Origin: Streptomyces sp. ML-6
GTDB taxonomy: Bacteria; Actinomycetota; Actinomycetes; Streptomycetales; Streptomycetaceae
Length of the DNA: 64,000 nt
NCBI RefSeq assembly: GCF_030116705.1
Contig: NZ_JAOTIK010000001.1
Span: forward strand, 3,068,001 to 3,132,000
Reading direction: 5' to 3'
Below the pieces are notes generated by a model that saw nothing but the letters and a program-made list of their open reading frames with translations, was not told the origin of the DNA and did no database searches. Positions 1-64,000 of the stretch are shown piece after piece (the stretch's first letter is position 1; each line of letters starts with the position of its first letter). The translations under genes and the position numbers were made by a program.

Positions 1-3000
1 CGAGGGTGGTGGTGTTGCCCAGCGGGTCGGTGAGGGTGGTGGGCTGGTCGTACGGACCGTTGTAGACCGCGGTGCCGGACTGGCGTGCCTGTGGCGTACC
101 TGCGAGCTCGGTGGTGCGGGTGACGTATCCGTTGGCGTCGTAGGTGAATTCGGTGCGACGGCCGTACGGGTCGGTGACCGCGTCCACGCGGTGGCGGGGT
201 CCCCGGTGGTATTGGGTGGTGCGGGCCAGGGTGCTGCCGTATGCCTGGGTGTCCTTGACTCCGTAGCCGTCGGCGTCGAACTCGACCCGCCTCAGGGAGC
301 CGCCGGGCTGTGTGACCGTTGTGGAGGTCACCTTGCCCGCGCCGGTCAGCGTGTACTCGAAGGTGTACTTGGCTCCTTCGGTGAGCGTCTGCTCCTTGAC
401 CCGCCCGCTCTCGTAGACATTGGACATGTAGGTGATGCCACGGGCATCCACTGCTGTCCTGATGCGGTTGGACGTGCCGTCGTACGTGTAGCGGCTGATC
501 TTGCCGGCCGGGTCCGTCACCGTGCTCAGCCGGCCTGCGGTGTCGTAGGCGTAGGAGGTGGTGCGGCCTGTGTTGTCGGTGGCCGTCTTCACCCGATGCT
601 CGGTGTCGTAGGCAAGGGAGATCCAGCGGCCTCCCGGTGTCGTGATGCGGGTGATCTCGCCCTTGGTCCCGGCCAGGCGGGTCAGCTTGAGCGTGTTGCC
701 GTGCCGGTCGCGGATCTCCTTCAGAGGCGAGTAGTGCGGGAAGACCCATACGGCTCCGTCACGGAAGCGCAGCTCCCACTCGCCGTCACCGTTGTTGATG
801 ATCTTTGAGCCGCGGAACCCGGTTGGCGTGTCCAGAGGTTCGAAGACCGCGTCGGAGACTCCTGTGCCCGGTGATGTCCTGGTGAAGTGGACTTTGTTGC
901 CACCGGGCAGGTAGAGGTCGACTTCCTGCCACTGTTTCTCGGAGTGGAAGAAGGCGTTGTACGAGAGATCGCGGCCGATGCCGAAGGCGCGCTGACGGGT
1001 GTCACCCTGCCAGTAGGTGCGGGTGATCTCTGCCGAGCCTCGCGGGTCGGAGACTGCCAGGTCGGTGCGGGAGTCCGTGAGCATACCGGTCGTGAGCTCG
1101 ACGGGGTCTCCGGAGAACCAGTCGATGACATCCGCCAGCCAGGACGTGTCCCAGGGAACCAGACTGCCTACGTTGAACATGGCGCCGTGGAAGGACCAGA
1201 CGCGAGTCCTGGCATCCGGCACGACCTGACGGCCGTCTGCGGAGACTTCGCCGTGTCCGTAGACATACCAGCCCTTCTCGCTCGGGTCGTAGTCCATGAA
1301 CTCGACACGAGTGCCCGGGGCTTCGTGCGTGTAGTTGGGGTAGATGACCCGTGCACCTTCGGGGAAGACGTACGTTCCGCCCGGCTGGACGGTGAAGTAG
1401 ACGGGCACCACGCTGTTCTTCGGGAGCGGGAACGGCGGTCGATCGAGCGGGATGGCCGAGATCCCGAGTTCGGTTACCGGCTTGCCTTTGTCATCCCGGA
1501 CCACGGACCCCTTGGGAATCCGCACCTCAAGGCCGGGAATTTTCGGGGTCTTCAGTACGATCTCGGCCTTGGCCGGGGCGGAGAATCGCACGGTGTGCTT
1601 GGTGTCCAGCGGTGTCATCCATACGGGGAACCCAAGGTCCGTGGTAGTGCCGGCCCTGGGGCGGATGTGGATGTCGAACCGGCCGTAGCTTCGCTTCTTT
1701 GTGTTCGCGCTGGCCCCGTCGACTACCAGGGTCGTGGCCTCGGGACTAATTCCGGCCAGGAGGAACCTGCCCTGGCTGTCGGTGCGGGTTGTCTTCCGGC
1801 CGACAGTTACGGTGACCTTGGGCAGTGGTGTGCCGTCGAGTCGCAGAACATGCCCGGCCATGGCAGTAGAACGGGCCGGGGCACGCAGGGCCGACGGGGT
1901 CTTGGACGTCTTGCCGCGTGCCGTGATCCAGTCCTGTCCTGCCAGTTGAGGCTTGCCGGGTTGCCAGGCATCCTTACCGGAAGGGAAGACTTTGGTCGTA
2001 TTTTCCCGTTCTGTGGGCTTATTGTTCCGGGCTGACGCAGGGGTGGGTGCGACGGTGGTGCCGGTTGGCTTGAGGCCGAGGTTGTAGGTACCGGTCTCCA
2101 TCGGCCCCGGCTCCACGACGAGGGTGTGGGTACCAGTAGCTGTAAGCGCCGGCAGGTCGGTCGTCAGGGTTGTCTTGGACATGTACCGGCCGTTGATCAC
2201 TGGCTTGCCGTCTGGGCCGTAGACGTACAGAGTCCAGTAGGGATGCGGTGGGGCGTCGAGAGCGAGCGTGAGTTTGTCGCCTTTGGTGGCAGTGAAGGTG
2301 TAGTGCGCGTTCTGTCCAGCCTGGGTGAGTTTTGCCGGGCGTTTCTGCCCATCGGCCTGAAGGGTGCCTCCGTCGGCGTCCGGTACGAGTGTGGCGGTGG
2401 TGCTGCCTGTTGCGGGTTTGTTGGGCCGAACGAATACGTAGTGGGTGCCGGCTGCCAGTGGGGCAAGGAGGTCGGCGTCCGACGGCGCCCTGGATACCGA
2501 CGTGAGGTACGCGCTGGTGGTGGCACCGGGCGCCTGATGCGCGACTTGGGCGGTCTCCGTGAGTGTGGTGTCGGTGAACACGACAGCGGATCCGTCGCCT
2601 GCTGCGGCCGTTATGACCAGCGCAAGCTGCTGCCCTGGCCGGGTGATCTCAGCAGTCGCGCTCGGGTCGGATGCCGAGAGAGAAGCGAGGGTGGGCTTCG
2701 AGAGCCAGAGGGTCATGGTGCCGGTTGCCGCGCCACCGGGGGCGAGAAGCAGGGCGTACTTGGCTCCCGGAGTCAGCCCGGAAAGGTAGCTGATCGCGGA
2801 CGCGGCGGCAGGCACCGTCCCTACAGAGCTACCACTCCCACCTTCCGGTCCGATCAGGCGCACGTCCATGCCCTGGGTGACGGTGTTCGCTGTGACAGCA
2901 AAGCCCAGGGAGACCGTGTCCGGGGCAGTGAACTCGACGCGGAGTCGTTGGCCGACCCGTGAGAGGGACGCCTGTACGGAGGCCCCATCGGGCTGCAGGC

Positions 3001-5164
3001 TTGTAGTGGCGTCCGGTGACAGCGTGAGTTGAAGGGATCCGGTCCCGCCCAGGTTCGGGGCAACAGTGATCTGATAGGTGCCGGATTCAGGTAGACCGGA
3101 CAGGTCTACCGTACTGGCGGCACCGGGGCCTACATACTGTGCGCTGACGACCTTCAGTCCCGACGGGGCCGTCACCGTAATGTTCACAGCGGTGGTGAAG
3201 GTGTTGCTGTTGATGCCCAGCGCCAGGTCGTCGCCGGCTTCAGCCTGGAGTGTCGCTTCTGCATCCTGTCCGAAGCGCGGGATGTCGACGGAGACTGCGG
3301 GACCTCCGGCGGAGACGGCTCCCACAGCAACTGGGGCCGACAGAAGCAGCGTGACCGTCCCCGTTCCGAGCCCATCCGGTTTGGTGGTGACCGTGTAGGT
3401 TCCAGAGCTCGGGAGCTTCGGACTGTCCCACTGCAGACGTGAATTCGCCGGAACCGCGAACTTACTGCCGATGAGTTCCCCGGCCGGCCCCCGAACCTCC
3501 AGCGTGTTGAATGAGGAGAAGTCGCCCGCGGTGGCGCCCAGCGAGATGCGCTGCCCTGCCTGAGCGGCGAAGGTGGCGGAGCCGCTCTGTCCTGGCCTTC
3601 CGATCGGTATCGCGACTTCTGGTCCTGTGTCGCTCAGCTCGCCCGCCTGGATGGGGTGGGATCCGGTGATCCGGACCGCTCCGGTTCCGGCCTGACCGGG
3701 TTCGACGGACAACAGGTACTGGCCGGACTCGGTCAGTGACGTGATGACCGATGATGCCTTTCCTTTGGCTGCTGTGTAGAGGAGATCCAGTTGTTTGCCG
3801 GACGGTGAATACAGCCGTGTATTGACGGACGTGGTCATGGCTGCTGCGTCTACGCCCACGTTCAGCGACTGCCCGAGCTGAGCGTCGATGGTGAGCAGCG
3901 CCTTCTGGCCGGCTCTGGTCAGACTCACATCGGTGGCGGGGCCAATCGTGTCGACCACACCGGTCTTGGTCTTCGAGACCGTTACGGTCACCTCGCCGAT
4001 ATTGTTCGAGCCGGGGATCAGCATCAGGACGTAGCGTCCCACCACTGGCAGGTCTCTGACCTGCCAGTCTCCCGTAGGCTTGGAGAACGATGCGGTGCCG
4101 ACCTGTTCACCGGTCGGTGCCATGAGTTGCACCCGAACAGGCACGTCGAACGTCGATCCGGTGAATCCGAAGCTGATGTTGTCGCCTTGATCAGCGTCGA
4201 ACAGCACCTCGGCACGGTTACCCGGTGTCGTCACCGATACCGTAGGGGGTGTTTCGTCTGTCACCGATGTCTTCTCCGATGACTCGATCTCGGAGCCGCT
4301 CGGCAGAATCTGATAACTCGAAGAGCTGGCAGTGGTGCCGGCTGGAGTGGCGAGCTCGACCGGTCCTGTGACAGCCCCCGCAGGCACGACTACGGTCAGT
4401 GCGCTATCCGTACGGGACTTGACCTGGGCAAGCACTCCCCCGCCGAACCGGACCACATTGTCCGTCATTGTTGGTGCAAAACCTGATCCGGCAAGGACGA
4501 CTTCGGCACCCACCATTCCAGATGCTGGAGTCAGTTTGACGACTGAGGGTGCAGGCGCGGCCGGGCTGAAGGACTCCGTGGACTGAACAGTCTTACCGCC
4601 GGTCGTGACTGAGACACGTCCGGCAGGCGCCCCGGCAGGCACCTTTACTTTGAGCTGGGTTGTGGCAGCGGACACGACTTCGGCCGCCGCCGCCCCGAAC
4701 GTGACCGTGTTCGACGTCGGTGTCGTAGCGAAACCCGTACCGGAAATCGTCACAGTCGCACCGGTTGCCGCACTGGCCGGTACCAGGGAGAGAACCGACA
4801 GGTCACTCGACGCGAAACGGTCCACACCAAGGCGGTTGCCCGCCGCGTCGTAGCGGTAGCGGGCGGTCTCGCCGGCCGGGTCCGTGACACCGACGAGGCG
4901 GGATGCCGCATCGTAGGCGTACACCGCGTTGTTCGTGACCGGCTCGACGACCGCAGGTGCGGTCGGACCCGCCGGGCTGTCAACGGGCGGCGAGTCGTCG
5001 AGGGTGCTGCCCTGAGTCCGGGTGGACACTGCCGACAAGGGAGCGGACGGAGCCGCTTCTGCGGGCACCAGCCCGACCGACAAGGCCAGCCCCAGCGCCC
5101 CCACCGTGATTGCTCGCCAACGTGTGGACACACCTGTTCCGAACCGTTCGCCGCGCATGCGCAC
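1..5164 (-). CDS. Giant secreted RHS/YD-repeat protein with TIG and beta-sandwich repeats (partial, 3' end off left edge)
   Basis: Open on the minus strand from about 5164 through base 1 with no stop, so at least 1,720 codons are visible. GTG at 5164 sits 5 nt after GGGAGGG; ATG at 5158 is the alternative. The N-terminus has a signal-peptide-like segment (AITVGALGLALSVGLVPAEA). Two YD repeats follow at about residues 77-108, two IPT/TIG domains at about 118-280, and about seven pre-peptidase-like beta-sandwich repeats at about 305-1040, several opening with G-Q plus a hydrophobic strand. A DUF6531-like module starts near residue 1345 (GDPVELTTGMLTDSR), then RHS/YD repeats (SYAYDTAGRLSTVTDPAGK) run to the edge. 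RHS proteins of this layout are often secreted polymorphic toxins carrying the toxin at the C-terminus; that end is not visible, so toxicity is inference. Confidence 0.9.
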   Translation of the reverse strand, partial: MRMRGERFGTGVSTRWRAITVGALGLALSVGLVPAEAAPSAPLSAVSTRTQGSTLDDSPPVDSPAGPTAPAVVEPVTNNAVYAYDAASRLVGVTDPAGETARYRYDAAGNRLGVDRFASSDLSVLSLVPASAATGATVTISGTGFATTPTSNTVTFGAAAAEVVSAATTQLKVKVPAGAPAGRVSVTTGGKTVQSTESFSPAAPAPSVVKLTPASGMVGAEVVLAGSGFAPTMTDNVVRFGGGVLAQVKSRTDSALTVVVPAGAVTGPVELATPAGTTASSSSYQILPSGSEIESSEKTSVTDETPPTVSVTTPGNRAEVLFDADQGDNISFGFTGSTFDVPVRVQLMAPTGEQVGTASFSKPTGDWQVRDLPVVGRYVLMLIPGSNNIGEVTVTVSKTKTGVVDTIGPATDVSLTRAGQKALLTIDAQLGQSLNVGVDAAAMTTSVNTRLYSPSGKQLDLLYTAAKGKASSVITSLTESGQYLLSVEPGQAGTGAVRITGSHPIQAGELSDTGPEVAIPIGRPGQSGSATFAAQAGQRISLGATAGDFSSFNTLEVRGPAGELIGSKFAVPANSRLQWDSPKLPSSGTYTVTTKPDGLGTGTVTLLLSAPVAVGAVSAGGPAVSVDIPRFGQDAEATLQAEAGDDLALGINSNTFTTAVNITVTAPSGLKVVSAQYVGPGAASTVDLSGLPESGTYQITVAPNLGGTGSLQLTLSPDATTSLQPDGASVQASLSRVGQRLRVEFTAPDTVSLGFAVTANTVTQGMDVRLIGPEGGSGSSVGTVPAAASAISYLSGLTPGAKYALLLAPGGAATGTMTLWLSKPTLASLSASDPSATAEITRPGQQLALVITAAAGDGSAVVFTDTTLTETAQVAHQAPGATTSAYLTSVSRAPSDADLLAPLAAGTHYVFVRPNKPATGSTTATLVPDADGGTLQADGQKRPAKLTQAGQNAHYTFTATKGDKLTLALDAPPHPYWTLYVYGPDGKPVINGRYMSKTTLTTDLPALTATGTHTLVVEPGPMETGTYNLGLKPTGTTVAPTPASARNNKPTERENTTKVFPSGKDAWQPGKPQLAGQDWITARGKTSKTPSALRAPARSTAMAGHVLRLDGTPLPKVTVTVGRKTTRTDSQGRFLLAGISPEATTLVVDGASANTKKRSYGRFDIHIRPRAGTTTDLGFPVWMTPLDTKHTVRFSAPAKAEIVLKTPKIPGLEVRIPKGSVVRDDKGKPVTELGISAIPLDRPPFPLPKNSVVPVYFTVQPGGTYVFPEGARVIYPNYTHEAPGTRVEFMDYDPSEKGWYVYGHGEVSADGRQVVPDARTRVWSFHGAMFNVGSLVPWDTSWLADVIDWFSGDPVELTTGMLTDSRTDLAVSDPRGSAEITRTYWQGDTRQRAFGIGRDLSYNAFFHSEKQWQEVDLYLPGGNKVHFTRTSPGTGVSDAVFEPLDTPTGFRGSKIINNGDGEWELRFRDGAVWVFPHYSPLKEIRDRHGNTLKLTRLAGTKGEITRITTPGGRWISLAYDTEHRVKTATDNTGRTTSYAYDTAGRLSTVTDPAGKISRYTYDGTSNRIRTAVDARGITYMSNVYESGRVKEQTLTEGAKYTFEYTLTGAGKVTSTTVTQPGGSLRRVEFDADGYGVKDTQAYGSTLARTTQYHRGPRHRVDAVTDPYGRRTEFTYDANGYVTRTTELAGTPQARQSGTAVYNGPYDQPTTLTDPLGNTTTL

Positions 5165-5520
5165 GCCGTCCCTCCCCAGGGCCCCCTCATGAGTCACGAA
5201 TGACCCATGACACCCACACTTCCCATGCGAGCGGTCACAAGATACACACAAACTGTCACCACTGAGCGGAAGGAGACGAGATCACGCCAACACCGCACAC
5301 CTACAGCAACGTTGCAGGGTGTCAGGTGAAGGAAGGAGAACGGCCTGTTCGATGCCATCGCCACAGGCCAACCCGTCGGAGCCGGAGCCGCTGCCGTCGG
5401 CCTCCGTCGGCGATTACCAACGCGCGACACTTTCGGCATGCCCGGGATCAAGAATGTTCCCCTCCCCCGGGCTGCCGCCCTGCGGTCGGGCTCCGTGTCC
5501 GGCCTCCGTCGACGTCGGGA

Positions 5521-5694
5521 TTCTCTGATCAGCGCCGCCCCTGACAAGGACGGGATGCACCAGCTCACGAAGCGCCGGAACTCCGTCTGGCATCAGCAGA
5601 TCGCCGAGCACGGGTACGGCTACGAGATCCGGCTCCCGGACAGGGCCTTCCACTCCGATCTGGCCTTCTTCCCGCTGCTGCCGACGCCGGGCTG
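5521..5694 (+). pseudogene. Possible N-terminal remnant of a PIG-V-like membrane mannosyltransferase
   Basis: The reading frame in this stretch gives VWHQQIAEHGYGYEIRLPD followed by an FHSDLAFFPLLP block. Actinobacterial PIG-V-type glycosyltransferases carry a similar N-terminal luminal block (WYxxIAxxGYG ... HSDLAFFPLLP). The frame stops right after this block, and the roughly 350 residues of membrane helices expected of such an enzyme are absent. A further coding-like piece at about 5720-5915 (EWLMFLTAARDVWTAWHLYL) is in a different frame. I read this as a decayed gene; family recognition is from memory of the motif. Confidence 0.35.
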
Positions 5695-6184
5695 ATCCGG
5701 GCGGCCAGGCGGACGGTGCAGGTCGCTCGCGGCGTACGCCCGCACCCACCGGCGCCGACTGAGCGGATACCAGCGCCTGACCGCCGGCTACACCATGTCC
5801 CGCCCGTTCAGCCCCGTGGAATGGCTGATGTTCTTGACGGCGGCGCGCGACGTGTGGACGGCCTGGCATCTGTACCTGTCGCGGCCCGCTTGGTCGGTCC
5901 GCTGCGTTTCCTGAGCCCGTCGGCAGTGGTCGGGGCCCTGGCCATCAACGCCAGGCGCCGCTGACGACGCTCTCGCGCGCGCCCGGCCCGTCAGATCACG
6001 CGGAAGAGGTCGGCGGCGGTGTGGACGTCGGTGAGGTCCCCGGCCGCGTGGCCGATCGGCCGGTACGAAGTAGACCCCCGTCCTTCTTCGCACCGGCCTC
6101 CGGCAGCGGCCCGGACCCGGGCTCGGCAACGACTCTGATGCGCCAACTTCCGCATGGCCAGCCCTGCTGGACGATCTGGGTTCG

Positions 6185-6200
6185 CGTGGGACGTCCCACG
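6185..6200. promoter_or_regulatory. Perfect 16-bp palindrome, candidate operator
   Basis: CGTGGGACGTCCCACG is a perfect inverted repeat with no spacer, about 140 bp before the start of the XRE-type gene at 6338. A 16-bp perfect palindrome in a non-coding stretch suits a dimeric regulator; its identity cannot be read from the sequence. Confidence 0.4.
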
Positions 6201-6288
6201 TTCTGAGCTGCTGGGACGCGTCTTCTCAAGAGGCGTTCGCGGGACGGTGGTCCGTGGCCGACACGCCACGACTTCTTCTGTGTGGCCC

Positions 6289-6311
6289 GATGCCTCACTA
6301 TTTATGGCATC
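6289..6311. promoter_or_regulatory. Inverted repeat around an AT-rich core in front of the XRE-type gene
   Basis: GATGCC (6289-6294) and GGCATC (6306-6311) flank the only AT-rich core in the area (tcactatttat). The core resembles a -10 region 27-40 nt before the ATG at 6338. It may be a promoter with an overlapping autoregulatory site for the HTH protein encoded just downstream. Confidence 0.35.
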
Positions 6312-6337
6312 AGCCAGAAGCATCGGGGGGAAGCCGC

Positions 6338-7264
6338 ATGCCGCGATGGAAAGAGCTGCCCGCAGAGATCTCCACCAGCGAACGCCAACTGCTCGTCCAA
6401 TTGCGCAGGCTGAAGGACCACAGTGAGCTGAGCCTGGCCTCGCTGGCGGGCCGGACCAGTTACAGCCGTTCCTCGTGGGAGCGGTACCTGAACGGGAAGA
6501 AGCCCGTACCGCGCAAGGCCGTCGAGGAACTGGCCCAGGTCTGCGGTACGGAGCCGACGCGCCTCCTCGTGCTGTACGACGTCGCCGAGCGGTCCCGCCC
6601 CCGGACGACCGCGACCGGGCGTACGGACGAACCCTCGTCGGCGTCCCCGGAGTCCGCGCGGCCTCTCGACCCCACCCGGGAAATGGAGCCGGAAACGGAG
6701 CCCCGGCAGGAGCCCGAACAGGGCCGGGGACAGAACCGGGGGCAGGAACGGGAGGCGGCCTCGGCCGCCGCTCCGGAGCCGAAGGCGACACCGGAGCCTG
6801 AGCAGCCGGAGCTTCAGCAGCCAACGCCCCGACGGCCGGGCCGCACCGTGCCGTTGGGGTGGCTGGTCGCCGCGGTGGTCCTGGCCGTCGCCGTGTCCTT
6901 CGGGGCCGGGCTGCTGACGGCGCGGGCGTGGGACGACGACGCCCCGGCGAAGAAGACCGGCCCCGTGGCGGCCGGAACGGGGTACCTGCGCGGCCAGACC
7001 TACGAGTGCACGGTGCAGCGGAAGGGCGGCACGCTGCGGGCGGGGCACAGCGACACCCGCGAGATGCTGCTCGACATCAACAGCACCGGTTTCGACGTGG
7101 TGGAGGCCCAGTGCCTGCTGCGCGAGCAGGGCTTCGACCCCGGTGTCTTCGACGGGCTGTACGACGAGCGGACCAAGGAGGCCGCGAAGAAGTTCCAGCA
7201 GGCCCGCCACCTGGTCGTCGACGGCATCATCGGCCCGGACACCTGGAGGGAGCTGCGCAAATGA
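6338..7264 (+). CDS. Membrane-anchored XRE-type HTH protein with C-terminal peptidoglycan-binding domain
   Basis: 308 aa. The ATG at 6338 follows a GGGGGG stretch by 7 nt and is preferred over the longer frame. Residues 12-75 form an XRE-like HTH (LASLAGRTSYSRSSWERYL). Residues 80-165 are a Glu/Pro/Arg-rich disordered linker, 171-195 a single transmembrane helix (LVAAVVLAVAVSFGAGLL), and 234-308 an extracytoplasmic PG_binding_1-type module (FDGLYDERTKEAAKKFQQ). The order predicts a cytoplasmic DNA-binding or partner-binding head coupled to a cell-wall-sensing tail. The stop overlaps the next start by 4 nt (ATGA), so the two are translationally coupled. The target is unknown. Confidence 0.85.
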   Translation: MPRWKELPAEISTSERQLLVQLRRLKDHSELSLASLAGRTSYSRSSWERYLNGKKPVPRKAVEELAQVCGTEPTRLLVLYDVAERSRPRTTATGRTDEPSSASPESARPLDPTREMEPETEPRQEPEQGRGQNRGQEREAASAAAPEPKATPEPEQPELQQPTPRRPGRTVPLGWLVAAVVLAVAVSFGAGLLTARAWDDDAPAKKTGPVAAGTGYLRGQTYECTVQRKGGTLRAGHSDTREMLLDINSTGFDVVEAQCLLREQGFDPGVFDGLYDERTKEAAKKFQQARHLVVDGIIGPDTWRELRK

Positions 7265-8118
7265 CTGCTTCCACCGTGGGCGGTCAACTGGCGGAGGAAC
7301 TACGGGGCGTCAAGGAGCGGTCCGGGCTGAGCCTGGCCGCGCTGGCGGCTCGTACCCCGTACAGCAAATCGTCCTGGGAGCGGTACCTCAACGGGAAGAA
7401 GCCCGCTCCCCGCCAGGCGGTCGAGGCGCTGTGCGCGCTCACCGGGACGCCGTCCGGCCGGCTGCTGGCGCTCTGGGAACTGGCGGACGCCGAGTGGAGC
7501 GGCCGGGCGCGGCCCGTGTCCGCGCCGCAGGTTCCGGACGAACCGGCGGAGGCCGGGCCGGCGGAGGCCGAACCGGAACGTCTCGCCGCCGCCACCCCGT
7601 CCGACCCCGCCACCCGTGCGGACATGCGGCGGTGGGCGGTGGGCGCGGCCGTCATCGGGGTGGTGGCGGCCGGGCTGGCCGGGGCCGCCCTCCTCGGTGC
7701 CGGGTCCGCCCGCCCCGGCACGGAGCCGGACGGGCGGTCCCACGCCGTCACGGAGCCGCTCGTGCGCAACCCCGGGTGCAGGGCCGACGGCTGCGAGGGC
7801 AAGGACCCCGTGGTCATGGGCTGCGGCGGGGCCGGGATGATCACCACCCTCGCCACCCACACCGCGTCCGGCGGGCGGCGCCTGGAACTCCGCCACGCCG
7901 CGCTGTGCCGCACCCTGTGGGTACGCACCACGGGGTTGCGGCCGGGCGACCGGGTCGAGCTGTCCCTGCCGACCGGGCACACCCAATGGGTCACGGCCAC
8001 GGGAGGCCGTGACACCAGGCAGTACCTGGCCACCCCGATGACGGCGGGCGACAGCGGGGCGGGCAGCCGGATCTGCCTGGAGGTACCGGGCAGCCGCCCC
8101 GAGTGCTTCACCGGCTGA
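7261..8118 (+). CDS. Membrane-anchored XRE-type HTH protein with DUF2690-like domain
   Basis: 285 aa, start ATG at 7261 inside the stop region of the upstream paralogue. The first 70 residues closely match that neighbour (SSWERYLNGKKPAPRQAVE against SSWERYLNGKKPVPRKAVE), so the pair arose by duplication. After a Pro/Ala/Glu linker there is one transmembrane helix at about 124-148. Then comes an extracytoplasmic Cys-containing region (GCRADGCEGKDPVVMGCG) with the look of DUF2690, a domain common in Streptomyces XRE proteins. The two proteins share a cytoplasmic head but carry different external domains, suggesting two sensors feeding related outputs (inference). Confidence 0.85.
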   Translation: MTASTVGGQLAEELRGVKERSGLSLAALAARTPYSKSSWERYLNGKKPAPRQAVEALCALTGTPSGRLLALWELADAEWSGRARPVSAPQVPDEPAEAGPAEAEPERLAAATPSDPATRADMRRWAVGAAVIGVVAAGLAGAALLGAGSARPGTEPDGRSHAVTEPLVRNPGCRADGCEGKDPVVMGCGGAGMITTLATHTASGGRRLELRHAALCRTLWVRTTGLRPGDRVELSLPTGHTQWVTATGGRDTRQYLATPMTAGDSGAGSRICLEVPGSRPECFTG

Positions 8119-8422
8119 TCCAGGGATCCGGGAAGCCGGGAAGCTGGGGAGCCAGAGATCCAGGGCGCGCCCGGCCCTGCCGGTACGCATGCCGAAAGGG
8201 CGCGCCCGATCTCCCGGACACGCCCTTTCGTCGGGCCTTCGCCAGGCCCCCGTCGGGCCTTCCTCGGGCCCTCGTCAGGCCTTCGCCAGACCTCTGTCGG
8301 ACAACGCGCGAGCGCGCAGGCCGGATCGGCGGTCGCGAAACGCGTCAGTGGTCCACTGGTCCAGTGCTCGCCGGACAACACCGACGACCACGGAACATAC
8401 GCGTCAGGGAGCGCCGAGAAGG
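8119..8422. other. Convergent intergenic gap
   Basis: 304 bp between two convergent genes. It holds the hairpin at 8194-8229 and an imperfect run of GGGCCTTCGTC-like units at about 8231-8300. No gene is visible. Confidence 0.6.
8194..8229. terminator. Hairpin between convergent genes
   Basis: GAAAGGGCG (8194-8202) pairs with CGCCCTTTC (8221-8229) across an 18-nt loop. It lies about 75 bp after the XRE/DUF2690 stop and before the convergent small gene ending at 8423. There is no T-run, as is usual in Streptomyces. Confidence 0.4.
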
Positions 8423-8617
8423 TCAGCGGTCGCGGCGCTCGCGGAGGTCGTCCGCGGTCTCCCGGGCCCTGTCACGGCCCTGCCGCGACGCCTCCGAGGC
8501 CCGCCCGGACGCGTCCTGCGTCCGCTCGCGGCCCTCCTCCCGGCCCTCGCCCGCCTTCCGCTTCGCCTCGTCGGCGAGCTGCTGCGCCTTGTCCTTGAAC
8601 TGGTCTGCGATACCCAT
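8423..8617 (-). CDS. Small CsbD-like hydrophilic protein
   Basis: 64 aa, start ATG at 8617 behind GAGGAG with about 8 nt spacing; the longer upstream frame lacks a ribosome site. The protein starts GIADQFKDKAQQLADEAKRK and is dominated by Lys, Arg, Glu, Asp, Gln and Ala in an amphipathic helical pattern. This resembles CsbD/YjbJ-type general stress proteins and similar Streptomyces small helical proteins. It lies just downstream of the SDR gene on the same strand, with an 85-bp gap. The CsbD label is tentative. Confidence 0.65.
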   Translation of the reverse strand: MGIADQFKDKAQQLADEAKRKAGEGREEGRERTQDASGRASEASRQGRDRARETADDLRERRDR

Positions 8618-8702
8618 GCCGTTCACTCCTCGTGGGTGTGTGGGGGACGGTCCGTGAGGACCTCGTCCAGCGTCGCAGCCCCTCGCGCCCACCGCATGTC
8701 GA

Positions 8703-9596
8703 TCAGTCACTCTGCGTACGCGCCGCCCTCGCCTCCTGGTCCGCCGCGCCCCCGGCGCCCACCAGTCCCCTGCTCACGCCGTCCAGCCGCGACCCGAACT
8801 TCCGGACCTCGTGCTGGCCGACGACGCCTATCACCGAGGGCAGGAAGCCCCGCACGGACTGCATCCCGCGCAGCCACCACTGCGCGTACACGTGCGGGGA
8901 GCGGCGTTCGATGCCGGCCACGATCCGGTCGACCGCGGGGCCCAGCGGGTAGGTGCGGTTCGCCGGCCAGGGCAGCCGCTGCCGCAGCTCCCGCATCACG
9001 TCGTCCTGGTCGGCGCCCCGCACCATGTCCGTGTCGGTCCAGGAGAGGTAGCCGACCCCGACCTTCACCCCGCGGTAGCCGACCTCGGCCCGCAGGCTGT
9101 GGGCGAACGCCTCCACGCCCGACTTGGACGCGCAGTACGCGGTCATCATCGGCGCCGGGGTCATCGCGGCGAGCGAGGCGATCTGGAGGAAGTACCCGCG
9201 GCTCTCCATCAGCACCGGCAGGAACGCCCGCCCCGTCACCGCGCCGCCGATCAGGTTGACCTCGATGACCCGCCGCCACGCGTCGGGGTCCGAGTCGACG
9301 AACGGACCGCCCGCCGCGACACCGGCGTTGGCGACGACGACGTCGATCTTCCCGAACCGCTCCTTCACCTCCTGGGCGACGCGTGCCATCGCCTCGTGGT
9401 CGGTGACGTCCGCGAACCAGTGGTCGCTCTCCGCGTGCAGCCGTTCGGAGACCTTCTTCAGCTCGTCCGGCTCCAGGCCCACCAGTGCGAGCTTCGCGCC
9501 GCGTGCCGAGAGCTTGCGGGCCAGCAGTTCGCCCACGCCGCGCGCCGCGCCCGTAACGACGACGACCTGCCCTTCGAGACTCCGCCTGCCGCTCAT
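8703..9596 (-). CDS. SDR-family oxidoreductase
   Basis: 297 aa, ATG at 9596 preceded by AAGGAGGAGG with 5 nt spacing. A classical short-chain dehydrogenase: nucleotide-binding TGAARGVG at residues 15-22, VANAG near 90, catalytic Ser in LQIASLAAM and the YCASK catalytic pair near 160. The C-terminal ~60 residues form a tail seen in SDRs of this operon type. The start overlaps the stop of the hydrolase gene (ATGA). As third enzyme after the monooxygenase and hydrolase it probably oxidises an alcohol released from an ester, or reduces the ketone precursor; the substrate is unknown. Confidence 0.92.
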   Translation of the reverse strand: MSGRRSLEGQVVVVTGAARGVGELLARKLSARGAKLALVGLEPDELKKVSERLHAESDHWFADVTDHEAMARVAQEVKERFGKIDVVVANAGVAAGGPFVDSDPDAWRRVIEVNLIGGAVTGRAFLPVLMESRGYFLQIASLAAMTPAPMMTAYCASKSGVEAFAHSLRAEVGYRGVKVGVGYLSWTDTDMVRGADQDDVMRELRQRLPWPANRTYPLGPAVDRIVAGIERRSPHVYAQWWLRGMQSVRGFLPSVIGVVGQHEVRKFGSRLDGVSRGLVGAGGAADQEARAARTQSD

Positions 9597-10636
9597 GCGA
9601 CCTCCTCCTTCTCGGCCGTGCCGTCCGTCTCCGCGCCGGTGTCCGAGCCGGTCTCCGAACCCGCGCTCGTACCCGTACTCGTACTCGTGTCCGCGCCCGT
9701 ACGCGCGCCCGCAGCCGTGTCCGCGCTCGCGCCGCCCGCCGGGAGGTACGCGGCGACGAGTTCCCGGATCCGCTCCGTGACCGCCTCCGGCGCCTCCACC
9801 GGTGTCATGTGTCCCATCCCCGTCAGCTCGGTGAGTCCCAGGCCCTCGGGCAGTGCCGCCGCGATCGTCCGTGCGTGGCCGAGCGGCGTCAGCCGGTCCG
9901 CGGTACCCGCGATCACCGCCGTGGGCACCCGCAACTCCCGTACGCCCGCGTCGAGATCGAGGTCCGCGAGTACGCGCCCCCAGGCGGCCCTGGCCTTCCT
10001 CGGGCACGCGTGCACGATCCGGGCGCAGGTCTCCACGCGCTCCGGGGCCGATCCCGCTCCCATCGTGGCGTACTTGAGCACCCGCCTGGTAATCGGAGTG
10101 ACCGGTCCCAGCGGGGCCGACGCCACGAGGATCGCGCGGTGCAGCCGGGTCCGTACCGCCCCGGCCCGCATCGGCACCACGACCGACCCGGCGGCCAGCC
10201 GCGAACTCCCGGTGCTGCACAGCAGTACGGCGGCGGCGTGCTCGCGCAGCCCGGCGCGGTGCGCGGCGGCCATGATCGTCATGCCGCCCATGGAGTGCCC
10301 GGCGAGCACGGCCTTCTCCCCCGGGGCGAGGGTGGCGGCCAGTACCGCTTCGAGGTCGTCGGCGAGGGCGTCGGTGCCGTATCCGCCGCGGTCGACGACC
10401 GGCGAACCGCCGTGGCCCCGCTGGTCGTAGACGACGACCCGGTGGTCCGCCGCGAGGGCCCTGGTCTGGGCGTCCCAGAAGCGGGTGCTGCACGTCCAGC
10501 CGTGCGCGAGGACCACGGCGGGGGCGCCGTCCGGGCCGTGCACCTCGACGTGGATGCGGGCGCCGTCGGCGGAACGGACGGTGAGTTCGCGCGCGGGTAC
10601 CGGCGGCGCGCCGTCGCGCCGCAGCAGCCGGCTCAT
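9593..10636 (-). CDS. Alpha/beta hydrolase (esterase/lipase-like)
   Basis: 347 aa, ATG at 10636 overlapping the monooxygenase stop by 4 nt. Canonical alpha/beta hydrolase signals: LAHGWTCSTRFW around the oxyanion hole, nucleophile elbow GHSMGG, and the catalytic His in ELTGMGHMTPVE. The last ~45 residues are a Thr/Ala/Gly/Glu-rich tail (TGADTSTSTGTSAGSETG) without known function. The position between a Baeyer-Villiger-type monooxygenase and an SDR suggests it cleaves the ester or lactone made by the monooxygenase (inference). Confidence 0.9.
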   Translation of the reverse strand: MSRLLRRDGAPPVPARELTVRSADGARIHVEVHGPDGAPAVVLAHGWTCSTRFWDAQTRALAADHRVVVYDQRGHGGSPVVDRGGYGTDALADDLEAVLAATLAPGEKAVLAGHSMGGMTIMAAAHRAGLREHAAAVLLCSTGSSRLAAGSVVVPMRAGAVRTRLHRAILVASAPLGPVTPITRRVLKYATMGAGSAPERVETCARIVHACPRKARAAWGRVLADLDLDAGVRELRVPTAVIAGTADRLTPLGHARTIAAALPEGLGLTELTGMGHMTPVEAPEAVTERIRELVAAYLPAGGASADTAAGARTGADTSTSTGTSAGSETGSDTGAETDGTAEKEEVA

Positions 10637-12255
10637 CCCGCGACCTCCTCGGCGACGGACTTCCCCGCGGACTTCCCGGCGGGCTGCCCGGCCGACTCCT
10701 CGCCGGCCTTCCCTGCGGCCTTCCCGATGGCGGGCTCCTGCGCGCCGCACTGCTGTCCGACGGTCGGCGCGGCCGGCTGCTTCGGCGCCCGTACGACCGC
10801 GTACTCCGAGAGGTCCACCGACCGCGTCAGCCTGCGGAACTCGGCGGTGGTGCCCGGCCAGACCGTGGTGTTGCGCCCGTTGGCGTCCAGGTACCAGCTG
10901 TTGCAGCCGCCGGTGTTCCACACGGTGCGCTTCATCCGTTCCTGGACCCGGCGGTTCCACACCCCGAGCGCCGAGGGCCGCGCGTCGAGGGCGACGCGTC
11001 CGCCCAGCACGTTCAGCTGGCGCAGGTAGTCGGCCATGTAGTTCAGCTGGGACTCGATCATCAGGATCATCGAGGAGTTCCCGAGCCCGGTGTTGGGGCC
11101 GATGACCGTCATCCAGTTGGGGAAGCCCGAGACGGTCGCCCCGCGCAGCGACTGCACGCCGTCCTTCCAGTGCTCGGCGAGCGTGATGCCGTCCGCGCCC
11201 ACCACCCGCTCGGCGATCGGCATGTCGGTGACGTGGAAGCCGGTGCCGAAGATGATCGCGTCGACCTCGGCCTCCGTACCGTCCGATGCGACGACGGTGG
11301 AGCCCCGCACCTCGGCCAGGCCCGAGGCGACCACGTCCACGTTGGGCTGCGCGAGTGCCGGATAGTACGTGTTGGAGAGCAGGATGCGCTTGCAGCCGAT
11401 GCGGTACGAGGGGGTCAGCTTGGCGCGCAGCTCCGGGTCCTTGATGGACCGCGCCATGTTGGCCCTGGCCATCTTCTCGACCAGGCCCAGTTCGCCGGGG
11501 TGTTTGGTGAAGGCGCTGACCTGCAACTCCCGTATGCCCCAGAGCAGTCCGCGGCGGATGGTGCCGGTGACGGGGACCGCGCGGTGCAGCAGGCGCTCGG
11601 CGCCGCTGATCTTCCGGTCCATGCGCGGCATGACCCAGGGCGGGGTGCGCTGGAAGAGCGTCAGCCTGCCGACCTCGGGCTGGATCTCGGGCACGATCTG
11701 GATGGCGGAGGCGCCGGTGCCGACCATCGCGACGCGCTTGCCCGCCAGTTCGGCGTCGTGGTCCCAGCGGGCCGAGTGGAAGACCTTGCCGGGGAAGTCG
11801 GCGAGACCGGGGATGTCCGGCGTCTTCGGGTCGGAGAGCGGGCCGCTCGCGGAGACGACGAAATCGGCGGTGAACGTGGCCCCGTTCGCCGTCTCGATCA
11901 CCCAGTGCAGCTCGTCGCGGTCCCAGCGCATGATCGTTACTTCATGATTGAACCTGAGGTGCGGGCGCAGCCCGAAGGTGTCCGCGACGTGCTCCAGGTA
12001 GGCGCGGATGTGCTCCTGCCCGGAGAAGGTGCGCGGCCACTCGGGGTTGGGCGCGAACGAGAACGAGTAGAGGTGGGACGGTACGTCGCAGGCGCAGCCG
12101 GGATAGCTGTTGTCGCGCCAGGTGCCGCCGACGGAGTCCGCCCGCTCCAGGACGACGAAGTCGGTCATGCCTTCGCGGCGCAGCCGGACCGCGGCCCCGA
12201 GGCCCCCGAATCCGGATCCGATCACCGCCACCCGTACGTGCTCGTGCTGGGCCAT
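10633..12255 (-). CDS. FAD/NADPH Baeyer-Villiger-type monooxygenase
   Basis: 540 aa, start ATG at 12255. The FAD-binding Rossmann motif GSGFGG lies at residues 13-18. The Baeyer-Villiger fingerprint FxGxxxHxxxW is exactly present as FPGKVFHSARW, followed by the second dinucleotide motif MVGTGASAIQIVPE. Such enzymes insert oxygen next to a ketone to give an ester. It is the first gene of a three-gene overlapping operon (monooxygenase, hydrolase, SDR), like the first genes of the mycobacterial mymA operon. A divergent MerR-family gene starts 136 bp upstream. The C-terminal ~40 residues are Lys/Ala/Glu-rich and repetitive (GKAAGKAGEESAGQPAGKSA). Confidence 0.93.
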   Translation of the reverse strand: MAQHEHVRVAVIGSGFGGLGAAVRLRREGMTDFVVLERADSVGGTWRDNSYPGCACDVPSHLYSFSFAPNPEWPRTFSGQEHIRAYLEHVADTFGLRPHLRFNHEVTIMRWDRDELHWVIETANGATFTADFVVSASGPLSDPKTPDIPGLADFPGKVFHSARWDHDAELAGKRVAMVGTGASAIQIVPEIQPEVGRLTLFQRTPPWVMPRMDRKISGAERLLHRAVPVTGTIRRGLLWGIRELQVSAFTKHPGELGLVEKMARANMARSIKDPELRAKLTPSYRIGCKRILLSNTYYPALAQPNVDVVASGLAEVRGSTVVASDGTEAEVDAIIFGTGFHVTDMPIAERVVGADGITLAEHWKDGVQSLRGATVSGFPNWMTVIGPNTGLGNSSMILMIESQLNYMADYLRQLNVLGGRVALDARPSALGVWNRRVQERMKRTVWNTGGCNSWYLDANGRNTTVWPGTTAEFRRLTRSVDLSEYAVVRAPKQPAAPTVGQQCGAQEPAIGKAAGKAGEESAGQPAGKSAGKSVAEEVAG

Positions 12256-12327
12256 GCTGCCGCCTCCCGCGGTACGTCACACGACTCTGCCAGCAATCAC
12301 TGGCATTGTGGGGAGGGTAGAACAGCT

Positions 12328-12351
12328 CCGTACCGATGGGTAGGGGTACGG
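12328..12351. promoter_or_regulatory. Inverted repeat in the monooxygenase/MerR divergent promoter, candidate MerR operator
   Basis: CCGTACC (12328-12334) and GGTACGG (12345-12351) are perfect 7-bp arms separated by 10 bp, midway between the divergent starts at 12255 and 12391. MerR proteins bind inverted repeats inside the promoters they control; the location suggests autoregulation and control of the oxidation operon. Confidence 0.55.
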
Positions 12352-12390
12352 CGCGGGAAAGTTACCGGCGGTACAACATAGGGTTCGGCT

Positions 12391-13182
12391 GTGGCTGAAG
12401 GACGCGAGCACCGTGAATACCGCATGGAGGAGCTGGCCAAGGAGGCCGGCATCCCCGTGCGGACCGTGCGCTTCTACCGGGAGCGCGGACTGATCTCGCC
12501 GCCCCGCAGGGAGGGGCGCATCGCCTGGTACGACGATCACCACCTGGCCCGGCTGCGCACCATCACGGGCCTGCTGGAACGCGGCCACACCCTCACCGGG
12601 ATCGCCGACCTGGCCCGCACCTTCGAGAGCGGCCGGGACGTCGCCGAGGTACTGGGTCTGGGCGAGCCGACCGAGGAGACGCCGGTCCGCCTCACCCCCG
12701 AGCAGCTCGCGGACTACTTCCAGGGCGAGACCAGCGCCGAGAACCTCGCCACCGCCCTCGACCTCGGCTACCTCGCCACCGACGGCGACGAGATCGTCCA
12801 CATCAGCCGTCGCCTGCTGGACGTGTCGTCCGAGCTGGTGCGGGAGGGCGTGCCGCTCGCCACCGTGCTCGCGACGGGGCGCCGGGTCCGCGAGCACGCG
12901 GACGCCCTCGCGGAACTCTTCGTGAGCGTCCTGCGGGAACACAGCGACGAGGCCGAACCGCCCCAACTCCGGCCGCTGGCACGGGCGGTGATGGACGCCG
13001 AACTGTCCATGGCACTGGACCGGCGACTACGCCGGGAGGGCCAAGAAGGCCGGGAGGGCCGAGGGAACCAAGAGGGCCACGAGAACCGGGAGAACCGGGG
13101 CGGCCCCACCAACCCGGAAAGCCTGGAAAGCCCCGAGAGCCCGGAAAGCGCCGGGGAGCCGTCGCAGAGCCCCGCCTCCTGA
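12391..13182 (+). CDS. MerR-family transcriptional regulator
   Basis: 263 aa from GTG 12391; ATG at 12424 would remove 11 residues. No ribosome site precedes the GTG and a TAGGGT -10-like box lies 7 nt upstream, so a leaderless message is possible. The N-terminus is a MerR winged HTH (YRMEELAKEAGIPVRTVRFY) followed by GLISPPRREGRIAWYDDHHL and a dimerisation helix. The effector region (110-210) lacks the Cys metal-binding pattern. The last ~45 residues are a low-complexity Glu/Gly/Asn/Ser/Pro tail. It probably controls the divergent monooxygenase operon. Confidence 0.9.
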   Translation: MAEGREHREYRMEELAKEAGIPVRTVRFYRERGLISPPRREGRIAWYDDHHLARLRTITGLLERGHTLTGIADLARTFESGRDVAEVLGLGEPTEETPVRLTPEQLADYFQGETSAENLATALDLGYLATDGDEIVHISRRLLDVSSELVREGVPLATVLATGRRVREHADALAELFVSVLREHSDEAEPPQLRPLARAVMDAELSMALDRRLRREGQEGREGRGNQEGHENRENRGGPTNPESLESPESPESAGEPSQSPAS

Positions 13183-13429
13183 AGGCCGGGCCCCTCACCG
13201 CGGAGTCCCGGCCACCGGCCGCCACCCTTGATCTTGATCGCACGCCGGAATACTGCCCGGCCCGGACTGCCTCGTACGCCCTCCAGTTCGTACGAACTCA
13301 CGTTCGCGCGATCCCTCGTTCGAAGTCCCCGCCCCGACGTCCGGCGGAATCGAAGCCGGTCGGACCGCCGACGCCGGGCATGTCCGCCGACGCCGAGCGG
13401 TAAGCAGCCGGGCGGTAAGCGGCCGACCG

Positions 13430-13831
13430 CTAGGGGCGGAGTCCGGTGCCGAAGCGGACGAAGCCGGCGATGCGCGGACTGAAGGTCAGCTCACACTGCT
13501 CGCCGAGCGCCGAACGCACGCCCGCCGCCACATCGGCGTCCGGTTCACCGAACACCTCGAAGCGCTCCACCCGGCAGTGCTTCATCACCTCTTGGATGTA
13601 CGGGTCCGCCAGCTTCCAGTGGAGGCGGACCGCTTCGGAGTCCTGATAGAGCTGGAAACTGTGGGCGAGCATCCGCTCCTCGTCCAGGAACGTCTCCACC
13701 ATCAGCTGCGGCCCGTGCTGCTCCGCGAACGCCACTGCCCCGGCGATGGCGTCGCGGAACCCCTGCAGGTGACCGTCGGTGATGCGCATGGTGTTCCGGA
13801 AGAGGAGAACTGTCGAGTCGTGAGTGGTCAT
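13430..13831 (-). CDS. Small antibiotic-biosynthesis-monooxygenase-like protein
   Basis: 133 aa from ATG at 13831; a TTG seven codons upstream is less likely. The sequence (STVLLFRNTMRITDGHLQGF, then ETFLDEERMLAHSFQLYQDS) has the length and pattern of a dimeric alpha-beta barrel protein of the ABM type: strand, helix, and a strand with a Glu-rich loop. Such proteins are small oxygenases or cofactor-free quinol monooxygenases, but a non-enzymatic role is equally possible. It stands alone between the convergent MerR gene and the exonuclease gene. Confidence 0.65.
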   Translation of the reverse strand: MTTHDSTVLLFRNTMRITDGHLQGFRDAIAGAVAFAEQHGPQLMVETFLDEERMLAHSFQLYQDSEAVRLHWKLADPYIQEVMKHCRVERFEVFGEPDADVAAGVRSALGEQCELTFSPRIAGFVRFGTGLRP

Positions 13832-13906
13832 GACCCGACCCTCGCCCCTCAACCAGAGTTGAGGTCAAGCACCGATCTCCCCGGCGCCCTCGCCGACACC
13901 GCTCCG

Positions 13907-13951
13907 GTCGGACCGGTCGGACCGGGCGGACCGGGCGGACCGGGCGGACCC
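13907..13951. repeat. 9-bp tandem repeat (5 copies)
   Basis: Five contiguous copies of GTCGGACCG/GGCGGACCG lie immediately after the stop of the exonuclease III gene. They are non-coding and in GC-rich context. Confidence 0.7.
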
Positions 13952-13955
13952 GGGG

Positions 13956-14771
13956 TCAGTGCTCGAACACCACCGTCACCGGTGCGTGGTCGCTCCACCG
14001 CTCGCCGTGCGTGGCGGCCCGCTCGACCAGACCCTTCACCGCACGGGCGGCCAGCCCCGGCGTGGCCATCTGGTAGTCGATCCTCCATCCCGTGTCGTTG
14101 TCGAAGGCCCGGCCCCGGTAGGACCACCAGGAGTACGGCCCCTCCACGTCGGGATGCAGCTCCCGTACGACGTCGGCGTACCCGGCCTCGTCGAGGACCC
14201 GGGTCAGCCACTCCCGCTCCTCGGGGAGGAAGCCGGAGTTCTTCTTGTTGGCCTTCCAGTTCTTCAGGTCGGCCTCCCGGTGGGCGATGTTCCAGTCGCC
14301 GCAGACCACCACCTCCCGCCCGTCGGCGGCGGCACGCTCCTTCAGCCCCTTCAGGTAGGGCAGGAACGCGGCCATGAACCGTTCCTTCTCCTCCTGCTTC
14401 TCCGTGCCGACCTCGCCGGAGGGCAGGTAGAGGCTCGCGACCGTGACGCCGGGCAGATCGATCTCGACGTAACGGCCGCTCGTGTCGAACTCCTCGCTCC
14501 CGGCGATCCCGAAGCCGCCGAACCCGACCTGCACCCGCTCGGGCGCCCGTCGCGTGTAGAGGGAGACACCGGCCCGGCCCTTGGCGGCGGCCGGCGCGTG
14601 CACGGTGTGCCAGCCCTCGGGGTCGCGCACCTCGTCGGGGAGCTGCTGCGGCTCGGCCCGCACCTCCTGCAGGCAGATCACATCGGCTTCGGTACGGGCC
14701 AGCCACTCGACGAAGCCCTTTTTGGCGGCGGCACGGAGCCCGTTTACATTGACCGTGGTGACAGTGAGCAT
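13956..14771 (-). CDS. xthA: Exodeoxyribonuclease III
   Basis: 271 aa, ATG at 14771 (MLTVTTVNVNGLRAAAKKGF). This is a full-length EEP-superfamily AP endonuclease/exonuclease: ICLQEVRA carries the metal-binding Glu, GDWNIAHRE the catalytic Asp-Asn, and WRIDYQMATP and WSDHAPVTV the C-terminal Asp-His pair. It acts in base-excision repair, cutting at abasic sites and removing 3' blocks. The divergent GNAT gene starts only 51 bp away, so the two promoters overlap. Confidence 0.93.
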   Translation of the reverse strand: MLTVTTVNVNGLRAAAKKGFVEWLARTEADVICLQEVRAEPQQLPDEVRDPEGWHTVHAPAAAKGRAGVSLYTRRAPERVQVGFGGFGIAGSEEFDTSGRYVEIDLPGVTVASLYLPSGEVGTEKQEEKERFMAAFLPYLKGLKERAAADGREVVVCGDWNIAHREADLKNWKANKKNSGFLPEEREWLTRVLDEAGYADVVRELHPDVEGPYSWWSYRGRAFDNDTGWRIDYQMATPGLAARAVKGLVERAATHGERWSDHAPVTVVFEH

Positions 14772-14821
14772 TCCGGCACGATACCGACATCGACCGCTCG
14801 CATACATGTACCATTCAACGC

Positions 14822-15301
14822 ATGAATATTCGCCCTCGACCTTTCGATCACCCGGACGCCGTCAAACTCAACGACCAGGTGCAGCTCGAATACGCCGAGC
14901 GGTACGGCGACGAGGGCGACGTCACACCGCTCGACGCGTCGATGTTCCGGCCGCCGAACGGCCTGTACCTCCTCGCCTACGATGCGCGGGACCGCCCGGT
15001 CGCCACCGGCGGCTGGCGCGCCCAGGACCGCAACGACCTGGGCTACTCGGACGGCGACGCCGAGCTCAAGCGGATGTTCGTGATCCCCGAGGGCCGCGGC
15101 AAGGGGCTGGCCCGCCGCATCCTGGCCGCCCTGGAGGACGACGCACGGGCTGCGGGCCGCATCCGCATGGTGCTGGAGACCGGGGACCAGCAGCCCGAGG
15201 CGATCGCGCTGTACACGTCCAGCGGGTACACCCCGTGCGAGAAGTTCGGCCACTACCGTACGTACGAGAGCAGCCGCTGCTACGCCAAGCCGCTGCGCTA
15301 G
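14822..15301 (+). CDS. GNAT-family N-acetyltransferase
   Basis: 159 aa, ATG at 14822. The acetyl-CoA loop is visible as RMFVIPEGRGKGLARRIL, followed by helix and VLETGDQQPEAIALYTSSGY, the usual GNAT C-terminal half. No Shine-Dalgarno is visible; TACCAT about 9 nt before the ATG could be the -10 box of a leaderless transcript. The substrate is unknown. The gene is divergent from xthA. Confidence 0.88.
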   Translation: MNIRPRPFDHPDAVKLNDQVQLEYAERYGDEGDVTPLDASMFRPPNGLYLLAYDARDRPVATGGWRAQDRNDLGYSDGDAELKRMFVIPEGRGKGLARRILAALEDDARAAGRIRMVLETGDQQPEAIALYTSSGYTPCEKFGHYRTYESSRCYAKPLR

Positions 15302-15376
15302 CCGTACCCCGCCCGCCCCCTTCGCACCCCTCCCCTCCGCACCCACTCCCCGCCGCCGCTCTCCACCCCCGGCGGC

Positions 15377-16192
15377 TCAGCGCACCCGGCCGACCCCCAC
15401 GTAGAAACCACTGCGCTCCTGGACCGGGGCGGGCGCCTCCCGGTACCACTCCGTGGCGAAGACCAGGCCCGGCTCGACGAGGTCCAGCCCCTCGAAGAAG
15501 GGCTCGACCTCGCCCCGGGTGCGCATCCGCAACGGGATCGCTCCCTTCCGGTACGCGGCCTCGGTCTTCTCCCTCAGCTCCGGGTGCTGATCGGCCGTGC
15601 CGTGCGAGAGCACCAGGAAGCTGCCCGACGGCAACGCGTCGACCAGGGTGCGGGTGATGCCGTACGGGTCCTGGTCGTCCGGCAGGAAGTGCAGCAGCGC
15701 GATCAGGGACAGCGCGACCGGCCGGTCGAAGTCCAGCAGTTCGGCGGCGCGTTCGAGGATCGTCTCCGGCTGCCGCACATCCGCGTGGATGTAGTCGGTG
15801 GCGCCCTCGGGGCTGCTGATCAGCAGCGCCTCCGCGTGGCGCAGGACGATCGGGTCGTTGTCCGCGTAGACGACCCGGGCGCCCGGCACGACGGCCTGGA
15901 CGACCTGGTGCAGATTGGGCTCGGTGGGGATGCCGGTACCGATGTCGAGGAACTGGTCGACCCCGGACCGCGCCAGCCAGGCGGCGGCCCGGTGCATGAA
16001 GGCCCGGTTCCGCGCCGCGTTGCCCCGCGCCTCCGCGGGCAGCTTCTCCGCCACCTCCTGATCGACGGGGTAATGGTCCTTGCCGCCCAGAAGCCAGTCG
16101 TAGACGCGCGCGGGATGGGGCTTGCTGGTGTCGATCCGGGGCTCGGGCCTGCCGACCGTCACGGGGCGCTCCTCTCGGAACGGAGATTTCAT
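15377..16192 (-). CDS. SAM-dependent methyltransferase of the actinobacterial DUF574 type
   Basis: 271 aa, ATG at 16192. It opens with the family hallmark TSKPHPARVYDWLLGGKDHY, then AARNRAFMHRA, the SAM motif FLDIGTGIPTEPNLHQV, VYADNDPIVL and DYIHADVRQP. Streptomyces genomes carry many copies of this family, and members next to regulators are frequent; the substrate is not known. It is convergent with the GNAT gene. Confidence 0.9.
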   Translation of the reverse strand: MKSPFREERPVTVGRPEPRIDTSKPHPARVYDWLLGGKDHYPVDQEVAEKLPAEARGNAARNRAFMHRAAAWLARSGVDQFLDIGTGIPTEPNLHQVVQAVVPGARVVYADNDPIVLRHAEALLISSPEGATDYIHADVRQPETILERAAELLDFDRPVALSLIALLHFLPDDQDPYGITRTLVDALPSGSFLVLSHGTADQHPELREKTEAAYRKGAIPLRMRTRGEVEPFFEGLDLVEPGLVFATEWYREAPAPVQERSGFYVGVGRVR

Positions 16193-16503
16193 GAGCGAAA
16201 GCGGGGGGGAACGCGTTCAGGGTAGGCGACCCCTCCTCCGGGACCGATGCCGCGTCCGGCGGAAACGGCCCTCGTCGAACGACCCCCGCGGAACGCCCCT
16301 CACGTAAAACCCCCGCGGAACGCCCCCCACGTAAAACCTCCGCGGAACGGCCCCACCGAAAACCCTCCCGAAAGGCCACGCCCGCTGCTCCACCCCCACG
16401 CACACCGGCGCGGCCACAACGCCCTTGCGTTGGAGTGCACTTCAACAAGCAAACTCTCCCCGCGGCCACCGACCGGCGGAGGCCGCGACCGGAGGGGACA
16501 GTC
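16193..16503. other. Divergent intergenic region with tandem repeats
   Basis: 311 bp between the divergent methyltransferase and aldo-keto reductase genes. The middle is occupied by a 27-bp tandem repeat (16283-16362), leaving about 90 bp and 140 bp for the two promoters. A T/A-containing stretch at 16431-16452 (tggagtgcacttcaacaagc) may hold the reductase promoter. Confidence 0.5.
16283..16362. repeat. 27-bp tandem repeat (3 copies)
   Basis: Copies at 16283-16309, 16310-16336 and a diverged third at 16337-16362. Each starts CCCCCGCGGAACG and ends ACGTAAAA. The A-run recurs at a 27-bp period. No real gene covers it. Confidence 0.75.
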
Positions 16504-17490
16504 ATGAAGTACCGCACCATCGGAATCGATCCCGCCACCCGCCGCGAGGTGAGCGTCCTCGCGCTCGGCGCGATGCTCTTCGGATCGGTGACCGACGAGA
16601 AGACCTCGTTCGCCGTCCTGGACCACTTCGTCGAGGCGGGCGGCACCTTCATCGACACCTCCGACAACTACGCCTATTGGGTCGGCGACGACCTCGGCGG
16701 CCAGAGCGAGCGGCTGCTCGGGAAGTGGCGGCGCAGCCGAGGCGTCGGCGACGAGATCGTCATCGCCACCAAGCTGGGCGCCGCGCCGCTCGCCCCCGGC
16801 ACCGGGTACCTCGACAACCCGGAAGGACTCTCGGCGAAGGCGGTCCGCGAGGCCGCCGAGCGCAGCCGGGAACGGCTCGGGGTGGAACGGCTGGACCTGC
16901 TCTACGCCCACATCGAGGACCGGACCGTCCCGCTCCGCGAGACCGTCGAGGCGTTCGGGGAGTTGGCGGCAGAGGGGACGGTCGGCCTGCTGGGCGTCAG
17001 CAACCACGCCGTCTGGCGGGTGGAGCGCGCCCGCTCGCTCGCGGCGGCGGCCGGACTGCCGGGCTACGAGGTGCTCCAGTACCAGCACAGCCACCTCCGC
17101 CCCCGGTACGACGTCCCCAGCCCGCTCTTCGAGGACGGCAGCCTCGGCCACGCCGGGCCCGAACTGCTCAGCTACCTGCGCGCCGAACCCGCGCTGACCC
17201 TGGTCGCGTACTCCCCGCTGCTCGCCGGCGCGTACACCCGCCCCGACAAGCCGGTCCCCCAGGACTACGACCACCCCGGCACCCCCGCCCGGCTCGCGGT
17301 GCTGCGCGAGGTCGCCGCCGAGACCGGAGCCACCCTCAACCAGGTCGTCCTGGCCTGGCAGATCGGCCACCGGCTGCCCATCGTCCCCCTGGCCGGGGCG
17401 TCGTCGGTGGCGCAGCTGAAGGAGAACCTGGCGGCGGGCGACCTGGAACTGACGGACGATCAGCGGGCCCGCCTGGACGCCGCGCACTGA
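16504..17490 (+). CDS. Aldo/keto reductase
   Basis: 328 aa, ATG at 16504 behind GGAGGGGA with 5 nt spacing. The AKR tetrad is visible: Asp and Tyr in FIDTSDNYAYW, Lys in IVIATKLG, His in LLYAHIED. The C-terminal NADPH-binding segment IVPLAGASSVAQLKENLAA is complete. It reduces carbonyls with NADPH; the substrate is unknown. It is convergent with the membrane protein gene ending at 17532. Confidence 0.93.
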   Translation: MKYRTIGIDPATRREVSVLALGAMLFGSVTDEKTSFAVLDHFVEAGGTFIDTSDNYAYWVGDDLGGQSERLLGKWRRSRGVGDEIVIATKLGAAPLAPGTGYLDNPEGLSAKAVREAAERSRERLGVERLDLLYAHIEDRTVPLRETVEAFGELAAEGTVGLLGVSNHAVWRVERARSLAAAAGLPGYEVLQYQHSHLRPRYDVPSPLFEDGSLGHAGPELLSYLRAEPALTLVAYSPLLAGAYTRPDKPVPQDYDHPGTPARLAVLREVAAETGATLNQVVLAWQIGHRLPIVPLAGASSVAQLKENLAAGDLELTDDQRARLDAAH

Positions 17491-17531
17491 GCCTTCTCTG
17501 CGCGGCCACCGGCCGGATGCCGTGGGTGGCG

Positions 17532-18314
17532 TCAACCACCCCATGCGACAAGGTCGTTGCCGGTCCAGTGCTTGACTTCGCTGTCGACCCCGTCGTAACT
17601 GCCGGAGTCGGCGGTGGCCGCCACCGCGTAGTCATCCGCGGCCGGATCCAGGGACTGCACACCGCACTGCTCGTCCCGGCCCGGGACGAGGGACAGTTCG
17701 CAGCTGTGTCTGCTCCCGATGACCGGCTTGTCGACACTCTGATCCGCTCCTTTGTCGAAGCGGTACAGCCAGTAGTGAATGGTGATCTTCTGGGCGCGCT
17801 TCACCTGGACCCTGACGGTGTACTGAAGGGTGCCGTCGGCGGCGCGGAAACAGGGCCGCAGCCCGTAACCGTACGAGGTCGGGTACTTGAAACCGGCTTC
17901 CTTGCACATCCATTCGCCGACCGGCGAGATCCTGGCCTTCCCTTCCTTGGAAGGGGTGGTCCTGGGCGACGGATCGGCGGGCGGAGGATCGGCGGAGGGC
18001 GGATCGGGCGGTGTGGCCGACTTCTTGGAGGACGGCGACGCCGATACCGAGGGCGTGGGGGCGTACGAGCCCGAAGGCGCGCCGGCGAACGGGGACCGGT
18101 GCTCGTTGCCGCGCCCCACGAAGTCCCGCAGCAGCACACCGCCCGCCACGGCCACCACCGCGGTGGCCGCGACGACCACGACCGCGCCCAGGACGACGCC
18201 ACGACGCCGGCGAGGGGGCGGCGGGGGATTGATGATGTTCCCGAACTGCGTGACGTTCGAGACGCCTCCGCTGCCCGCGATGTTGCGCTGGGACGACGGC
18301 TCCTCCACGCTCAC
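17532..18314 (-). CDS. Single-pass membrane protein with N-terminal amyloid-like motif and external Cys-rich domain
   Basis: 260 aa, GTG at 18314. Residues 11-27 read NIAGSGGVSNVTQFGNI and closely match the C-terminus of the protein encoded just upstream. Then come PPPPP, RRRR and a transmembrane helix at about 40-62; the positive-inside rule puts the N-terminal motif in the cytoplasm. A Ser/Pro/Asp linker (about 65-125) leads to an external domain (about 126-260) with four cysteines (in EWMC, LRPC, RHSC, DEQC) that could form two disulfides. The start overlaps the upstream stop by 4 nt (GTGA). Layout suggests an extracytoplasmic sensor signalling to its partner through a shared motif (inference). 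I do not recognise the external domain. Confidence 0.85.
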   Translation of the reverse strand: MSVEEPSSQRNIAGSGGVSNVTQFGNIINPPPPPRRRRGVVLGAVVVVAATAVVAVAGGVLLRDFVGRGNEHRSPFAGAPSGSYAPTPSVSASPSSKKSATPPDPPSADPPPADPSPRTTPSKEGKARISPVGEWMCKEAGFKYPTSYGYGLRPCFRAADGTLQYTVRVQVKRAQKITIHYWLYRFDKGADQSVDKPVIGSRHSCELSLVPGRDEQCGVQSLDPAADDYAVAATADSGSYDGVDSEVKHWTGNDLVAWGG

Positions 18315-18760
18315 GGACGCGCCGCCCCGCCATCGCCGACATGGATGTCACCGTGCTGGCTGATGTACTGGACCCCACCGCTCTGCGCGATGTTGGTCTG
18401 CCCCGACGACTGCGGGCCCGCGGGCAGCTGCGCCTGCACGTGACGGATCAGGGCGGCAAACTCCTGCGCCGCTTCGGGATTGGCCGCGAGCAGAACACCC
18501 AACCGGCTGGCCCAGAGACCTTCGAGCTGCCGTCGCACCTCGTCGCGGTCGGCCGGCGGAAGCCCCTCGATCTCCGCCGCGGTGTCGTCGAGCCGGTTCC
18601 GGAGCTGCAGGCCGCGCTCCTCGTCGCCCTCGCCCCCGCCCTCGCCTCTCCCGAACAACCGCATGAAGCCGGTCCGCACCGTCTGCCACACGTCGGTCGA
18701 TGCGGCGTTGACCAATGCCGCGGCGCCTAACGCCGCCAGCTCCCCCGCTTCTCCCAGCAC
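18311..18760 (-). CDS. Small helical cytoplasmic protein with C-terminal amyloid-like motif
   Basis: 149 aa. GTG at 18760 follows AGGGGAG by 5 nt and marks the point where the frame becomes protein-like. The N-terminal half (ELAALGAAALVNAASTDVWQ, then MRLFGRGEGGGEG) matches a helical domain I have seen often in Streptomyces proteins that end in a Gly/Gln/Asn motif. Residues 40-110 are mostly helical and charged. Residues 123-139 read NIAQSGGVQYISQHGDI. The same motif opens the next protein, with 10 of 17 positions identical and three conservative. It is probably the effector or adaptor half of the pair. Confidence 0.82.
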   Translation of the reverse strand: MLGEAGELAALGAAALVNAASTDVWQTVRTGFMRLFGRGEGGGEGDEERGLQLRNRLDDTAAEIEGLPPADRDEVRRQLEGLWASRLGVLLAANPEAAQEFAALIRHVQAQLPAGPQSSGQTNIAQSGGVQYISQHGDIHVGDGGAARP

Positions 18761-18797
18761 TGCGTCTCCCCTTCTCCCGGGCTGCGCTCCGAACAAA

Positions 18798-18851
18798 ACC
18801 TGCAAGACCTGCAAAACCTGCAAGACCTGCAAGACCTGCAAGACCTGCAAG
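18798..18851. repeat. 9-bp iteron-like tandem repeat (6 copies)
   Basis: Six contiguous copies of ACCTGCAAG (the second reads ACCTGCAAA), 38-91 bp upstream of the GTG at 18760 and inside the divergent region shared with the DUF5753 gene at 19018. They are non-coding, and the location fits a multi-site operator or 5' leader element. Confidence 0.85.
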
Positions 18852-19017
18852 AAAAATAGCGTTCCTGAACCGTCTCCGCCCCACGTTGTCCGGCCGTCCC
18901 GAGAAGCCGTACACCTTCCGTTGCGCCTTGTGACGAAATCCTCACGCACTGCCACACGGATCCCTACCTTGAAAGGGTTTCCCGCCTCACGACGCACGGC
19001 ACGAAAGGTGGTCAACG

Positions 19018-19896
19018 GTGGCTACGCGCAAGGAGATCGACGGCTCGGCAGGCGTACCCCAGTTCTACGGCAAGGAACTCCGCTACCAACGGGAGAAAGC
19101 CGGAATGACCCTGGAGAAACTGGCAGAAGGCAGCTTCTACGGCATCACGCTCCTCAGCGAGATCGAGCACGGCAACCGCAGCATGCCGCCGGACCTGGCC
19201 CAGCACGCCGACCGGGTACTCGGCACGGACGGCTACTTCGCACGCGGCTGCGACGACGTACGGAAGGCCAAGCGCAAGGGCCACGCGGAATACTTCGAGC
19301 GCGTGCTGGATGCCGAGAAGCGCGCCGAGACCATCGAGGAGTGGTCACCGGGCGTCTTCCCCGGCCTGCTCCAGACAGAGGCGTACGCACGGGCCCTGTT
19401 CCATGCCGAGCGGATCCTGGAGCTCCCGGAGGAGATCGACGAAAAGGTCAACGGACGCCTGGCGCGGGCACAACTCTTCGAAGCCGATCACCGGACCCCG
19501 CAGTACTGGGCGATCCTTCCCGAATCCCTGCTGCGCCTGCCGATCCTGCCACCGCAGCAGATGGCCGAGCAGCTGGACCACATCGCCGCCCTCATCAGGA
19601 GGGGCCGGATCTTCACGCAGATCCTCCCGTGGAACGCGGGAGCGCACGCCCTGATGCTGAGCAACGCCATGGTGCTGGACTTCGCGGACGCTCCCCCGCT
19701 GGTCTACATGGAGGGCCAGCACCACGGGAATACCGTCGACGATCCGGCCCTCGTGAAGCAGTACCGGAGGTCGTACGATCTCCTGAGGGCCGCCGCCTCG
19801 CCGCCGGGGGTGTCCCTCACCATGATCGAGGAAGCGGCAGAGGACTACCGAAATGGTCTGCAGCCAGTTCGACTTGAGCGCCGTCACATGGCGTAG
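19018..19896 (+). CDS. XRE-family regulator with DUF5753 (WhiJ-like)
   Basis: 292 aa, GTG at 19018 behind GAAAGG. N-terminal XRE HTH (LRYQREKAGMTLEKLAEGSF, then LLSEIEHGNRSMPPDLA), followed by the ~190-residue DUF5753 (YFERVLDAEKRAETIEEWSP, PGLLQTEAYARAL, MVLDFADAPPLVYME, then a terminal GVSLTMIEEAAEDYR). Such proteins are nearly always encoded with a small DUF397 protein, as here (overlap at 19853), and WhiJ of S. coelicolor is the studied member. It is divergent from the amyloid-motif pair. Confidence 0.93.
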   Translation: MATRKEIDGSAGVPQFYGKELRYQREKAGMTLEKLAEGSFYGITLLSEIEHGNRSMPPDLAQHADRVLGTDGYFARGCDDVRKAKRKGHAEYFERVLDAEKRAETIEEWSPGVFPGLLQTEAYARALFHAERILELPEEIDEKVNGRLARAQLFEADHRTPQYWAILPESLLRLPILPPQQMAEQLDHIAALIRRGRIFTQILPWNAGAHALMLSNAMVLDFADAPPLVYMEGQHHGNTVDDPALVKQYRRSYDLLRAAASPPGVSLTMIEEAAEDYRNGLQPVRLERRHMA

Positions 19897-20125
19897 GAGC
19901 AGCCACAGCAACACCTCCGGCGGCAACTGCCTCGAAGTCGCGGAGGAGTTCGCCCACTGGCGCAAGAGCAGCCACAGCAACACCTCCGGCGGCGACTGCC
20001 TCGAAGTCGCGGACGGTCACCCCGGCATCGTCCCCGTCCGCGACTCCAAGCGTCCCGAGGGTCCGGTGCTCGTCGTGAACGCGTCCGCGTGGACGCCGTT
20101 CATCGAGTCCGTCAAGGCGCCCTGA
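19853..20125 (+). CDS. DUF397 small protein with internally duplicated N-terminal half
   Basis: 90 aa, ATG at 19853 inside the 3' end of the DUF5753 gene. DUF397 normally has one motif W(R/K)KSSxSxxxGxCxEVA followed by a VRDSK strand and a final W-xxFxxxVK. Here the first part occurs twice (WRRSSHSNTSGGNCLEVA and WRKSSHSNTSGGDCLEVA), then VRDSKRPEGPVL and AWTPFIESVKA. The duplication is nearly exact in DNA. DUF397 proteins act as partners or antagonists of the adjacent DUF5753 regulator. Confidence 0.92.
   Translation: MVCSQFDLSAVTWRRSSHSNTSGGNCLEVAEEFAHWRKSSHSNTSGGDCLEVADGHPGIVPVRDSKRPEGPVLVVNASAWTPFIESVKAP
19889..20013 (+). repeat. 56-bp direct repeat at 69-bp spacing within the DUF397 gene
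   Basis: 19889-19944 and 19958-20013 match except for about three positions. The 69-bp offset (23 codons) keeps the frame and duplicates the conserved SSHSNTSGG(N/D)CLEVA segment. Confidence 0.9.
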
Positions 20126-20323
20126 GCACCGCGTCGCCCTCGCTCGACCACCCGTCTCCGTCCCGACAGCCCGCGCGAAGCAGAGCCCCGCTCTCCCTCA
20201 CCCGCCTGGCAGCCCTCGGCGCCGGGCAGGAGGACACCCCGCACACCGGCCTCGGAGCCCTTCTGCCGGAGGGAGCACCGTGCCTCCCGCAGCCGGGTCT
20301 CCCACCGGGCAACAACCACGCTT

Positions 20324-20367
20324 CGGAAACACCAAGATCCCGCCCGTTCAATCAAATCGGACGGAAT
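20324..20367. repeat. Degenerate copy of the tRNA-Ala downstream region
   Basis: CGGAAAC, AAGATCCCGCCCG, then ATCGGACGG recur in the same order here and at 20691-20731, next to the tRNA. The copy here no longer forms the terminator hairpin. The spacing between copies is about 367 bp. Confidence 0.7.
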
Positions 20368-20701
20368 GCCGAGGTCTACTCCGACCCCGAACTGCTGGCC
20401 GCGCCGACTCAAGAGCAGGGCGAGGGCTACGGCCCGGTGTCGGACCCCCGGGACGTCGCATGACTGCGGGCCGCGGCGACCGCGCCGCACCCCCGGCACC
20501 ACCGCCTCAAGGGCGGCGAGGTCGGTGCCCTCCATGAGCTGGGCCATCCGGATCGAGGACATGTCGCCTTCCAGGCGTCGTTGACCACTCGCCCAGGCAC
20601 CCGGCATTGATGTGTGGATCGCCACATGCAAGCCCGCCCGGCGAAACTCCACGAGACGAATCAATGCCGACAACTGATCGCGGCCGGCCCCGGAAACGAC
20701 G

Positions 20702-20737
20702 AAGATCCCGCCCGATCTTTCGATCGGACGGGATCTT
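20702..20737 (-). terminator. Terminator hairpin downstream of tRNA-Ala
   Basis: Arms 20702-20717 and 20722-20737 pair over 15 of 16 positions with a 4-nt TTTC loop. It lies 10 bp downstream of the 3' end of the minus-strand tRNA. Confidence 0.85.
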
Positions 20738-20747
20738 GCGTTGTTGT

Positions 20748-20820
20748 GGACCTGTGGGGATTTGAACCCCAGACCCCCTCGATGCGAACGAGGTGCGCTA
20801 CCAGACTGCGCCACAGGCCC
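20748..20820 (-). tRNA. tRNA-Ala (anticodon CGC)
   Basis: 73 nt on the minus strand folds as a complete cloverleaf. The acceptor stem is GGGCCTG/CAGGTCC with the G3-U70 wobble pair that marks alanine tRNAs. The anticodon arm is CCTCG-TTCGCAT-CGAGG, giving CGC, and the T-arm contains GGTTCAAATCC. No CCA is encoded. A hairpin terminator follows. Confidence 0.98.
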
Positions 20821-20918
20821 TTGCAACGAGTGAAACTCTAGCACCCCTGATGGGGTGCTCGGAAATCCGGTCCGTGCTGGTCAGCCGAGTCGGTGTCGCG
20901 GCCGGGCCGGGAGCGGGT

Positions 20919-22046
20919 TCATTCGTTGGCGGCACGGGGCCGCTCCCCGTCCTCGTACTGGTCGAAGAGCGGGGTCCGGCCGCGGTCGCGATTGCGGCGG
21001 GACTGGGTGGTGCGCTGGCGCGGTGCCGGCTCGACGGGGGGCACGGTGGGGTGCGAGGTGCCCGTCTGGCTGGGCTCCGCGGCGCTGGAGCGGGCCGCGC
21101 TCCAGGTCTCCGGGTTGCCGACCTCGACGCCGCCCGTGGCACGCGGGGCGACCGGGGCCGTGACGTAGGTCGGCAGCGGGACCGGGACCGGCTCCCAGCT
21201 GTCGCCCTGGGCCCGGCCGCGCTCGCGCTGCTGGTCGACCCATTCCGCGTGGTCCGTCTGCTCGACCAGGGCGCGGCGGCCGGCCTCCTGCGGGGAGACC
21301 GCGGGGGCGGGTTCCGGCTCGGGGTGGCGCGCCTCGGGCTCCTCGTCGGGTTCGACGGGGGCCGTCGCCGTGGCCGGCCGGTGGCCGCGGTGACGGTTCT
21401 CACGCAGGTGCTGCGCCGCCACCTCGGCCCGTCGCCGGTCCATGGTGAAGGCGAACCGGCGCCGCTCCTGGGTCCGCAGATGCACGATGTACGCGCTCAG
21501 CAGCACGGCCGGGACCGCGGGTGCCCACAGGAAGTGGAGACCGCCGACCGCCGCCACGACCGCGCCGAGGGTGAAGGCCAGGAAGAGGACCACGGTGGTG
21601 CGCCGACGGCGCGCGAGGACCTGGAGGCGCTGGGCCCGCCGGACGCGCTCGGCGTCCGTCGCGCCCGGGCGCGGGCGGGCGCGCCGCGCGGGGACCGGCT
21701 CGGGGCGCTTCTCGGCCGCGTGCTCGGGCGCACGCGCCGGGTCGTGCACCCGTGCCTCGGTATGCGCGTCGGGCGCGGCGAAGGCCCGGACGTCCACGGA
21801 TTCCAATCGGTCCGTTTCGGCGTCCGGGTCGACGTCGGGCTCCGCCTCCTCGGCAATGCGCCCCCGCAACTCCTTGGCGTACCGGCGCTCCATTCCCGCC
21901 CGTCCGGACAGCAGCCGGATGGCGGTGCTGAAGCGTTCCGTCGGACGGGCTTCGTTGAGCTCGTCCTGCCTGCGGAGCCACATCGGCACCAAGTAGGCGG
22001 CCCAGGCCCCGACGATGACTGCGTAGATGAGGCCGCTGCTGCTCAC
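20919..22046 (-). CDS. sepX: SepX/GlpR-like membrane cell-division protein
   Basis: 375 aa, GTG at 22046. An N-terminal transmembrane helix (SGLIYAVIVGAWAAYLVPMWL) is followed by a cytoplasmic stretch with RRQDELNEARPTERFSTAIR. Two further helices lie near 155-200 (TTVVLFLAFTLGAVVAAVGG and FLWAPAVPAVLLSAYIV), then a long charged, disordered C-terminus. Streptomyces SepX, homologous to corynebacterial GlpR, has this layout and is needed for septal integrity and compartmentalisation. The neighbourhood galU, moeA/glp, rimJ matches that of glpR. GlpR binds the MoeA paralogue Glp; whether the MoeA-like protein here does the same is inference. Confidence 0.85.
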   Translation of the reverse strand: MSSSGLIYAVIVGAWAAYLVPMWLRRQDELNEARPTERFSTAIRLLSGRAGMERRYAKELRGRIAEEAEPDVDPDAETDRLESVDVRAFAAPDAHTEARVHDPARAPEHAAEKRPEPVPARRARPRPGATDAERVRRAQRLQVLARRRRTTVVLFLAFTLGAVVAAVGGLHFLWAPAVPAVLLSAYIVHLRTQERRRFAFTMDRRRAEVAAQHLRENRHRGHRPATATAPVEPDEEPEARHPEPEPAPAVSPQEAGRRALVEQTDHAEWVDQQRERGRAQGDSWEPVPVPLPTYVTAPVAPRATGGVEVGNPETWSAARSSAAEPSQTGTSHPTVPPVEPAPRQRTTQSRRNRDRGRTPLFDQYEDGERPRAANE

Positions 22047-22216
22047 ATCTCACACCGTAGAGGGGTTTGCGCGGAGGCATCCGCCAATTGGACCGGTGTG
22101 TCGCACGATCCGGCTGATATCAAGGAGTTTTTTTGTGAATGTTCGGATCGCCCGTGGAGGTTTGTGCGCGCCCGATGTCCGATCGACGACTCCAACTACC
22201 GACCAATATCGAACAC

Positions 22217-22828
22217 TTATTTTATTTCCCGTGGTGTTCCCGGCCGTTTCCGGTGCCAGCGGCGGAGCATCCCCTCGGGCACTTCCTCCGCGGTGAGCGC
22301 GTAGATCAGGTGGTCGCGCCAGGCGCCGTCGATGTGGAGATATCGCGGACGCAGTCCCTCTTCGCGGAATCCCAGTTTCTCGACGACCCTTCTGCTGGGC
22401 CCGTTCTCCGGCCGAATGCACACTTCGATGCGGTGCAGTCCGACCGTGCGGAAACAGTGGTCGACGACGAGGGCGACCGCCGTCGGCATCACGCCCCGCC
22501 CGGCCACCTCCTGGTCGACCCAGTAACCGACGTGGCCCGAGCACATCGATCCCCAGGTGATCCCGGCGACCGTCAACTGGCCCACCAGACGGCCCCGGTA
22601 CTCGATGGCGAAGGGCAGCATCCGGCCCGCGTTGGCCTCGGTGCGCAGGTGCCGGATCATCTGACGGTACGTGGGACGCCGGGCCACCGGGCCGCCCGGG
22701 GCCGGCGGCGGCACGGTCGCCTCCCAGGGCCGCAGCCACTCGCGGTTGCGCCGGTTGACCTCGCGCCACACCCGCTGGTCGCGCAGCTTGATCGGGCGCA
22801 GGACGACATCGCCGTCGCGGAGGACCAC
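22217..22828 (-). CDS. rimJ: RimJ-like ribosomal-protein alanine N-acetyltransferase
   Basis: 203 aa from GTG 22828. A CTG at 22849 that overlaps the upstream stop and has GGGAG six nt before it is a serious alternative, since related proteins begin a few residues earlier. A GNAT of the RimJ/RimL type: VVLRPIKLRDQRVWREVNRR at the start, CoA-loop region YWVDQEVAGRGVMPTAVALV, then VCIRPENGPSRRVVEKLGF. It acetylates protein N-termini (ribosomal S5 in E. coli). It is last in the galU-moeA-moaC-mog-rimJ run; sepX follows after 170 bp. Confidence 0.88.
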   Translation of the reverse strand: MVLRDGDVVLRPIKLRDQRVWREVNRRNREWLRPWEATVPPPAPGGPVARRPTYRQMIRHLRTEANAGRMLPFAIEYRGRLVGQLTVAGITWGSMCSGHVGYWVDQEVAGRGVMPTAVALVVDHCFRTVGLHRIEVCIRPENGPSRRVVEKLGFREEGLRPRYLHIDGAWRDHLIYALTAEEVPEGMLRRWHRKRPGTPREIK

Positions 22829-22845
22829 CGGCCAGGTCGAGACGT

Positions 22846-23421
22846 TCAGCTCGGGCTCCCGGGTCGGGGGTGGTCGCCGCCGCGCAGTTGGTCGACGGCG
22901 TGCACCAGGAGGCGTTCGAGGACCGCGAGGCCGTCGCGCACCCCGCCGGTGGAGCCCGGCAGGTTCACGATGAGCGTGCCGCCGGCGACGCCCGCGAGGC
23001 CCCGGGAGAGCGCGGCGGTGGGGACCTTGTCGCGGCCCTCGGCCCGGATCGCCTCGGGGATGCCGGGGATCTCGCGGTCGAGGACGCGGCGGGTGGCCTC
23101 GGGGGTGCGGTCGGTGGGTGAGATGCCCGTGCCGCCGGTGGTGACGACGACGTCGTACCCGGCGGCCACGGCGGCGCGCAGGGCCTGTTCGACCGGGTCG
23201 CCGTCGGGCACCACCTGCGGCCCGTCCACGGAAAAGCCGAGCCGGCCGAGCCCCTCGGCGACGATCGGGCCGCCCCGGTCCGCGTAGACCCCCGCCGAGG
23301 CCCGGTTGGAGGCGGTGACGACGAGGGCGGCGTACGGGGCGGTGGCGTCCAGAGCTGTGTTGTCCGGAGGGGTGTCCTCCGGAGCGGTGTCCTCCGGGTG
23401 TCCCGGTCCGGGCGCCGTCAC
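22846..23421 (-). CDS. moaB: MogA/MoaB-family molybdopterin adenylyltransferase
   Basis: 191 aa, GTG at 23421 overlapping the moaC stop. The MPT-binding fold shows AALVVTASNRASAGVYADRG, VVVTTGGTGISPTDRTPEAT and GGTLIVNLPGSTGGVRDGL. The enzyme adenylylates molybdopterin before metal insertion. An extra ~25-residue Pro/Asp/Thr-rich N-terminus precedes the fold. Part of a molybdenum-cofactor operon; a user of the cofactor is encoded 16 kb away at 39069-41459. Confidence 0.92.
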   Translation of the reverse strand: MTAPGPGHPEDTAPEDTPPDNTALDATAPYAALVVTASNRASAGVYADRGGPIVAEGLGRLGFSVDGPQVVPDGDPVEQALRAAVAAGYDVVVTTGGTGISPTDRTPEATRRVLDREIPGIPEAIRAEGRDKVPTAALSRGLAGVAGGTLIVNLPGSTGGVRDGLAVLERLLVHAVDQLRGGDHPRPGSPS

Positions 23422-23945
23422 GCGTCCGCTCCGTCCGGCTCGTCCGGCTCATGCGCTCCGGCCGCCCCGGTACGCCGGTAGTCGCCGGACTTGCCGCCGG
23501 TCTTCGTCTCGACCCGTACGTCCGTGATGACCGCGGCCTTGTCGACCGCCTTGACCATGTCGATCACGGTGAGCGCGGCGACCGAGACGGCGGTCAGGGC
23601 CTCCATCTCGACGCCGGTGCGGTCCGTGGTCCGCACCGTGGCCGTGATCTCCACCGCGTCGTCCGTGACGCCCAGGTCGACCTTCACGCCGGAGACGGCG
23701 AGCGGGTGGCAGAGCGGGATCAGGTCGGGGGTGCGCTTGGCCCCCATGATCCCGGCGATCCTGGCGGTGGCGAGGGCGTCGCCCTTGGGGACCCCCTCGC
23801 CGCGCAGCAGCTCGACCACGCGCGGCGAGACGAGCACCCGGCCGCTCGCACGGGCCGTCCGCGTGGTGACGTCCTTCTCGGAGACGTCGACCATCCGGGC
23901 CGCGCCCGCCTCGTCGATGTGCGTCAGCCTGTTCTGCGTACTCAC
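23418..23945 (-). CDS. moaC: Cyclic pyranopterin monophosphate synthase
   Basis: 175 aa, GTG at 23945. MoaC signatures: LTHIDEAGAARMVDVSEKDV at the N-terminus, AGIMGAKRTPDLIPLCHPLA, GVEMEALTAVSVAALTVIDM and KAVDKAAVI with the catalytic Lys. It converts the MoaA product to cPMP in molybdenum-cofactor synthesis. The C-terminus has about 20 extra residues (GAAGAHEPDEPDGADA). The moaB start overlaps its stop (GTGA). Confidence 0.95.
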   Translation of the reverse strand: MSTQNRLTHIDEAGAARMVDVSEKDVTTRTARASGRVLVSPRVVELLRGEGVPKGDALATARIAGIMGAKRTPDLIPLCHPLAVSGVKVDLGVTDDAVEITATVRTTDRTGVEMEALTAVSVAALTVIDMVKAVDKAAVITDVRVETKTGGKSGDYRRTGAAGAHEPDEPDGADA

Positions 23946-23981
23946 TCACTCCGCCTCGCGGTAGGGCGCCGTTCCCCGCGC

Positions 23982-24002
23982 GGCCCGCACCGGGTGCGGG
24001 CC
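23982..24002. terminator. GC hairpin between moeA and moaC
   Basis: GGCCCGCAC (23982-23990) pairs perfectly with GTGCGGGCC (23994-24002) around a 3-nt loop in the 123-bp gap between moeA and moaC. It may attenuate read-through from galU-moeA into the moaC-moaB-rimJ genes. Confidence 0.4.
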
Positions 24003-24068
24003 CGGGGCCCCGGGAGGGGTTCCCCGGGAAGGCACAGCGGCAGATACCGTACCGCCACCGCCCGGGAA

Positions 24069-25379
24069 TCAGCGGAGCAGGACCACCTCGACGTCCGTAC
24101 CGGGCTCGGCGGAGGTGACGTCCTCGGGCAGCACGATCAGCGCGTCCGCACGGGCGAGCGCGGCGATCAGATGCGAACCGGCACCGCCGACGGGGGTGAC
24201 CGTACCGGCCTCCTCGTCGTACGTGCCGCGCAGGAACTGGCGGCGGCCGGCCGGGGAGGTCAGCGCCTTCTCGACGTCGAGGGCGGCCCGGACGGTGGGG
24301 CGGTTCACGTCCGGGAGGCCCATCAGGGCCCGGATCGCGGGCCGCACGAACAGCTCGAAGGAGACGTACGAGGAGACGGGGTTGCCCGGGAGCGCCAGCA
24401 GCGGGGTGTGGTCGGGGCCGATCGAGCCGAAGCCCTGCGGCTTGCCCGGCTGCATGGCGAGCTTGCGGAAGTCGATGCCGCCGCCCGGCTCGTCCTCGTC
24501 GCCCACCGAGGACAGGGCCTCCTTGACGACGTCGTACGCGCCGACGCTGACGCCGCCGGTGGTGACGACGATGTCGGCGCGGATCAGCTGGTCCTCGATC
24601 GTGGCGCGCAGGGTGTCGGCGTCGTCGGTGACGGCGCCGACCCGGTAGGCGATCGCTCCGGCGTCCCTGGCGGCGGCCGTGAGCGCAAAGCTGTTCGAGT
24701 CGTAGATCCGGCCGGGGGTCAGCTCCTCGCCGGGCTGCACCAGTTCGCTGCCGGTGGAGATGACGACGACGCGCGGCCGGGGCCGCACCTTCACCGTCGC
24801 ACGGCCGATCGCGGCGAGCAGGCCGATCTGCGGCGGGCCGATCACCGACCCGGCCTTCAGCGCCAGATCGCCCGGCTTCACGTCGCTGCCGCGGGCCCGG
24901 ACGTGGGCGCGGGCCTCGACGGGGCGGTGCACCCGGACCTCGCCGCCCGCGTCCTGCGGGGCGTCACGGTGGGCGCGCATGGTGTCGACGGGGCCGGCAC
25001 CCGTACCCCCGTCGGTCCACTCGACCGGGACCACGGCCTCGGCCCCGGCCGGCAGCGGGGCGCCGGTCATGATGCGGGCGGCCTCGCCGGGGCCGACCCC
25101 GCGGCCCTCGGGCAGCCCGTCGCTCCCGGCCGCGACGTCACCGATGACCGTGAGCACCGCGGGGAACTCCTCGTCGGCGCCCTCGACATCGGCGACCCGG
25201 ACCGCGTACCCGTCCATCGAGCTGTTGTCGAAGGGCGGCAGGGCGACCTCCACCATGACGTCCTCGACGAGGACGCAGCCCTGGGCGTCGTGCAACTGCA
25301 ACTCGATGGGTTCGAGCGGGTGCACCGCTTCGAGAATGTCTGCCAGGTGCTCGTCCACCGACCACAGCGTGTCGCTCAA
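24069..25379 (-). CDS. moeA: MoeA/gephyrin-like molybdopterin molybdenumtransferase (possible Glp)
   Basis: 436 aa from TTG at 25379 (LSDTLWSVDEHLADILEAVH); the longer frame runs into galU. Visible: PPFDNSSMDGYAVR, IMTGAPLPAGAEAVVPVEWT, VVVISTGSELVQPGEELTPG, IVVTTGGVSVGAYDVVKEAL, LLALPGNPVSSYVSFELFV. MoeA inserts molybdate into adenylylated molybdopterin. Its place between galU and rimJ/sepX matches corynebacterial glp, a MoeA paralogue that binds FtsZ and the membrane receptor GlpR. Sequence alone cannot tell a cofactor role from a division role. It starts 5 nt after the galU stop. Confidence 0.92.
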   Translation of the reverse strand: MSDTLWSVDEHLADILEAVHPLEPIELQLHDAQGCVLVEDVMVEVALPPFDNSSMDGYAVRVADVEGADEEFPAVLTVIGDVAAGSDGLPEGRGVGPGEAARIMTGAPLPAGAEAVVPVEWTDGGTGAGPVDTMRAHRDAPQDAGGEVRVHRPVEARAHVRARGSDVKPGDLALKAGSVIGPPQIGLLAAIGRATVKVRPRPRVVVISTGSELVQPGEELTPGRIYDSNSFALTAAARDAGAIAYRVGAVTDDADTLRATIEDQLIRADIVVTTGGVSVGAYDVVKEALSSVGDEDEPGGGIDFRKLAMQPGKPQGFGSIGPDHTPLLALPGNPVSSYVSFELFVRPAIRALMGLPDVNRPTVRAALDVEKALTSPAGRRQFLRGTYDEEAGTVTPVGGAGSHLIAALARADALIVLPEDVTSAEPGTDVEVVLLR

Positions 25380-25383
25380 GGTG

Positions 25384-26286
25384 CTACATCTCCTCCGTGA
25401 CGTACCCGCGAAGCCAGGCCCTGAAGTCCGGGCCCAGGTCCTCACGTTCGCACGCGAGTCTGACAATGGCACGGAGGTAATCGCTCCGGTCGCCGGTGTC
25501 ATAGCGGCGGCCCTTGAAGACGACGCCGTGCACGGGGCCGCCGATCTTCTCGTCCTCGGCGAGGAGCTGGAGGGCGTCGGTGAGCTGGATCTCGCCGCCG
25601 CGGCCCGGCTCGGTCCTGCGCAGTATGTCGAAGACGGCGGGGTCCAGGACGTAGCGGCCGATGATGGCGAGGTTGCTGGGCGCCTCGTGCGCCTCGGGCT
25701 TCTCGACCAGGCCCGTGACGCGCACCACGTCGCCCTCTGCGGTGGGGTCGGCGGCGGCGCAGCCGTACATGTGGATCTGCTCCGGCGCGACCTCCATCAG
25801 CGCGACGACGCTGCCGCCCTCGCGCTCCTGGATCTCGACCATGCGGGCCAGCAGCGGGTCGCGCGGGTCGATCAGGTCGTCGCCGAGGAGGACCGCGAAC
25901 GGCTGGTCCCCCACGTGCGGCTCGGCGCACAGCACCGCGTGGCCCAGGCCACGCGGGTCGCCCTGCCGGACGTAGTGGATGGTGGCCAGGTCGCTCGATT
26001 CCTGGACCTTCTTGAGCCGTTCGGCGTCTCCCTTGCGGGTGAGCGCGGACTCCAGCTCGTAATTGCGGTCGAAGTGGTCCTCGAGAGGACGCTTGTTGCG
26101 GCCGGTGACCATCAGGACGTCGGAGAGACCGGCGGTCACCGCCTCCTCGACGACGTACTGGATCGCCGGCTTGTCGACGACAGGCAGCATCTCCTTGGGA
26201 GTGGCTTTGGTGGCCGGCAGGAAGCGGGTGCCGAGTCCCGCGGCCGGAATGACAGCCTTGCTGATCCTGGGGGGCGACTGAGTCAT
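25384..26286 (-). CDS. galU: UTP-glucose-1-phosphate uridylyltransferase
   Basis: 300 aa, ATG at 26286. The nucleotide-binding signature AGLGTRFLPATKATPKEMLP is followed by VVDKPAIQYVVEEAV, AVLLGDDLIDP, GLVEKPEAHEAPSNLAIIGR and KGRRYDTGDRSDYL. It makes UDP-glucose for cell-wall and capsule precursors and trehalose. It is first in the moeA-containing run and divergent from the 5-formyl-THF cyclo-ligase gene 94 bp away. Confidence 0.97.
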   Translation of the reverse strand: MTQSPPRISKAVIPAAGLGTRFLPATKATPKEMLPVVDKPAIQYVVEEAVTAGLSDVLMVTGRNKRPLEDHFDRNYELESALTRKGDAERLKKVQESSDLATIHYVRQGDPRGLGHAVLCAEPHVGDQPFAVLLGDDLIDPRDPLLARMVEIQEREGGSVVALMEVAPEQIHMYGCAAADPTAEGDVVRVTGLVEKPEAHEAPSNLAIIGRYVLDPAVFDILRRTEPGRGGEIQLTDALQLLAEDEKIGGPVHGVVFKGRRYDTGDRSDYLRAIVRLACEREDLGPDFRAWLRGYVTEEM

Positions 26287-26380
26287 GCGCAGAACGATAA
26301 CTGCCCCGCACGAGCGAAAGATGAGTTTCCGGTTAACTTTGTACGCCTATAGGCATATTCGAGTGATTCACAGGTGTTCC

Positions 26381-26983
26381 TTGAGTGCAAATCAGCCCGA
26401 AAAGACACTTTTCCGGCATGAACTGCTGGCCGCGCGACGCCTTCTGACCAAGGAGGACGTGGAAAACGCCGCGACGGTTCTGTCCCGGCGCGCCCTGGAT
26501 CTGCCGGAGCTGTCCGGGGCCCGCACCGTCGCCGCGTACGTCTCCGTGGGGAGCGAACCGGGCACCCGCGCCCTGCTGGACGCCCTGCGCGCGCGGGGCG
26601 TGCGGGTGCTGCTGCCGGTGCTGCTTCCCGACAACGACCTGGACTGGGCGCCCTACGAGGGGGCCGCGCGGCTCGTACGGGCCGGTCGCGGGCTGCTGGA
26701 GCCCGCCGGGGAGCGCCTCGGCCCGGACGCGGTCCTGGCCGCCGACGCGGTCCTGCTGCCGGGGCTCGCGGTGGACGGGCGCGGGATGCGGCTGGGGCGC
26801 GGCGGCGGCAGCTACGACCGGGTGCTGGCCCGGCTCGCGGCGGCCGGCGCGCATCCGGCGCTGGTGGTCCTGCTGTACGACGACGAGGTGGTCGCACGGG
26901 TTCCGGAGGAACCGCACGACCGCCCCGTGGACGTGGCGGTGACCCCGGCCGCGGTCCACCGGGCGGACCCGGTGGAGCCCTGA
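26381..26983 (+). CDS. 5-formyltetrahydrofolate cyclo-ligase
   Basis: 200 aa from TTG at 26381 (LSANQPEKTLFRHELLAARR), with AGG 7 nt upstream; the longer frame overlaps the divergent promoter and is unlikely. Family signals: FRHELLAARR at the start, AAYVSVGSEPGTRALLDALR, VLLPVLLPDNDLDW and the ATP/substrate loop GLAVDGRGMRLGRGGGSYDR. It recycles 5-formyl-THF to 5,10-methenyl-THF. Its position opposite galU matches mycobacteria (Rv0992c/Rv0993). Confidence 0.93.
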   Translation: MSANQPEKTLFRHELLAARRLLTKEDVENAATVLSRRALDLPELSGARTVAAYVSVGSEPGTRALLDALRARGVRVLLPVLLPDNDLDWAPYEGAARLVRAGRGLLEPAGERLGPDAVLAADAVLLPGLAVDGRGMRLGRGGGSYDRVLARLAAAGAHPALVVLLYDDEVVARVPEEPHDRPVDVAVTPAAVHRADPVEP

Positions 26984-27172
26984 GCGACCCCGAGCGACCC
27001 CGAGCGGCCCTGAACGGCCCCGAGAGCGGCCCGGAGCGGACGCGAGCGACCGCGTTAGACCTCCGTGATCCCCCGGGCGCCTGGAACGGCCTCGGGCGGC
27101 CCCCGGGAGCTCCTGAGAGCTCCGAGGGCCGCCCGAGGGCTCCGCGGACGCGTCCTACGGCTCGAGCGTCTT
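26984..27172. other. Convergent intergenic gap with GAGCGACCCC-type repeats
   Basis: 189 bp between convergent genes, largely made of imperfect copies of GAGCGACCCC/GAGCGGCCC (26984-27055) and CTCCGAGGGCC-type pieces. No strong terminator hairpin and no gene. Confidence 0.5.
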
Positions 27173-29923
27173 CTACGGCTTGAGCGTCAGGGTGTCGACC
27201 GTCGACTTGGAGACGGCGTTCGTGCCGAAGGACCAGTCGAGCAGTTCGCCGTTGACCCACTTCTCGGTCTGGTCGGTGTAGTGCGCGCTGAACGCGTGCC
27301 CGGAGGCGCCGGTGAGGTTGATCCAGCGGGACTTGTCCCAGTCCCCCACGTTGACCACCATGCGCATCGACGGCACCCAGACGACCTCGTAGCCGCCCGC
27401 CGCGTTCCAGCCGGCGGCGTTGACCGCGGCCTCGCCGCCGCCGAGGTCCCACGGACCACGGTTGAGGGCCCGCCGGAGCAGATCGGGGCCTTCGGTACCG
27501 AGGGTCTGGTTCTTCAGCGTCAGCTGGTGCAGCCGGCCCCAGCTCCAGGTGCTGACGTCCTTGCCGAGCTTGGCGGTCAGCTCCCAGCGGGCGTCCTCCA
27601 GGGCGCGGGCGAAGAGCTCGTCACGGTTCTCCGTCGCCAGGTCCCGGCCGCTCTTCGGCGTCTTCCACCAGTCGTTGTCCTGGTCGTCCAGCAGGTTGAT
27701 GACCACCTGGTACCAGCGGTCGCCGCCGTCCGGCTGCGCCGAGTCCGCGGCGCGCTGACCGCACTCGCGCACCAGCTTGTTCTGCTCGTCGACCGGACCG
27801 GAGCCGCCCGCCCGGGGAACGTTGAGGCACTCGCCCTCGACCCGCAGCTCCTTGGGGAGCTTGTTGCCGAAGGCCAGCTTGAGGATGTTGCGCCAGACCG
27901 CGTTGAAGTACGCCGCCGCGGCCGAGTCGGGCTCCTGGGTGTAGTCCCAGCCCTCCAGCAGCTTCTGCGCCTCACGGACGCTCTTGTCCGAGACGTTGAT
28001 CTTCAGCAGCTCGGGCACCAGCTTCGCGGCGATCTCGCTGGTGTTGTCCATCTGCATCTTCTGCATGTCCTCGGTCGAGATCTTCCCCCCGTCCTTGAGC
28101 TTCGCCCGGATGAGGTCGTTGATCCGCTGGCTGCGGCTGCCGTAGCCCCAGTCCTTGGTGAGCAGATGGGGGTACTTCTTACCGATGACGGCCTGGTTGG
28201 CGGTGACGATGTAGCCGCGCTTCGGGTTGTACTCGTAGGGCAGCTCGTCGAACGGGATCGGCTCCTTCTCCCAGCCGTACTTCGAGGACCAGCCGGGGCT
28301 GGGCATCGTGCCGTCGCCCTCCATGCGGACCGGGATCTTCCCCGGTGCCTGGTAGCCGATGTTGCCGTCGTTGTCGGCGTAGATGAGGTTCTGCGAGGGG
28401 ACCTCGAAGTGCTCGGCCGCCTTGCGGAAGGACGTGAAGTCCTTGGCGCGGTTCAGCTCGAAGACGGCGTCCATGGAGCGGCCGGGTTCCAGCGCGGTCC
28501 ACTTCAGGGCGACCGCGTAGCCCTCGGCCCGGTCCGGGGCCTCGTTGGTGACGGGGGCCTTCTGGCCGACCTTCTCCAGTTCGCTGCTGCGGTCGGAGAC
28601 CAGCGGGCCGTTGTTCGTCTCGCGGATGGTGATCGGCCGGTCCTTGCCGCCCGCGACCTTGATGATCTCGTCGCGGACGGTGAAGGGCTTGACCTTGCCG
28701 TCGTACAGGTAGCCGTCGGCGGAGACCTTCTCCAGGAAGAGGTCGGTGACGTCCGCGCCGAGGTTGGTGAGGCCCCAGGCGATGTCCTGGTTGTGGCCGA
28801 TGACCACGCCGGGCATCCCGGAGAAGGTGTAACCGGCGGTGTCGTACTGGCACGTGGCGCTGATCTCGCGGCAGTGCAGCCCCATCTGGTACCAGAGCGA
28901 GGGCAGCTGCGGGGCCAGGTGCGGGTCGTTGGCGAGCAGCGGCTTGCCCGTGGTCGTGTACTCGCCGGAGACCACCCAGGAGTTGGACCCGATGCCGTTG
29001 CCGTTCGGGCCGAGCAGCGCCGGGATCTGGTCGAGGGTGTCGGAGAGCGAGGCGAGCTGGGTGTTCAGGCCCTGGGTGGCGTCCTGCGCGGTGTCCGCGG
29101 CGCCGATGTCGTCGGACGGCGTCGCGTCCAGGTCGAACTTCCCGGTGACCGGGGAGATCGCGCCCCGGTCGACGATCGGCTCGTTCTTGTCGTACGGGTA
29201 GGCCGGGTACAGATCCTGGATCTGCTTCGCGTCCAGCCTGCTGCTCATCAGCGAGCGGTCGATCTCGTCCTGCATGTTGCCGCGCAGGTCCCAGGCCATG
29301 GCCTTGAGCCAGGCGACGGAGTCGACCGGCGTCCACTTGCCCGGCTTGTAGTCGTTGGTGAAGCCGAGGGCCGCGTACTCGACGGAGATGTCCTTGCCGT
29401 CCCGGCCCTCCAGGTAGGCGTTCACACCGTCCGCGTACGACTGGAGGTTCTTCTTGGTCTCCTCGGACAGGACGGTGTCGTACTCCTTCTGCGCGACCTC
29501 GTGCCAGCCCAGCGTGCGCAGGAAGGTGTCCGTCTCGACCTGCCCGGAACCGAACATCTCGGAGAGCCGGCCCGCGGTCATGTGACGGCGGACGTCCATC
29601 TCCCAGAAGCGGTCCTGCGCGTGGACGAAGCCCTGGGCGCGGAAGAGGTCGGCGTCGGAGTCCGCGTACAGCTGCGGGATGCCGTAGCCGTCGCGTTTGA
29701 CGTCGACCGTGCCTTCGAGGCCGTCGATCTTGATCGATCCGGTCGTCTGCGGGTACGAGGCCCGCACGGTCGACACGGACCAGTACGCGCCGTAGCCGAT
29801 ACCCGCGACGAGCGCCAGCACCAGAACGAGCACGATCAGGCGGGCACGTCGCCCCTTCTTCCTGCCGGTCTTCGCACCGGCGGACCCGGTGGAGCCGGAA
29901 GAGGCGGTTGTGTTGGCGGGCAT
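27173..29923 (-). CDS. Penicillin-acylase-family Ntn hydrolase
   Basis: 916 aa, ATG at 29923 with GAAGGA upstream. An N-terminal signal anchor (ARLIVLVLVLALVAGIGYGA) follows a Lys/Arg stretch. The alpha chain has GYGIPQLYADSDADLFRAQG and FVHAQDRFWEMDVRRHMTAG. A spacer is followed by GIGSNSWVVSG, where Ser of SNSW should be the N-terminal nucleophile after self-cleavage, and KPLLANDPHLAPQLPSLWYQ. The rest is a full-length beta chain. Such enzymes cleave amide bonds of acylated small molecules, including acyl-homoserine lactones and penicillins. The substrate here is unknown and it stands alone. Confidence 0.93.
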   Translation of the reverse strand: MPANTTASSGSTGSAGAKTGRKKGRRARLIVLVLVLALVAGIGYGAYWSVSTVRASYPQTTGSIKIDGLEGTVDVKRDGYGIPQLYADSDADLFRAQGFVHAQDRFWEMDVRRHMTAGRLSEMFGSGQVETDTFLRTLGWHEVAQKEYDTVLSEETKKNLQSYADGVNAYLEGRDGKDISVEYAALGFTNDYKPGKWTPVDSVAWLKAMAWDLRGNMQDEIDRSLMSSRLDAKQIQDLYPAYPYDKNEPIVDRGAISPVTGKFDLDATPSDDIGAADTAQDATQGLNTQLASLSDTLDQIPALLGPNGNGIGSNSWVVSGEYTTTGKPLLANDPHLAPQLPSLWYQMGLHCREISATCQYDTAGYTFSGMPGVVIGHNQDIAWGLTNLGADVTDLFLEKVSADGYLYDGKVKPFTVRDEIIKVAGGKDRPITIRETNNGPLVSDRSSELEKVGQKAPVTNEAPDRAEGYAVALKWTALEPGRSMDAVFELNRAKDFTSFRKAAEHFEVPSQNLIYADNDGNIGYQAPGKIPVRMEGDGTMPSPGWSSKYGWEKEPIPFDELPYEYNPKRGYIVTANQAVIGKKYPHLLTKDWGYGSRSQRINDLIRAKLKDGGKISTEDMQKMQMDNTSEIAAKLVPELLKINVSDKSVREAQKLLEGWDYTQEPDSAAAAYFNAVWRNILKLAFGNKLPKELRVEGECLNVPRAGGSGPVDEQNKLVRECGQRAADSAQPDGGDRWYQVVINLLDDQDNDWWKTPKSGRDLATENRDELFARALEDARWELTAKLGKDVSTWSWGRLHQLTLKNQTLGTEGPDLLRRALNRGPWDLGGGEAAVNAAGWNAAGGYEVVWVPSMRMVVNVGDWDKSRWINLTGASGHAFSAHYTDQTEKWVNGELLDWSFGTNAVSKSTVDTLTLKP

Positions 29924-30187
29924 CGCTGTCCTTCGAGGGGCAGGTGGTCCTGGGAGTGCAGGAGCAACCATAGGCGCAGCGGCCCGGCGGCTCCGACGCG
30001 GTATCGGGATGGCTCGAATTGAGTAGTGATCGTACGGACGCTCGGCCGCGTCAAGAAAGCGTTAAAGATTAGGTAAGGTAACGAAGTACCGGCCACTCAT
30101 GGCCGATACCGAGGCTCGACCGGCCCGATCCGGTCGTTTCGTTCGAATCGTTCGGCTCGGCAGGCGCACGCGGGGAAGGAACGGCCA

Positions 30188-31804
30188 CTGACTGTCCACA
30201 CGCTCAACGAACTCCTGCTCGTCTGCTCACTCGTACTGCTCGTCGCAGTGGCGGCGGTGCGCATCTCCTCGCGCAGCGGGCTCCCCAGCCTGCTCCTGTA
30301 CCTCGGCATCGGGGTCGCCATGGGGCAGGACGGCCTCTTCGACGTCAAGTTCGACAACGCCGAGCTGACCCAGGTCATCGGCTACGCCGCGCTCGTCGTG
30401 ATCCTCGCCGAGGGCGGTCTGGGCACCAAGTGGAAAGAGATCAGACCCGCGCTGCCCGCCGCGGCGATGCTCTCGCTGGTCGGCGTCGCGGTGAGCGTGG
30501 GCGTCACGGCGGCCGGGGCGCACTACCTGGTCGGTCTCGACTGGCGGCAGGCACTGATCATCGGTGCGGTCGTCTCGTCGACGGACGCCGCCGCGGTCTT
30601 CTCCGTACTGCGCAAGGTGCCGCTGCCCGCCCGGGTCACCGGCGTACTGGAGGCCGAATCCGGCTTCAACGACGCCCCGGTGGTGATCCTGGTGGTGGCC
30701 TTCTCCACCCGGGGACCGGTGGACAGCTGGTACGTACTGGTCGGGGAGATAGCCCTGGAGCTCGCCATCGGTGCCGCCGTGGGCATCGCCGTCGGCTGGC
30801 TCGGTTCGTTCGGCCTGCGCCACGTGGCACTGCCCGCGTCCGGTCTCTACCCGATCGCCGTGATGGCGATCGCGGTCAGCGCGTACGCCGTGGGCGCCCT
30901 GGTCCACGGCAGTGGCTTCCTCGCCGTCTACCTGGCCGCGATGATCCTCGGCAACGCCAAGCTGCCGCACTGGCCCGCCACCCGCGGCTTCGCCGACGGG
31001 CTCGGCTGGCTGGCCCAGATCGGCATGTTCGTCCTGCTCGGCCTGCTGGTCACCCCGCACGATCTGCTCGACGACTTCTGGCCCGCCGTGGTCGTGGGCC
31101 TGGTGCTGACCGTGGTGGCCCGCCCGCTGGAGGTCTTCATCTCGCTGCTGCCGTTCCGGCTGCCCTGGCAGGAGAAGGCCCTCATGTCCTGGGCGGGGCT
31201 GCGCGGGGCCGTGCCCATCATCCTGGCGACCATCCCGATGGTCGCCGGGGTCGAGGGCTCCACCCGCGTCTTCAACATCGTCTTCGTCCTCGTCGTCGTC
31301 TACACCCTCATCCAGGGGCCGACCCTGCCCTGGCTGGCGAAGGCCCTGAAGATCGCCGAGGACCCCTCCGAGACGGCCGACCTGGGCATCGAGTCGGCGC
31401 CCCTGGAGCGGCTGCGCGGCCATCTGCTGTCGGTGGCGATCCCCGGCGGCTCGAAGATGCACGGCGTGGAGGTCGGGGAGCTGCGACTGCCCGCCGGGGC
31501 CGCGGTCACCCTGGTCGTACGGGACGGGAAGAGCTTCGTACCGGCGCCGTCGACCGTGCTGCGACACGGCGACGAGCTGCTGGTGGTCACCACCGATCCG
31601 GTGCGCGACGCGGCGGAGGAGCGGTTGCGCGCGGTCGGCGAGGGCGGCAAGCTCGCGGGCTGGCTGGGCACCGGCGCCAAGGGCGGCGAGGGCCCCGGCC
31701 CCGCGGCGCCGCACGCGAAGCAGGACCGGCGCCACGAGGTGGCGCACGCGCTGAAGGCCGTGACGAGGCTCGGCAGGTCCGACGGCCCGAAGGCGCACCG
31801 CTGA
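30188..31804 (+). CDS. CPA1-type potassium or sodium/proton antiporter with TrkA-C domain
   Basis: 538 aa if translation starts at CTG 30188 (LTVHTLNELLLVCSLVLLVA), which has AAGGA 7 nt upstream and restores the first membrane helix. The first conventional start, GTG 30248, would cut that helix. About 12 helices include the exchanger motif VVSSTDAAAVFSVLR and ESGFNDAPVVILV. Residues from about 415 to 480 form a TrkA-C/RCK_C-like regulatory domain (GVEVGELRLPAGAAVTLVVR ... GDELLVVTTDP). It exports K+ or Na+ in exchange for H+. A Gly/Ala-rich tail ends the protein. Confidence 0.9.
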   Translation: MTVHTLNELLLVCSLVLLVAVAAVRISSRSGLPSLLLYLGIGVAMGQDGLFDVKFDNAELTQVIGYAALVVILAEGGLGTKWKEIRPALPAAAMLSLVGVAVSVGVTAAGAHYLVGLDWRQALIIGAVVSSTDAAAVFSVLRKVPLPARVTGVLEAESGFNDAPVVILVVAFSTRGPVDSWYVLVGEIALELAIGAAVGIAVGWLGSFGLRHVALPASGLYPIAVMAIAVSAYAVGALVHGSGFLAVYLAAMILGNAKLPHWPATRGFADGLGWLAQIGMFVLLGLLVTPHDLLDDFWPAVVVGLVLTVVARPLEVFISLLPFRLPWQEKALMSWAGLRGAVPIILATIPMVAGVEGSTRVFNIVFVLVVVYTLIQGPTLPWLAKALKIAEDPSETADLGIESAPLERLRGHLLSVAIPGGSKMHGVEVGELRLPAGAAVTLVVRDGKSFVPAPSTVLRHGDELLVVTTDPVRDAAEERLRAVGEGGKLAGWLGTGAKGGEGPGPAAPHAKQDRRHEVAHALKAVTRLGRSDGPKAHR

Positions 31805-32236
31805 GGCACGCCTTCGGGGAGCCGGGGCTTCCGGACTCCGAAGGCACTTCACTCCGAAGGCATTTCATGGGCCTGGCGCATTTTCGCTCACCATTGGTGC
31901 GTCTTGGTAGGCATTAGTGGGCCTTGGTGGGCCTTGCTGCGTCTTGGTGCGTTTTGCCATGTCTGCGCGCTGGCAGGGTGGCCCGGCACACAATCACAGC
32001 CAGGCAGGGACAAATGCCTGTATCCTGAAGGAAATCTGAACGACCAACTCTGCCTGATGCAGAGCTGGCGCGACCGTATGGCGGTCGTGGCGTCCTCCGC
32101 CCCTGCTGAGCGCCCGGCATCTACCGCAGTTCCGCGCGAAGAGGACAGCTCTCGGCCGCATCCGCACGAGCCCGCACCCACCCGTCCGGGCCCGCCCGCG
32201 GGAGCCCGGCCACCAGGCGGCAGAAAGGCATGGACC
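31805..32236. other. 432-bp leader region of the MFS permease
   Basis: No gene is supported. It holds a helically phased 10-bp repeat (31894-31963) and then about 270 bp where the MFS reading frame is open but low-complexity (Pro/Ala/Arg/Glu). I place the start at 32237, so this part is untranslated or an unlikely N-terminal extension (alternative ATG at 32078). Confidence 0.5.
31894..31963. repeat. 10-bp helically phased tandem repeat (7 copies)
   Basis: Units of TTGGTGCGTC, TTGGTAGGCA, TTAGTGGGCC, TTGGTGGGCC, TTGCTGCGTC, TTGGTGCGTT and TTGCCATGTC follow each other at exactly 10 bp. The TTG step recurs once per helical turn, and the stretch is T-rich compared with its surroundings. Confidence 0.8.
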
Positions 32237-33520
32237 GTGGCGTCCACGGTCTCCGACCGCCCCGGTTACGGGCAGTTGCTGCGCACCCCGGGTGCGTGGA
32301 CTTTTCTCCTTCCGGGCTTCGCCGCACGGCAGCCCTTCGCGATGCTGACCATCGGCATCGTCCTGCTGGTCCAGCACACCACCGGCTCGTACGGCAGCGC
32401 GGGGGCCGTCGCCGCCGTGACCGGTGTCGCCATGGCCCTGTTCGCGCCGCAGACCGGCAAGCTCGCCGACCGTTTCGGCCAGCGCGCCGTGCTGCTGCCC
32501 GGCGTCCTGGTGCACGCCGCGTCGGTGTCGGCGCTGACGGCCCTCGCACTGGCGGACGCGCCCCTGTGGGCACTGTTCGCTGCGGCCGTGCCCACGGGCG
32601 CGTCCGTCCCGCAGATCGGCCCGATGGTGCGCGCCCGCTGGGCGGCCGTACTGGGGGCGGCACCGGGCCGCGAAGCATCGCCGCTGCTGTCCACCGCCGC
32701 CGCCTTCGAATCGGTGACGGACGAGTTCACCTTCGTCATCGGACCGGTGCTCGCCACCGCGCTGTGCACGGGCGTGCACCCGGCGGCCGGTCTGGTCGCC
32801 GAGGCCGCGCTGACGCTGGCCGGCGGGCTGCTCTTCGCCGCCCAGCACCGCACCCAGCCCGCGGTGCGCACCGCCCCGTCCGGCACGGACCGGCGGCACG
32901 CCTCCGCCCTGTCCGTCCCCGGCGTACGGGTGCTCGCGGTGGCCTTCCTCGGGATCGGCGCCGTCTTCGGCGGCATGCAGGTCTCGCTGACCGCCTTCGC
33001 CGAGGAGATCGGCCGCCCCGGCGTGAACGGCCTGCTGTACGGCGTCTTCGCGGCCGGCAACATGCTGGCCGGAATCGTCTGCGGGGCCATCGCCTGGAAG
33101 AGCGGCCCGCGACGGCGCCTGCTCGTCGGGTACACGGCGCTGACCCTGACCGCGTCCGGCCTGTGGGCGATGCACTCGGTGCCCCTGCTCGCCGGGCTCG
33201 GACTGCTGGTCGGGCTGTCCATCGCCCCGGCCCTGATCAGCGGATACACGCTGGTCGAGGCCCTGGTGCCGGGCTCCGCCCGGACCGAGGCGTTCACCTG
33301 GCTGACGGGCTCGGTCGCGCTCGGCCAGGCGGCCGCTGTGACGGTGGCCGGACGGCTCGCGGACGCCCACGGGGCCTCGACCGGATTCCTGGTGCCGCTG
33401 GTGGGGACCGTGCTGGCGCTGATCACCCTGATGACCCTGCGTTCGCGGCTCTCACCCACCGCTCCGGGACGGACCGTGGCGCGTGGTGTCGGTCACCGGA
33501 AGCCGGTCACGGTGGACTGA
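32237..33520 (+). CDS. MFS permease
   Basis: 427 aa from GTG 32237 (ASTVSDRPGYGQLLRTPGAW), with AAAGG 8 nt upstream. About 12 hydrophobic segments; the conserved loop between helices 2 and 3 reads APQTGKLADRFGQRAVLLPG, and FESVTDEFTFVIGPVLATAL follows. It resembles uncharacterised actinobacterial MFS transporters with a short GYxxLLRTPG N-terminus. The transported compound is unknown. The gene stands alone, with the CIRCE-preceded FmdB gene 66 bp downstream. Confidence 0.88.
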   Translation: MASTVSDRPGYGQLLRTPGAWTFLLPGFAARQPFAMLTIGIVLLVQHTTGSYGSAGAVAAVTGVAMALFAPQTGKLADRFGQRAVLLPGVLVHAASVSALTALALADAPLWALFAAAVPTGASVPQIGPMVRARWAAVLGAAPGREASPLLSTAAAFESVTDEFTFVIGPVLATALCTGVHPAAGLVAEAALTLAGGLLFAAQHRTQPAVRTAPSGTDRRHASALSVPGVRVLAVAFLGIGAVFGGMQVSLTAFAEEIGRPGVNGLLYGVFAAGNMLAGIVCGAIAWKSGPRRRLLVGYTALTLTASGLWAMHSVPLLAGLGLLVGLSIAPALISGYTLVEALVPGSARTEAFTWLTGSVALGQAAAVTVAGRLADAHGASTGFLVPLVGTVLALITLMTLRSRLSPTAPGRTVARGVGHRKPVTVD

Positions 33521-33550
33521 CGCAGCGGAATACGTCACTATGGAGCGTCG

Positions 33551-33577
33551 TTAGCACTCATCGAGTCAGAGTGCCAG
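33551..33577 (+). promoter_or_regulatory. CIRCE-like HrcA operator in front of the FmdB/Ruc gene
   Basis: TTAGCACTC (33551-33559), 9-bp spacer, GAGTGCCAG (33569-33577). The CIRCE consensus is TTAGCACTC-N9-GAGTGCTAA, so 16 of 18 arm positions match with the correct spacer. It directly abuts the AGGAGG ribosome site of the gene at 33587. A possible promoter lies just upstream (TGGACT at 33513, CACTAT at 33536, 17 bp apart). Confidence 0.8.
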
Positions 33578-33586
33578 GAGGAGCAA

Positions 33587-33931
33587 GTGCCGACCTATCA
33601 GTACCAGTGCACCGAATGTGGCGAGGGCCTCGAGGCGGTGCAGAAGTTCACCGATGACGCCCTCACCGTGTGCCCGAGCTGCGACGGACGCCTGAAGAAG
33701 GTGTTCTCGGCGGTCGGCATCGTCTTCAAGGGATCCGGTTTCTACCGGAACGACAGCCGCGGCTCCTCGTCGAGCAGCACGCCGGCGTCGTCCTCGGCGA
33801 AGTCGTCCGATTCCGCCTCGGCCGACTCCTCGTCGTCCTCGAAGGGCTCCGACTCGAAGTCGTCCACGTCCACCGCGGCGTCGGCCTCCTCGGCCCCTTC
33901 GGCCTCGGCGAGCGGTACTTCGGCCGCCTGA
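33587..33931 (+). CDS. FmdB-family zinc-ribbon protein, Ruc-like redox-regulated chaperone candidate
   Basis: 114 aa, GTG at 33587 behind AGGAGG. Residues 1-45 form a zinc ribbon with two CxxC pairs (CTECGEGLEAVQKF and VCPSCDGRLKKVF). Residues 55-114 are an almost pure Ser/Ala/Lys/Asp/Thr disordered tail. M. tuberculosis Rv0991c (Ruc) has the same architecture, is heat-shock regulated through HrcA, and acts as a chaperone when oxidised. Its gene also sits near mscL, 5-formyl-THF cyclo-ligase and galU, as here. The chaperone role here is inferred from family, context and the CIRCE site. Confidence 0.88.
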   Translation: MPTYQYQCTECGEGLEAVQKFTDDALTVCPSCDGRLKKVFSAVGIVFKGSGFYRNDSRGSSSSSTPASSSAKSSDSASADSSSSSKGSDSKSSTSTAASASSAPSASASGTSAA

Positions 33932-34073
33932 TTCCTCGACGAGTGGCGCCTTCGGCTGCCCGAGCCGGTCCGGTTCGGTCCGGTCCGCACTTCCACGCTT
34001 CTACGTTTCCCCAGGACCCTGCCGACACCTCGGCGGGGTCCTGCGCGTTTTCCCGCGCCGCTACTGTGAGCGC

Positions 34074-34907
34074 ATGGCGAACGCAGAGATCGGTGTCATC
34101 GGCGGCTCGGGCTTGTACTCCTTCCTGGAGGACGTCACGGAGGTGCGTGTGGACACCCCGTACGGACAGCCGAGCGACTCCCTCTTCCTCGGCGAGGTGG
34201 GCGGTCGCCGGGTCGCCTTCCTGCCGCGCCACGGGCGGGGCCACCACCTGCCCCCGCACCGCATCAACTACCGGGCCAACCTGTGGGCGCTGCGCTCCGT
34301 CGGCGTGCGCCAGGTGCTCGGCCCGTGCGCGGTGGGCGGCCTGCGCCCGGAGTACGGACCGGGCACCCTGCTCGTCCCCGACCAGCTGGTGGACCGCACC
34401 AAAACCCGCAAGCAGACGTACTACGACGGGGAGACCCGGGCGGACGGCGCGCAGCCGAACGTGATCCACCTGGGCTTCGCCGACCCGTACTGCCCCGATG
34501 GGCGCCGGGCGGCGCTGGCGGCGGCGCGGGCGAAGGACTGGGAGCCGGTGGACGGCGGGACACTGGTGGTCGTCGAGGGACCGCGCTTCTCGACCCGGGC
34601 GGAATCGCGCTGGCATGCGGCGATGGGCTGGTCGGTGGTCGGGATGACCGGCCACCCGGAGGCCGTCCTCGCCCGGGAACTGGGCCTCTGCTACACGACG
34701 ACGACCCTGGTGACGGACCTGGACGCGGGCGCGGAGGCCGGCGAGGGCGTCTCGCACGCGGAGGTGCTGCAGGTGTTCGCCGCCAATGTGGACCGGCTGC
34801 GCGCGGTGCTCTTCGACGTGGTGGCCGCGCTGCCCGCGGAGGCGGACCGGGACTGCCCGTGCTCGCACGCGCTGGACGGGCTCGAGACGGGGATCGAGCT
34901 TCCCTGA
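34074..34907 (+). CDS. mtnP: S-methyl-5'-thioadenosine phosphorylase
   Basis: 277 aa, ATG at 34074 with a weak GTGAG site. Family signature: GVIGGSGLYSFLEDV, phosphate and base-binding FLPRHGRGHHLPPHRINYRA, VVVEGPRFSTRAESRWHAAM, GMTGHPEAVLARELGLCYTT and TDLDAGAEAGEGV. It phosphorolyses MTA from polyamine and autoinducer-type reactions to adenine and methylthioribose-1-phosphate. Single gene; some homologues act on methylthioinosine, which cannot be excluded. Confidence 0.93.
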   Translation: MANAEIGVIGGSGLYSFLEDVTEVRVDTPYGQPSDSLFLGEVGGRRVAFLPRHGRGHHLPPHRINYRANLWALRSVGVRQVLGPCAVGGLRPEYGPGTLLVPDQLVDRTKTRKQTYYDGETRADGAQPNVIHLGFADPYCPDGRRAALAAARAKDWEPVDGGTLVVVEGPRFSTRAESRWHAAMGWSVVGMTGHPEAVLARELGLCYTTTTLVTDLDAGAEAGEGVSHAEVLQVFAANVDRLRAVLFDVVAALPAEADRDCPCSHALDGLETGIELP

Positions 34908-35122
34908 CCTTTGGGGCTTGGGGGCTTCCGGACGTCCCTGACTTTGGGGCTGGGAGGCTTGGGGGCTTCCCTGAACTTTTGTGGCGTGACGGTTGCGGCG
35001 TGTGTGGGTGACGGAGTTGTCCACAACGCCGGGGCCGTCCACAGGCTCGGGCGGGAAGTTCGCGGGCGGGGGATGGTGGGGGGTGTCCGTGCGAGATCCC
35101 TTCGTCCGAGGTGGTGTCGACC
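34908..35122. other. Intergenic region with a partial duplication
   Basis: 215 bp. Two related pieces of the form CCCTGAC-CTTTGGGGCT-...-CTTGGGGGCTTCC lie at about 34902-34932 and 34944-34973. No gene; probably contains the promoter of the SAF-domain gene. Confidence 0.5.
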
Positions 35123-35845
35123 ATGCCTCCGTCGCCCCTGTTTCCCCCGTTCACGCCGTCGCGCGCGGCAGCGTCCGGCGCGGTGCCCGGCGCGTTGCCC
35201 AGTGCCTCGCCCGGCGCGTTGCCGGCGTCGCCGTCCGTGCCGTTCCGGGCCTCCGCGTCGCCTCCGCCGCCCCATGCGTCACCTCACGCGTTGCCCCCGG
35301 CGTCGGCGCCGCCGCCCTGCGGGGTGCCCGCGTTCGAGCCGTTGCGGGTACGCGGCGGGGGCGGGCGCGGGCTGCGGCGGGCGGTGTGGCGGCAGCGCCG
35401 GGCCCTGGCGGCCGGTCTGGCCCTGACCGCTGCCGCTCTGGTCGCCACGGGGCTGGGCAGTACCGGCGCGGGCACGGGCGGCGCCCCGGCGTACGGGGCG
35501 GGCGGGGCAGGGGCGGGCGGCGCAGGGGCGGGCGGCGCGACTCCGGGGCAAGTGCGGCGGCCGACGACCCGGTTGGTGTCCGCGCCGGTACGGATCGCGG
35601 ACGCGGGGGCGGTGCGGTTGCTGCGGCCCGGCGACCGCGTCGACGTGATCGCCGCCGGTGGGAGCGGCTCCGGAGCAGACGTCCGGGTCCTGGCGAAGGG
35701 CGCGCGGGTGGCGGAGGTGCCGCAGGCCCCGGCGGACGGCGCCGCGGGGGACGGCGCGCTCGTCGTGCTCTCCGTCCCCCGGGAGACGGCCGCCTCGCTG
35801 GCCGGTGCCGGCATCTCGTCCCGACTGGCGGTGGCACTGTGCTGA
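35123..35845 (+). CDS. SAF-domain membrane protein (CpaB/RcpC-like)
   Basis: 240 aa from ATG 35123 (MPPSPLFPPFTPSRAAASGA). The first 85 residues are Pro/Ala/Ser-rich and disordered, ending in a basic patch (RRAVWRQRRA). A transmembrane helix lies at about 91-113 (LAAGLALTAAALVATGLG). A Gly/Ala linker and an SAF-like module follow (VRLLRPGDRVDVIA ... VVLSVPRETAASLAGAGIS). SAF/CpaB proteins assist Flp-pilus assembly, but no other pilus gene is nearby, so the role is open. It precedes mscL, as in other Streptomyces. Confidence 0.8.
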   Translation: MPPSPLFPPFTPSRAAASGAVPGALPSASPGALPASPSVPFRASASPPPPHASPHALPPASAPPPCGVPAFEPLRVRGGGGRGLRRAVWRQRRALAAGLALTAAALVATGLGSTGAGTGGAPAYGAGGAGAGGAGAGGATPGQVRRPTTRLVSAPVRIADAGAVRLLRPGDRVDVIAAGGSGSGADVRVLAKGARVAEVPQAPADGAAGDGALVVLSVPRETAASLAGAGISSRLAVALC

Positions 35846-35968
35846 TTCGTACTGACGATCGGTCAAGTCACCTGACAAACTCCAGGAATTGGGGGATTCC
35901 GTCGGGTGCTGCCGTAAGTTGCGGAGGAATTTATTCCGCCTACGGCACACGCGAAGGAAGGCTCATCC

Positions 35969-36478
35969 GTGAGCGAGAAGAAGGTCAGTCTGCTGGAGGG
36001 GTTCAAAGCCTTCCTGTTGCGCGGCAACGTGATCGATCTGGCGGTCGCCGTCGTCATCGGTGCCGCGTTCACCCAGATCGTGAACTCGATCGTCAAGGGC
36101 GTCATCAACCCGCTGGTCGGCGCGTTCGGCACCAAGGATCTGGAGAGCTACAGCTCCTGCCTCAAGGGGCCGTGCGTCACCGACCCGAAGACGGGCGAGG
36201 CGACCGAGGGCATCCGGATCCTGTGGGGTTCGGTGCTCAGCGCCACTCTCAGCTTCCTGATCACGGCCGCCGTCGTCTACTTCCTGATGGTCCTGCCCAT
36301 GGCCAAGTACCTCGCCAGACGAGCGGCGATGCAGGCCGCGAAGGAGGGCGTGCAGGAGACGCTGGAGGTGAGCGAGCTGGAGGTCCTGAAGGAGATCCGC
36401 GACGCCCTCGTCGCCCAGCGCGGCGGCCCGACGGGCGAGACCCGTGGTCAGGACCCCGGGCGCGGTCCCGACCAGTAG
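35969..36478 (+). CDS. mscL: Large-conductance mechanosensitive channel
   Basis: 169 aa, GTG at 35969 behind AAGGAAGG. MscL hallmarks: N-terminal amphipathic helix (LLEGFKAFLLRGNVIDLAVA), TM1 with VVIGAAFTQIVNSIVKGVIN, a periplasmic loop with a Cys pair (YSSCLKGPCVTDPK) and TM2 (FLITAAVVYFLMVLPMAKYL). The C-terminus is longer than in E. coli (136 aa) with a Glu-rich helix and a Gly/Arg tail. It relieves osmotic downshock. A 36-bp tandem repeat starts 32 bp after its stop. Confidence 0.95.
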   Translation: MSEKKVSLLEGFKAFLLRGNVIDLAVAVVIGAAFTQIVNSIVKGVINPLVGAFGTKDLESYSSCLKGPCVTDPKTGEATEGIRILWGSVLSATLSFLITAAVVYFLMVLPMAKYLARRAAMQAAKEGVQETLEVSELEVLKEIRDALVAQRGGPTGETRGQDPGRGPDQ

Positions 36479-36906
36479 CGGTACGTACGACAGGAACGGC
36501 GGGAGCGCTGCGGGCGGCGGAAGCGGTACGCACAGCGGGAGTGGCGCGGGCGGCGGGAGCGGTACGCACAGCGGGAGTGGCGCGGGCGGCGGAAGCGGTA
36601 CGCACAGCGGGAGTGGCGCGGGCGGCGGAAGCGGTACGCACAGCGGGAGTGGCGCGGGCGGCGGGAGCGGTACGCACAGCGGGAGTGGCGCGGGCGGCGG
36701 GAGCGGTACGCACAGCGGGAGTGGCGCGGGCGGCGGAAGCGGTACGCACAGCGGGAGTGGCGCGGGCGGCGGGAGCGGTACGCACAGCGGGAGTGGCGCG
36801 GGCGGCGGGAGCGGTACGCACAGCGGGAGTGGCGCGGGCGGCGGGAGCGCTGCGTGCGGCGAGAGCGCCGGCAGCGGCGTCGTCGAACCACCACGGAGCG
36901 GGGAAT
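36479..36906. other. Intergenic region filled by a 36-bp minisatellite
   Basis: 428 bp between convergent mscL and a small conserved gene. Nearly all of it is the repeat array at 36510-36854. All frames are open across the array because the unit lacks stops, so the long frames here are not evidence of genes. Confidence 0.75.
36510..36854. repeat. 36-bp tandem repeat (9 full copies plus a partial)
   Basis: Each unit contains GCGGGCGGCGG, AGCGGTACGCACAGCGGGAG and TGGC. Units start at 36510 and every 36 bp after that. They differ only at an A/G position (GGAAGC or GGGAGC). Near-identity points to recent expansion by slippage or unequal recombination, and copy number is probably strain-variable. 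Confidence 0.92.
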
Positions 36907-37116
36907 TCAGATGTGGTGGGGCGGCTTCTCGTCGAGGAAGCGCGCCAGATCGGCGGCGCTGCCACCGGCCGGGGCCCGCTCGCCCCACCCTCGGTCCGTA
37001 TCGTCCGCGGACTGCTGGTCCAGCGGATCATCGAAGATCAGAGCCGGTTTCGGCTTCGGCTGTTCCGGCTGGGACGGCTTCGACTCACGCGGGCCGGGGG
37101 CGGGGGCGGTACTCAT
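36907..37116 (-). CDS. Small conserved hypothetical protein at the end of the molybdo-oxidoreductase operon
   Basis: 69 aa, ATG at 37116. It contains KPKPALIFDDPLDQQSADDT, DRGWGER and the C-terminal SAADLARFLDEKPPHHI. I have seen near-identical small proteins in other Streptomyces, so it is real despite its size. It lies 22 bp after the two-helix membrane protein gene on the same strand and is probably co-transcribed. Function unknown. Confidence 0.78.
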   Translation of the reverse strand: MSTAPAPGPRESKPSQPEQPKPKPALIFDDPLDQQSADDTDRGWGERAPAGGSAADLARFLDEKPPHHI

Positions 37117-37137
37117 ACATCAAGGGTACGGCGACGG

Positions 37138-37638
37138 TCAGCGATCCTCCGGGTCGAGCAGCCACAGCCCGAGGACGACGAGGAACGACAGACAGAGGAA
37201 ACCAGCGCCCCACCAAGCCGTGCCGGTTGTGCCCTCCATCCACGCGTCGATGGTGACGGTCAGCCCCCAGAGCTGTCCGACGACGACCGTCATGGCGAGG
37301 ACCAGCCGGGCCGTCAGCTTCGAGGAGCGCTCGGGCTCCTGGTCGGTGCCCGCCCCCGGGCCGGGACCGGTGTGCCGGACCCTCGGGTCCCCGTAGCCGC
37401 TGGTGGGGCGGATCTGCGGATAGCGCTCGTGCAGGGGGCGGTTGAGTTCGGGACGGGCGCTGCCCGGGTGGTACGCGGGATAGTCCCGGGACTCCCGGCG
37501 CTCCGAGGACTCCGGGATCCCCGAGGGCCCCTGCTCCGTCGAAGGCTCCCGGCCCGGGGACTCCTGGCCGTCTGCTGTCCGGCCCTGGGCCCCCTCGCTC
37601 CGGGGCTGCCGGCTCCAGGGGCGCCAGGTGCCGCTCAT
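37138..37638 (-). CDS. Two-helix membrane protein of the molybdo-oxidoreductase operon
   Basis: 166 aa, ATG at 37638 overlapping the Rieske gene stop (ATGA). The first ~100 residues are charged and disordered (many Glu, Arg, Ser, Pro). Two transmembrane helices follow (LTARLVLAMTVVVGQLWGLT and WWGAGFLCLSFLVVLGLWLL) and the protein ends DPEDR. It may be an accessory membrane subunit for the Rieske/ferredoxin complex; no recognised function. Confidence 0.8.
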   Translation of the reverse strand: MSGTWRPWSRQPRSEGAQGRTADGQESPGREPSTEQGPSGIPESSERRESRDYPAYHPGSARPELNRPLHERYPQIRPTSGYGDPRVRHTGPGPGAGTDQEPERSSKLTARLVLAMTVVVGQLWGLTVTIDAWMEGTTGTAWWGAGFLCLSFLVVLGLWLLDPEDR

Positions 37639-38462
37639 GTCCGCCTGCCGGGGGTCCGAACGGCCTCGGCGGCCCGTGCGGGCGGGGCCCCGGCCTCCGG
37701 GGCCTCCGGCCCTTCGCCCCTGACGGAGGGGCAGCCGATGCGGGACGCGAGGTCCGGGCGGTCCTCGCCGAGCCGGCGGCACAGGCCGTGCTCGACGCTC
37801 TCGCCCGAATGCGTCGTACCGATCGCCCAGATACTGCCGTCGGTCTGCTCGACGAGCACCACCTTGGGCAGCCCGCGGGGCGGCGGCCCGGCGGTGACCT
37901 CGCCGGTACGGGCGTCGAAGACGCCTTCGTGGCAGGGGCAGTACAGCTCGCCCTCGGGGCCCCGGTCCTTGCGCCAGAGCACCGCGCAGGCGAGATGGGT
38001 GCAAATCGCGGAGTAGCCGACGAGGGTGCCGTCGTCGAGCCGTACCGCCACCGCCCGGTCCTCCTCGTCCGGGTAGTGGAAGGAGACGGATTCGCCGGGC
38101 AGGAGCCGGCCGACGATCCGCTTCGGCGCGGGCGCCTTGGCGTCGTCCGGGTCGCCGTGACGCGGCAGGATTCCACTGGCCACGCCGAGCCCGCCGACCG
38201 CGAGGCCGCCGGAGACGGTCGCCACGATCCGGAGGTAGTCGCGCCGGGTGGTGAGGGAGTCGGCGGCGATCCGGTCGTGCAGGGCTTCCCTCGGGTCCCC
38301 ACCGGTCGGGCGGTCGGCGGCGGGCCGCCCGGGAACCGACTGGTCGACGAGCGATCTGCCGGATGCCGACCGGTCGGGGGGCGATTGCCCGGGAGGCGGT
38401 GAGGCGGGAGGCGGTGAGGCGGGAGGCGGGCGGTCGGCGGGCGGCTGGTCGGGGGCGCTCAT
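37635..38462 (-). CDS. Rieske [2Fe-2S] protein with Tat-like signal
   Basis: 275 aa, ATG at 38462 overlapping the ferredoxin gene stop. The first ~65 residues are Pro/Ser/Asp-rich. Then comes a twin-arginine-like segment (TTRRDYLRIVATVSGGLAVG). The Rieske domain holds cluster ligands CTHLAC and CPCHEGVFD. A C-terminal extension contains two more Cys (HGLCRRLGEDRPDLASRIGC). It is an electron carrier, presumably linking the quinone/cytochrome part to the molybdenum subunit. Rieske proteins are unusual partners for this type of molybdoenzyme outside arsenite-oxidase-like systems. Confidence 0.9.
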   Translation of the reverse strand: MSAPDQPPADRPPPASPPPASPPPGQSPPDRSASGRSLVDQSVPGRPAADRPTGGDPREALHDRIAADSLTTRRDYLRIVATVSGGLAVGGLGVASGILPRHGDPDDAKAPAPKRIVGRLLPGESVSFHYPDEEDRAVAVRLDDGTLVGYSAICTHLACAVLWRKDRGPEGELYCPCHEGVFDARTGEVTAGPPPRGLPKVVLVEQTDGSIWAIGTTHSGESVEHGLCRRLGEDRPDLASRIGCPSVRGEGPEAPEAGAPPARAAEAVRTPGRRT

Positions 38463-39061
38463 CGGCGGACGTCCTTCCCATTGATCTCGACCACCGGAAG
38501 GCCGCCGGGCACCGGCCACCGGACCCGGTCGGCGGGAACGACCATGGCCACGCCGGTGCGGACCTCGCTCCGGCCGAAGGTGAAGGTGTCGGCAACCTGG
38601 ACCCCGGGGCGTTCGGCCTGGAGCTCCTCGACCGTTCCGTAGAACAGCGCCCCGGTCGGGCAGACGGTGGCGCACATGGGGGCGAGGCCGTAGGCGGTGC
38701 GGTCGTAGCAGAGGTTGCACTTCATCTGCAGCTTCGCCCCCAGGTCGATCTTCGGGACGCCGAAGGGACAGGCGTTGACGCAGTTGGCGCAGCCGATGCA
38801 GCGGGTGGTGTCGGCCTGCTGGACCACCCCGTCCGCGGTCACCAGGATCGCGTCGGCGGGACAGACCTCGGCGCACGGCGCGACCGGGTCCTCGCAGTGC
38901 ATGCAGACGGTGGGAAGGGAGGCCACGGAATGACCCTCGTCGGTGTAGTCGAGGTGGATCATCGACTTGCCGCGGTGCGAGTCGCACTCCCGGCAGGCGG
39001 AGACGCAGGCCTGGCAGCCGATGCAGCGCCCGGGATCGATGAAGATCGTTCTGCCCATCAT
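38459..39061 (-). CDS. Four-cluster 4Fe-4S ferredoxin subunit (NarH/DmsB-like)
   Basis: 200 aa, ATG at 39061 (a second ATG follows directly). Four Cys groups are visible: CIGCQACVSAC at residues 13-23, CMHCEDPVAPCAEVCP, CIGCANCVNACP, and CNLCYDRTAYGLAPMCATVC, enough for four 4Fe-4S clusters. This is the electron-wire subunit typical of complex iron-sulfur molybdoenzymes. It starts 7 bp after the stop of the molybdenum subunit and overlaps the Rieske gene. Confidence 0.95.
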   Translation of the reverse strand: MMGRTIFIDPGRCIGCQACVSACRECDSHRGKSMIHLDYTDEGHSVASLPTVCMHCEDPVAPCAEVCPADAILVTADGVVQQADTTRCIGCANCVNACPFGVPKIDLGAKLQMKCNLCYDRTAYGLAPMCATVCPTGALFYGTVEELQAERPGVQVADTFTFGRSEVRTGVAMVVPADRVRWPVPGGLPVVEINGKDVRR

Positions 39062-39068
39062 GCGGCGA

Positions 39069-41459
39069 TCAGCCCCTCTCCGAGGTGCCGCGGCCCTGGG
39101 GGGAGGTGGGCGGCAGCGGGTCGGTGCGGGAGACCTGGGTCTCCGGGTAGGCGACGTGGCCGGGCGCGACAGGGGGCGCGGGGACCTCGTCGATCTTCTC
39201 GGCGTGCTCGATGCGGCAGGCGCACACCTTGTACTCGGGAATCTTGGAGCGGGGGTCGAGGGCGTCGATGGTGAGGGCGTTGGCCGCGGTGGGGACGGGC
39301 CAGTGGTACGGGACGAAGACGGTGTCGGGGCGGATCGCCTCGGTGACCAGGGCGGGGAAGACCTCGCTGCCGCGCCGGGTGACGACGCGGACCGGTTCGC
39401 CGTTGCGGAAGCCGTGGGAGGGGTGGATCTCCGCCCAGGGACGCGGGGTCTGTTCGACGAGGGCGCCCAGACGGCGGGTCTGGTTGCCGGAGAGGAAGTG
39501 GGCGACGGTCCGCCCGGTGGTGAGCGACATGGGGTGCTCGTCGTCGTACGGGTCCATCGGCGAGTGCCACTCGACGACCTGCAGATGGATCTTGCCGTCG
39601 GGGTGGTAGGTCCGGCCGTCCTCGAAGAGCCGGGGTGTTCCGGGGTGGTCGGTGGAGGGGCAGGGCCAGACGATCCCGCCGGTCTCCTCCAGCCGTTCGT
39701 AGGTGATGCCGTAGTAGTCGTTGACGGTGCCGGCGGAGGCGATCCGCAGTTCGTCGAAGACCGCGCGGGAGTCGGGGAAGGCGAACTTGTCGCCCGCGCC
39801 GAGACGTCTGGCGAGTTCGCACATCACCCAGGTGTCGGTCCGCACGCCGGGGGGCGGGTCCTGGGCCTTGTTGTGCTTGACCACCCGGGCCTCGGCGTTG
39901 GCCATCACCCCTTCGTCCTCGGCCCAGGTGGTGACGGGGAGGACGACATGCGCGTTGGCGGCGGTCTCGGAGAGGAAGAAGTCGAGTTGGGCGTGGAACT
40001 CCGTGGCGTCGTACCCCTCCTTGACCACCGCGTAGTTGGGGAGCGAGACGAAGGGGTTGTTGCAGATGCCGATCAGGCCGCGGATCTCGCGGCGCTGCAT
40101 CTGCCAGACCATTTCCATCATCGAGGTGCCGGCGGGCGGGAGTTCGGACTCCTCGATGCCCCAGATCCCGCAGATCTGTCTGCGGTGTTCCTCGTTCATG
40201 ATCGAACGGCCGCCGGGGAGGAGGTCGGCCTTCTGGCCGTGTTCGCGGCCGCCCTGCCCGTTGCCCTGGCCCGTGAGGGTGCCGTAGCCGGCGCCGGGCC
40301 TGCCGAGGTGGCCGGTGGCGGTGCAGAGGTTGATCACGCTGAGGCAGTTCTCGACGCCCTGCGAGTGGTGCTCGATGCCCCGGGCGTGCCAGGCCATGGC
40401 CTTCGGGGCACGTGCGAAGGCGCGGGCGACCTGGACGATCTGCTCGGCGGGCACACCGCAGATCTCGGCGGCCCTGGCGGGCGGGTACTCGGCGGCCTTG
40501 GCCTTCACCTCCTCCCAGCCGGTGGCGTGGGCGGCGAGATACGCCTCGTCGGTCAGCCCCTCCTCGACGACCACGTGGAGCACGGAGTTGAAGAAGGCCG
40601 AGTCGGTGCCGGGCCTGAGGGCGACGTGGATGTCGGCCGTGCGGGCGATCGCGGTCTCCCTCGGGTCGACGACGATCAGGATCGCGCCGCGGTCCCGGGC
40701 CCCCCACACGTACTGGGTCATCACGGGGAAGCACTCGCCGACGTTGGAGCCCGCGATCAGCAGGCAGTCGGTGAGCAGGATGTCGGAGAAGGGGTTGCCG
40801 GCCCGGTCGATGCCGAAGGCGAGCTTGTTGGCGCCCGCCGCGCTGACCATGCAGAGCCGGCCGTTGTAGTCGACGTGCCGGGACTTGAGGGCGACCCGGG
40901 CGAACTTGCCGACCAGATAGGTCTTCTCGGAGAAGAGGCTGGCGCCGCCCAGGAGCCCGAAGGCGTCGTTGCCGTGGCTCTGCTGGATGCGCCTGATCTC
41001 GGAGACCGTGAAGTCGAGCGCCTCGTCCCAGGAGACCTCGCGGAAGTCCTCGTCGCGGGAGCGGCGCATCAGTGGGGCGGTGAGCCGGTCGGGGTGGTTG
41101 ACCTGCTGATAGGCATTGATGCCCTTGGGGCACAGCCGCATCCGGTTGATGTCGTGGTTGCGGGGTTCGACCCCGAAGACCTTGCCGCCGCGGTCGACGC
41201 GCAGATACATCCCGCACTGGACCCCGCAGAAGCAGCAGTGGGTGGGGACGAGCGTCTCGCCGTCCTGGTCGGCGCGCCACCGGTCGGCCGGGATGCCTCC
41301 CGCGTCCCGGAAGGCCCGGGTGCCGGGCGGGGCGAGGGAGGGGTCGAGAGGGACGGCCGTACGGGACTCGGTCCTACTGGGGTCGGCCGTACGGGAGTCG
41401 GCCGGCGCACGGGGGCCGGTCGTCGCACGGGGGCCGGCCTCTCGCGGGTCCTCGGTCAC
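39069..41459 (-). CDS. Molybdopterin bis-MGD oxidoreductase catalytic subunit
   Basis: 796 aa, GTG at 41459 overlapping the membrane subunit stop (GTGA). N-terminal 4Fe-4S motif CCFCGVQCGMYL with a fourth Cys in RLCPKG. A Cys that would bind Mo lies in YNGRLCMVSAAGANKLAFG, as in assimilatory and periplasmic nitrate reductases and formate dehydrogenases. MGD-binding segments include AGSNVGECFPVMTQYVWG, ATGHLGRPGAGYGTLTGQGN and the C-terminal molydop_binding domain (LTTGRTVAHFLSGNQTRRLG). No Tat signal is visible, so it is probably cytoplasmic. Substrate uncertain (nitrate- or formate-type). Confidence 0.93.
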   Translation of the reverse strand: MTEDPREAGPRATTGPRAPADSRTADPSRTESRTAVPLDPSLAPPGTRAFRDAGGIPADRWRADQDGETLVPTHCCFCGVQCGMYLRVDRGGKVFGVEPRNHDINRMRLCPKGINAYQQVNHPDRLTAPLMRRSRDEDFREVSWDEALDFTVSEIRRIQQSHGNDAFGLLGGASLFSEKTYLVGKFARVALKSRHVDYNGRLCMVSAAGANKLAFGIDRAGNPFSDILLTDCLLIAGSNVGECFPVMTQYVWGARDRGAILIVVDPRETAIARTADIHVALRPGTDSAFFNSVLHVVVEEGLTDEAYLAAHATGWEEVKAKAAEYPPARAAEICGVPAEQIVQVARAFARAPKAMAWHARGIEHHSQGVENCLSVINLCTATGHLGRPGAGYGTLTGQGNGQGGREHGQKADLLPGGRSIMNEEHRRQICGIWGIEESELPPAGTSMMEMVWQMQRREIRGLIGICNNPFVSLPNYAVVKEGYDATEFHAQLDFFLSETAANAHVVLPVTTWAEDEGVMANAEARVVKHNKAQDPPPGVRTDTWVMCELARRLGAGDKFAFPDSRAVFDELRIASAGTVNDYYGITYERLEETGGIVWPCPSTDHPGTPRLFEDGRTYHPDGKIHLQVVEWHSPMDPYDDEHPMSLTTGRTVAHFLSGNQTRRLGALVEQTPRPWAEIHPSHGFRNGEPVRVVTRRGSEVFPALVTEAIRPDTVFVPYHWPVPTAANALTIDALDPRSKIPEYKVCACRIEHAEKIDEVPAPPVAPGHVAYPETQVSRTDPLPPTSPQGRGTSERG

Positions 41460-42583
41460 TGGTAGCCCTTCTTCACCTGGGTCAGATAGGCGCTGCCGCG
41501 CAGCACCCGCTTGCAGCGCGGGCAGTATTCGGCCCACTCGTCGAAGCCGAGGCCGAGGTCGCGCATGGTGCCGCGGAGGTTCTCGACGTACGGGCCGGTG
41601 TCGATGGGCTCCTCGCACCGGCGGCAGCCGAAGACCTCCTGGTCCTGCCGGGCGGTGTACTTGAACAGCTGCATGCCGACCGCGGCCGGGCGCTGGACGA
41701 TGTGGAAGAACTTCCCGAACGGGATGTAGATGAGGGTGAAGACCACCGACACCATGTGGAGGATCGCCAGGAACTCGTATCCGCCGCCGTGCAGGAAGAT
41801 CGACGAGAAGGTGAGCAGCAGACCGGTCACGGAGATGACGATGAGGGCGATCAGCGGGACCAGGTCGTAGGCGAAGCGCTGGCCGGTGATGGCGCCGCGG
41901 TCCTTCATGCGCCGCCACAGGAAGTACGAGGCGCCGGGGATGACGAGCACGGCGGCGATGTCCAGGCCGTGGAACATCAGCCAGCCCAGGATGTTCAGGG
42001 AGTCGAATCCGATGATCTTGAAGCCCCAGACACGCATCTCGTAGCCGGGGCCCGAACCGGTGCCGGAGGTGAAGGTGAACCAGCCCCAGGTCAGCGGGAA
42101 GGTGATCAGCGCCGCGAGGACGCAGCCCCAGAAGATCAGCTGATGGGCGGCCCAGCGGGCGTGGGAGCGGGCCCCGAGGAACTTCTGGAAGCCCAGGTAG
42201 GTGGCGATCATCCGGGGCAGGGCGGTGGGCGCCTTGCGGAAGTTGGCCACGGAGAAGAAGCTCCGCCACCCCTGCTTGAACAGGCGCCGGGCACCGGGCG
42301 CGGAGACCCAGACCGTGTAGCGGTGGGCGACGCCGAAGGCGAGGAAGACGGTGGCGACGGCATACGGGAGGAGCGCGGAGTCGAAGTTCTCCAGCAGCCG
42401 GCTCCCGAACACGATCGCGAGGATCAGCAGGACGGAGACGGCGACACCGGCCGCGGTCGCGCGCGCAGTGACGGAGCGGGCCCCGGCAGGGTCGGTGCGT
42501 GCACCGAGGGCTCCGGCGGGGCCGGTGGGTGCGCCGGGGGCGGGCCGTTCGGCTGCGGCGGAGGCTTCTGGTGGCTCGGTCAC
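41456..42583 (-). CDS. Membrane b-type cytochrome-like subunit with C-terminal zinc ribbon
   Basis: 375 aa from GTG 42583; an in-frame start at 42655 is possible but lies in promoter-like sequence. About six transmembrane helices, with His residues suited to haem b or quinone sites (WAAHQLIFWGCVLAALITF, LGWLMFHGLDIAAVLVI, FLAILHMVSVVFTLIYIPF, GKFFHIVQRP). The pattern is NarI/DsrM-like. The last ~70 residues add two CxxC pairs (FGCRRCEEPI and EYCPRCKRVL). It is first in the operon and probably anchors the complex and exchanges electrons with quinones. Confidence 0.85.
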   Translation of the reverse strand: MTEPPEASAAAERPAPGAPTGPAGALGARTDPAGARSVTARATAAGVAVSVLLILAIVFGSRLLENFDSALLPYAVATVFLAFGVAHRYTVWVSAPGARRLFKQGWRSFFSVANFRKAPTALPRMIATYLGFQKFLGARSHARWAAHQLIFWGCVLAALITFPLTWGWFTFTSGTGSGPGYEMRVWGFKIIGFDSLNILGWLMFHGLDIAAVLVIPGASYFLWRRMKDRGAITGQRFAYDLVPLIALIVISVTGLLLTFSSIFLHGGGYEFLAILHMVSVVFTLIYIPFGKFFHIVQRPAAVGMQLFKYTARQDQEVFGCRRCEEPIDTGPYVENLRGTMRDLGLGFDEWAEYCPRCKRVLRGSAYLTQVKKGYQ

Positions 42584-42708
42584 CCCGTCACCGTAGAGTC
42601 GTATGTGACGATCAGTCCTGTTTTGCGAATCGGTGGGGTGACGCCGCTCGCCCATCCGGGGTGCGTCCCGTTCGGCACGGTCGGGCCCCGTCTGATGTGC
42701 TGCCTTCC

Positions 42709-43869
42709 ATGCCTGTAATGACGGCTCGCAGCCGCACCGAGAAGCACCGCGCGTCGACCCCGCTGGAACTCTTCTTCGACCTGTGCTTCGTCGTCGCCGT
42801 GGCCCAGGCGGGCGGGCGCCTGGTCCACGCCGTCGCCGAGGGCCACGCCCTCACCGGGATCGGCGGCTACGCGGCTGTTTTCTTCGCCATCTGGTGGGCC
42901 TGGGTCAACTTCAGCTGGTTCGCCTCGGCCTACGACACCGACGACCCGCTGTACCGGGTCGTCACGCTCGTCCAGATCACCGGTGTGCTCGTCCTCGCCG
43001 CCGGGGTGCCGCGCGCCTTCGACGCGAACGACTGGACGGTCGTCGTCATCGGCTACGTGGTGATGCGGCTCGCGCTGACCAGCCAGTGGCTGCGCGCCGC
43101 GTACTGCACCCGGGACTCGGAGCGACGCGTGGCGCTGCGGTACGCCGTCGGGATCATGGTGGTGCAGGTGGGCTGGATCGCCATGCTGGCGCTGCCCGAC
43201 GACGCCTCGCTCGGGGTCCGTGTCGGTGTCTTCGTCGTACTGGTGCTCGCGGAGACGGCCGTTCCGCTGATCGCCGAGCGCGACCGTTCGACGAGCTGGC
43301 ACCCCCACCACATCGGTGAGCGGTACGGCCTGTTCACGATCATCGTGCTGGGCGAGACGATCGCGGCGGCCACGGTCGCGGTCCAGGAGGCCCTGGACGA
43401 GCACGACGCGCTCGGCGAGCTGCTGCCGATCGCCGCGGGCGGGCTGCTGATCGTCTTCTCCGCCTGGTGGATCTACTTCGCCGTGCCGATCCATGCCTAT
43501 CTGCGCGGCAGCAGGGAAGCGTTCGTCTGGGGATACGGGCACTACCTGATCTTCGGTTCCGCGGCCGCCATCGGTGCGGGCATCGAGGTCACGGTGGAGG
43601 AGGCCGTGGGCAAGGCCCATGTCCCGACCGAGGTGGCCGCCGCCGCGGTGACCGTGCCCTCCGCACTCTTCATGCTGACGGTGTGGGCACTGCACGCGCG
43701 CCATTTCAAGCGCGACCTCGCGGAGCAACTGCCCCTTCCCGTGGCCGCGCTGGCCATCCTGGCCTGTACGTTCGTCGGATCCTGGGCGGTCTTCGTGGCC
43801 GGCCTGGTGGCGGCGGCGACCGTGGCCGCGAGCGTGCTGCTCTCACGGCGGCCCGAAGTGGCCGGGTGA
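42709..43869 (+). CDS. Low-temperature-requirement A (LtrA) family membrane protein
   Basis: 386 aa; ATG at 42709 or 42718, neither with a clear ribosome site. About ten hydrophobic segments. Family signature near the start: TPLELFFDLCFVVAVAQAGG, then FFAIWWAWVNFSWFASAYDT, and later HIGERYGLFTIIVLGETIAA. LtrA was named in Listeria for growth in the cold; its activity is still unclear. It is divergent from the molybdo-oxidoreductase operon with 125 bp between starts. Confidence 0.9.
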   Translation: MPVMTARSRTEKHRASTPLELFFDLCFVVAVAQAGGRLVHAVAEGHALTGIGGYAAVFFAIWWAWVNFSWFASAYDTDDPLYRVVTLVQITGVLVLAAGVPRAFDANDWTVVVIGYVVMRLALTSQWLRAAYCTRDSERRVALRYAVGIMVVQVGWIAMLALPDDASLGVRVGVFVVLVLAETAVPLIAERDRSTSWHPHHIGERYGLFTIIVLGETIAAATVAVQEALDEHDALGELLPIAAGGLLIVFSAWWIYFAVPIHAYLRGSREAFVWGYGHYLIFGSAAAIGAGIEVTVEEAVGKAHVPTEVAAAAVTVPSALFMLTVWALHARHFKRDLAEQLPLPVAALAILACTFVGSWAVFVAGLVAAATVAASVLLSRRPEVAG

Positions 43870-43922
43870 ACCCGGGGAGGGGGAAGAGGCGGGGCGCGCG
43901 GGAAGCACGGGCCACGGAACAC

Positions 43923-43957
43923 GAGGCACAAGGCACGAGGCACGAGGCACGAGGCAT
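43923..43957. repeat. 7-bp tandem repeat (5 copies)
   Basis: GAGGCAC, AAGGCAC, GAGGCAC, GAGGCAC, GAGGCAT in direct succession, 40 bp before the start of the P1 peptidase gene. Non-coding and probably within its promoter or leader. Confidence 0.8.
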
Positions 43958-43996
43958 AGTGCACACGACAAGCGTGGGGAGCGTGAGGAGCACGCC

Positions 43997-45319
43997 ATGA
44001 CGGAAGAACCGCCGAGTCCGGCCCCGAACCCGGAGCCGTCCCTGAAGTCGTACCTGAAGTCGGACCCGACCTCGCCCCCGGCCCCGGAGCCGTCCCCCGG
44101 ACCGGGGCTGATGAGGTCCCCCGGGGCGCCGGCCGACGCCATCGGTCCCCTCGACGCCCTGACCGATGTCGCGGGGCTGCGCGTCGGCCACGCGCAGGTG
44201 GCGGGCGAGGGGGCGCTGAGCGGCACCACGGTCGTCCTCGCCCCCGAGGGCGGCGCGGTCGCGGCCGTGGACGTACGCGGCGGCGGCCCCGGCACCCGGG
44301 AGACGGACGCGCTCGATCCGCGCAACCTGGTGCAGCGCGTCGATGCCGTCGTCCTGACGGGCGGCAGCGCGTACGGCCTGGACGCGGCGTCCGGCGTGAT
44401 GGCCTGGCTGGAGGAGCGGGGGCGCGGGGTGCGGGTCGGCCCCGACCCGTCGCAGGTGGTGCCGGTGGTCCCGGCCGCCTGCGTCTTCGACCTGGGGCGG
44501 GGCGGCGACTGGCGGGCCCGCCCGGACGCCTCGACGGGCCGCGCGGCGGTGGAGGACGCGGCGGGCACGGAGCCGGGGGCGCCGGTCGCCCAGGGGAACG
44601 TCGGCGCGGGGACGGGCGCGCTCGCCGGGCGGCTCAAGGGGGGCGTGGGCACGGCGAGCGTGCGGCTGCCGTCCGGCATCACGGTGGGCGTCCTGGCCGT
44701 GGTGAACGCGGCGGGTTCGGTGCTCGATCCGCGTACCGGGGTGCTGTACGGGGAGTACGGCGCGGCCGAACCACCGGCGTACCCGGCACCCGAGGTCCAC
44801 CGCGCGGCGCAACGGCGCCTCACCGGCACCCAGGACCCGGAAGCGGGGCCTCCGCTCAACACCACGCTCGCCGTGGTCGCCACGGACGCCGACCTCACCC
44901 GGGCCCAGGCCCAGAAGCTCGCGGGCACGGCGCACGACGGGCTGGCGCGCGCCGTCCGTCCCGTGCACCTGCTCACCGACGGGGACACGGTCTTCGCCCT
45001 GGCCACCGGCGCCCGGCGGCTGGACCCGCAGAACCCGATCGCGCTCAACGAACTGCTGGTGGCAGGCGCGGACGCGCTCACCCGCGCCATCGTGAAGGCC
45101 GTCCGCGCGGCCCGGACCGTCAACGGCGGCCCCGGCGGGGGAAGTCACCTCTCGTACAGCGACCTCTACCGCGCACACGTACGCCCCTCGGAACCAACAG
45201 AACCACAGGGCTCGCAAGACCCCCAGGCCCCACCGGAACCACGGAACTCGCCGGAATCACAGAATCCGCCGGAGCGGCCGGAACATGATCATCCGATTCC
45301 CGACTCGCCCACGGGGTAG
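43997..45319 (+). CDS. P1-family (DmpA/NylC-like) self-processing aminopeptidase
   Basis: 440 aa, ATG at 43997 behind GAGGAG. The first 45 residues are Pro/Ser-rich. The core has LTDVAGLRVGHAQV, GGGPGTRETDALDP and VVLTGGSAYGLDAASGVMAW. The predicted autocleavage site is in AGPPLNTTLAVVATDAD, where Thr after Asn becomes the new N-terminal nucleophile. The last ~60 residues are low-complexity Pro/Glu/Gln/Ser. Family members release N-terminal L- or D-amino acids or cleave nylon oligomers; the substrate is unknown. It stands alone. Confidence 0.9.
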   Translation: MTEEPPSPAPNPEPSLKSYLKSDPTSPPAPEPSPGPGLMRSPGAPADAIGPLDALTDVAGLRVGHAQVAGEGALSGTTVVLAPEGGAVAAVDVRGGGPGTRETDALDPRNLVQRVDAVVLTGGSAYGLDAASGVMAWLEERGRGVRVGPDPSQVVPVVPAACVFDLGRGGDWRARPDASTGRAAVEDAAGTEPGAPVAQGNVGAGTGALAGRLKGGVGTASVRLPSGITVGVLAVVNAAGSVLDPRTGVLYGEYGAAEPPAYPAPEVHRAAQRRLTGTQDPEAGPPLNTTLAVVATDADLTRAQAQKLAGTAHDGLARAVRPVHLLTDGDTVFALATGARRLDPQNPIALNELLVAGADALTRAIVKAVRAARTVNGGPGGGSHLSYSDLYRAHVRPSEPTEPQGSQDPQAPPEPRNSPESQNPPERPEHDHPIPDSPTG

Positions 45320-45452
45320 GGAAGTTCGGACGAAGCGGCAGGAACCATCCGCGTGCGCCATACGTTTTCATGAACCCGGTCACAATGTCGGCGTCAGGGA
45401 CTACGTTAAGCACGCAGCAAGTAACACGCGGCAACGGCCTGGAGACAGCACC

Positions 45453-46226
45453 TTGAGCGATCCGTACGAGACAACCGAGCAGCATCTCGACCGACTCATG
45501 CGACGGGCACTCAACTCTTTCGACCTGCCCGACAGCACGGTCGAGAGACTCGGTACCGCGCTCGCCCACAGCAGTTCCCTGCACTCCTCGCACCACAGTT
45601 CCGTCCTGCACCGTGAGATTCACCGGCATGCGTATCTGCTGTCCGACGGCACCGCCCTCACTCTGTGGGAGCTGATGCACAGCGGTCCGCGGGGCGCGGC
45701 GGGCCTCCACCCCGGGCCCGCGCCGTACGAGCTGGGCCACCACGAGCTGTACGACGACGAGGCCGACGTCCGACTCGCCGCCGCCCGGCTGTCCGGCAGC
45801 TTCGGCGAGGCCCCGATGTTCGGGGACGAGGGCTCACCGACCGACTTGGAGGTGCTCACGTTCCTGATGACGGCTCCCCCGGCCCCGTTGCCCCGCACAT
45901 ACGCCCCGGACAACTCCGCCGACCACGCCCGCCGTGTCCTGCGCCGCGCGGAGAACAGCGACATGCCGGGCGAGGAGACCGCCAGGCTGCTGCGCGCCGC
46001 CTTCGCCCACCACATCACCCAGGTCTTCGGACGGCAGTACCGGGTCGACGGGCGAAACGCCGGCTTCACCCTGTACGAACACGCCTTCCTGCTGCTCGAC
46101 GGCAGCGAGACGAGCCTGTGGGAGGTCGAGCACACGGCCACGCCCGACGGCCGCCACATGTGCGAGGTGTACGGCGACGAGGCCGCCGCGCGCGGGGCGA
46201 TGGAGAACCGTACGCGCATCGGCTGA
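45453..46226 (+). CDS. DUF6227-family conserved Streptomyces protein
   Basis: 257 aa from TTG 45453 (LSDPYETTEQHLDRLMRRAL) with GGAG 8 nt upstream; the longer frame overlaps the previous gene. The sequence has two similar halves: LHREIHRHAYLLSDGTALTL with WELMHSG, and YRVDGRNAGFTLYEHAFLLL with SLWEVEHTATPDGRHMCEVY. That suggests an internal duplication of an alpha/beta unit. I recall this family only from Streptomyces, with no known function. A 17-bp-stem terminator follows. Confidence 0.85.
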   Translation: MSDPYETTEQHLDRLMRRALNSFDLPDSTVERLGTALAHSSSLHSSHHSSVLHREIHRHAYLLSDGTALTLWELMHSGPRGAAGLHPGPAPYELGHHELYDDEADVRLAAARLSGSFGEAPMFGDEGSPTDLEVLTFLMTAPPAPLPRTYAPDNSADHARRVLRRAENSDMPGEETARLLRAAFAHHITQVFGRQYRVDGRNAGFTLYEHAFLLLDGSETSLWEVEHTATPDGRHMCEVYGDEAAARGAMENRTRIG

Positions 46227-46282
46227 CCCGGAGCCCGGCTCACGCGCCCCTGGTCACCGCCCTCGGCCACTCCCGCGCGAAC

Positions 46283-46324
46283 GCGCAGGTGCCCGCACCT
46301 GGAGGACGGTGCGGGCACCTGCGC
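46283..46324. terminator. Strong bidirectional hairpin between convergent genes
   Basis: Arms 46283-46299 and 46308-46324 form a perfect 17-bp stem with an 8-nt loop. It lies 57 bp after the DUF6227 stop and before the convergent MFS exporter. Confidence 0.88.
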
Positions 46325-46349
46325 GCTTTCCCGGCGAGGCCCGGGGCTC

Positions 46350-46506
46350 GTACGGCTAAGGAGTTCGTACGGCTAAGGAGTTCGTACGGCTAAGGAGTTC
46401 GTACGGCTAGGAGTCCATACGGCTAAGGAGTTCGTACGGCTAGGAGTCCATACGGCTGGGACTCGTACACGGCTAGGGATTCATACAGCTAGGGACTCGT
46501 ACGGCT
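46350..46506. repeat. 17-bp degenerate tandem repeat (about nine copies)
   Basis: GTACGGCTAAGGAGTTC occurs three times exactly (46350-46400), then as 15-18-bp variants such as GTACGGCTAGGAGTCC and ATACGGCTAAGGAGTTC up to the stop of the MFS gene. Two variants alternate in the middle (46401-46449), indicating duplication of a two-unit block. Non-coding. Confidence 0.88.
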
Positions 46507-48104
46507 CAGGGCGTCAGCGCGGGCTCCTTGGAGAGCCCCGGACCATCCGCCGCCGTGTCCGCCGCGGCCCCCGCCGCCTCCGTCACGTCCGCCGTGTCCG
46601 TCGCGGCGTCCGCGCCGTCGCCGCCCTCCATGTGCTGTCGCGGCCGTGCGGGCAGCGCGAACATCACGAGGAAGATCACCGCGAGCACCCCGGCCACCCA
46701 CCACAGCGAGTCCCGGAACGCCTCCCCGAACGCCGGTCCCACCTGCTGCGGCTTCAACCCGTCCCCGATCGCGCCGAAGAAGACGACCGAGACCAGCCCG
46801 AGTCCGAGCGCGTTGCCCATCTGCTGCACGGTGTTGATCAGCCCGGACGCCGAACCGGAGTGCTCCTTCGGCACCTCGGACAGCACCGCGTCCGTCAGCG
46901 GCGCCACGATCAGCCCCATGCCGCCCCCCATGACGACCAGCGGCAGCACCATCTGCCAGGACGTGATGTCCATGCCGTACCGGTCGGACTCCCAGATGTA
47001 GATCAGCAGCCCGGCGATCATCAGCAGCGCGCCCGTCTGGAGCACCTTCCGGCCGAAGCGGGGCACCAGCTTCTGTACGGAGATCCCGGCGGCGAACGAC
47101 ACGGCGACCGAGAACGGCACACCGGTCACACCGGCCCGCAGCTCGCTCCAGCCGAGCCCCATCTGCATGTAGAGCGTCCAGACCAGGAAGAAGATGCCGA
47201 GCCCGATGCCGAAGGTCAGCTGCACGGCGATGCCCGCGGCGAAGCTCTTGACCTGGAACAGCGACAGCTCGACCAGCGGCGAACCGTCCTTCCGCGCCTT
47301 CGCCCGCTCGAACACCACGAGCGCCAGGAACACCAGCAGGCTGCCGGCCATCGACGCGTACCCCCACAGCGGCCAGCCCAGCTCGCGTCCACGGGTCAGC
47401 GGGTAGATCAGCATCAGCATGCCCAGGGTCACCAGGGCGACGCCGATCAGGTCGAGCCGGAGCGCCTTCGGGGCCTTGGACTCCGTGATGAACTTCCGGC
47501 CCAGGATCAGGCCCGCGATGCCGACCGGCAGGTTGATCAGGAAGATCGGCCGCCATTCGAGGCCGGCGATGTTCCACTCGGTGAGCAGCGCCCCCAGCAG
47601 CGGTCCCGAGACGGCGCCGAGCCCGACGATCGCGCCGAAGAGCCCGAAGACCTTGCCCCGCTCGTGCGCCGGGAACGTGGCGTGCACGATCGACAGCACC
47701 TGCGGGACCATCAGTGCGGCGGTGCCGCCCTGAAGGAGGCGGGAGGCGACCAGCATTTCCGGGCTCGCCGCGAAGCCGCAGAGGGCGGAGGCCACGGTGA
47801 AGCCGCCGATCCCGATGAGGAAGACCTTCTTGCGGCCGTATATGTCGCCCAGCCGGCCGCCGGTGATCAGCCCGGCCGCGAAGGCCAGGGCGTACCCGGC
47901 GGTGATCCACTGGATCGAGCTGAACGAGGCGCCGGTGTCCTCCCGGATGCTCGGGATGGCGATGTTGACGATCGTGACGTCGACCAGGTCCATGAAGGCC
48001 GCGGTCATCACGATGGCGAGCGCGAACCAGCGTCGCCGGTCCGACGGTGCCGAGGGCCCCACGGGCCCGGATGCCGCGGACGGCAGAGATGTGGAGGAAG
48101 TCAT
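46506..48104 (-). CDS. DHA2-type MFS multidrug exporter (EmrB/QacA family)
   Basis: 532 aa, ATG at 48104. Fourteen-helix layout with the DHA2 motifs DVTIVNIAIPSIREDTGASF, SSIQWITAGYALAFAAGLIT, GGRLGDIYGRKKVF (motif A) and FGLFGAIVGLGAVSGPLLGA (motif C). The C-terminus is an Ala/Asp/Thr/Gly tail. A proton-driven drug exporter. It is divergent from the WYL-domain regulator at 48291, with an inverted repeat beside its start codon, so control by that regulator is likely. Confidence 0.93.
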   Translation of the reverse strand: MTSSTSLPSAASGPVGPSAPSDRRRWFALAIVMTAAFMDLVDVTIVNIAIPSIREDTGASFSSIQWITAGYALAFAAGLITGGRLGDIYGRKKVFLIGIGGFTVASALCGFAASPEMLVASRLLQGGTAALMVPQVLSIVHATFPAHERGKVFGLFGAIVGLGAVSGPLLGALLTEWNIAGLEWRPIFLINLPVGIAGLILGRKFITESKAPKALRLDLIGVALVTLGMLMLIYPLTRGRELGWPLWGYASMAGSLLVFLALVVFERAKARKDGSPLVELSLFQVKSFAAGIAVQLTFGIGLGIFFLVWTLYMQMGLGWSELRAGVTGVPFSVAVSFAAGISVQKLVPRFGRKVLQTGALLMIAGLLIYIWESDRYGMDITSWQMVLPLVVMGGGMGLIVAPLTDAVLSEVPKEHSGSASGLINTVQQMGNALGLGLVSVVFFGAIGDGLKPQQVGPAFGEAFRDSLWWVAGVLAVIFLVMFALPARPRQHMEGGDGADAATDTADVTEAAGAAADTAADGPGLSKEPALTP

Positions 48105-48119
48105 GGGAAGAAACTAGAG

Positions 48120-48150
48120 GTCCATTAGGACAGTTTGCGACCCAATGGAC
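48120..48150. promoter_or_regulatory. Inverted repeat in the MFS/WYL divergent region, candidate operator
   Basis: GTCCATT (48120-48126) and AATGGAC (48144-48150) are perfect arms 17 bp apart. The left arm also forms a short palindrome GTCC-ATTA-GGAC (48120-48131). The site starts 16 bp upstream of the MFS ATG, where binding would block its promoter. Confidence 0.55.
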
Positions 48151-48290
48151 GAGCATCCTGACAGGACCACAGCACCGCCACCACCACAGCACCGCCACCA
48201 CCACAGGACCGCCGACGTCCCCCCGAAACCCCAAGACCCCCAAGACCGCCGAAACCCCAAGATCCCCGAGACCGGCAGAAGGCTGAGCCC

Positions 48291-49253
48291 ATGACCGACA
48301 CCCCGGCACGACTGCTGAACCTGTTGTCGCTTCTCCAGACGCCCCGCGAGTGGCCGGGCAGCGAACTCGCCGAACGGCTCGAAGTCAGCCCGCGCACCAT
48401 CCGCCGCGACATCGACCGGCTCCGGGACCTCGGGTACCCGGTCGAGGCCACGCGCGGATCGGTCGGCGGCTACCGGCTGGTCGCGGGCACCGCCATGCCG
48501 CCGCTGCTCCTCGACGACGAGGAGGCGGTGGCCATCGCAGTGGGGCTGCGGGCGGGCGCCGGGCATGCCATCGAGGGGGTGGACGAGGCGTCCGTACGGG
48601 CCCTGGCCAAGCTGGAGCAGGTGCTGCCGTCCCGGCTGCGGCACCGGGTCTCCACCCTGCAGAACGCGACGATGCCGCTGACCCGCGGCGACGGTTCGAC
48701 CATCGACCCCCGGACGCTGACCGTGATGGCGTCGGCGGTCACCGGCCGGGAGCGGCTGCGGTTCGCGTACCGGGCGGGCGACGGCACCGAAACGAAGCGG
48801 GAGGTCGAGCCGTACCGGCTGGTGAGCACGGGATGGCGCTGGTACCTCGTCGCGTACGACCTGGGGCGTTCGGACTGGCGCACGTTCCGGGTCGACCGGG
48901 TGAGCGAACCGTTCGCGACCGGGGCCCGGTTCGCGCCGCGCGAGCTGCCCACGGGGGACGCGGCGGAGTTCCTCGCCGATTCCATCGCCCGGGGCCGACC
49001 GGAACTGGAGGTCGACGTGAGCTTCGCGGCACCGGCGGAATTCGTGTCCGCGCGGCTGCCGGCCGCGATCGGCCCGCTGGAGCCGACCGACGGGAACAGC
49101 TGCCGACTGCGGGCCACGCTGGCGGACTCGATGGAGTGGCTGGCGCTCCGACTGGCGCTGGTGGACTGCGAGTTCACCGTGCACGAGCCGCCGCAACTGG
49201 TGGACTACCTGGACGAGCTGGGCGCCCGCCTGAGCCGCGCGGCAGCCCGATGA
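48291..49253 (+). CDS. YafY-type HTH/WYL-domain transcriptional regulator
   Basis: 320 aa, ATG at 48291 behind GAAGG. N-terminal HTH_11 (RLLNLLSLLQTPREWPGSEL, AERLEVSPRTIRRDIDRL). Central WYL domain with the family motif variant VSTGWRWYLVAYDLGRSDWR and FRVDRVSEPF, and a C-terminal WCX-like domain. WYL proteins sense ligands or nucleic acid, and this subtype usually controls an adjacent gene, here the divergent exporter. Confidence 0.93.
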   Translation: MTDTPARLLNLLSLLQTPREWPGSELAERLEVSPRTIRRDIDRLRDLGYPVEATRGSVGGYRLVAGTAMPPLLLDDEEAVAIAVGLRAGAGHAIEGVDEASVRALAKLEQVLPSRLRHRVSTLQNATMPLTRGDGSTIDPRTLTVMASAVTGRERLRFAYRAGDGTETKREVEPYRLVSTGWRWYLVAYDLGRSDWRTFRVDRVSEPFATGARFAPRELPTGDAAEFLADSIARGRPELEVDVSFAAPAEFVSARLPAAIGPLEPTDGNSCRLRATLADSMEWLALRLALVDCEFTVHEPPQLVDYLDELGARLSRAAAR

Positions 49254-49494
49254 CGCCTCCGGGGCACGGACACGGGCACGGACGCAAGTGCAGGCACGGC
49301 TCAGGCACGGACGCAGACGCAGACGCAGGCACGGACGCGAAGAGACAGACGTAAGCCATGAGCCACGAAGAAACACGGGCGCGAAAAACACCAGCGCAAA
49401 GAAATGAGCCCCGGCGCCAGGGGGGGTGGGCGCCGGGACTCAGCTTCAGGGGGTCACGCGAAGTGACCCATTTCGGAGGTTACTGGACCAAGGC
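49254..49494. other. Convergent intergenic gap
   Basis: 241 bp with GGCACGGACGCA-type imperfect repeats at 49260-49350. No gene. A GGCGCCAGG/CGCCGGG pairing near 49410-49440 may serve as terminator for the sigma-factor gene. Confidence 0.4.
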
Positions 49495-50493
49495 TCACGC
49501 CGCAGCGTCAAAACCCGTGTCGTGAGCCATTCGCTTCAATTCGAGCAGCGCGTGCTTCTCGATCTGGCGGATCCGCTCCCGGGTCAGCCCGTGCTGCTTG
49601 CCCACCTCGGTGAGGGTCCGCTCGCGGCCGTCCTCGATGCCGTACCGCATGCGGATGATCGACGCGGTGCGGTTGTCGAGCTTGCCGATCAGGTCCTCCA
49701 GCTCCTCGCTGCGCAGCAGCGTCAGCACCGACTGCTCGGGCGACACCGCGGAGGTGTCCTCCAGCAGGTCACCGAACTGCGTCTCGCCCTCGTCGTCCAC
49801 GGACATGTTGAGGCTGACCGGGTCGCGGGCCCAGTCCAGGACGTCGCTCACGCGCTCCGGCGTGGAGTCCAGCTCAGCGGCTATCTCCGTGTGCTCCGGC
49901 TCGCGTCCGTGCTCACGGTTGAACTCGCGCTGCACCCGGCGTATCCGGCCGAGCTCCTCCACCAGGTGGACGGGGAGCCGGATCGTGCGGGACTGGTCGG
50001 CTATGGAACGGGTGATGGCCTGACGGATCCACCACGTCGCGTACGTGGAGAACTTGAAGCCCTTGGCGTAGTCGAACTTCTCGACCGCGCGCACCAGGCC
50101 GGCGTTGCCCTCCTGGATCAGGTCGAGCAGGGGGAGCCCGGCCCGCGGGTAGCGGCGGGCGACGGCAACGACGAGCCTGAGGTTGGATCGGATGAATATG
50201 TCCTTGGCGCGCTCGCCCTCGGCGACCAGCGCCTCCAGCTCCTCGCGCGTGGCTCCACCGGCTTCGCTGTCCACCTCGCCGTCGAGGATCTGCCGGGCGT
50301 AGACGCCCGCCTCGACGGCCTGCGACAGCTCGACCTCCTTCGCGGCGTCGAGCAGCGGCGTACGCGCGATCTCGTCCAGGTACATGCCGACCAGGTCGCG
50401 ATCGGCGATCTCTCCGCCCGCGGCGCGAACACTGCTCGCCCGGTTGGTCCCACCGGTGCCGGACGAACGACGGGCGACGGCACGGGTTGCCAT
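49495..50493 (-). CDS. hrdD: HrdD-type principal-like RNA polymerase sigma factor
   Basis: 332 aa, ATG at 50493 behind AAGGGAGC. Region 1.2: DRDLVGMYLDEIARTPLLDA. Region 2: LVVAVARRYPRAGLPLLDLI, GFKFSTYATWWIRQAITRSI. Region 3: RTIRLPVHLVEELGRIRRVQ. Region 4 HTH: LTEVGKQHGLTRERIRQIEK. No long region 1.1 as in HrdB. N-terminus (MATRAVARRSSGTGG) and C-terminus (MAHDTGFDAAA) match my memory of S. coelicolor HrdD, a non-essential group 2 sigma factor. HrdA or HrdC remain less likely options. Confidence 0.88.
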   Translation of the reverse strand: MATRAVARRSSGTGGTNRASSVRAAGGEIADRDLVGMYLDEIARTPLLDAAKEVELSQAVEAGVYARQILDGEVDSEAGGATREELEALVAEGERAKDIFIRSNLRLVVAVARRYPRAGLPLLDLIQEGNAGLVRAVEKFDYAKGFKFSTYATWWIRQAITRSIADQSRTIRLPVHLVEELGRIRRVQREFNREHGREPEHTEIAAELDSTPERVSDVLDWARDPVSLNMSVDDEGETQFGDLLEDTSAVSPEQSVLTLLRSEELEDLIGKLDNRTASIIRMRYGIEDGRERTLTEVGKQHGLTRERIRQIEKHALLELKRMAHDTGFDAAA

Positions 50494-51046
50494 GCGTGCT
50501 CCCTTGCTGAGTAGGTCGCGACACCCTTCCGGGTGCCCTGCATCCGATGGAAACAACGACTGGAATCCGGACAGAATTCCCACGCGCGGCACTCATTTTC
50601 GTGATCATGCAGTACCCTGTGCCGCCGCAAGGGCGCGCTAGGGTCGAGACGCCGGGCAGAAGCGCAGGTCAGGCCGGGCATCAGGGGCGATTCGGTGACG
50701 CTCATGGACATCCACGGCCATTACGTGCGTGAGACCGCACTCACATCCATTGCCCCCTCCTCCACCCGAACGGCGGCGGCCGCGATTGCGTTCCCACCCC
50801 GAAGACGACCGGCGCCTCGTTCGGGTTGCTCGGGATGTCCGGCTTGTCGACCCCGACCCGTACCCGCTCCGCTCCGCTCCGCTCCACGCCCCGGCCTGCA
50901 TCTCGACCTGCACCTCGGCCCGCTCCCCGCCTCCCTGCTTCGGGCCGCGGCTCGGACCTCGGGCCTCGGACCTAGGACCCATTGACCGGCCCCGATGGGT
51001 CCGCGGTCCGTTACGCCGGGTGATCCCCGTACATAGCGTCCCCCGT
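50494..51046. other. 553-bp divergent region upstream of hrdD
   Basis: It separates hrdD from the questin-oxidase-like gene. I see no protein-like frame. It should hold the hrdD promoter(s) close to 50494-50640 and the other gene's promoter near 51030, where CATAGCGT resembles a -10 region. Short CTCCGCTCCG repeats occur at about 50868-50885. Confidence 0.5.
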
Positions 51047-52159
51047 ATGGACGACACGACGAGCGCGAGCACCAGCATGGCCCCGGCGCCGGCCGGTACG
51101 AGCGCCCCGACCGGCACGACCGCCCCGACCGGCACGACCGCCCCGACCGACGACACCACCGGCACGCTCGACGAGGCACTGGAGCGCCTTCACGCCTCGG
51201 GCCCCGAGCGGAACGGCTGGCTGAGCAACCACGCCCCCATGGCCGTCGAGGCGCTGGTCCGGCACGGGCAGGCACCGACCGTCCACCGCTGGCTCGACCA
51301 TTACGGCCAGAAGCTGGAGGACATGCCGGACCCCTCCTCCCGGGTGACCGCGGCGAACTGGCGCGAGGCCCTGGGCGACCCGCGCCGGATCGCGGACTGG
51401 ACGGAGTACTTCGGGCGCGAGACCGCCGAGCGCCCCTGGCGGGACGTCCTCGCCGAGTGGTGGCCCCGGCTGCTCCCCGGCATCGCGGCGGGCGCCACGC
51501 ACCCCGTGATCCGGGTCGGTCACTCCGTACGCACCCTGCTCGTCGGCGAGGCGACCGCGCCCCGTGTCGCCGAACTCGCCCACGGCCTCGGTTACTGGGC
51601 CGCCCGTCATCAGCCGTTGCCCGCCCTGACGCCGCTGGCACCCGCGCCGGACGCCGCCGCCGCGCTGGAGGCCGTCCCTCCGGTGCCCGAGCAGAGCGGC
51701 GGCATCCGGGACCGGCTGGCGCAGCTCACCGCGTTCCCGGTGTGGCCGCGACGGTCCCCCGACGACCCGGACGAGGCCCGGACCCGGCTGGAGGAGCTGG
51801 TGCGGGCCGCGACCCACCGCTTCGCCACGCACGGACACGGCGAACCGATCATGCTGGTGCACGCCGCGACCGCGCCCAATGCCGTCCTGCGCACCCTGCC
51901 CGCACTCCCCCGCGCGCTGTGGGCGCCGAGCCTGGAGGCCGCATGGGCGGCGAGCGCCGCGGTCACCGCCGCGTACGGCCCGGCCGAGGCCGCCCCGTAC
52001 GAACCGGCGGACGCCTCCGCCGACGAGCTGTTCGCACGGGCGGCGGCGCACGGCGACGACCACACCATCAAGTTCACCGACACCGCGCTGGACGTCGGGG
52101 ACGCGACGGCCCTCGCCGCCGCACTCCGCTCGATCGAACTCAACCCGCCGGCGCTGTGA
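51047..52159 (+). CDS. Questin-oxidase-like (DUF4243) protein
   Basis: 370 aa, ATG at 51047 without a visible ribosome site (possibly leaderless). The first ~40 residues are a Thr/Ala/Pro repeat (GTTAPTGTTAPT). The core shows RNGWLSNHAPMAVEALVRHG, VHRWLDHYGQKLEDMP, ATHPVIRVGHSVRTL and IMLVHAATAPNAVLRTLPAL, with conserved His spaced as in questin-oxidase-family proteins. Fungal members oxidise anthraquinones; bacterial members are uncharacterised. Confidence 0.82.
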   Translation: MDDTTSASTSMAPAPAGTSAPTGTTAPTGTTAPTDDTTGTLDEALERLHASGPERNGWLSNHAPMAVEALVRHGQAPTVHRWLDHYGQKLEDMPDPSSRVTAANWREALGDPRRIADWTEYFGRETAERPWRDVLAEWWPRLLPGIAAGATHPVIRVGHSVRTLLVGEATAPRVAELAHGLGYWAARHQPLPALTPLAPAPDAAAALEAVPPVPEQSGGIRDRLAQLTAFPVWPRRSPDDPDEARTRLEELVRAATHRFATHGHGEPIMLVHAATAPNAVLRTLPALPRALWAPSLEAAWAASAAVTAAYGPAEAAPYEPADASADELFARAAAHGDDHTIKFTDTALDVGDATALAAALRSIELNPPAL

Positions 52160-52273
52160 CCGCCCGCGGCCACCGGCCCGGAAATCCACCGGCCGGCCCC
52201 GCCCGGACCCGACCGGCCGTCCTCGTCCCTCTCCGCCTCTCCCCGCCCCTCCCCGTACCCGTACGACCGGCGC

Positions 52274-53053
52274 TCAGCCGAACTGCACCGACCGCTTCGC
52301 GAGCCCCATCCAGAACCCGTCGATGACGCTGCGGCCCCGGTCCAGCTCGCCCTCCGAGGCGCCGAGCGTCACGAAGAGCGGCGCGAAGTGCTCGGTGCGC
52401 GGGTGGGCCAGTCGGCCCGCCGGGGACTTGTGCTCGAAGTCCAGCAGGGCGTCGATGTCCTGCGCCCGGAGCGCCCGGTCCCCCCAGTCGTCGAACTCCA
52501 CCGACCAGCCGGGGACGCCGCCCGCGTGCCGCAGGGCGGCCAGGTTGTGGGTGAAGAAGCCGCTGCCCACGATCAGGACGCCCTCGTCGCGCAGCGGCGC
52601 GAGCCTGCGCCCGATGTCCATCAGCTTCTGCGGATCCAGCGTCGGCATGGAGATCTGGAGCACCGGGATGTCGGCGTCCGGGAACATCTCCACCAGCGGG
52701 ACGTACGCCCCGTGGTCGAGCCCCCGGTCCGGGATGTCCTGGACCGGCGTACCGGCGCCGCGCAGCAGTTTGCGCACGTTCTCCGCGAGTTCCGGGGCGC
52801 CGGGGGCGGCGTACTGGACCCGGTAGTAGTGCTCGGGGAAGCCCCAGAAGTCGCGGACGAGCGGGACGGTCTCCGTCGCGCCGAGGGCGAGCGGGGCCTC
52901 CTCCCAGTGGGCGGAGACCATCAGGATCGCCCTGGGGCGGGGCAGCCCGGCGGACCATGCGGCCAGCTCACCGGGCCAGACCGGGTCGTCGGCCAGCGGC
53001 GGGGCCCCGTGGGAGAGGTAGAGGGCGGGCATGCGCTCCGCGGTGACAGTCAT
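52274..53053 (-). CDS. Class III extradiol dioxygenase (LigB/DODA, YgiD-like)
   Basis: 259 aa, ATG at 53053 behind GGGGAG; an ATG at 53065 lacks a site. Metal ligands expected in ALYLSHGAPPLADD, AHWEEAP, LDHGAYVPLVEMFP and GSGFFTHNLAAL. The family opens catechol-type rings (DOPA dioxygenase in plants, YgiD in E. coli). A MarR regulator is divergent 136 bp away, with AAGTTCAA-type repeats between them, so phenolic-responsive control is likely. Confidence 0.92.
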   Translation of the reverse strand: MTVTAERMPALYLSHGAPPLADDPVWPGELAAWSAGLPRPRAILMVSAHWEEAPLALGATETVPLVRDFWGFPEHYYRVQYAAPGAPELAENVRKLLRGAGTPVQDIPDRGLDHGAYVPLVEMFPDADIPVLQISMPTLDPQKLMDIGRRLAPLRDEGVLIVGSGFFTHNLAALRHAGGVPGWSVEFDDWGDRALRAQDIDALLDFEHKSPAGRLAHPRTEHFAPLFVTLGASEGELDRGRSVIDGFWMGLAKRSVQFG

Positions 53054-53116
53054 GGCACTCCCCATCCGCTGCTGATCAAGGTAAGTCTTCTAGTGGTCCA
53101 TTCGAGAGGAAGCATT

Positions 53117-53175
53117 CTTTAAAGTTCAAGCTTCCCGCTCCCGAGACCTTAGCTCTATCTAGTTCAACTTTCAAG
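53117..53175. promoter_or_regulatory. Candidate MarR operators in the dioxygenase/marR divergent region
   Basis: Two related AT-rich sites: CTTTAAAGTTCAAGCTT (53117-53133) and AGTTCAACTTTCAAG (53161-53175). Both contain AGTTCAA and ACTTT/AAAGT elements in opposite arrangement, typical of MarR sites. The second lies 13 bp before the marR GTG. Confidence 0.55.
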
Positions 53176-53188
53176 AAAAGGTCGTACA

Positions 53189-53701
53189 GTGGAGTACATG
53201 ACCACGGCATCCCCCGGCGAGCCCCGCTGGCTCTCCGACGAAGAGCAGCGCGTCTGGCGTGCGTACCTCCACGCCACCACGCTCATGGAGGATCACCTCG
53301 ACCGCCAGTTGCAGCGCGACGCCGGCATGCCGCACATCTACTACGGGCTGCTCGTCCAGCTCTCCCAGGCCCCCCGTCGCCGCATGCGGATGACCGAGCT
53401 GGCCCGGAACGCCAAGATCACCCGCTCCCGGCTCTCGCACGCCGTCGCCCGGCTGGAGAAGAGCGGATGGGTGCGCCGCGAGGACTGCCCGTCGGACAAG
53501 CGCGGCCAGAACGCGGTCCTCACGGAGGAGGGCCACGAGATGCTGCGCCGGTCCGCCCCGGGCCACGTCAGTGCCGTGCGCCAGGCGATGTTCGACCGGC
53601 TCACGCCCGAGCAGGTGCGTTCGTTGGGCGAGATCATGCAGGTCGTCGCCTCCGGGCTCCAGCCGGAGGACACGGACGCAGACCTGCCGTGGCTGCGCTG
53701 A
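53189..53701 (+). CDS. MarR-family transcriptional regulator
   Basis: 170 aa from GTG 53189 (ATG 53198 possible), with AAAGG 7 nt upstream. Winged HTH: MRMTELARNAKITRSRLSHA, VARLEKSGWVRREDCPSDKR, and the wing GQNAVLTEEGHEML. Helical dimerisation ends flank it. Probably represses itself and the divergent dioxygenase in response to a phenolic compound (inference). Confidence 0.93.
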   Translation: MEYMTTASPGEPRWLSDEEQRVWRAYLHATTLMEDHLDRQLQRDAGMPHIYYGLLVQLSQAPRRRMRMTELARNAKITRSRLSHAVARLEKSGWVRREDCPSDKRGQNAVLTEEGHEMLRRSAPGHVSAVRQAMFDRLTPEQVRSLGEIMQVVASGLQPEDTDADLPWLR

Positions 53702-53713
53702 GCCCCTGCTCAC

Positions 53714-53815
53714 GGAACGAAACACCGGAACGAAACACCGGAACGAAGCACCGGACCGAAACGCCGGACCGAAACGCCGAAACGAAAAACGGAACGCCGG
53801 AACAAAGAACAAAAC
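53714..53815. repeat. 13-bp tandem repeat (5 copies, then degenerate)
   Basis: Five units of GGAACGAAACACC and variants (53714-53778) follow the marR stop. They decay into AACGAAAAACGGAACGCC-type sequence up to the hairpin at 53817. Confidence 0.8.
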
Positions 53816-53816
53816 A

Positions 53817-53882
53817 GTCGCGCCCCGGCTTCCTGTCCGGCCCGATCGGGGATCGGAACCGGGCAGGAAGCCGGGGCGCGAC
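53817..53882. terminator. Long bidirectional terminator hairpin
   Basis: Arms 53817-53835 and 53864-53882 form a perfect 19-bp stem. The 28-nt loop contains a further CCGATC/GATCGG stem. It lies between the convergent marR and MFS genes. Confidence 0.9.
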
Positions 53883-53925
53883 CGCATGCGCACCACCGCT
53901 CCCCCCGGGCGGTGGGCGCCCTCGG

Positions 53926-55458
53926 TCAGTGGGCGACGACCGGCACCCTGAACTCGTCCTCGACGCCGTCGGCGTCACCCGACCCGGCACCGCCGGACAC
54001 CGGGGCCGCGGTGGGGCGGCCGGCGTTGATGAAGGTCACCGCGATCGCGGCGGCCACCAGCAGGATGCCGACGGCCCACCAGATGGCGCCGGTGAAGCCG
54101 TGCACCATGGACTGGAGCTTCAGCAGCTCCGGGTCGGTGGCACCGAGCCCGGCGTGGGAGGTGGCGTACGCCGTCGCGGCCGACGCGGCGATGGTGTTCA
54201 GCAGCGCCGTACCGATCGCACCGCCCACCTGCTGCGAGGTGTTGACCATCGCGGAGGCCACGCCCGAGTCGCGCGGCTCGACGCCGTGCGTGGCGAGCGA
54301 CATGGCCGGCATGAAGGCCGTGCCCATGCCCAGCCCCAGCAGGAGCTGCGCGGGCAGGATGAGGCCGACGTAGGACGAGTCGATCTCCAGCTGCGTCAGC
54401 AGCAGCATGCCGACGGCGGCGGCGAGGAAGCCGGGGCCCATGAGCTTGCGCGCCGGGACCCGGGTCATCAGCCGGGCACCGATCTGCGTGGACCCCGTGA
54501 TCATGCCCGCGATCATCGGGAGGAAGGCGAAGCCCGTCCTGATCGGCGAGTAGCCCTTCACGACCTGGAGGTAGTACGTCAGGAAGAGGAACAGCCCGAA
54601 CATCGCGATGATGGCGAGGCCCAGCGAGAGGTAGACGCCACCGCGGTTGCGGTCGAGCACGACGCGCAGCGGCAGCAGCGGCGACTCGACCCGGGCCTCG
54701 GTCACGACGAACGCCAGCAGCAGCACGCCGGACGCGACGAACGTGCCGATGGTCAGCCCGTCCGACCAGCCGGCGGTCTCGGCGCGGGTGAACCCGTACA
54801 CCAGCGAGACCAGACCCAGCGCGGACAGGACGACGCCCGGCACGTCGAGCGACGAACGGTTGCGGCTGCCGGACGGCTCCCGGATCACGAAGTACGCGCC
54901 GACGGCCGCGACGGCCGCGAACGGGATGTTGACGAAGAACGTCCAGCGCCAGTCCAGCACCTGGGTCAGGAAACCGCCGAGGATCAGACCGACGGCGCCA
55001 CCGCCACCCGCGATCGCACCGTAGATGCCGAACGCCTTGGCGCGCTCCTTGGCATCGGTGAACATCACGGCGAGCAACGACAGCGCCGCCGGGGCGAGCA
55101 GCGCGCCGAAGACGCCCTGGAGTGCGCGGGAGCCGAAGAGCATGGCCTGGTTCTGCGCCGCGCCACCGAGCGCGGAGGCCAGCGCGAAGCCGATCAGCCC
55201 GACGACGAAGGTCCGCTTGCGGCCCCAGAGGTCGGCGATCCGCCCGCCGAACAGCAGCAGCCCGCCGAAGGCGAGGGCGTAGGCCGTGATGACCCACTGC
55301 TTGTTGGCGTCGGAGATGTCGAGGTCCGTCTGGGCGTGCGGGAGCGCGATGTTCACGATCGTGGCGTCGAGCACGACCATCAGCTGCGCGAGTGCTATGA
55401 ACGCCAGCGCTTTCCAACGGCTGGGGTCGGGAAGTCGGAGATCGGCTGTTTTGGGCAT
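53926..55458 (-). CDS. DHA2-type MFS multidrug exporter
   Basis: 510 aa from ATG 55458, with AGGTGG 8 nt upstream. Fourteen-helix layout: VVLDATIVNIALPHAQTDLD, WVITAYALAFGGLLLFGGRI, ADLWGRKRTF and FGIYGAIAGGGGAVGLILGG. It belongs to the EmrB/QacA group and is a drug/proton antiporter. A TetR gene lies 244 bp upstream on the same strand, so co-transcription or TetR control is plausible. It shares only family similarity with the exporter at 46506. Confidence 0.93.
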   Translation of the reverse strand: MPKTADLRLPDPSRWKALAFIALAQLMVVLDATIVNIALPHAQTDLDISDANKQWVITAYALAFGGLLLFGGRIADLWGRKRTFVVGLIGFALASALGGAAQNQAMLFGSRALQGVFGALLAPAALSLLAVMFTDAKERAKAFGIYGAIAGGGGAVGLILGGFLTQVLDWRWTFFVNIPFAAVAAVGAYFVIREPSGSRNRSSLDVPGVVLSALGLVSLVYGFTRAETAGWSDGLTIGTFVASGVLLLAFVVTEARVESPLLPLRVVLDRNRGGVYLSLGLAIIAMFGLFLFLTYYLQVVKGYSPIRTGFAFLPMIAGMITGSTQIGARLMTRVPARKLMGPGFLAAAVGMLLLTQLEIDSSYVGLILPAQLLLGLGMGTAFMPAMSLATHGVEPRDSGVASAMVNTSQQVGGAIGTALLNTIAASAATAYATSHAGLGATDPELLKLQSMVHGFTGAIWWAVGILLVAAAIAVTFINAGRPTAAPVSGGAGSGDADGVEDEFRVPVVAH

Positions 55459-55702
55459 GGGTGTATCCACCTAAGGGCGCCCGAGGGCGCGAGAAGTCGT
55501 GAAGCGGCGAGTCGTGGACAAGAGGTCGTCGAACGGGTCGGGCGAACCGACCGCCCCGTCCCGGCCGAGCGATCAACTACCGCTCACTGCAGGACGGATG
55601 ACGAGAAAAGGAGGAAGGAGGAAGGAGGCGGGGCGGGAGAGGGATGGTCGGTATGGCGTGGCGGACGCTCCGCCGGGCTCCCGGCAGGGCCCGGCGGGAA
55701 CG

Positions 55703-56407
55703 TCACGCCCGATGCCGCAGATCCTCCAAGGTCGCTGCCGTTCCCGGCAGTTCGGACCGGGCCGGAGCCTCCAGTCCGTCCAGGAACAGCTGTAGATGGC
55801 GGTGGGTGAACCGGTCGATGTTCAGACAGCCGGTGCCGGGCAGCGGCCGGGTGAGCTGGGAGAGGGCGACCATGACGTCACCGACGGCGATGTCGGTGCG
55901 CAGGCGCCCCGCGGACATGGCGCGCGCCACGAGCCCCTCGACGGCCTCTTCGAGGCGCCGGCGCTCGGCGAGCAGTTCGGGGTGGTCCTTGTCGAAGCCG
56001 CCGGACAGCATCGGGCACAGCGCCCCGATCCGTTCGTCGGCCGCGGCGTGCACGAAACGGCTGAGCGCGGCGAAGGGGTCGGCCTCCTCGGCCGCCGCCT
56101 CCTCCGCACGGTCGGTGCTCCGGGAGGTGACGGCGAGCACGACCTCGTGCGTCAGCGCGGCCCGGTCGGGGAAGTTCCGGTAGAGCGTGGCGTTGCCGAC
56201 GCCGGCGCGCCGGGCGATCTCGTCGAGCGGCACGTCCGGCCCGAACTCGACGAACATCTCGCGCGCGGCCGTCACGATCCGCTCCCGGTTGCGCAACGCG
56301 TCGGCCCGCGGACGGGGGGTCCGGGGCTGCGCCGTTCCGGCGGCGGTACGGGCGACGGTGTCCACGACGGCTGTCCTCGCTCTTCCGATCCTCGTTCTCG
56401 TTCTCAT
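55703..56407 (-). CDS. TetR-family transcriptional regulator
   Basis: 234 aa from ATG 56407, behind GAGGGGG. After a basic ~45-residue N-terminal extension, the HTH reads RIVTAAREMFVEFGPDVPLD, EIARRAGVGNATLYRNFPDR. The C-terminal ligand domain includes LSRFVHAAADERIGALCPML and resembles SbtR-type TetR proteins. Two matching 22-bp inverted repeats lie upstream (56436-56498), indicating autoregulation and probable control of the divergent protease gene. Confidence 0.93.
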   Translation of the reverse strand: MRTRTRIGRARTAVVDTVARTAAGTAQPRTPRPRADALRNRERIVTAAREMFVEFGPDVPLDEIARRAGVGNATLYRNFPDRAALTHEVVLAVTSRSTDRAEEAAAEEADPFAALSRFVHAAADERIGALCPMLSGGFDKDHPELLAERRRLEEAVEGLVARAMSAGRLRTDIAVGDVMVALSQLTRPLPGTGCLNIDRFTHRHLQLFLDGLEAPARSELPGTAATLEDLRHRA

Positions 56408-56435
56408 TGTGTCCCCCTCGACGACCCTCGGCCGT

Positions 56436-56498
56436 AACCGGGGACCGTCTCCCCGTTTCGCGGGGACACCGATGCAAACGGGGAAGGACTCCCCGGTT
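56436..56498. promoter_or_regulatory. Twin 22-bp TetR-type operators
   Basis: 56436-56457 (read on the minus strand) and 56477-56498 (plus strand) both fit AACGGGGA-N5-TCCCCGGTT with identical arms, in opposite orientation and centred 41 bp apart. They lie 29-91 bp upstream of the TetR start and before the divergent protease gene. Confidence 0.75.
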
Positions 56499-56651
56499 AT
56501 TTCCACACCCGAAGGTGATGTGAGTCACTCCGGGGAATCGGGAAACCAGCCGAACGGCGCACCCAACGAGCGGCCCCGCACCACCCGACACAGGCTGATG
56601 CGCAGAGCGCAGTCAGGGCCGGCCGACTGCCGCGGACCCCGAGGCGCCTCT

Positions 56652-57929
56652 ATGCAAAAACCACGCCACCGGATACGCGGGCATCGCCGCCCACTCGCGC
56701 TCGGCTCGGCAACGGCCCTGGTCATAGCGGCAATGGCCACGGCCAGCAACACCCTCCCGATAACCGGCCGGGCCTCCGCGGGCCCGGTGTCCAACGCCCG
56801 TTCGGCAGGCATAGCCCCGTGCCGGATATCCGCGACGAGGGGCGTGCAGATGTCGGAGGGCATACCGACGCCGAAGGGCTACGCCCGTTCCACCGGCAAG
56901 GTCCGCGCCCTCAACCTGATGATCGACTTCCCGGACGCACCGGGCGCCGGACCGGCGATGGACCGGTACGCCGAATTCTTCCCGCAGACCACCCAATGGT
57001 TCCGGACCAGCTCGTACGGACGGCTCATATACGCCCCCGAAACCCCCGTGAAGTCCTGGCTGCGGATGCCACTGCCGTTCTCGGAGTACGGGGTCGAGCG
57101 CGGCTCACTGTACGAACCGGGTTACCGCCACCTCGTCCAGGACATCGTCGCCGCCGCCGATCCGAAGGTGGACTTCGCCAAGTACGACCTGGTCAACATC
57201 CTGGTCACCCCGAACGCCGGCCCCTCCGCCCTGGACACCGTCCTGTCCGTGACCTTCTCCGGCAACGACGACGCCCCGCGCGCGGACGGGGTCCCGCTCG
57301 CCAACACGTCCTTCATCTACAGCCGCCAGGACGACGGCTCGGGATCGTTCGCGAAGACCGGATACCGCGTCCTGCCGCACGAGAACGGCCACGTCTTCGG
57401 CCTTCCCGACCTGTACACGATGGAGGGCGGCGGCGCGGTCGGGCACTGGGACATCATGTCCGAGGACTGGGGGGCCGACAACGACCTGCTGGGCTGGCAC
57501 AAGTGGAAGCTCGGCTGGCTGGACAACGCGCAGATCGACTGCGCCGCGAGATCCGGCACCAGCGAACACGTGCTCCGGCCGCTGGCCACCCGGGGCGGCA
57601 CGAAGCTGGCGTTCGTACCGCTGAGCGACGAGTCCGGGTACGCGGTGGAGGTACGGACCCGGGCGGGCAACGACCACGCGATCTGCCGCCCGGGCGTACT
57701 GATCTACAAGGTGAGTTCGGACGTGGACACCGGGCAGGGCCCGGTGTCCGTCGCGGACAGCACCGAGGACAGCGCCGGCTGCACCCGTCTGCCCAATGTG
57801 CACACCGAACTGTCCGACGCCCCCTTCCGGCCCGGCGAGACCTTCACCGACCGGGCCCACAAGATACGCATATCCGTGATCGACAAGGACAGCGACGGCA
57901 ACTACCGGGTCCGTATCACCCGCTCCTGA
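56652..57929 (+). CDS. Secreted M6-like metalloprotease
   Basis: 425 aa from ATG 56652 (MQKPRHRIRGHRRPLALGSA); an ATG at 56598 is an alternative. Basic N-region and hydrophobic core (ALVIAAMATASNTLPITG) make a signal peptide. The zinc motif HENGH stands in VLPHENGHVFGLPDLYTMEG, followed by GHWDIMSEDWGADNDLLGWH, as in M6 immune-inhibitor-A-type peptidases. It probably degrades extracellular protein. It is divergent from the TetR gene, whose operators lie within the shared 244-bp region. Confidence 0.9.
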   Translation: MQKPRHRIRGHRRPLALGSATALVIAAMATASNTLPITGRASAGPVSNARSAGIAPCRISATRGVQMSEGIPTPKGYARSTGKVRALNLMIDFPDAPGAGPAMDRYAEFFPQTTQWFRTSSYGRLIYAPETPVKSWLRMPLPFSEYGVERGSLYEPGYRHLVQDIVAAADPKVDFAKYDLVNILVTPNAGPSALDTVLSVTFSGNDDAPRADGVPLANTSFIYSRQDDGSGSFAKTGYRVLPHENGHVFGLPDLYTMEGGGAVGHWDIMSEDWGADNDLLGWHKWKLGWLDNAQIDCAARSGTSEHVLRPLATRGGTKLAFVPLSDESGYAVEVRTRAGNDHAICRPGVLIYKVSSDVDTGQGPVSVADSTEDSAGCTRLPNVHTELSDAPFRPGETFTDRAHKIRISVIDKDSDGNYRVRITRS

Positions 57930-57960
57930 CCACTTCGCCCGACGGATTCGACCAGCGGAT

Positions 57961-58575
57961 TCAACCGGCGGACGAGGACGGAGACGCGGACGGGGACGGG
58001 GACGACATCCGCCCCGCAGCGGCGACGAGACCCACCAGACGCTCCTCACCGATGGCCTCGGACGCCGTCGAGGCGATCCGGCCACGCGGATCGATGACGA
58101 GGGTGACGGGAACCCCCTGCGTGGTCAGCAGCCCCTTGGGCAGCGTGAGGAGGTGCTTCCCGGCGGGGTCGAGGAGGCTGGGGTACGACATGTCGTGCTC
58201 CTCGACGAAGGCGCGGGCCACGCTGGGGGAGCTGTCCCGGTTCAGCCCCAGGACGACGACGTCCTGCCCCTCCGCCTTCTTCCGGTACCGCTCCAGCATC
58301 GAGACCTGCTTGCGGCAGGGCCCGCACCCGGAGGCCCACGCGTTGATCACCACCGTCTTCCCGGCGTGGTCGGAGAGGCTCATCGGCCTGCCGTCCACCC
58401 CGGTCCCCATGAAGGACGGCGCGTCCGGACGGTGCCGAGGATCGATCGTGAGGGTCCCGTCCTTGTGACGGTGGAAGCCGCGGGGCGTTCCCGGGTCACC
58501 TCCGGTCACGATCATGCCTATGACGGCCACGGCACAGACGACGGCGGCCAGCAGGGGAACGAAGGGGTGTTTCAT
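57961..58575 (-). CDS. TlpA/ResA-like membrane-anchored thioredoxin
   Basis: 204 aa from ATG 58575, behind AAGGA. An N-terminal signal anchor (FVPLLAAVVCAVAVIGMIV) is followed by a redoxin domain: DAPSFMGTGVDGRPMSLSDH, TVVINAWASGCGPCRKQVSM (CGPC active site), VVVLGLNRDSSPSVARAFVE and the cis-Pro region TTQGVPVTLVIDPRGRI. It acts outside the membrane as thiol reductant or oxidant, for example in cytochrome c maturation. It is convergent with the protease gene. Confidence 0.92.
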   Translation of the reverse strand: MKHPFVPLLAAVVCAVAVIGMIVTGGDPGTPRGFHRHKDGTLTIDPRHRPDAPSFMGTGVDGRPMSLSDHAGKTVVINAWASGCGPCRKQVSMLERYRKKAEGQDVVVLGLNRDSSPSVARAFVEEHDMSYPSLLDPAGKHLLTLPKGLLTTQGVPVTLVIDPRGRIASTASEAIGEERLVGLVAAAGRMSSPSPSASPSSSAG

Positions 58576-59153
58576 GGGGGGTCCTTGGGGGTCCTGGGGT
58601 TCCTTGAGGGATCCTTCGAGCCAGCGGAACAACCGGTTCAGCGACCGGGGACATCGAACGGCCACCCCGAGGGCACCGCCCGTCTCCCACCGACGCACCA
58701 CGACCGGGGCCACGGACGTACACAGCCGCTCGCCGACGGTCACGGTCACCCACGGACCGACGCCCACACCGACAACTCCCCGGAAACTCCTGCGCGGCAA
58801 GGCATGCCGGATTCACCCCGTTTACCCTGAACAACGGCGTTTGCTGATCATTCAGAACGGTACGCCCACCCCCAACTGCCTTCGCGAACCCCTCCCTTGT
58901 AAACATGCACCCCACCGCCCCCGGGTTGCCCCACCGCCCGAAACATCCCCACCCGAACCACCCCTCCCCACCATCCCCACTCGCCCGACACCCCCGCCCC
59001 GGAGACGCCCACCCCGCCCCTCGCCCGCCCACCCCGATATGGAAGCCCCTCCCCGGCACGGATCCGCTACGCTGTCCCTGGTCGGTCATCGGTACGTCCC
59101 GCCACCTGCACGAGCACCACCGCAGAAGGCACCGCACCTCGCCCGACAGCCCC
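58576..59153. other. Gene-free stretch with C-rich tract upstream of tRNA-Arg
   Basis: 578 bp with no convincing gene. From about 58904 to 59036 the plus strand is very C-rich with few G, so the minus strand carries many closely spaced GGG/GGGG runs. The tRNA promoter should lie at about 59110-59145. Confidence 0.55.
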
Positions 59154-59226
59154 GCCTTCGTAGCTCAGGGGATAGAGCACCGCTCTCCTAAAGCGGGTGT
59201 CGCAGGTTCGAATCCTGCCGGGGGCA
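59154..59226 (+). tRNA. tRNA-Arg (anticodon CCT)
   Basis: 73 nt folding as a full cloverleaf: acceptor GCCTTCG/CGGGGGC, D-arm GCTCAGGGGATAGAGC, anticodon arm CCGCT-CTCCTAA-AGCGG giving CCT, and T-arm GCAGGTTCGAATCCTGC. No CCA is encoded. It reads AGG codons. Arg-CCT genes are frequent integration sites, and the genes that follow are accessory in nature. Confidence 0.98.
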
Positions 59227-59393
59227 CAACGCGTCGCCACCCTGACCTGGGGTTTCTCTCCCCGGAAGGGTCCTACTCGGCCTCGGACTTCTCGTCCGGG
59301 GCCGCTTGCGTGAGCGGACGGAGAGTTGATCTCCCGAACATCCCCCAAAGGATCTGCATCATCCGGCACGGCCTCCGAGCCGGGCGAACATGG

Positions 59394-59408
59394 CATACTT
59401 GAAGTATG
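59394..59408. promoter_or_regulatory. Palindrome over the antitoxin start codon, candidate autoregulatory operator
   Basis: CATACTT-G-AAGTATG is a perfect 7-bp inverted repeat around one base. Its last three bases are the ATG of the antitoxin gene. Ribbon-helix-helix antitoxins usually repress their own operon from such sites. Confidence 0.7.
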
Positions 59409-59672
59409 GCAACCCGGAAGATCACCATCACCATGCCGGAAGAGCTGGTGGAATCGATCAAGGAGCGCGTCGACTCACGCGGAGTGTCCGGCTACATCGC
59501 GGCCGCCGCCGCTCATCAGGACGCCATGGACCGACTGCGAGAGCTGGCCGGGCGCCTCGAGGAAGAGCACGGCGCCGTGACGGACGACGAGCAGCAGGCA
59601 GCGCTGGACCGCATCGCCGCCATTGACGGCTGGCATGACGAGCAGCGATCACATTCGGACGAGGCCGCGTGA
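59406..59672 (+). CDS. VapB-like ribbon-helix-helix antitoxin
   Basis: 88 aa, ATG at 59406. N-terminal strand-helix-helix ATRKITITMPEELVESIKER typical of CopG/RHH DNA binding, then RGVSGYIAAAAAHQDAMDRL. An acidic, flexible C-terminus (VTDDEQQAALDRIAAIDGWH) would wrap the toxin. It overlaps the toxin gene by 4 nt. It binds and silences the adjacent PIN toxin and probably represses the operon through the palindrome at its start codon. Confidence 0.9.
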   Translation: MATRKITITMPEELVESIKERVDSRGVSGYIAAAAAHQDAMDRLRELAGRLEEEHGAVTDDEQQAALDRIAAIDGWHDEQRSHSDEAA

Positions 59673-60115
59673 GCCGCACCACCCGGGCGAGGCTGCATCG
59701 GCCGCGACAGCGCGTCTTCGTGTTCGACTCCGAGGCTCTCTCCAAGGCGGTTCAGGGCGATCGGGAGATGGCAGCGCTGATCAAGACGGCTCCACGGCTC
59801 GACATCCCGATCGTCACCTCGGCGCTCACGACCTTGGAGGCATGGGACCCTCGCGAAGCGTCGAGGCAGGCACTGTGGAACTGGACGCTGTCCCGGATCC
59901 GCGTCGTGCACACGGACGACCAAGTGATCGCCATGGCGCGCGACATGCTGAAGACAGCCGGCCTGCATGGGCACAAGTACGCCATCGACGCGATTCTGGC
60001 GGCTGTGGCCGGGCAGGAAGCCGCGCAGGGGGCTGAGGCAACCGTCTTCACCTCCGACACCGACGACATGAATCAGCTCCTCGCCGGACACTCCGTGCGA
60101 GTCGAGAAGGTTTGA
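59669..60115 (+). CDS. VapC-like PIN-domain toxin
   Basis: 148 aa, GTG at 59669 overlapping the antitoxin stop (GTGA). The PIN acidic residues are present: Asp in VFVFDSEALSKAVQ, Glu in TSALTTLEAWD, Asp in HKYAIDAILAAVAG and Asp in VFTSDTDDMNQLL. The N-terminal VFDSEALSK is the actinobacterial variant of the usual DTSA start. Probably a ribonuclease that cuts tRNA or rRNA when free of its antitoxin. The pair lies 180 bp after tRNA-Arg. Confidence 0.9.
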   Translation: MSRTTRARLHRPRQRVFVFDSEALSKAVQGDREMAALIKTAPRLDIPIVTSALTTLEAWDPREASRQALWNWTLSRIRVVHTDDQVIAMARDMLKTAGLHGHKYAIDAILAAVAGQEAAQGAEATVFTSDTDDMNQLLAGHSVRVEKV

Positions 60116-60328
60116 CGAGACGCCGCCCACACTTCACTCCGCCGACTCGTCGGCTCCCCAACTGCCCACTGGCTGTACACCGACAGGCATCCTCCGTTAC
60201 GGGTGTCAAGCCGACCGCCGGGGCGGAAAAGCCCGAGCGCGCTCTGCAAGTTGCGGAGGTACGAGGGCGTCGGCCCAGAACCAATCGTCACCGACCTCGC
60301 CGATGGTCGTGGACGGTCGATCGCGCCG

Positions 60329-62071
60329 TCACCCCGCAGGCGGCTCGGCATTATTGACGGAGACGATCAGATACGGGTCGATCTGCAACCAGAAGGCATC
60401 GCCGTCCCGTTGGACCGCTCCGTCGAATCCCATACCGCGCAGCCGCTTCCATGCCGCGAGGACGTCGGTGACCGCGACGCGGAGTTGGGCTCCTGGAACA
60501 TCCGTGGCCCGCTCCTTGCGGTACCACTGCCTGATGACCAGGTTCTCGTAGGAGACCCAGTCCTTGCCGCGGCGGGACGTGGTCACCCCCAGAGCTGTGA
60601 GGGCTTCGTTCACGCGGCCGATGTCGGTGACGGGCAAGTACGCGCCCTGCAGTCGGGGTTGTACAGGTGATCGGTTCTCGATGTCCGTCGGCGCCTCCGC
60701 GCGAGGCACATCGTGGACATCGTCTCCCGTTTCCACGCGCCGCACCCCACGGATGAGGAAGAGGTTCTGACCGTCCACAGTGGTCAGACGAGTGCGATAT
60801 GCAGACCAGTTATCGGCCATCAGCGTGCATCGACTCACGACGCGTGCCTCGCGGCGGTCCGGAAGCAGAAGGCTGGTTCCGATGTCAGCGGCGTCGAGTT
60901 CATCAAGAAACCGCGACCGTGCCTGACCGGCTTCGTCCGAGGAGGGCGGAGTCAGTGACTCGGGGGCCGGCCGGAGCAGTTTCTCAGCCAGCGCGTTCAG
61001 CAGAGGCGCGTCCTGAACGGACCGGCCGTACGAACCGAGCCATTCCTGCCCCAGACCTGCGCCGAGCAGACCGGCGGTCATGGATGCCAACGTGTCTGTG
61101 TCCGCGCCCTCTTGACGTGCCGGAACGCCGACGCCGCGCTCTGGGCTGGAAGCGGACCGCGCGGCAAGGTACATGGCGGCCACCGCGCACAGGGTCCCTG
61201 AGCCGCGAGTCTTCGTCCGCGTCAGGCCATGTGTCTCCAGAAAGGCGGAGGGAGCGCTGAGCGCGCCGCTCTCCAGCGAGGCTCGTGCGCTGCTGAGGAG
61301 TTCCTCCACCTCTTGCACGGTCTCCTCCCAGGCGCGTTCGTAGCCATCCGGGAATGCCTGGGACGCGGCGTCCAGCCAGCGCCGGTCCAAGCCCTGCCAC
61401 ACCGATTCCCGCCAGTCCTTCAGCCCGTCCAGCACCGCTTCGACGAGCCAGCCGTAGGCGAGAGGAGAGGGCTGACGCAGGCTGACCCACAGCGCGTAGG
61501 CGTGCACCAGCGCGCCCAGGAGAGCGCGGGGATGTCCGTGCGTCGTCGCCGCGTCGAGGACCACGTCATGGGCCAGGTCACCGAAGGTGCCCTCGTGGTG
61601 GGCGATGACATGCGGCGCGATGCGCATGGCCGCACCATTGGCTCCGGCGGCGAAGTATTTGTCCTGATCGTCGGCCCGATTGCCCCAGGCCGCTCCCTGC
61701 TTCTCCCAAGCTCGGCAGGCGCGCTTGACACCGGCGCCGGCGCCGCGTTCGTAGTCGAGAAGGAAGGGCCACTCCACTCGTTGCAGCCAAGGAAGCCACT
61801 GGTCTCCGGCAGTGAGACGAGCACGGGCCACGGCAATCAGCATTTGGGTGTCGTCGCTGTACTCGCCGGGCCCGATGTCCTCGACGATCGGGCGGAAGCG
61901 GCTGCCGGCCATACGCCGCCAGGCGAAGAACCGTCCAGAGACCTGACTCGAGGACGGCAAGGAGCGTGTCCGGTCCCGCCGCTCGTAAGGCCAGCCCATG
62001 GCGTCCCCTACAGCTGCGCCCACGAGCATGCCGCAGGCCCTGTCGGTCCATGGGTGAAGCTCAGCGTTCAC
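60329..62071 (-). CDS. ADP-ribosylglycohydrolase (DraG-type) with C-terminal extension
   Basis: 580 aa, GTG at 62071, 4 nt after the DarT-like stop. The DraG core covers residues 10-370: GMLVGAAVGDAMGWPYERRD, metal-binding EYSDDTQMLIAVARARL, THGHPRALLGALVHAYALWV, and EGADTDTLASMTAGLLGAGL. Residues about 380-580 are an extra region ending in a possible VOC-like unit (RVAVTDVLAAWKRLRGMGFD); typical family members stop near 300. Gene order suggests it removes ADP-ribose added by the DarT-like neighbour, as macrodomain DarG or NADAR does elsewhere (inference). Confidence 0.88.
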   Translation of the reverse strand: MNAELHPWTDRACGMLVGAAVGDAMGWPYERRDRTRSLPSSSQVSGRFFAWRRMAGSRFRPIVEDIGPGEYSDDTQMLIAVARARLTAGDQWLPWLQRVEWPFLLDYERGAGAGVKRACRAWEKQGAAWGNRADDQDKYFAAGANGAAMRIAPHVIAHHEGTFGDLAHDVVLDAATTHGHPRALLGALVHAYALWVSLRQPSPLAYGWLVEAVLDGLKDWRESVWQGLDRRWLDAASQAFPDGYERAWEETVQEVEELLSSARASLESGALSAPSAFLETHGLTRTKTRGSGTLCAVAAMYLAARSASSPERGVGVPARQEGADTDTLASMTAGLLGAGLGQEWLGSYGRSVQDAPLLNALAEKLLRPAPESLTPPSSDEAGQARSRFLDELDAADIGTSLLLPDRREARVVSRCTLMADNWSAYRTRLTTVDGQNLFLIRGVRRVETGDDVHDVPRAEAPTDIENRSPVQPRLQGAYLPVTDIGRVNEALTALGVTTSRRGKDWVSYENLVIRQWYRKERATDVPGAQLRVAVTDVLAAWKRLRGMGFDGAVQRDGDAFWLQIDPYLIVSVNNAEPPAG

Positions 62072-62075
62072 GTGT

Positions 62076-62774
62076 TCACTCTGCCAGAGTCGCTCGTGGG
62101 ATGTACGGGGTCTCCGGTGGCCGTATGCCGGAGCGCACGGAGGCGCTCAGGGCGTACTTGTCGAAAAGCACGGGCGCGATGACCAGAGGCGGCAGCAGGG
62201 CCGCCATATCGAACCGCGTGAGCCTGAAGCACTCCAGGGCCGCCTGCTGGTCGTCCGGGACAATGACCGAGCGTACGGCGGAAAGCGGAATGGTGCCAGG
62301 AATCTGTATCTCGGCCTGGTCGTCCGTGGGCCACCACGTCGGATGCGCACGTTCCCGCTTCCGTGTCGCATTGCCGGTCACGGTCGGCGCGAACAGGGCG
62401 TCGAAGGCATCGGTGCCGGGCAGTGCGCCGGCGCTCTCGTCCCGTGCCGAGTTGTATGGGCAGAACCGCGTGCCCGGCGTGGCGAGCAGTTCGACGTCCA
62501 GCGTGAACACCACCCAGTCCCGGAAGTGCGGGTCCCGGCCCGCAGCCTGGGACTGGTACCAGGCGTTTGGATACTCGACGCTCAGAAAGGTGCGGTCCGG
62601 TGCCCCGTCCAGGCGCTGTGTATCGGCGGGCCGATAGGCGTCCGCTGCCTCCCGCAGGGTGGCCACCGGGCGTATCTCACGGCTGCCGAGGATGTGCGGC
62701 AGATTGGCCGACTTGGTGCAGTGGCACAGTCGCGTGACACCACGGGCCCTGGCGCGGGCGATGATGTCGCTCAC
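62076..62774 (-). CDS. DarT-like ADP-ribosyltransferase
   Basis: 232 aa, ATG at 62774 overlapping the helicase stop (ATGA). It starts RLCHCTKSANLPHILGSREI, matching the N-terminal H-x-T...NL..IL block of DarT-type enzymes. DTQRLDGAPDRTFLSVEYPN with AWYQSQA and DWVVFTLDVELLATPGTRFC with PYNSAR follow, close to my memory of the DarT subfamily with RxDG...S...PN...Y and an N-x-A motif. The C-terminus has AEIQIPGTIPLSAVRSVIVP. DarT enzymes attach ADP-ribose to DNA bases. The exact target here is unknown. Confidence 0.8.
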   Translation of the reverse strand: MSDIIARARARGVTRLCHCTKSANLPHILGSREIRPVATLREAADAYRPADTQRLDGAPDRTFLSVEYPNAWYQSQAAGRDPHFRDWVVFTLDVELLATPGTRFCPYNSARDESAGALPGTDAFDALFAPTVTGNATRKRERAHPTWWPTDDQAEIQIPGTIPLSAVRSVIVPDDQQAALECFRLTRFDMAALLPPLVIAPVLFDKYALSASVRSGIRPPETPYIPRATLAE

Positions 62775-64000
62775 GATCCCACCCGGACGTACAGGTCCGA
62801 CATTTCGTTCGGCAGCAGATCAGTGAGCTTGCCGGAGTGCAGAATGACCAGTTCCGTACGGGCCCGTGTGACCGCCACGTACAGCTGCCGCCCTTCGCGC
62901 GCCCTCGCCTCTTCGGGGCCGTGGGCCTCCACCTCGCTCGGTTTCGGCAGCTCGTCGGTATCGCAGAAGGGGAGGATCACCGAGTCGAACTCAAAGCCCT
63001 TCGCCGCGGAGTACGTTCCGTAGAACACGCCAGGCTGGTCCGTCCAGCGTGAGAGATCACGGTGCAACCGTTCGACGGGGACGCGGCTGCCGGCGAGTAG
63101 GGGTTTGAGCTCGGCTTCGTGCTCCCGTGTACGCATCAAGATGGCGACCTGACGATCGGCACCCAGGGCCAGGGCCGTACGCGCGGCTTCGACAAGTTGC
63201 CGCTCCGTGCTCGGGCTCTCCAGAATGGTGGGCTTCGGGCCGTCGGCCGCCGGCCGGGTCGGCTGGACGAGGTCGACCTCATCCTTGAAGTACGGCATCT
63301 CCGACATGACCTGGGCGAGTTGGGCGATCTGGCGGCTGTTGCGGTAGTTGTGGGCGAACTCCACTTTGCCTCTGGGCACATGAAGACCCAGGGAGCGCCA
63401 GGACATCCGGCTTCCGTAGATCTGCTGCGCGTAGTCCCCGAAGAACGTCAGTGAACCGTCCCCGGGGATGGCTGCCGCGAGGCTCCGGATCATCTCAGGT
63501 GTGAAGTCCTGGCCCTCGTCGACGATCACATGCCGGTAGTGCCGCTCGGTCGGGTCGTCCCTGAGGAGCGCCAGGGCGGACGACGCCATGTTGTCGAAGT
63601 CGTACTCGTACCCGGCCTCGGCACGCAGCTGCTCGTAGCGCTGATAGATCGCGAAGACGACTTCGCGGTCGGACTGCTGGAGCGGCTTGCCCCGGCCAAC
63701 TCTTCGAGTGCGACCTTCCACATACGTCTGCCGATCGACGCCGTGCCCGACCACCCAGTGCAGCTCGTCCAGGAAGAACTCGAGCGGGCGCTTCACCAAC
63801 GCCCGGCCGGGAAGCCTCTCACGGGCTTCCTCCAGCGCCCGCTCGACCAGCTTCTTTTTGAGCTTGTATATGCGCACCGATGCCCTGGTGCGGTGCGCGA
63901 GGTAGCCGCGTGCAAAGGTGTGGTATGTCTCGATCTGCAGGTTCGGCGGCGCCGTTCCCATGCCCTTGAGGTAAGTAACGAGCGCCTTGTTGAAGGTGAC
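62771..64000 (-). CDS. UvrD/Rep-like SF1 helicase (partial, 5' end off right edge)
   Basis: The frame stays open past the first internal ATG (63961) to the window edge (VTFNKALVTYLKG), so the N-terminus with Walker A lies outside. Visible helicase motifs: VIVDEGQDFTPEM (II), LTFFGDYAQQIYG (III), KVEFAHNYRNSRQIAQL (IV), GTYSAAKGFEFDSVILP (V) and GRQLYVAVTRARTELVIL (VI). About 410 codons are seen. Similar ATPases occur alone or in phage-defence operons. It overlaps the DarT-like gene by 4 nt, placing it first or early in the operon. Confidence 0.9.
   Translation of the reverse strand, partial: VTFNKALVTYLKGMGTAPPNLQIETYHTFARGYLAHRTRASVRIYKLKKKLVERALEEARERLPGRALVKRPLEFFLDELHWVVGHGVDRQTYVEGRTRRVGRGKPLQQSDREVVFAIYQRYEQLRAEAGYEYDFDNMASSALALLRDDPTERHYRHVIVDEGQDFTPEMIRSLAAAIPGDGSLTFFGDYAQQIYGSRMSWRSLGLHVPRGKVEFAHNYRNSRQIAQLAQVMSEMPYFKDEVDLVQPTRPAADGPKPTILESPSTERQLVEAARTALALGADRQVAILMRTREHEAELKPLLAGSRVPVERLHRDLSRWTDQPGVFYGTYSAAKGFEFDSVILPFCDTDELPKPSEVEAHGPEEARAREGRQLYVAVTRARTELVILHSGKLTDLLPNEMSDLYVRVGS

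Follow-up and report, generated by a model that had tools for sequence, protein, structure and literature searches.

Bacterial amyloid signalosomes, in which Bell effectors are paired with NLR proteins through BASS motifs, were reportedly defined by Dyrka et al. in J Mol Biol in 2020. As described in passages of PMC7889193, PMC8086366, PMC12261475, and PMC9815663, these Bell/BASS systems occur in filamentous Actinobacteria, comprise several motif families, and combine a small helical effector, which has a hydrophobic first helix and a C-terminal motif, with an adjacent or overlapping gene bearing the matching N-terminal motif. The fungal NWD2/HET-S and PNT1/HELLP systems also consist of two adjacent genes with an N-terminal motif in the receptor and a C-terminal motif in the effector, whose membrane-targeting helical domain is activated by templating, and their receptor is a cytosolic NLR (passages of PMC7889193 and PMC7885112). 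Lectin-type sensors joined to death-type modules are known from multicellular bacteria in lectin-fold conflict systems with NPCBM or FGS domains, but these are described as intracellular invader sensors found via Death-like domains, and the passages of PMC8195603 that present them mention no membrane receptor with an amyloid motif. Passages of the 2021 review PMC7889193 name NLR-independent signalling amyloids in fungi and bacteria as a key open question and past searches as biased to NLR/executor architectures. Bacterial membrane receptors that carry amyloid motifs were not described in any of the literature matches listed (titles, abstract starts, and passages including PMC12881547), and a mention in J Mol Biol 2020 or in preprints is possible.

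The window, i.e., the whole stretch of 64,000 nucleotides that was analysed, carries a pair of overlapping genes with a C-terminal motif in the first product and a matching N-terminal motif in the second, as in Bell/BASS pairs. Unlike in those pairs, the second gene is predicted to encode a single-pass membrane protein of 260 aa without P-loop or NLR domains, and its motif was not placed in BASS1-10, for which one BASS3 peptide was compared. The closest analogue in working, with no homology claimed, is the Drosophila PGRP-LC / Imd system, whose receptor PGRP-LC has type II topology. In passages of PMC9496462 and PMC7885112, PGRP-LC is a membrane receptor with a cytosolic amyloid motif (cRHIM) that binds a cell-wall polymer, and its aggregation is thought to recruit and nucleate the matching motif in a downstream protein. 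In contrast to the scheme proposed for the pair described here, the ligand of PGRP-LC is DAP-type peptidoglycan and its output is NF-kB signalling instead of a membrane-acting effector. For the window protein, a layout of the PGRP-LC type may be indicated by a topology predicted as N-in and an ectodomain predicted as a beta-sandwich, and lectins occur in relatives only. We assign a probability of about 60% to the reading that the two genes form an NLR-free amyloid signalling unit of a membrane receptor and a Bell-like effector.

Layout and predicted domains of the gene pair

All features of the pair lie on the minus strand. The upstream gene, encoding the Bell-like effector (18311..18760), runs from GTG at 18760 to TGA at 18311 and specifies 149 aa, which form a five-helix domain followed by a motif-bearing tail. 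The downstream gene for the receptor-like protein (17532..18314) starts with GTG at 18314 and stops at 17532. The 4-nt overlap that the sequence-only reading had proposed was found as GTGA at 18311..18314, and GC3 is 0.85 in both genes. The DUF5753/DUF397 locus, which was named as a neighbour, has real Pfam matches, but its link to the pair is unsupported: the genes run divergently, and no support for their regulating the pair was found at the locus. The DUF5753 gene overlaps at its end with the DUF397 gene, whose product (19853-20125, plus strand) is internally duplicated (HSNTSGGNCLEVAEEF / HSNTSGGDCLEVADG). A 9-bp tandem repeat (CAAGACCTG, 6.6 copies, 94% matches) at 18794-18852 starts 34 nt upstream of the effector start codon, where changes in copy number might alter expression.

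The helical effector domain (residues 4-111, 18428..18751) was recognised by its homology to effectors coupled to P-loop genes of the NLR type with matching motifs and by its helical AF2 model. Helices were predicted at residues 4-19, 25-36, 44-65, 69-93, and 97-111 with a mean pLDDT of 75, while the tail has a pLDDT below 50 and two short strands at 122-124 and 130-132. Comparison of the effector model with solved structures gave no convincing match and none that indicates the effector's action. The effector was named Bell-like by its anatomy, which combines a small helical domain, a hydrophobic first helix, and a C-terminal motif with a coupled gene downstream that carries the corresponding motif at its N-terminus. 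Relatives of the effector occur in 36 of 61 genomes of the relatives set, in 101 of 150 genomes of the genus and 82 of 119 genomes of the order, and at class level in 37 of 246 genomes (12 of 103 genera), these genome sets overlapping one another.

That the partner is a single-pass membrane protein with a four-Cys external domain stands as a prediction, with one hydrophobic helix and all four Cys beyond it. The predicted transmembrane helix (residues 39-57, 18144..18200), assigned by hydropathy and charge, is preceded by 38 residues ending in RRRR, and the net charge is +4 before it and 0 after it, from which an N-in, C-out topology is predicted. A Ser/Thr/Pro/Ala/Gly-rich linker follows (residues 63-126, 17937..18128), which is predicted to lie outside and was recognised by composition (0.67 of the 60 residues after the helix are S, T, P, A, or G) and low AF2 confidence. 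The four-Cys ectodomain comprises residues 127-260 (17535..17936; Cys 137, 155, 205, and 217). In the AF2 model, built on a 4-sequence alignment, it has strands at 150-159, 162-171, 175-186, 198-209, and 228-234, with block means of pLDDT from 53 to 88 over residues 151-240 and values below 50 in the first 130 residues. The solved structures matching the ectodomain model are generic beta-sandwiches, and the window ectodomain is predicted to have this fold.

A long signal peptide or an inverted topology would place the motif outside the cytosol, so that the two proteins would meet there, e.g., as adhesins or where cells touch. Long n-regions are known in signal peptides, and L067, a related membrane partner, has flanking charges that do not speak for N-in. 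The 38 residues with RRRR ahead of the helix, the charge difference across it, and the position of all Cys after it speak against this arrangement, as does the presence of the same motif slot on P-loop proteins in relatives, and we regard it as very improbable.

For the receptor, nothing in Pfam matched at E <= 5, and no NCBIfam model came near its cut-off. A search that depends on shared 5-residue words, run on 5.8 billion proteins (clustered at 90%), found three relatives beyond the window's own cluster, i.e., four clusters in all. Of 295 genomes of the genus, the window's own is the one that has the window-type ectodomain.

Motif match, conservation, and kinship

The effector-side motif NIAQSGGVQYISQHGDI occupies residues 123-139 (18344..18394), and the receptor-side motif NIAGSGGVSNVTQFGNI, which is predicted to be cytosolic, occupies residues 11-27 (18234..18284). 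The similarity claimed for them, ten identical positions out of 17 plus three conservative ones, was confirmed on recount, and this identity was reached in 0 of 3,000 shuffles. The Smith-Waterman score was 53 across 19 residues, and when the first 60 residues of the partner were shuffled 20,000 times, no shuffle reached it. The receptor motif lies at the N-terminus as proposed, beginning after the first ten residues, while the effector motif, which had been placed at the C-terminus, is near it but not at the very end, with 10 residues beyond.

Orthologous pairs were identified in Streptomyces sp. NPDC087218 (P0003/P0008, locus tags 32790/32795) and Streptomyces sp. NPDC001732 (P0004/P0009, locus tags 20980/20985), adjacency being deduced in both from consecutive locus tags. 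Both motifs are kept near-invariant in the two pairs, the effector side in P0003 and P0004 and the receptor side in P0008 and P0009, while the linkers have diverged. NPDC001732 carries the same Ser to Asn change in both motifs (NIAQNGG and NVAGNGG), which as a single matched change is weak evidence alone. The conservation and co-variation that the sequence-only reading had called for were thereby observed as two retained motifs and this one change. In a further receptor ortholog, P0010 (alignment identity 44%), the corresponding position holds RNSASSGGTQYITHAGNI, the same kind of motif, and the basic stretch ahead of the transmembrane helix is kept.

At the DNA level, the two motifs agree in 36 of 51 nt and are separated by 59 nt (18344 to 18284), and the origin of the motifs may therefore lie in an old tandem duplication. 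As a full explanation, with the motif pair a functionless by-product of duplication or a chance resemblance, this is hardly credible: the motifs are kept in orthologs whose linkers diverge, they share a matched change, and the arrangement is seen again in pairs with other kinds of motif and with partners that are unrelated.

The relation to described amyloid motifs was assessed next to two references. RHIM and PP motifs share the core G-(I,V)-Q-(I,V)-G in passages of PMC7885112; this core is absent from the window motifs, which read GGVQYISQHG and GGVSNVTQFG. The second reference was one published BASS3 peptide. The effector-side BASS3 peptide of Frankia ORT49035.1 gave FTIR and Congo red signs of amyloid (passages of PMC8086366), and a GFP-BASS3 fusion formed foci (passages of PMC9815663). 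Compared with this peptide, the window motif is not detectably BASS3, as 183 of 5,000 shuffles reach the effector-side score and 2,011 of 5,000 the receptor-side score. Of 108 effector tails, the one that came closest to the BASS3 peptide was that of L158, whose effector is coupled to a transmembrane partner (score 60; 11 of 13 aligned residues), and this partner itself scored 45 (8 of 12 residues), each score being reached in 0 of 5,000 shuffles. For other membrane-coupled pairs, the shuffles of 5,000 reaching the effector and receptor scores were 0 and 1 (L011), 3 and 16 (L239), 690 and 1,101 (L222), and 1,384 and 1,651 (L048).

The missing RHIM core and the lack of detectable BASS3 likeness in the window motif would fit specific recognition of a non-amyloid kind, in which the effector would be drawn to a clustered receptor through a folded interface, either a heterotypic beta-arch or a dimer. 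Against it, the motifs occupy the same slot and arrangement as BASS motifs, for which the amyloid signs and foci cited above from parts of PMC8086366 and PMC9815663 are described, and the motifs of L158 and L011 closely resemble the BASS3 peptide. We consider such recognition improbable.

Partners across the effector family

Effector loci were surveyed from among the matches listed, with 275 loci as input: 30 from the relatives set, 30 plus 100 from the genus, 25 new plus 60 from the order, and 30 from the class. Places with internal stops, several with long open frames, the remainder of the order list, and unlisted matches were left out. Since genomes contribute more than one locus and many loci are closely related, the survey counts are not independent; L232 is the same as L271, and L254 overlaps L092. 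The 275 loci yielded 253 unique effector domains, and the best-matching downstream ORF within 200 nt was taken as the partner. Partners were classed by regular expressions for P-loops and a hydropathy window, which are not curated domain calls.

A motif-matching downstream partner was found for 108 of the 253 effector domains, among the listed matches. These partners comprised 76 with a P-loop (STAND/NLR type), 11 long proteins without the P-loop pattern, 14 short proteins with an early transmembrane segment, 4 proteins with later transmembrane segments, and 3 other short proteins. Six of the 11 long partners outside the pattern carry APSGAGKS or APSGTGKS by eye. NLR-type partners, taken as the P-loop and long classes together, accounted for 87 of 108 and show by anatomy the published Bell/BASS arrangement. 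The remaining effectors had a downstream ORF without a matching motif (113), no ORF of at least 120 aa (22), or were fused (10).

Because these classes had picked partners by motif score, the test was repeated with a motif-blind choice based on distance (-25 to +60 nt), length, and GC3, which gave 162 pairs and left 80 effectors without such an ORF. NLR-type partners (k = 108) had a mean cognate score of 50.5 against 28.3 when permuted, with 78 scoring at least 36, and single-transmembrane partners (k = 14) had a mean of 56.0 against 27.7, with 12 of 14 scoring at least 36; neither mean was reached in 20,000 permutations (0 in each case). L088 and L254 were the single-transmembrane misses, and among the 12 that match, L271 looks multi-pass by eye. 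Other transmembrane arrangements (k = 6) scored 61.3 against 40.2 (22 of 20,000). The control class "other" (k = 34), mostly with no visible motif, scored 26.2 against 21.8 (0 of 20,000; 7 of 34 at least 36), exceeding its permutations partly because it includes some NLR-like and soluble partners. The window pair scored 43, since the domain model had shortened the effector tail, and 7 of 161 foreign N-termini outscored the true partner. The proposed architecture of an effector and a receptor joined by a shared motif holds and recurs, with 12 of 14 motif-blind single-transmembrane partners matching their own effector.

Membrane-spanning partners and the proposed signalling unit

The single-transmembrane matching partners numbered 12 (L001, which is the window, L011, L048, L067, L086, L149, L158, L160, L201, L222, L239, and L260), a count that omits L133 and L271 from the 14 short early-transmembrane partners. 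These predicted membrane-spanning neighbours come from the window genome and eleven other surveyed genomes of three actinobacterial families: ten belong to family f1, among them the window, whose named relatives are Streptomyces, and L222 and L260 belong to f3 and f19, respectively. L024, also of f3, was set apart by its motif score of 22. Its transmembrane protein shares 34% identity with that of L201 (3e-50), and the two genomes belong to different families. The effectors of L024 and L201 form a sister pair (support 91), and the two halves seem to co-vary by eye, with QIN in both L024 motifs and MTV in both L201 motifs.

Pfam assigned ricin-type lectin ectodomains to L158 (5.4e-13), L011 (6.2e-19), and L222 (1.6e-9), and a tectonin ectodomain to L086 (1.8e-7; 31.3 bits against a cut-off of 30), which is separated from its effector by a 110-nt gap. 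L160 showed a sub-threshold TIG trace (0.023), and the Pfam search of L048, L067, L149, L201, L239, L260, and L024 found nothing above the cut-off. By eye, the motifs were sorted into QYIS/QYIT (window and L048), GPTAVQ-like (L011, L158, L222, and L239), RVYQAGRDQ-like (L067, L149, L160, L201, and L260), and GGVxHxPVIQ (L086) types. The net charge was higher before the helix in 9 of 10 single-transmembrane proteins (eight of the 12 plus P0008 and P0009), the exceptions in topology being the charges of L067 and a single Cys on the N side in L086. On a tree of 100 effector domains (83 with NLR-type and 17 with transmembrane partners, multi-pass ones and L024 included), the transmembrane label requires 13 changes, at least 4 of them forced by well-supported branches. 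This tree was built on few columns and leaves 49 of its 97 inner branches open. The label is somewhat clustered, with 8 of 500 shuffles as low.

The coupling, the motif match and its conservation, the effector family, and the recurrence that enter the reading of the pair as a signalling unit are observed, and the topology and folds are predicted. Ligand sensing, amyloid templating, and membrane killing we infer by analogy with NLR pairs. The 260-aa receptor would hold its motif inside the cell, cross the membrane with one helix, and expose a beta-sandwich sensor outside. Binding of an external ligand would cluster the receptor, and since relatives carry lectin ectodomains, analogy suggests glycans or cell-surface polymers as ligands. 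The clustered N-terminal motifs would form a cross-beta nucleus, which would template the matching C-terminal motif of the 149-aa effector, and the helical domain of this effector, whose first helix is hydrophobic, would go on to enter the membrane, whereby the cell or hyphal compartment would be killed or arrested.

The same anatomy and gene overlap would be expected of a membrane protein that acts as an anchor or inhibitor, its motif pairing keeping the effector inactive at the membrane in a toxin-immunity-like manner, with its loss rather than a ligand releasing the effector. Several partners without an obvious sensor would suit this role, namely L133 with two hydrophobic segments, L232/L271, which are multi-pass by eye, and L106, L118, and L231 with C-terminal transmembrane segments. 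However, the 87 NLR-type proteins among the 108 motif-matching partners belong to a class known as sensors, and the ricin-type lectin and tectonin ectodomains fit sensing, which makes an anchor or inhibitor unlikely.

Returning to the signalling unit, the survey supports a recurrent architecture for the window pair; its amyloid formation, signalling, and role in cell death we infer. In filamentous soil bacteria, genes whose small helical products resemble cell-death effectors often adjoin a sensor-like gene with the same amyloid-like motif, and the membrane-spanning neighbours suggest that amyloid signalling can begin outside the cell. Chances are about even that bacteria possess a class of membrane-spanning amyloid receptors, in which diverse external sensors, among them ricin-type lectin, tectonin, and a four-Cys beta-sandwich, are joined by one helix to a cytosolic motif that directly triggers a Bell-type killer, and in which a modular slot has switched several times between NLR and membrane sensor. 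Such receptors would be a bacterial counterpart of surface pattern-recognition receptors, working by prion-like templating without an NTPase. The membrane-partner pairs are direct, testable candidates for NLR-independent amyloid signalling. If the signalling reading is true, amyloid templating carries a signal across the bacterial membrane without an NTPase switch and ties surface sensing to a cell-death module in multicellular bacteria, a design with a parallel in insect PGRP-LC. The relatives that bear lectins offer a practical way to search for ligands.

Further effector loci were seen in the window's genome and beyond. The window's genome carries a second effector pair, L133 (G000:C1:5108841), with the effector tail QVFQAGRDQKI and a small partner that has two predicted membrane segments and begins QVHQAGRDQHF, as well as an effector coupled to a P-loop gene with a matching motif (L145, G000:C1:3178350) and an effector for which no partner passed the filter (L064, G000:C1:3648088). 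Tandem effector domains lie side by side in the same genomes at L005, L007, L009, L016, and L019, where no motif-matching partner was found downstream. The partners of L106, L118, and L231 combine an N-terminal RVYQAGRDQ-like motif with a long charged region, which looks coiled-coil by eye, and C-terminal membrane segments. L235 and L256 have soluble partners (422 and 463 aa, respectively) with a matching motif, no P-loop, and apparently helical repeats by eye, which are possibly a further receptor type.
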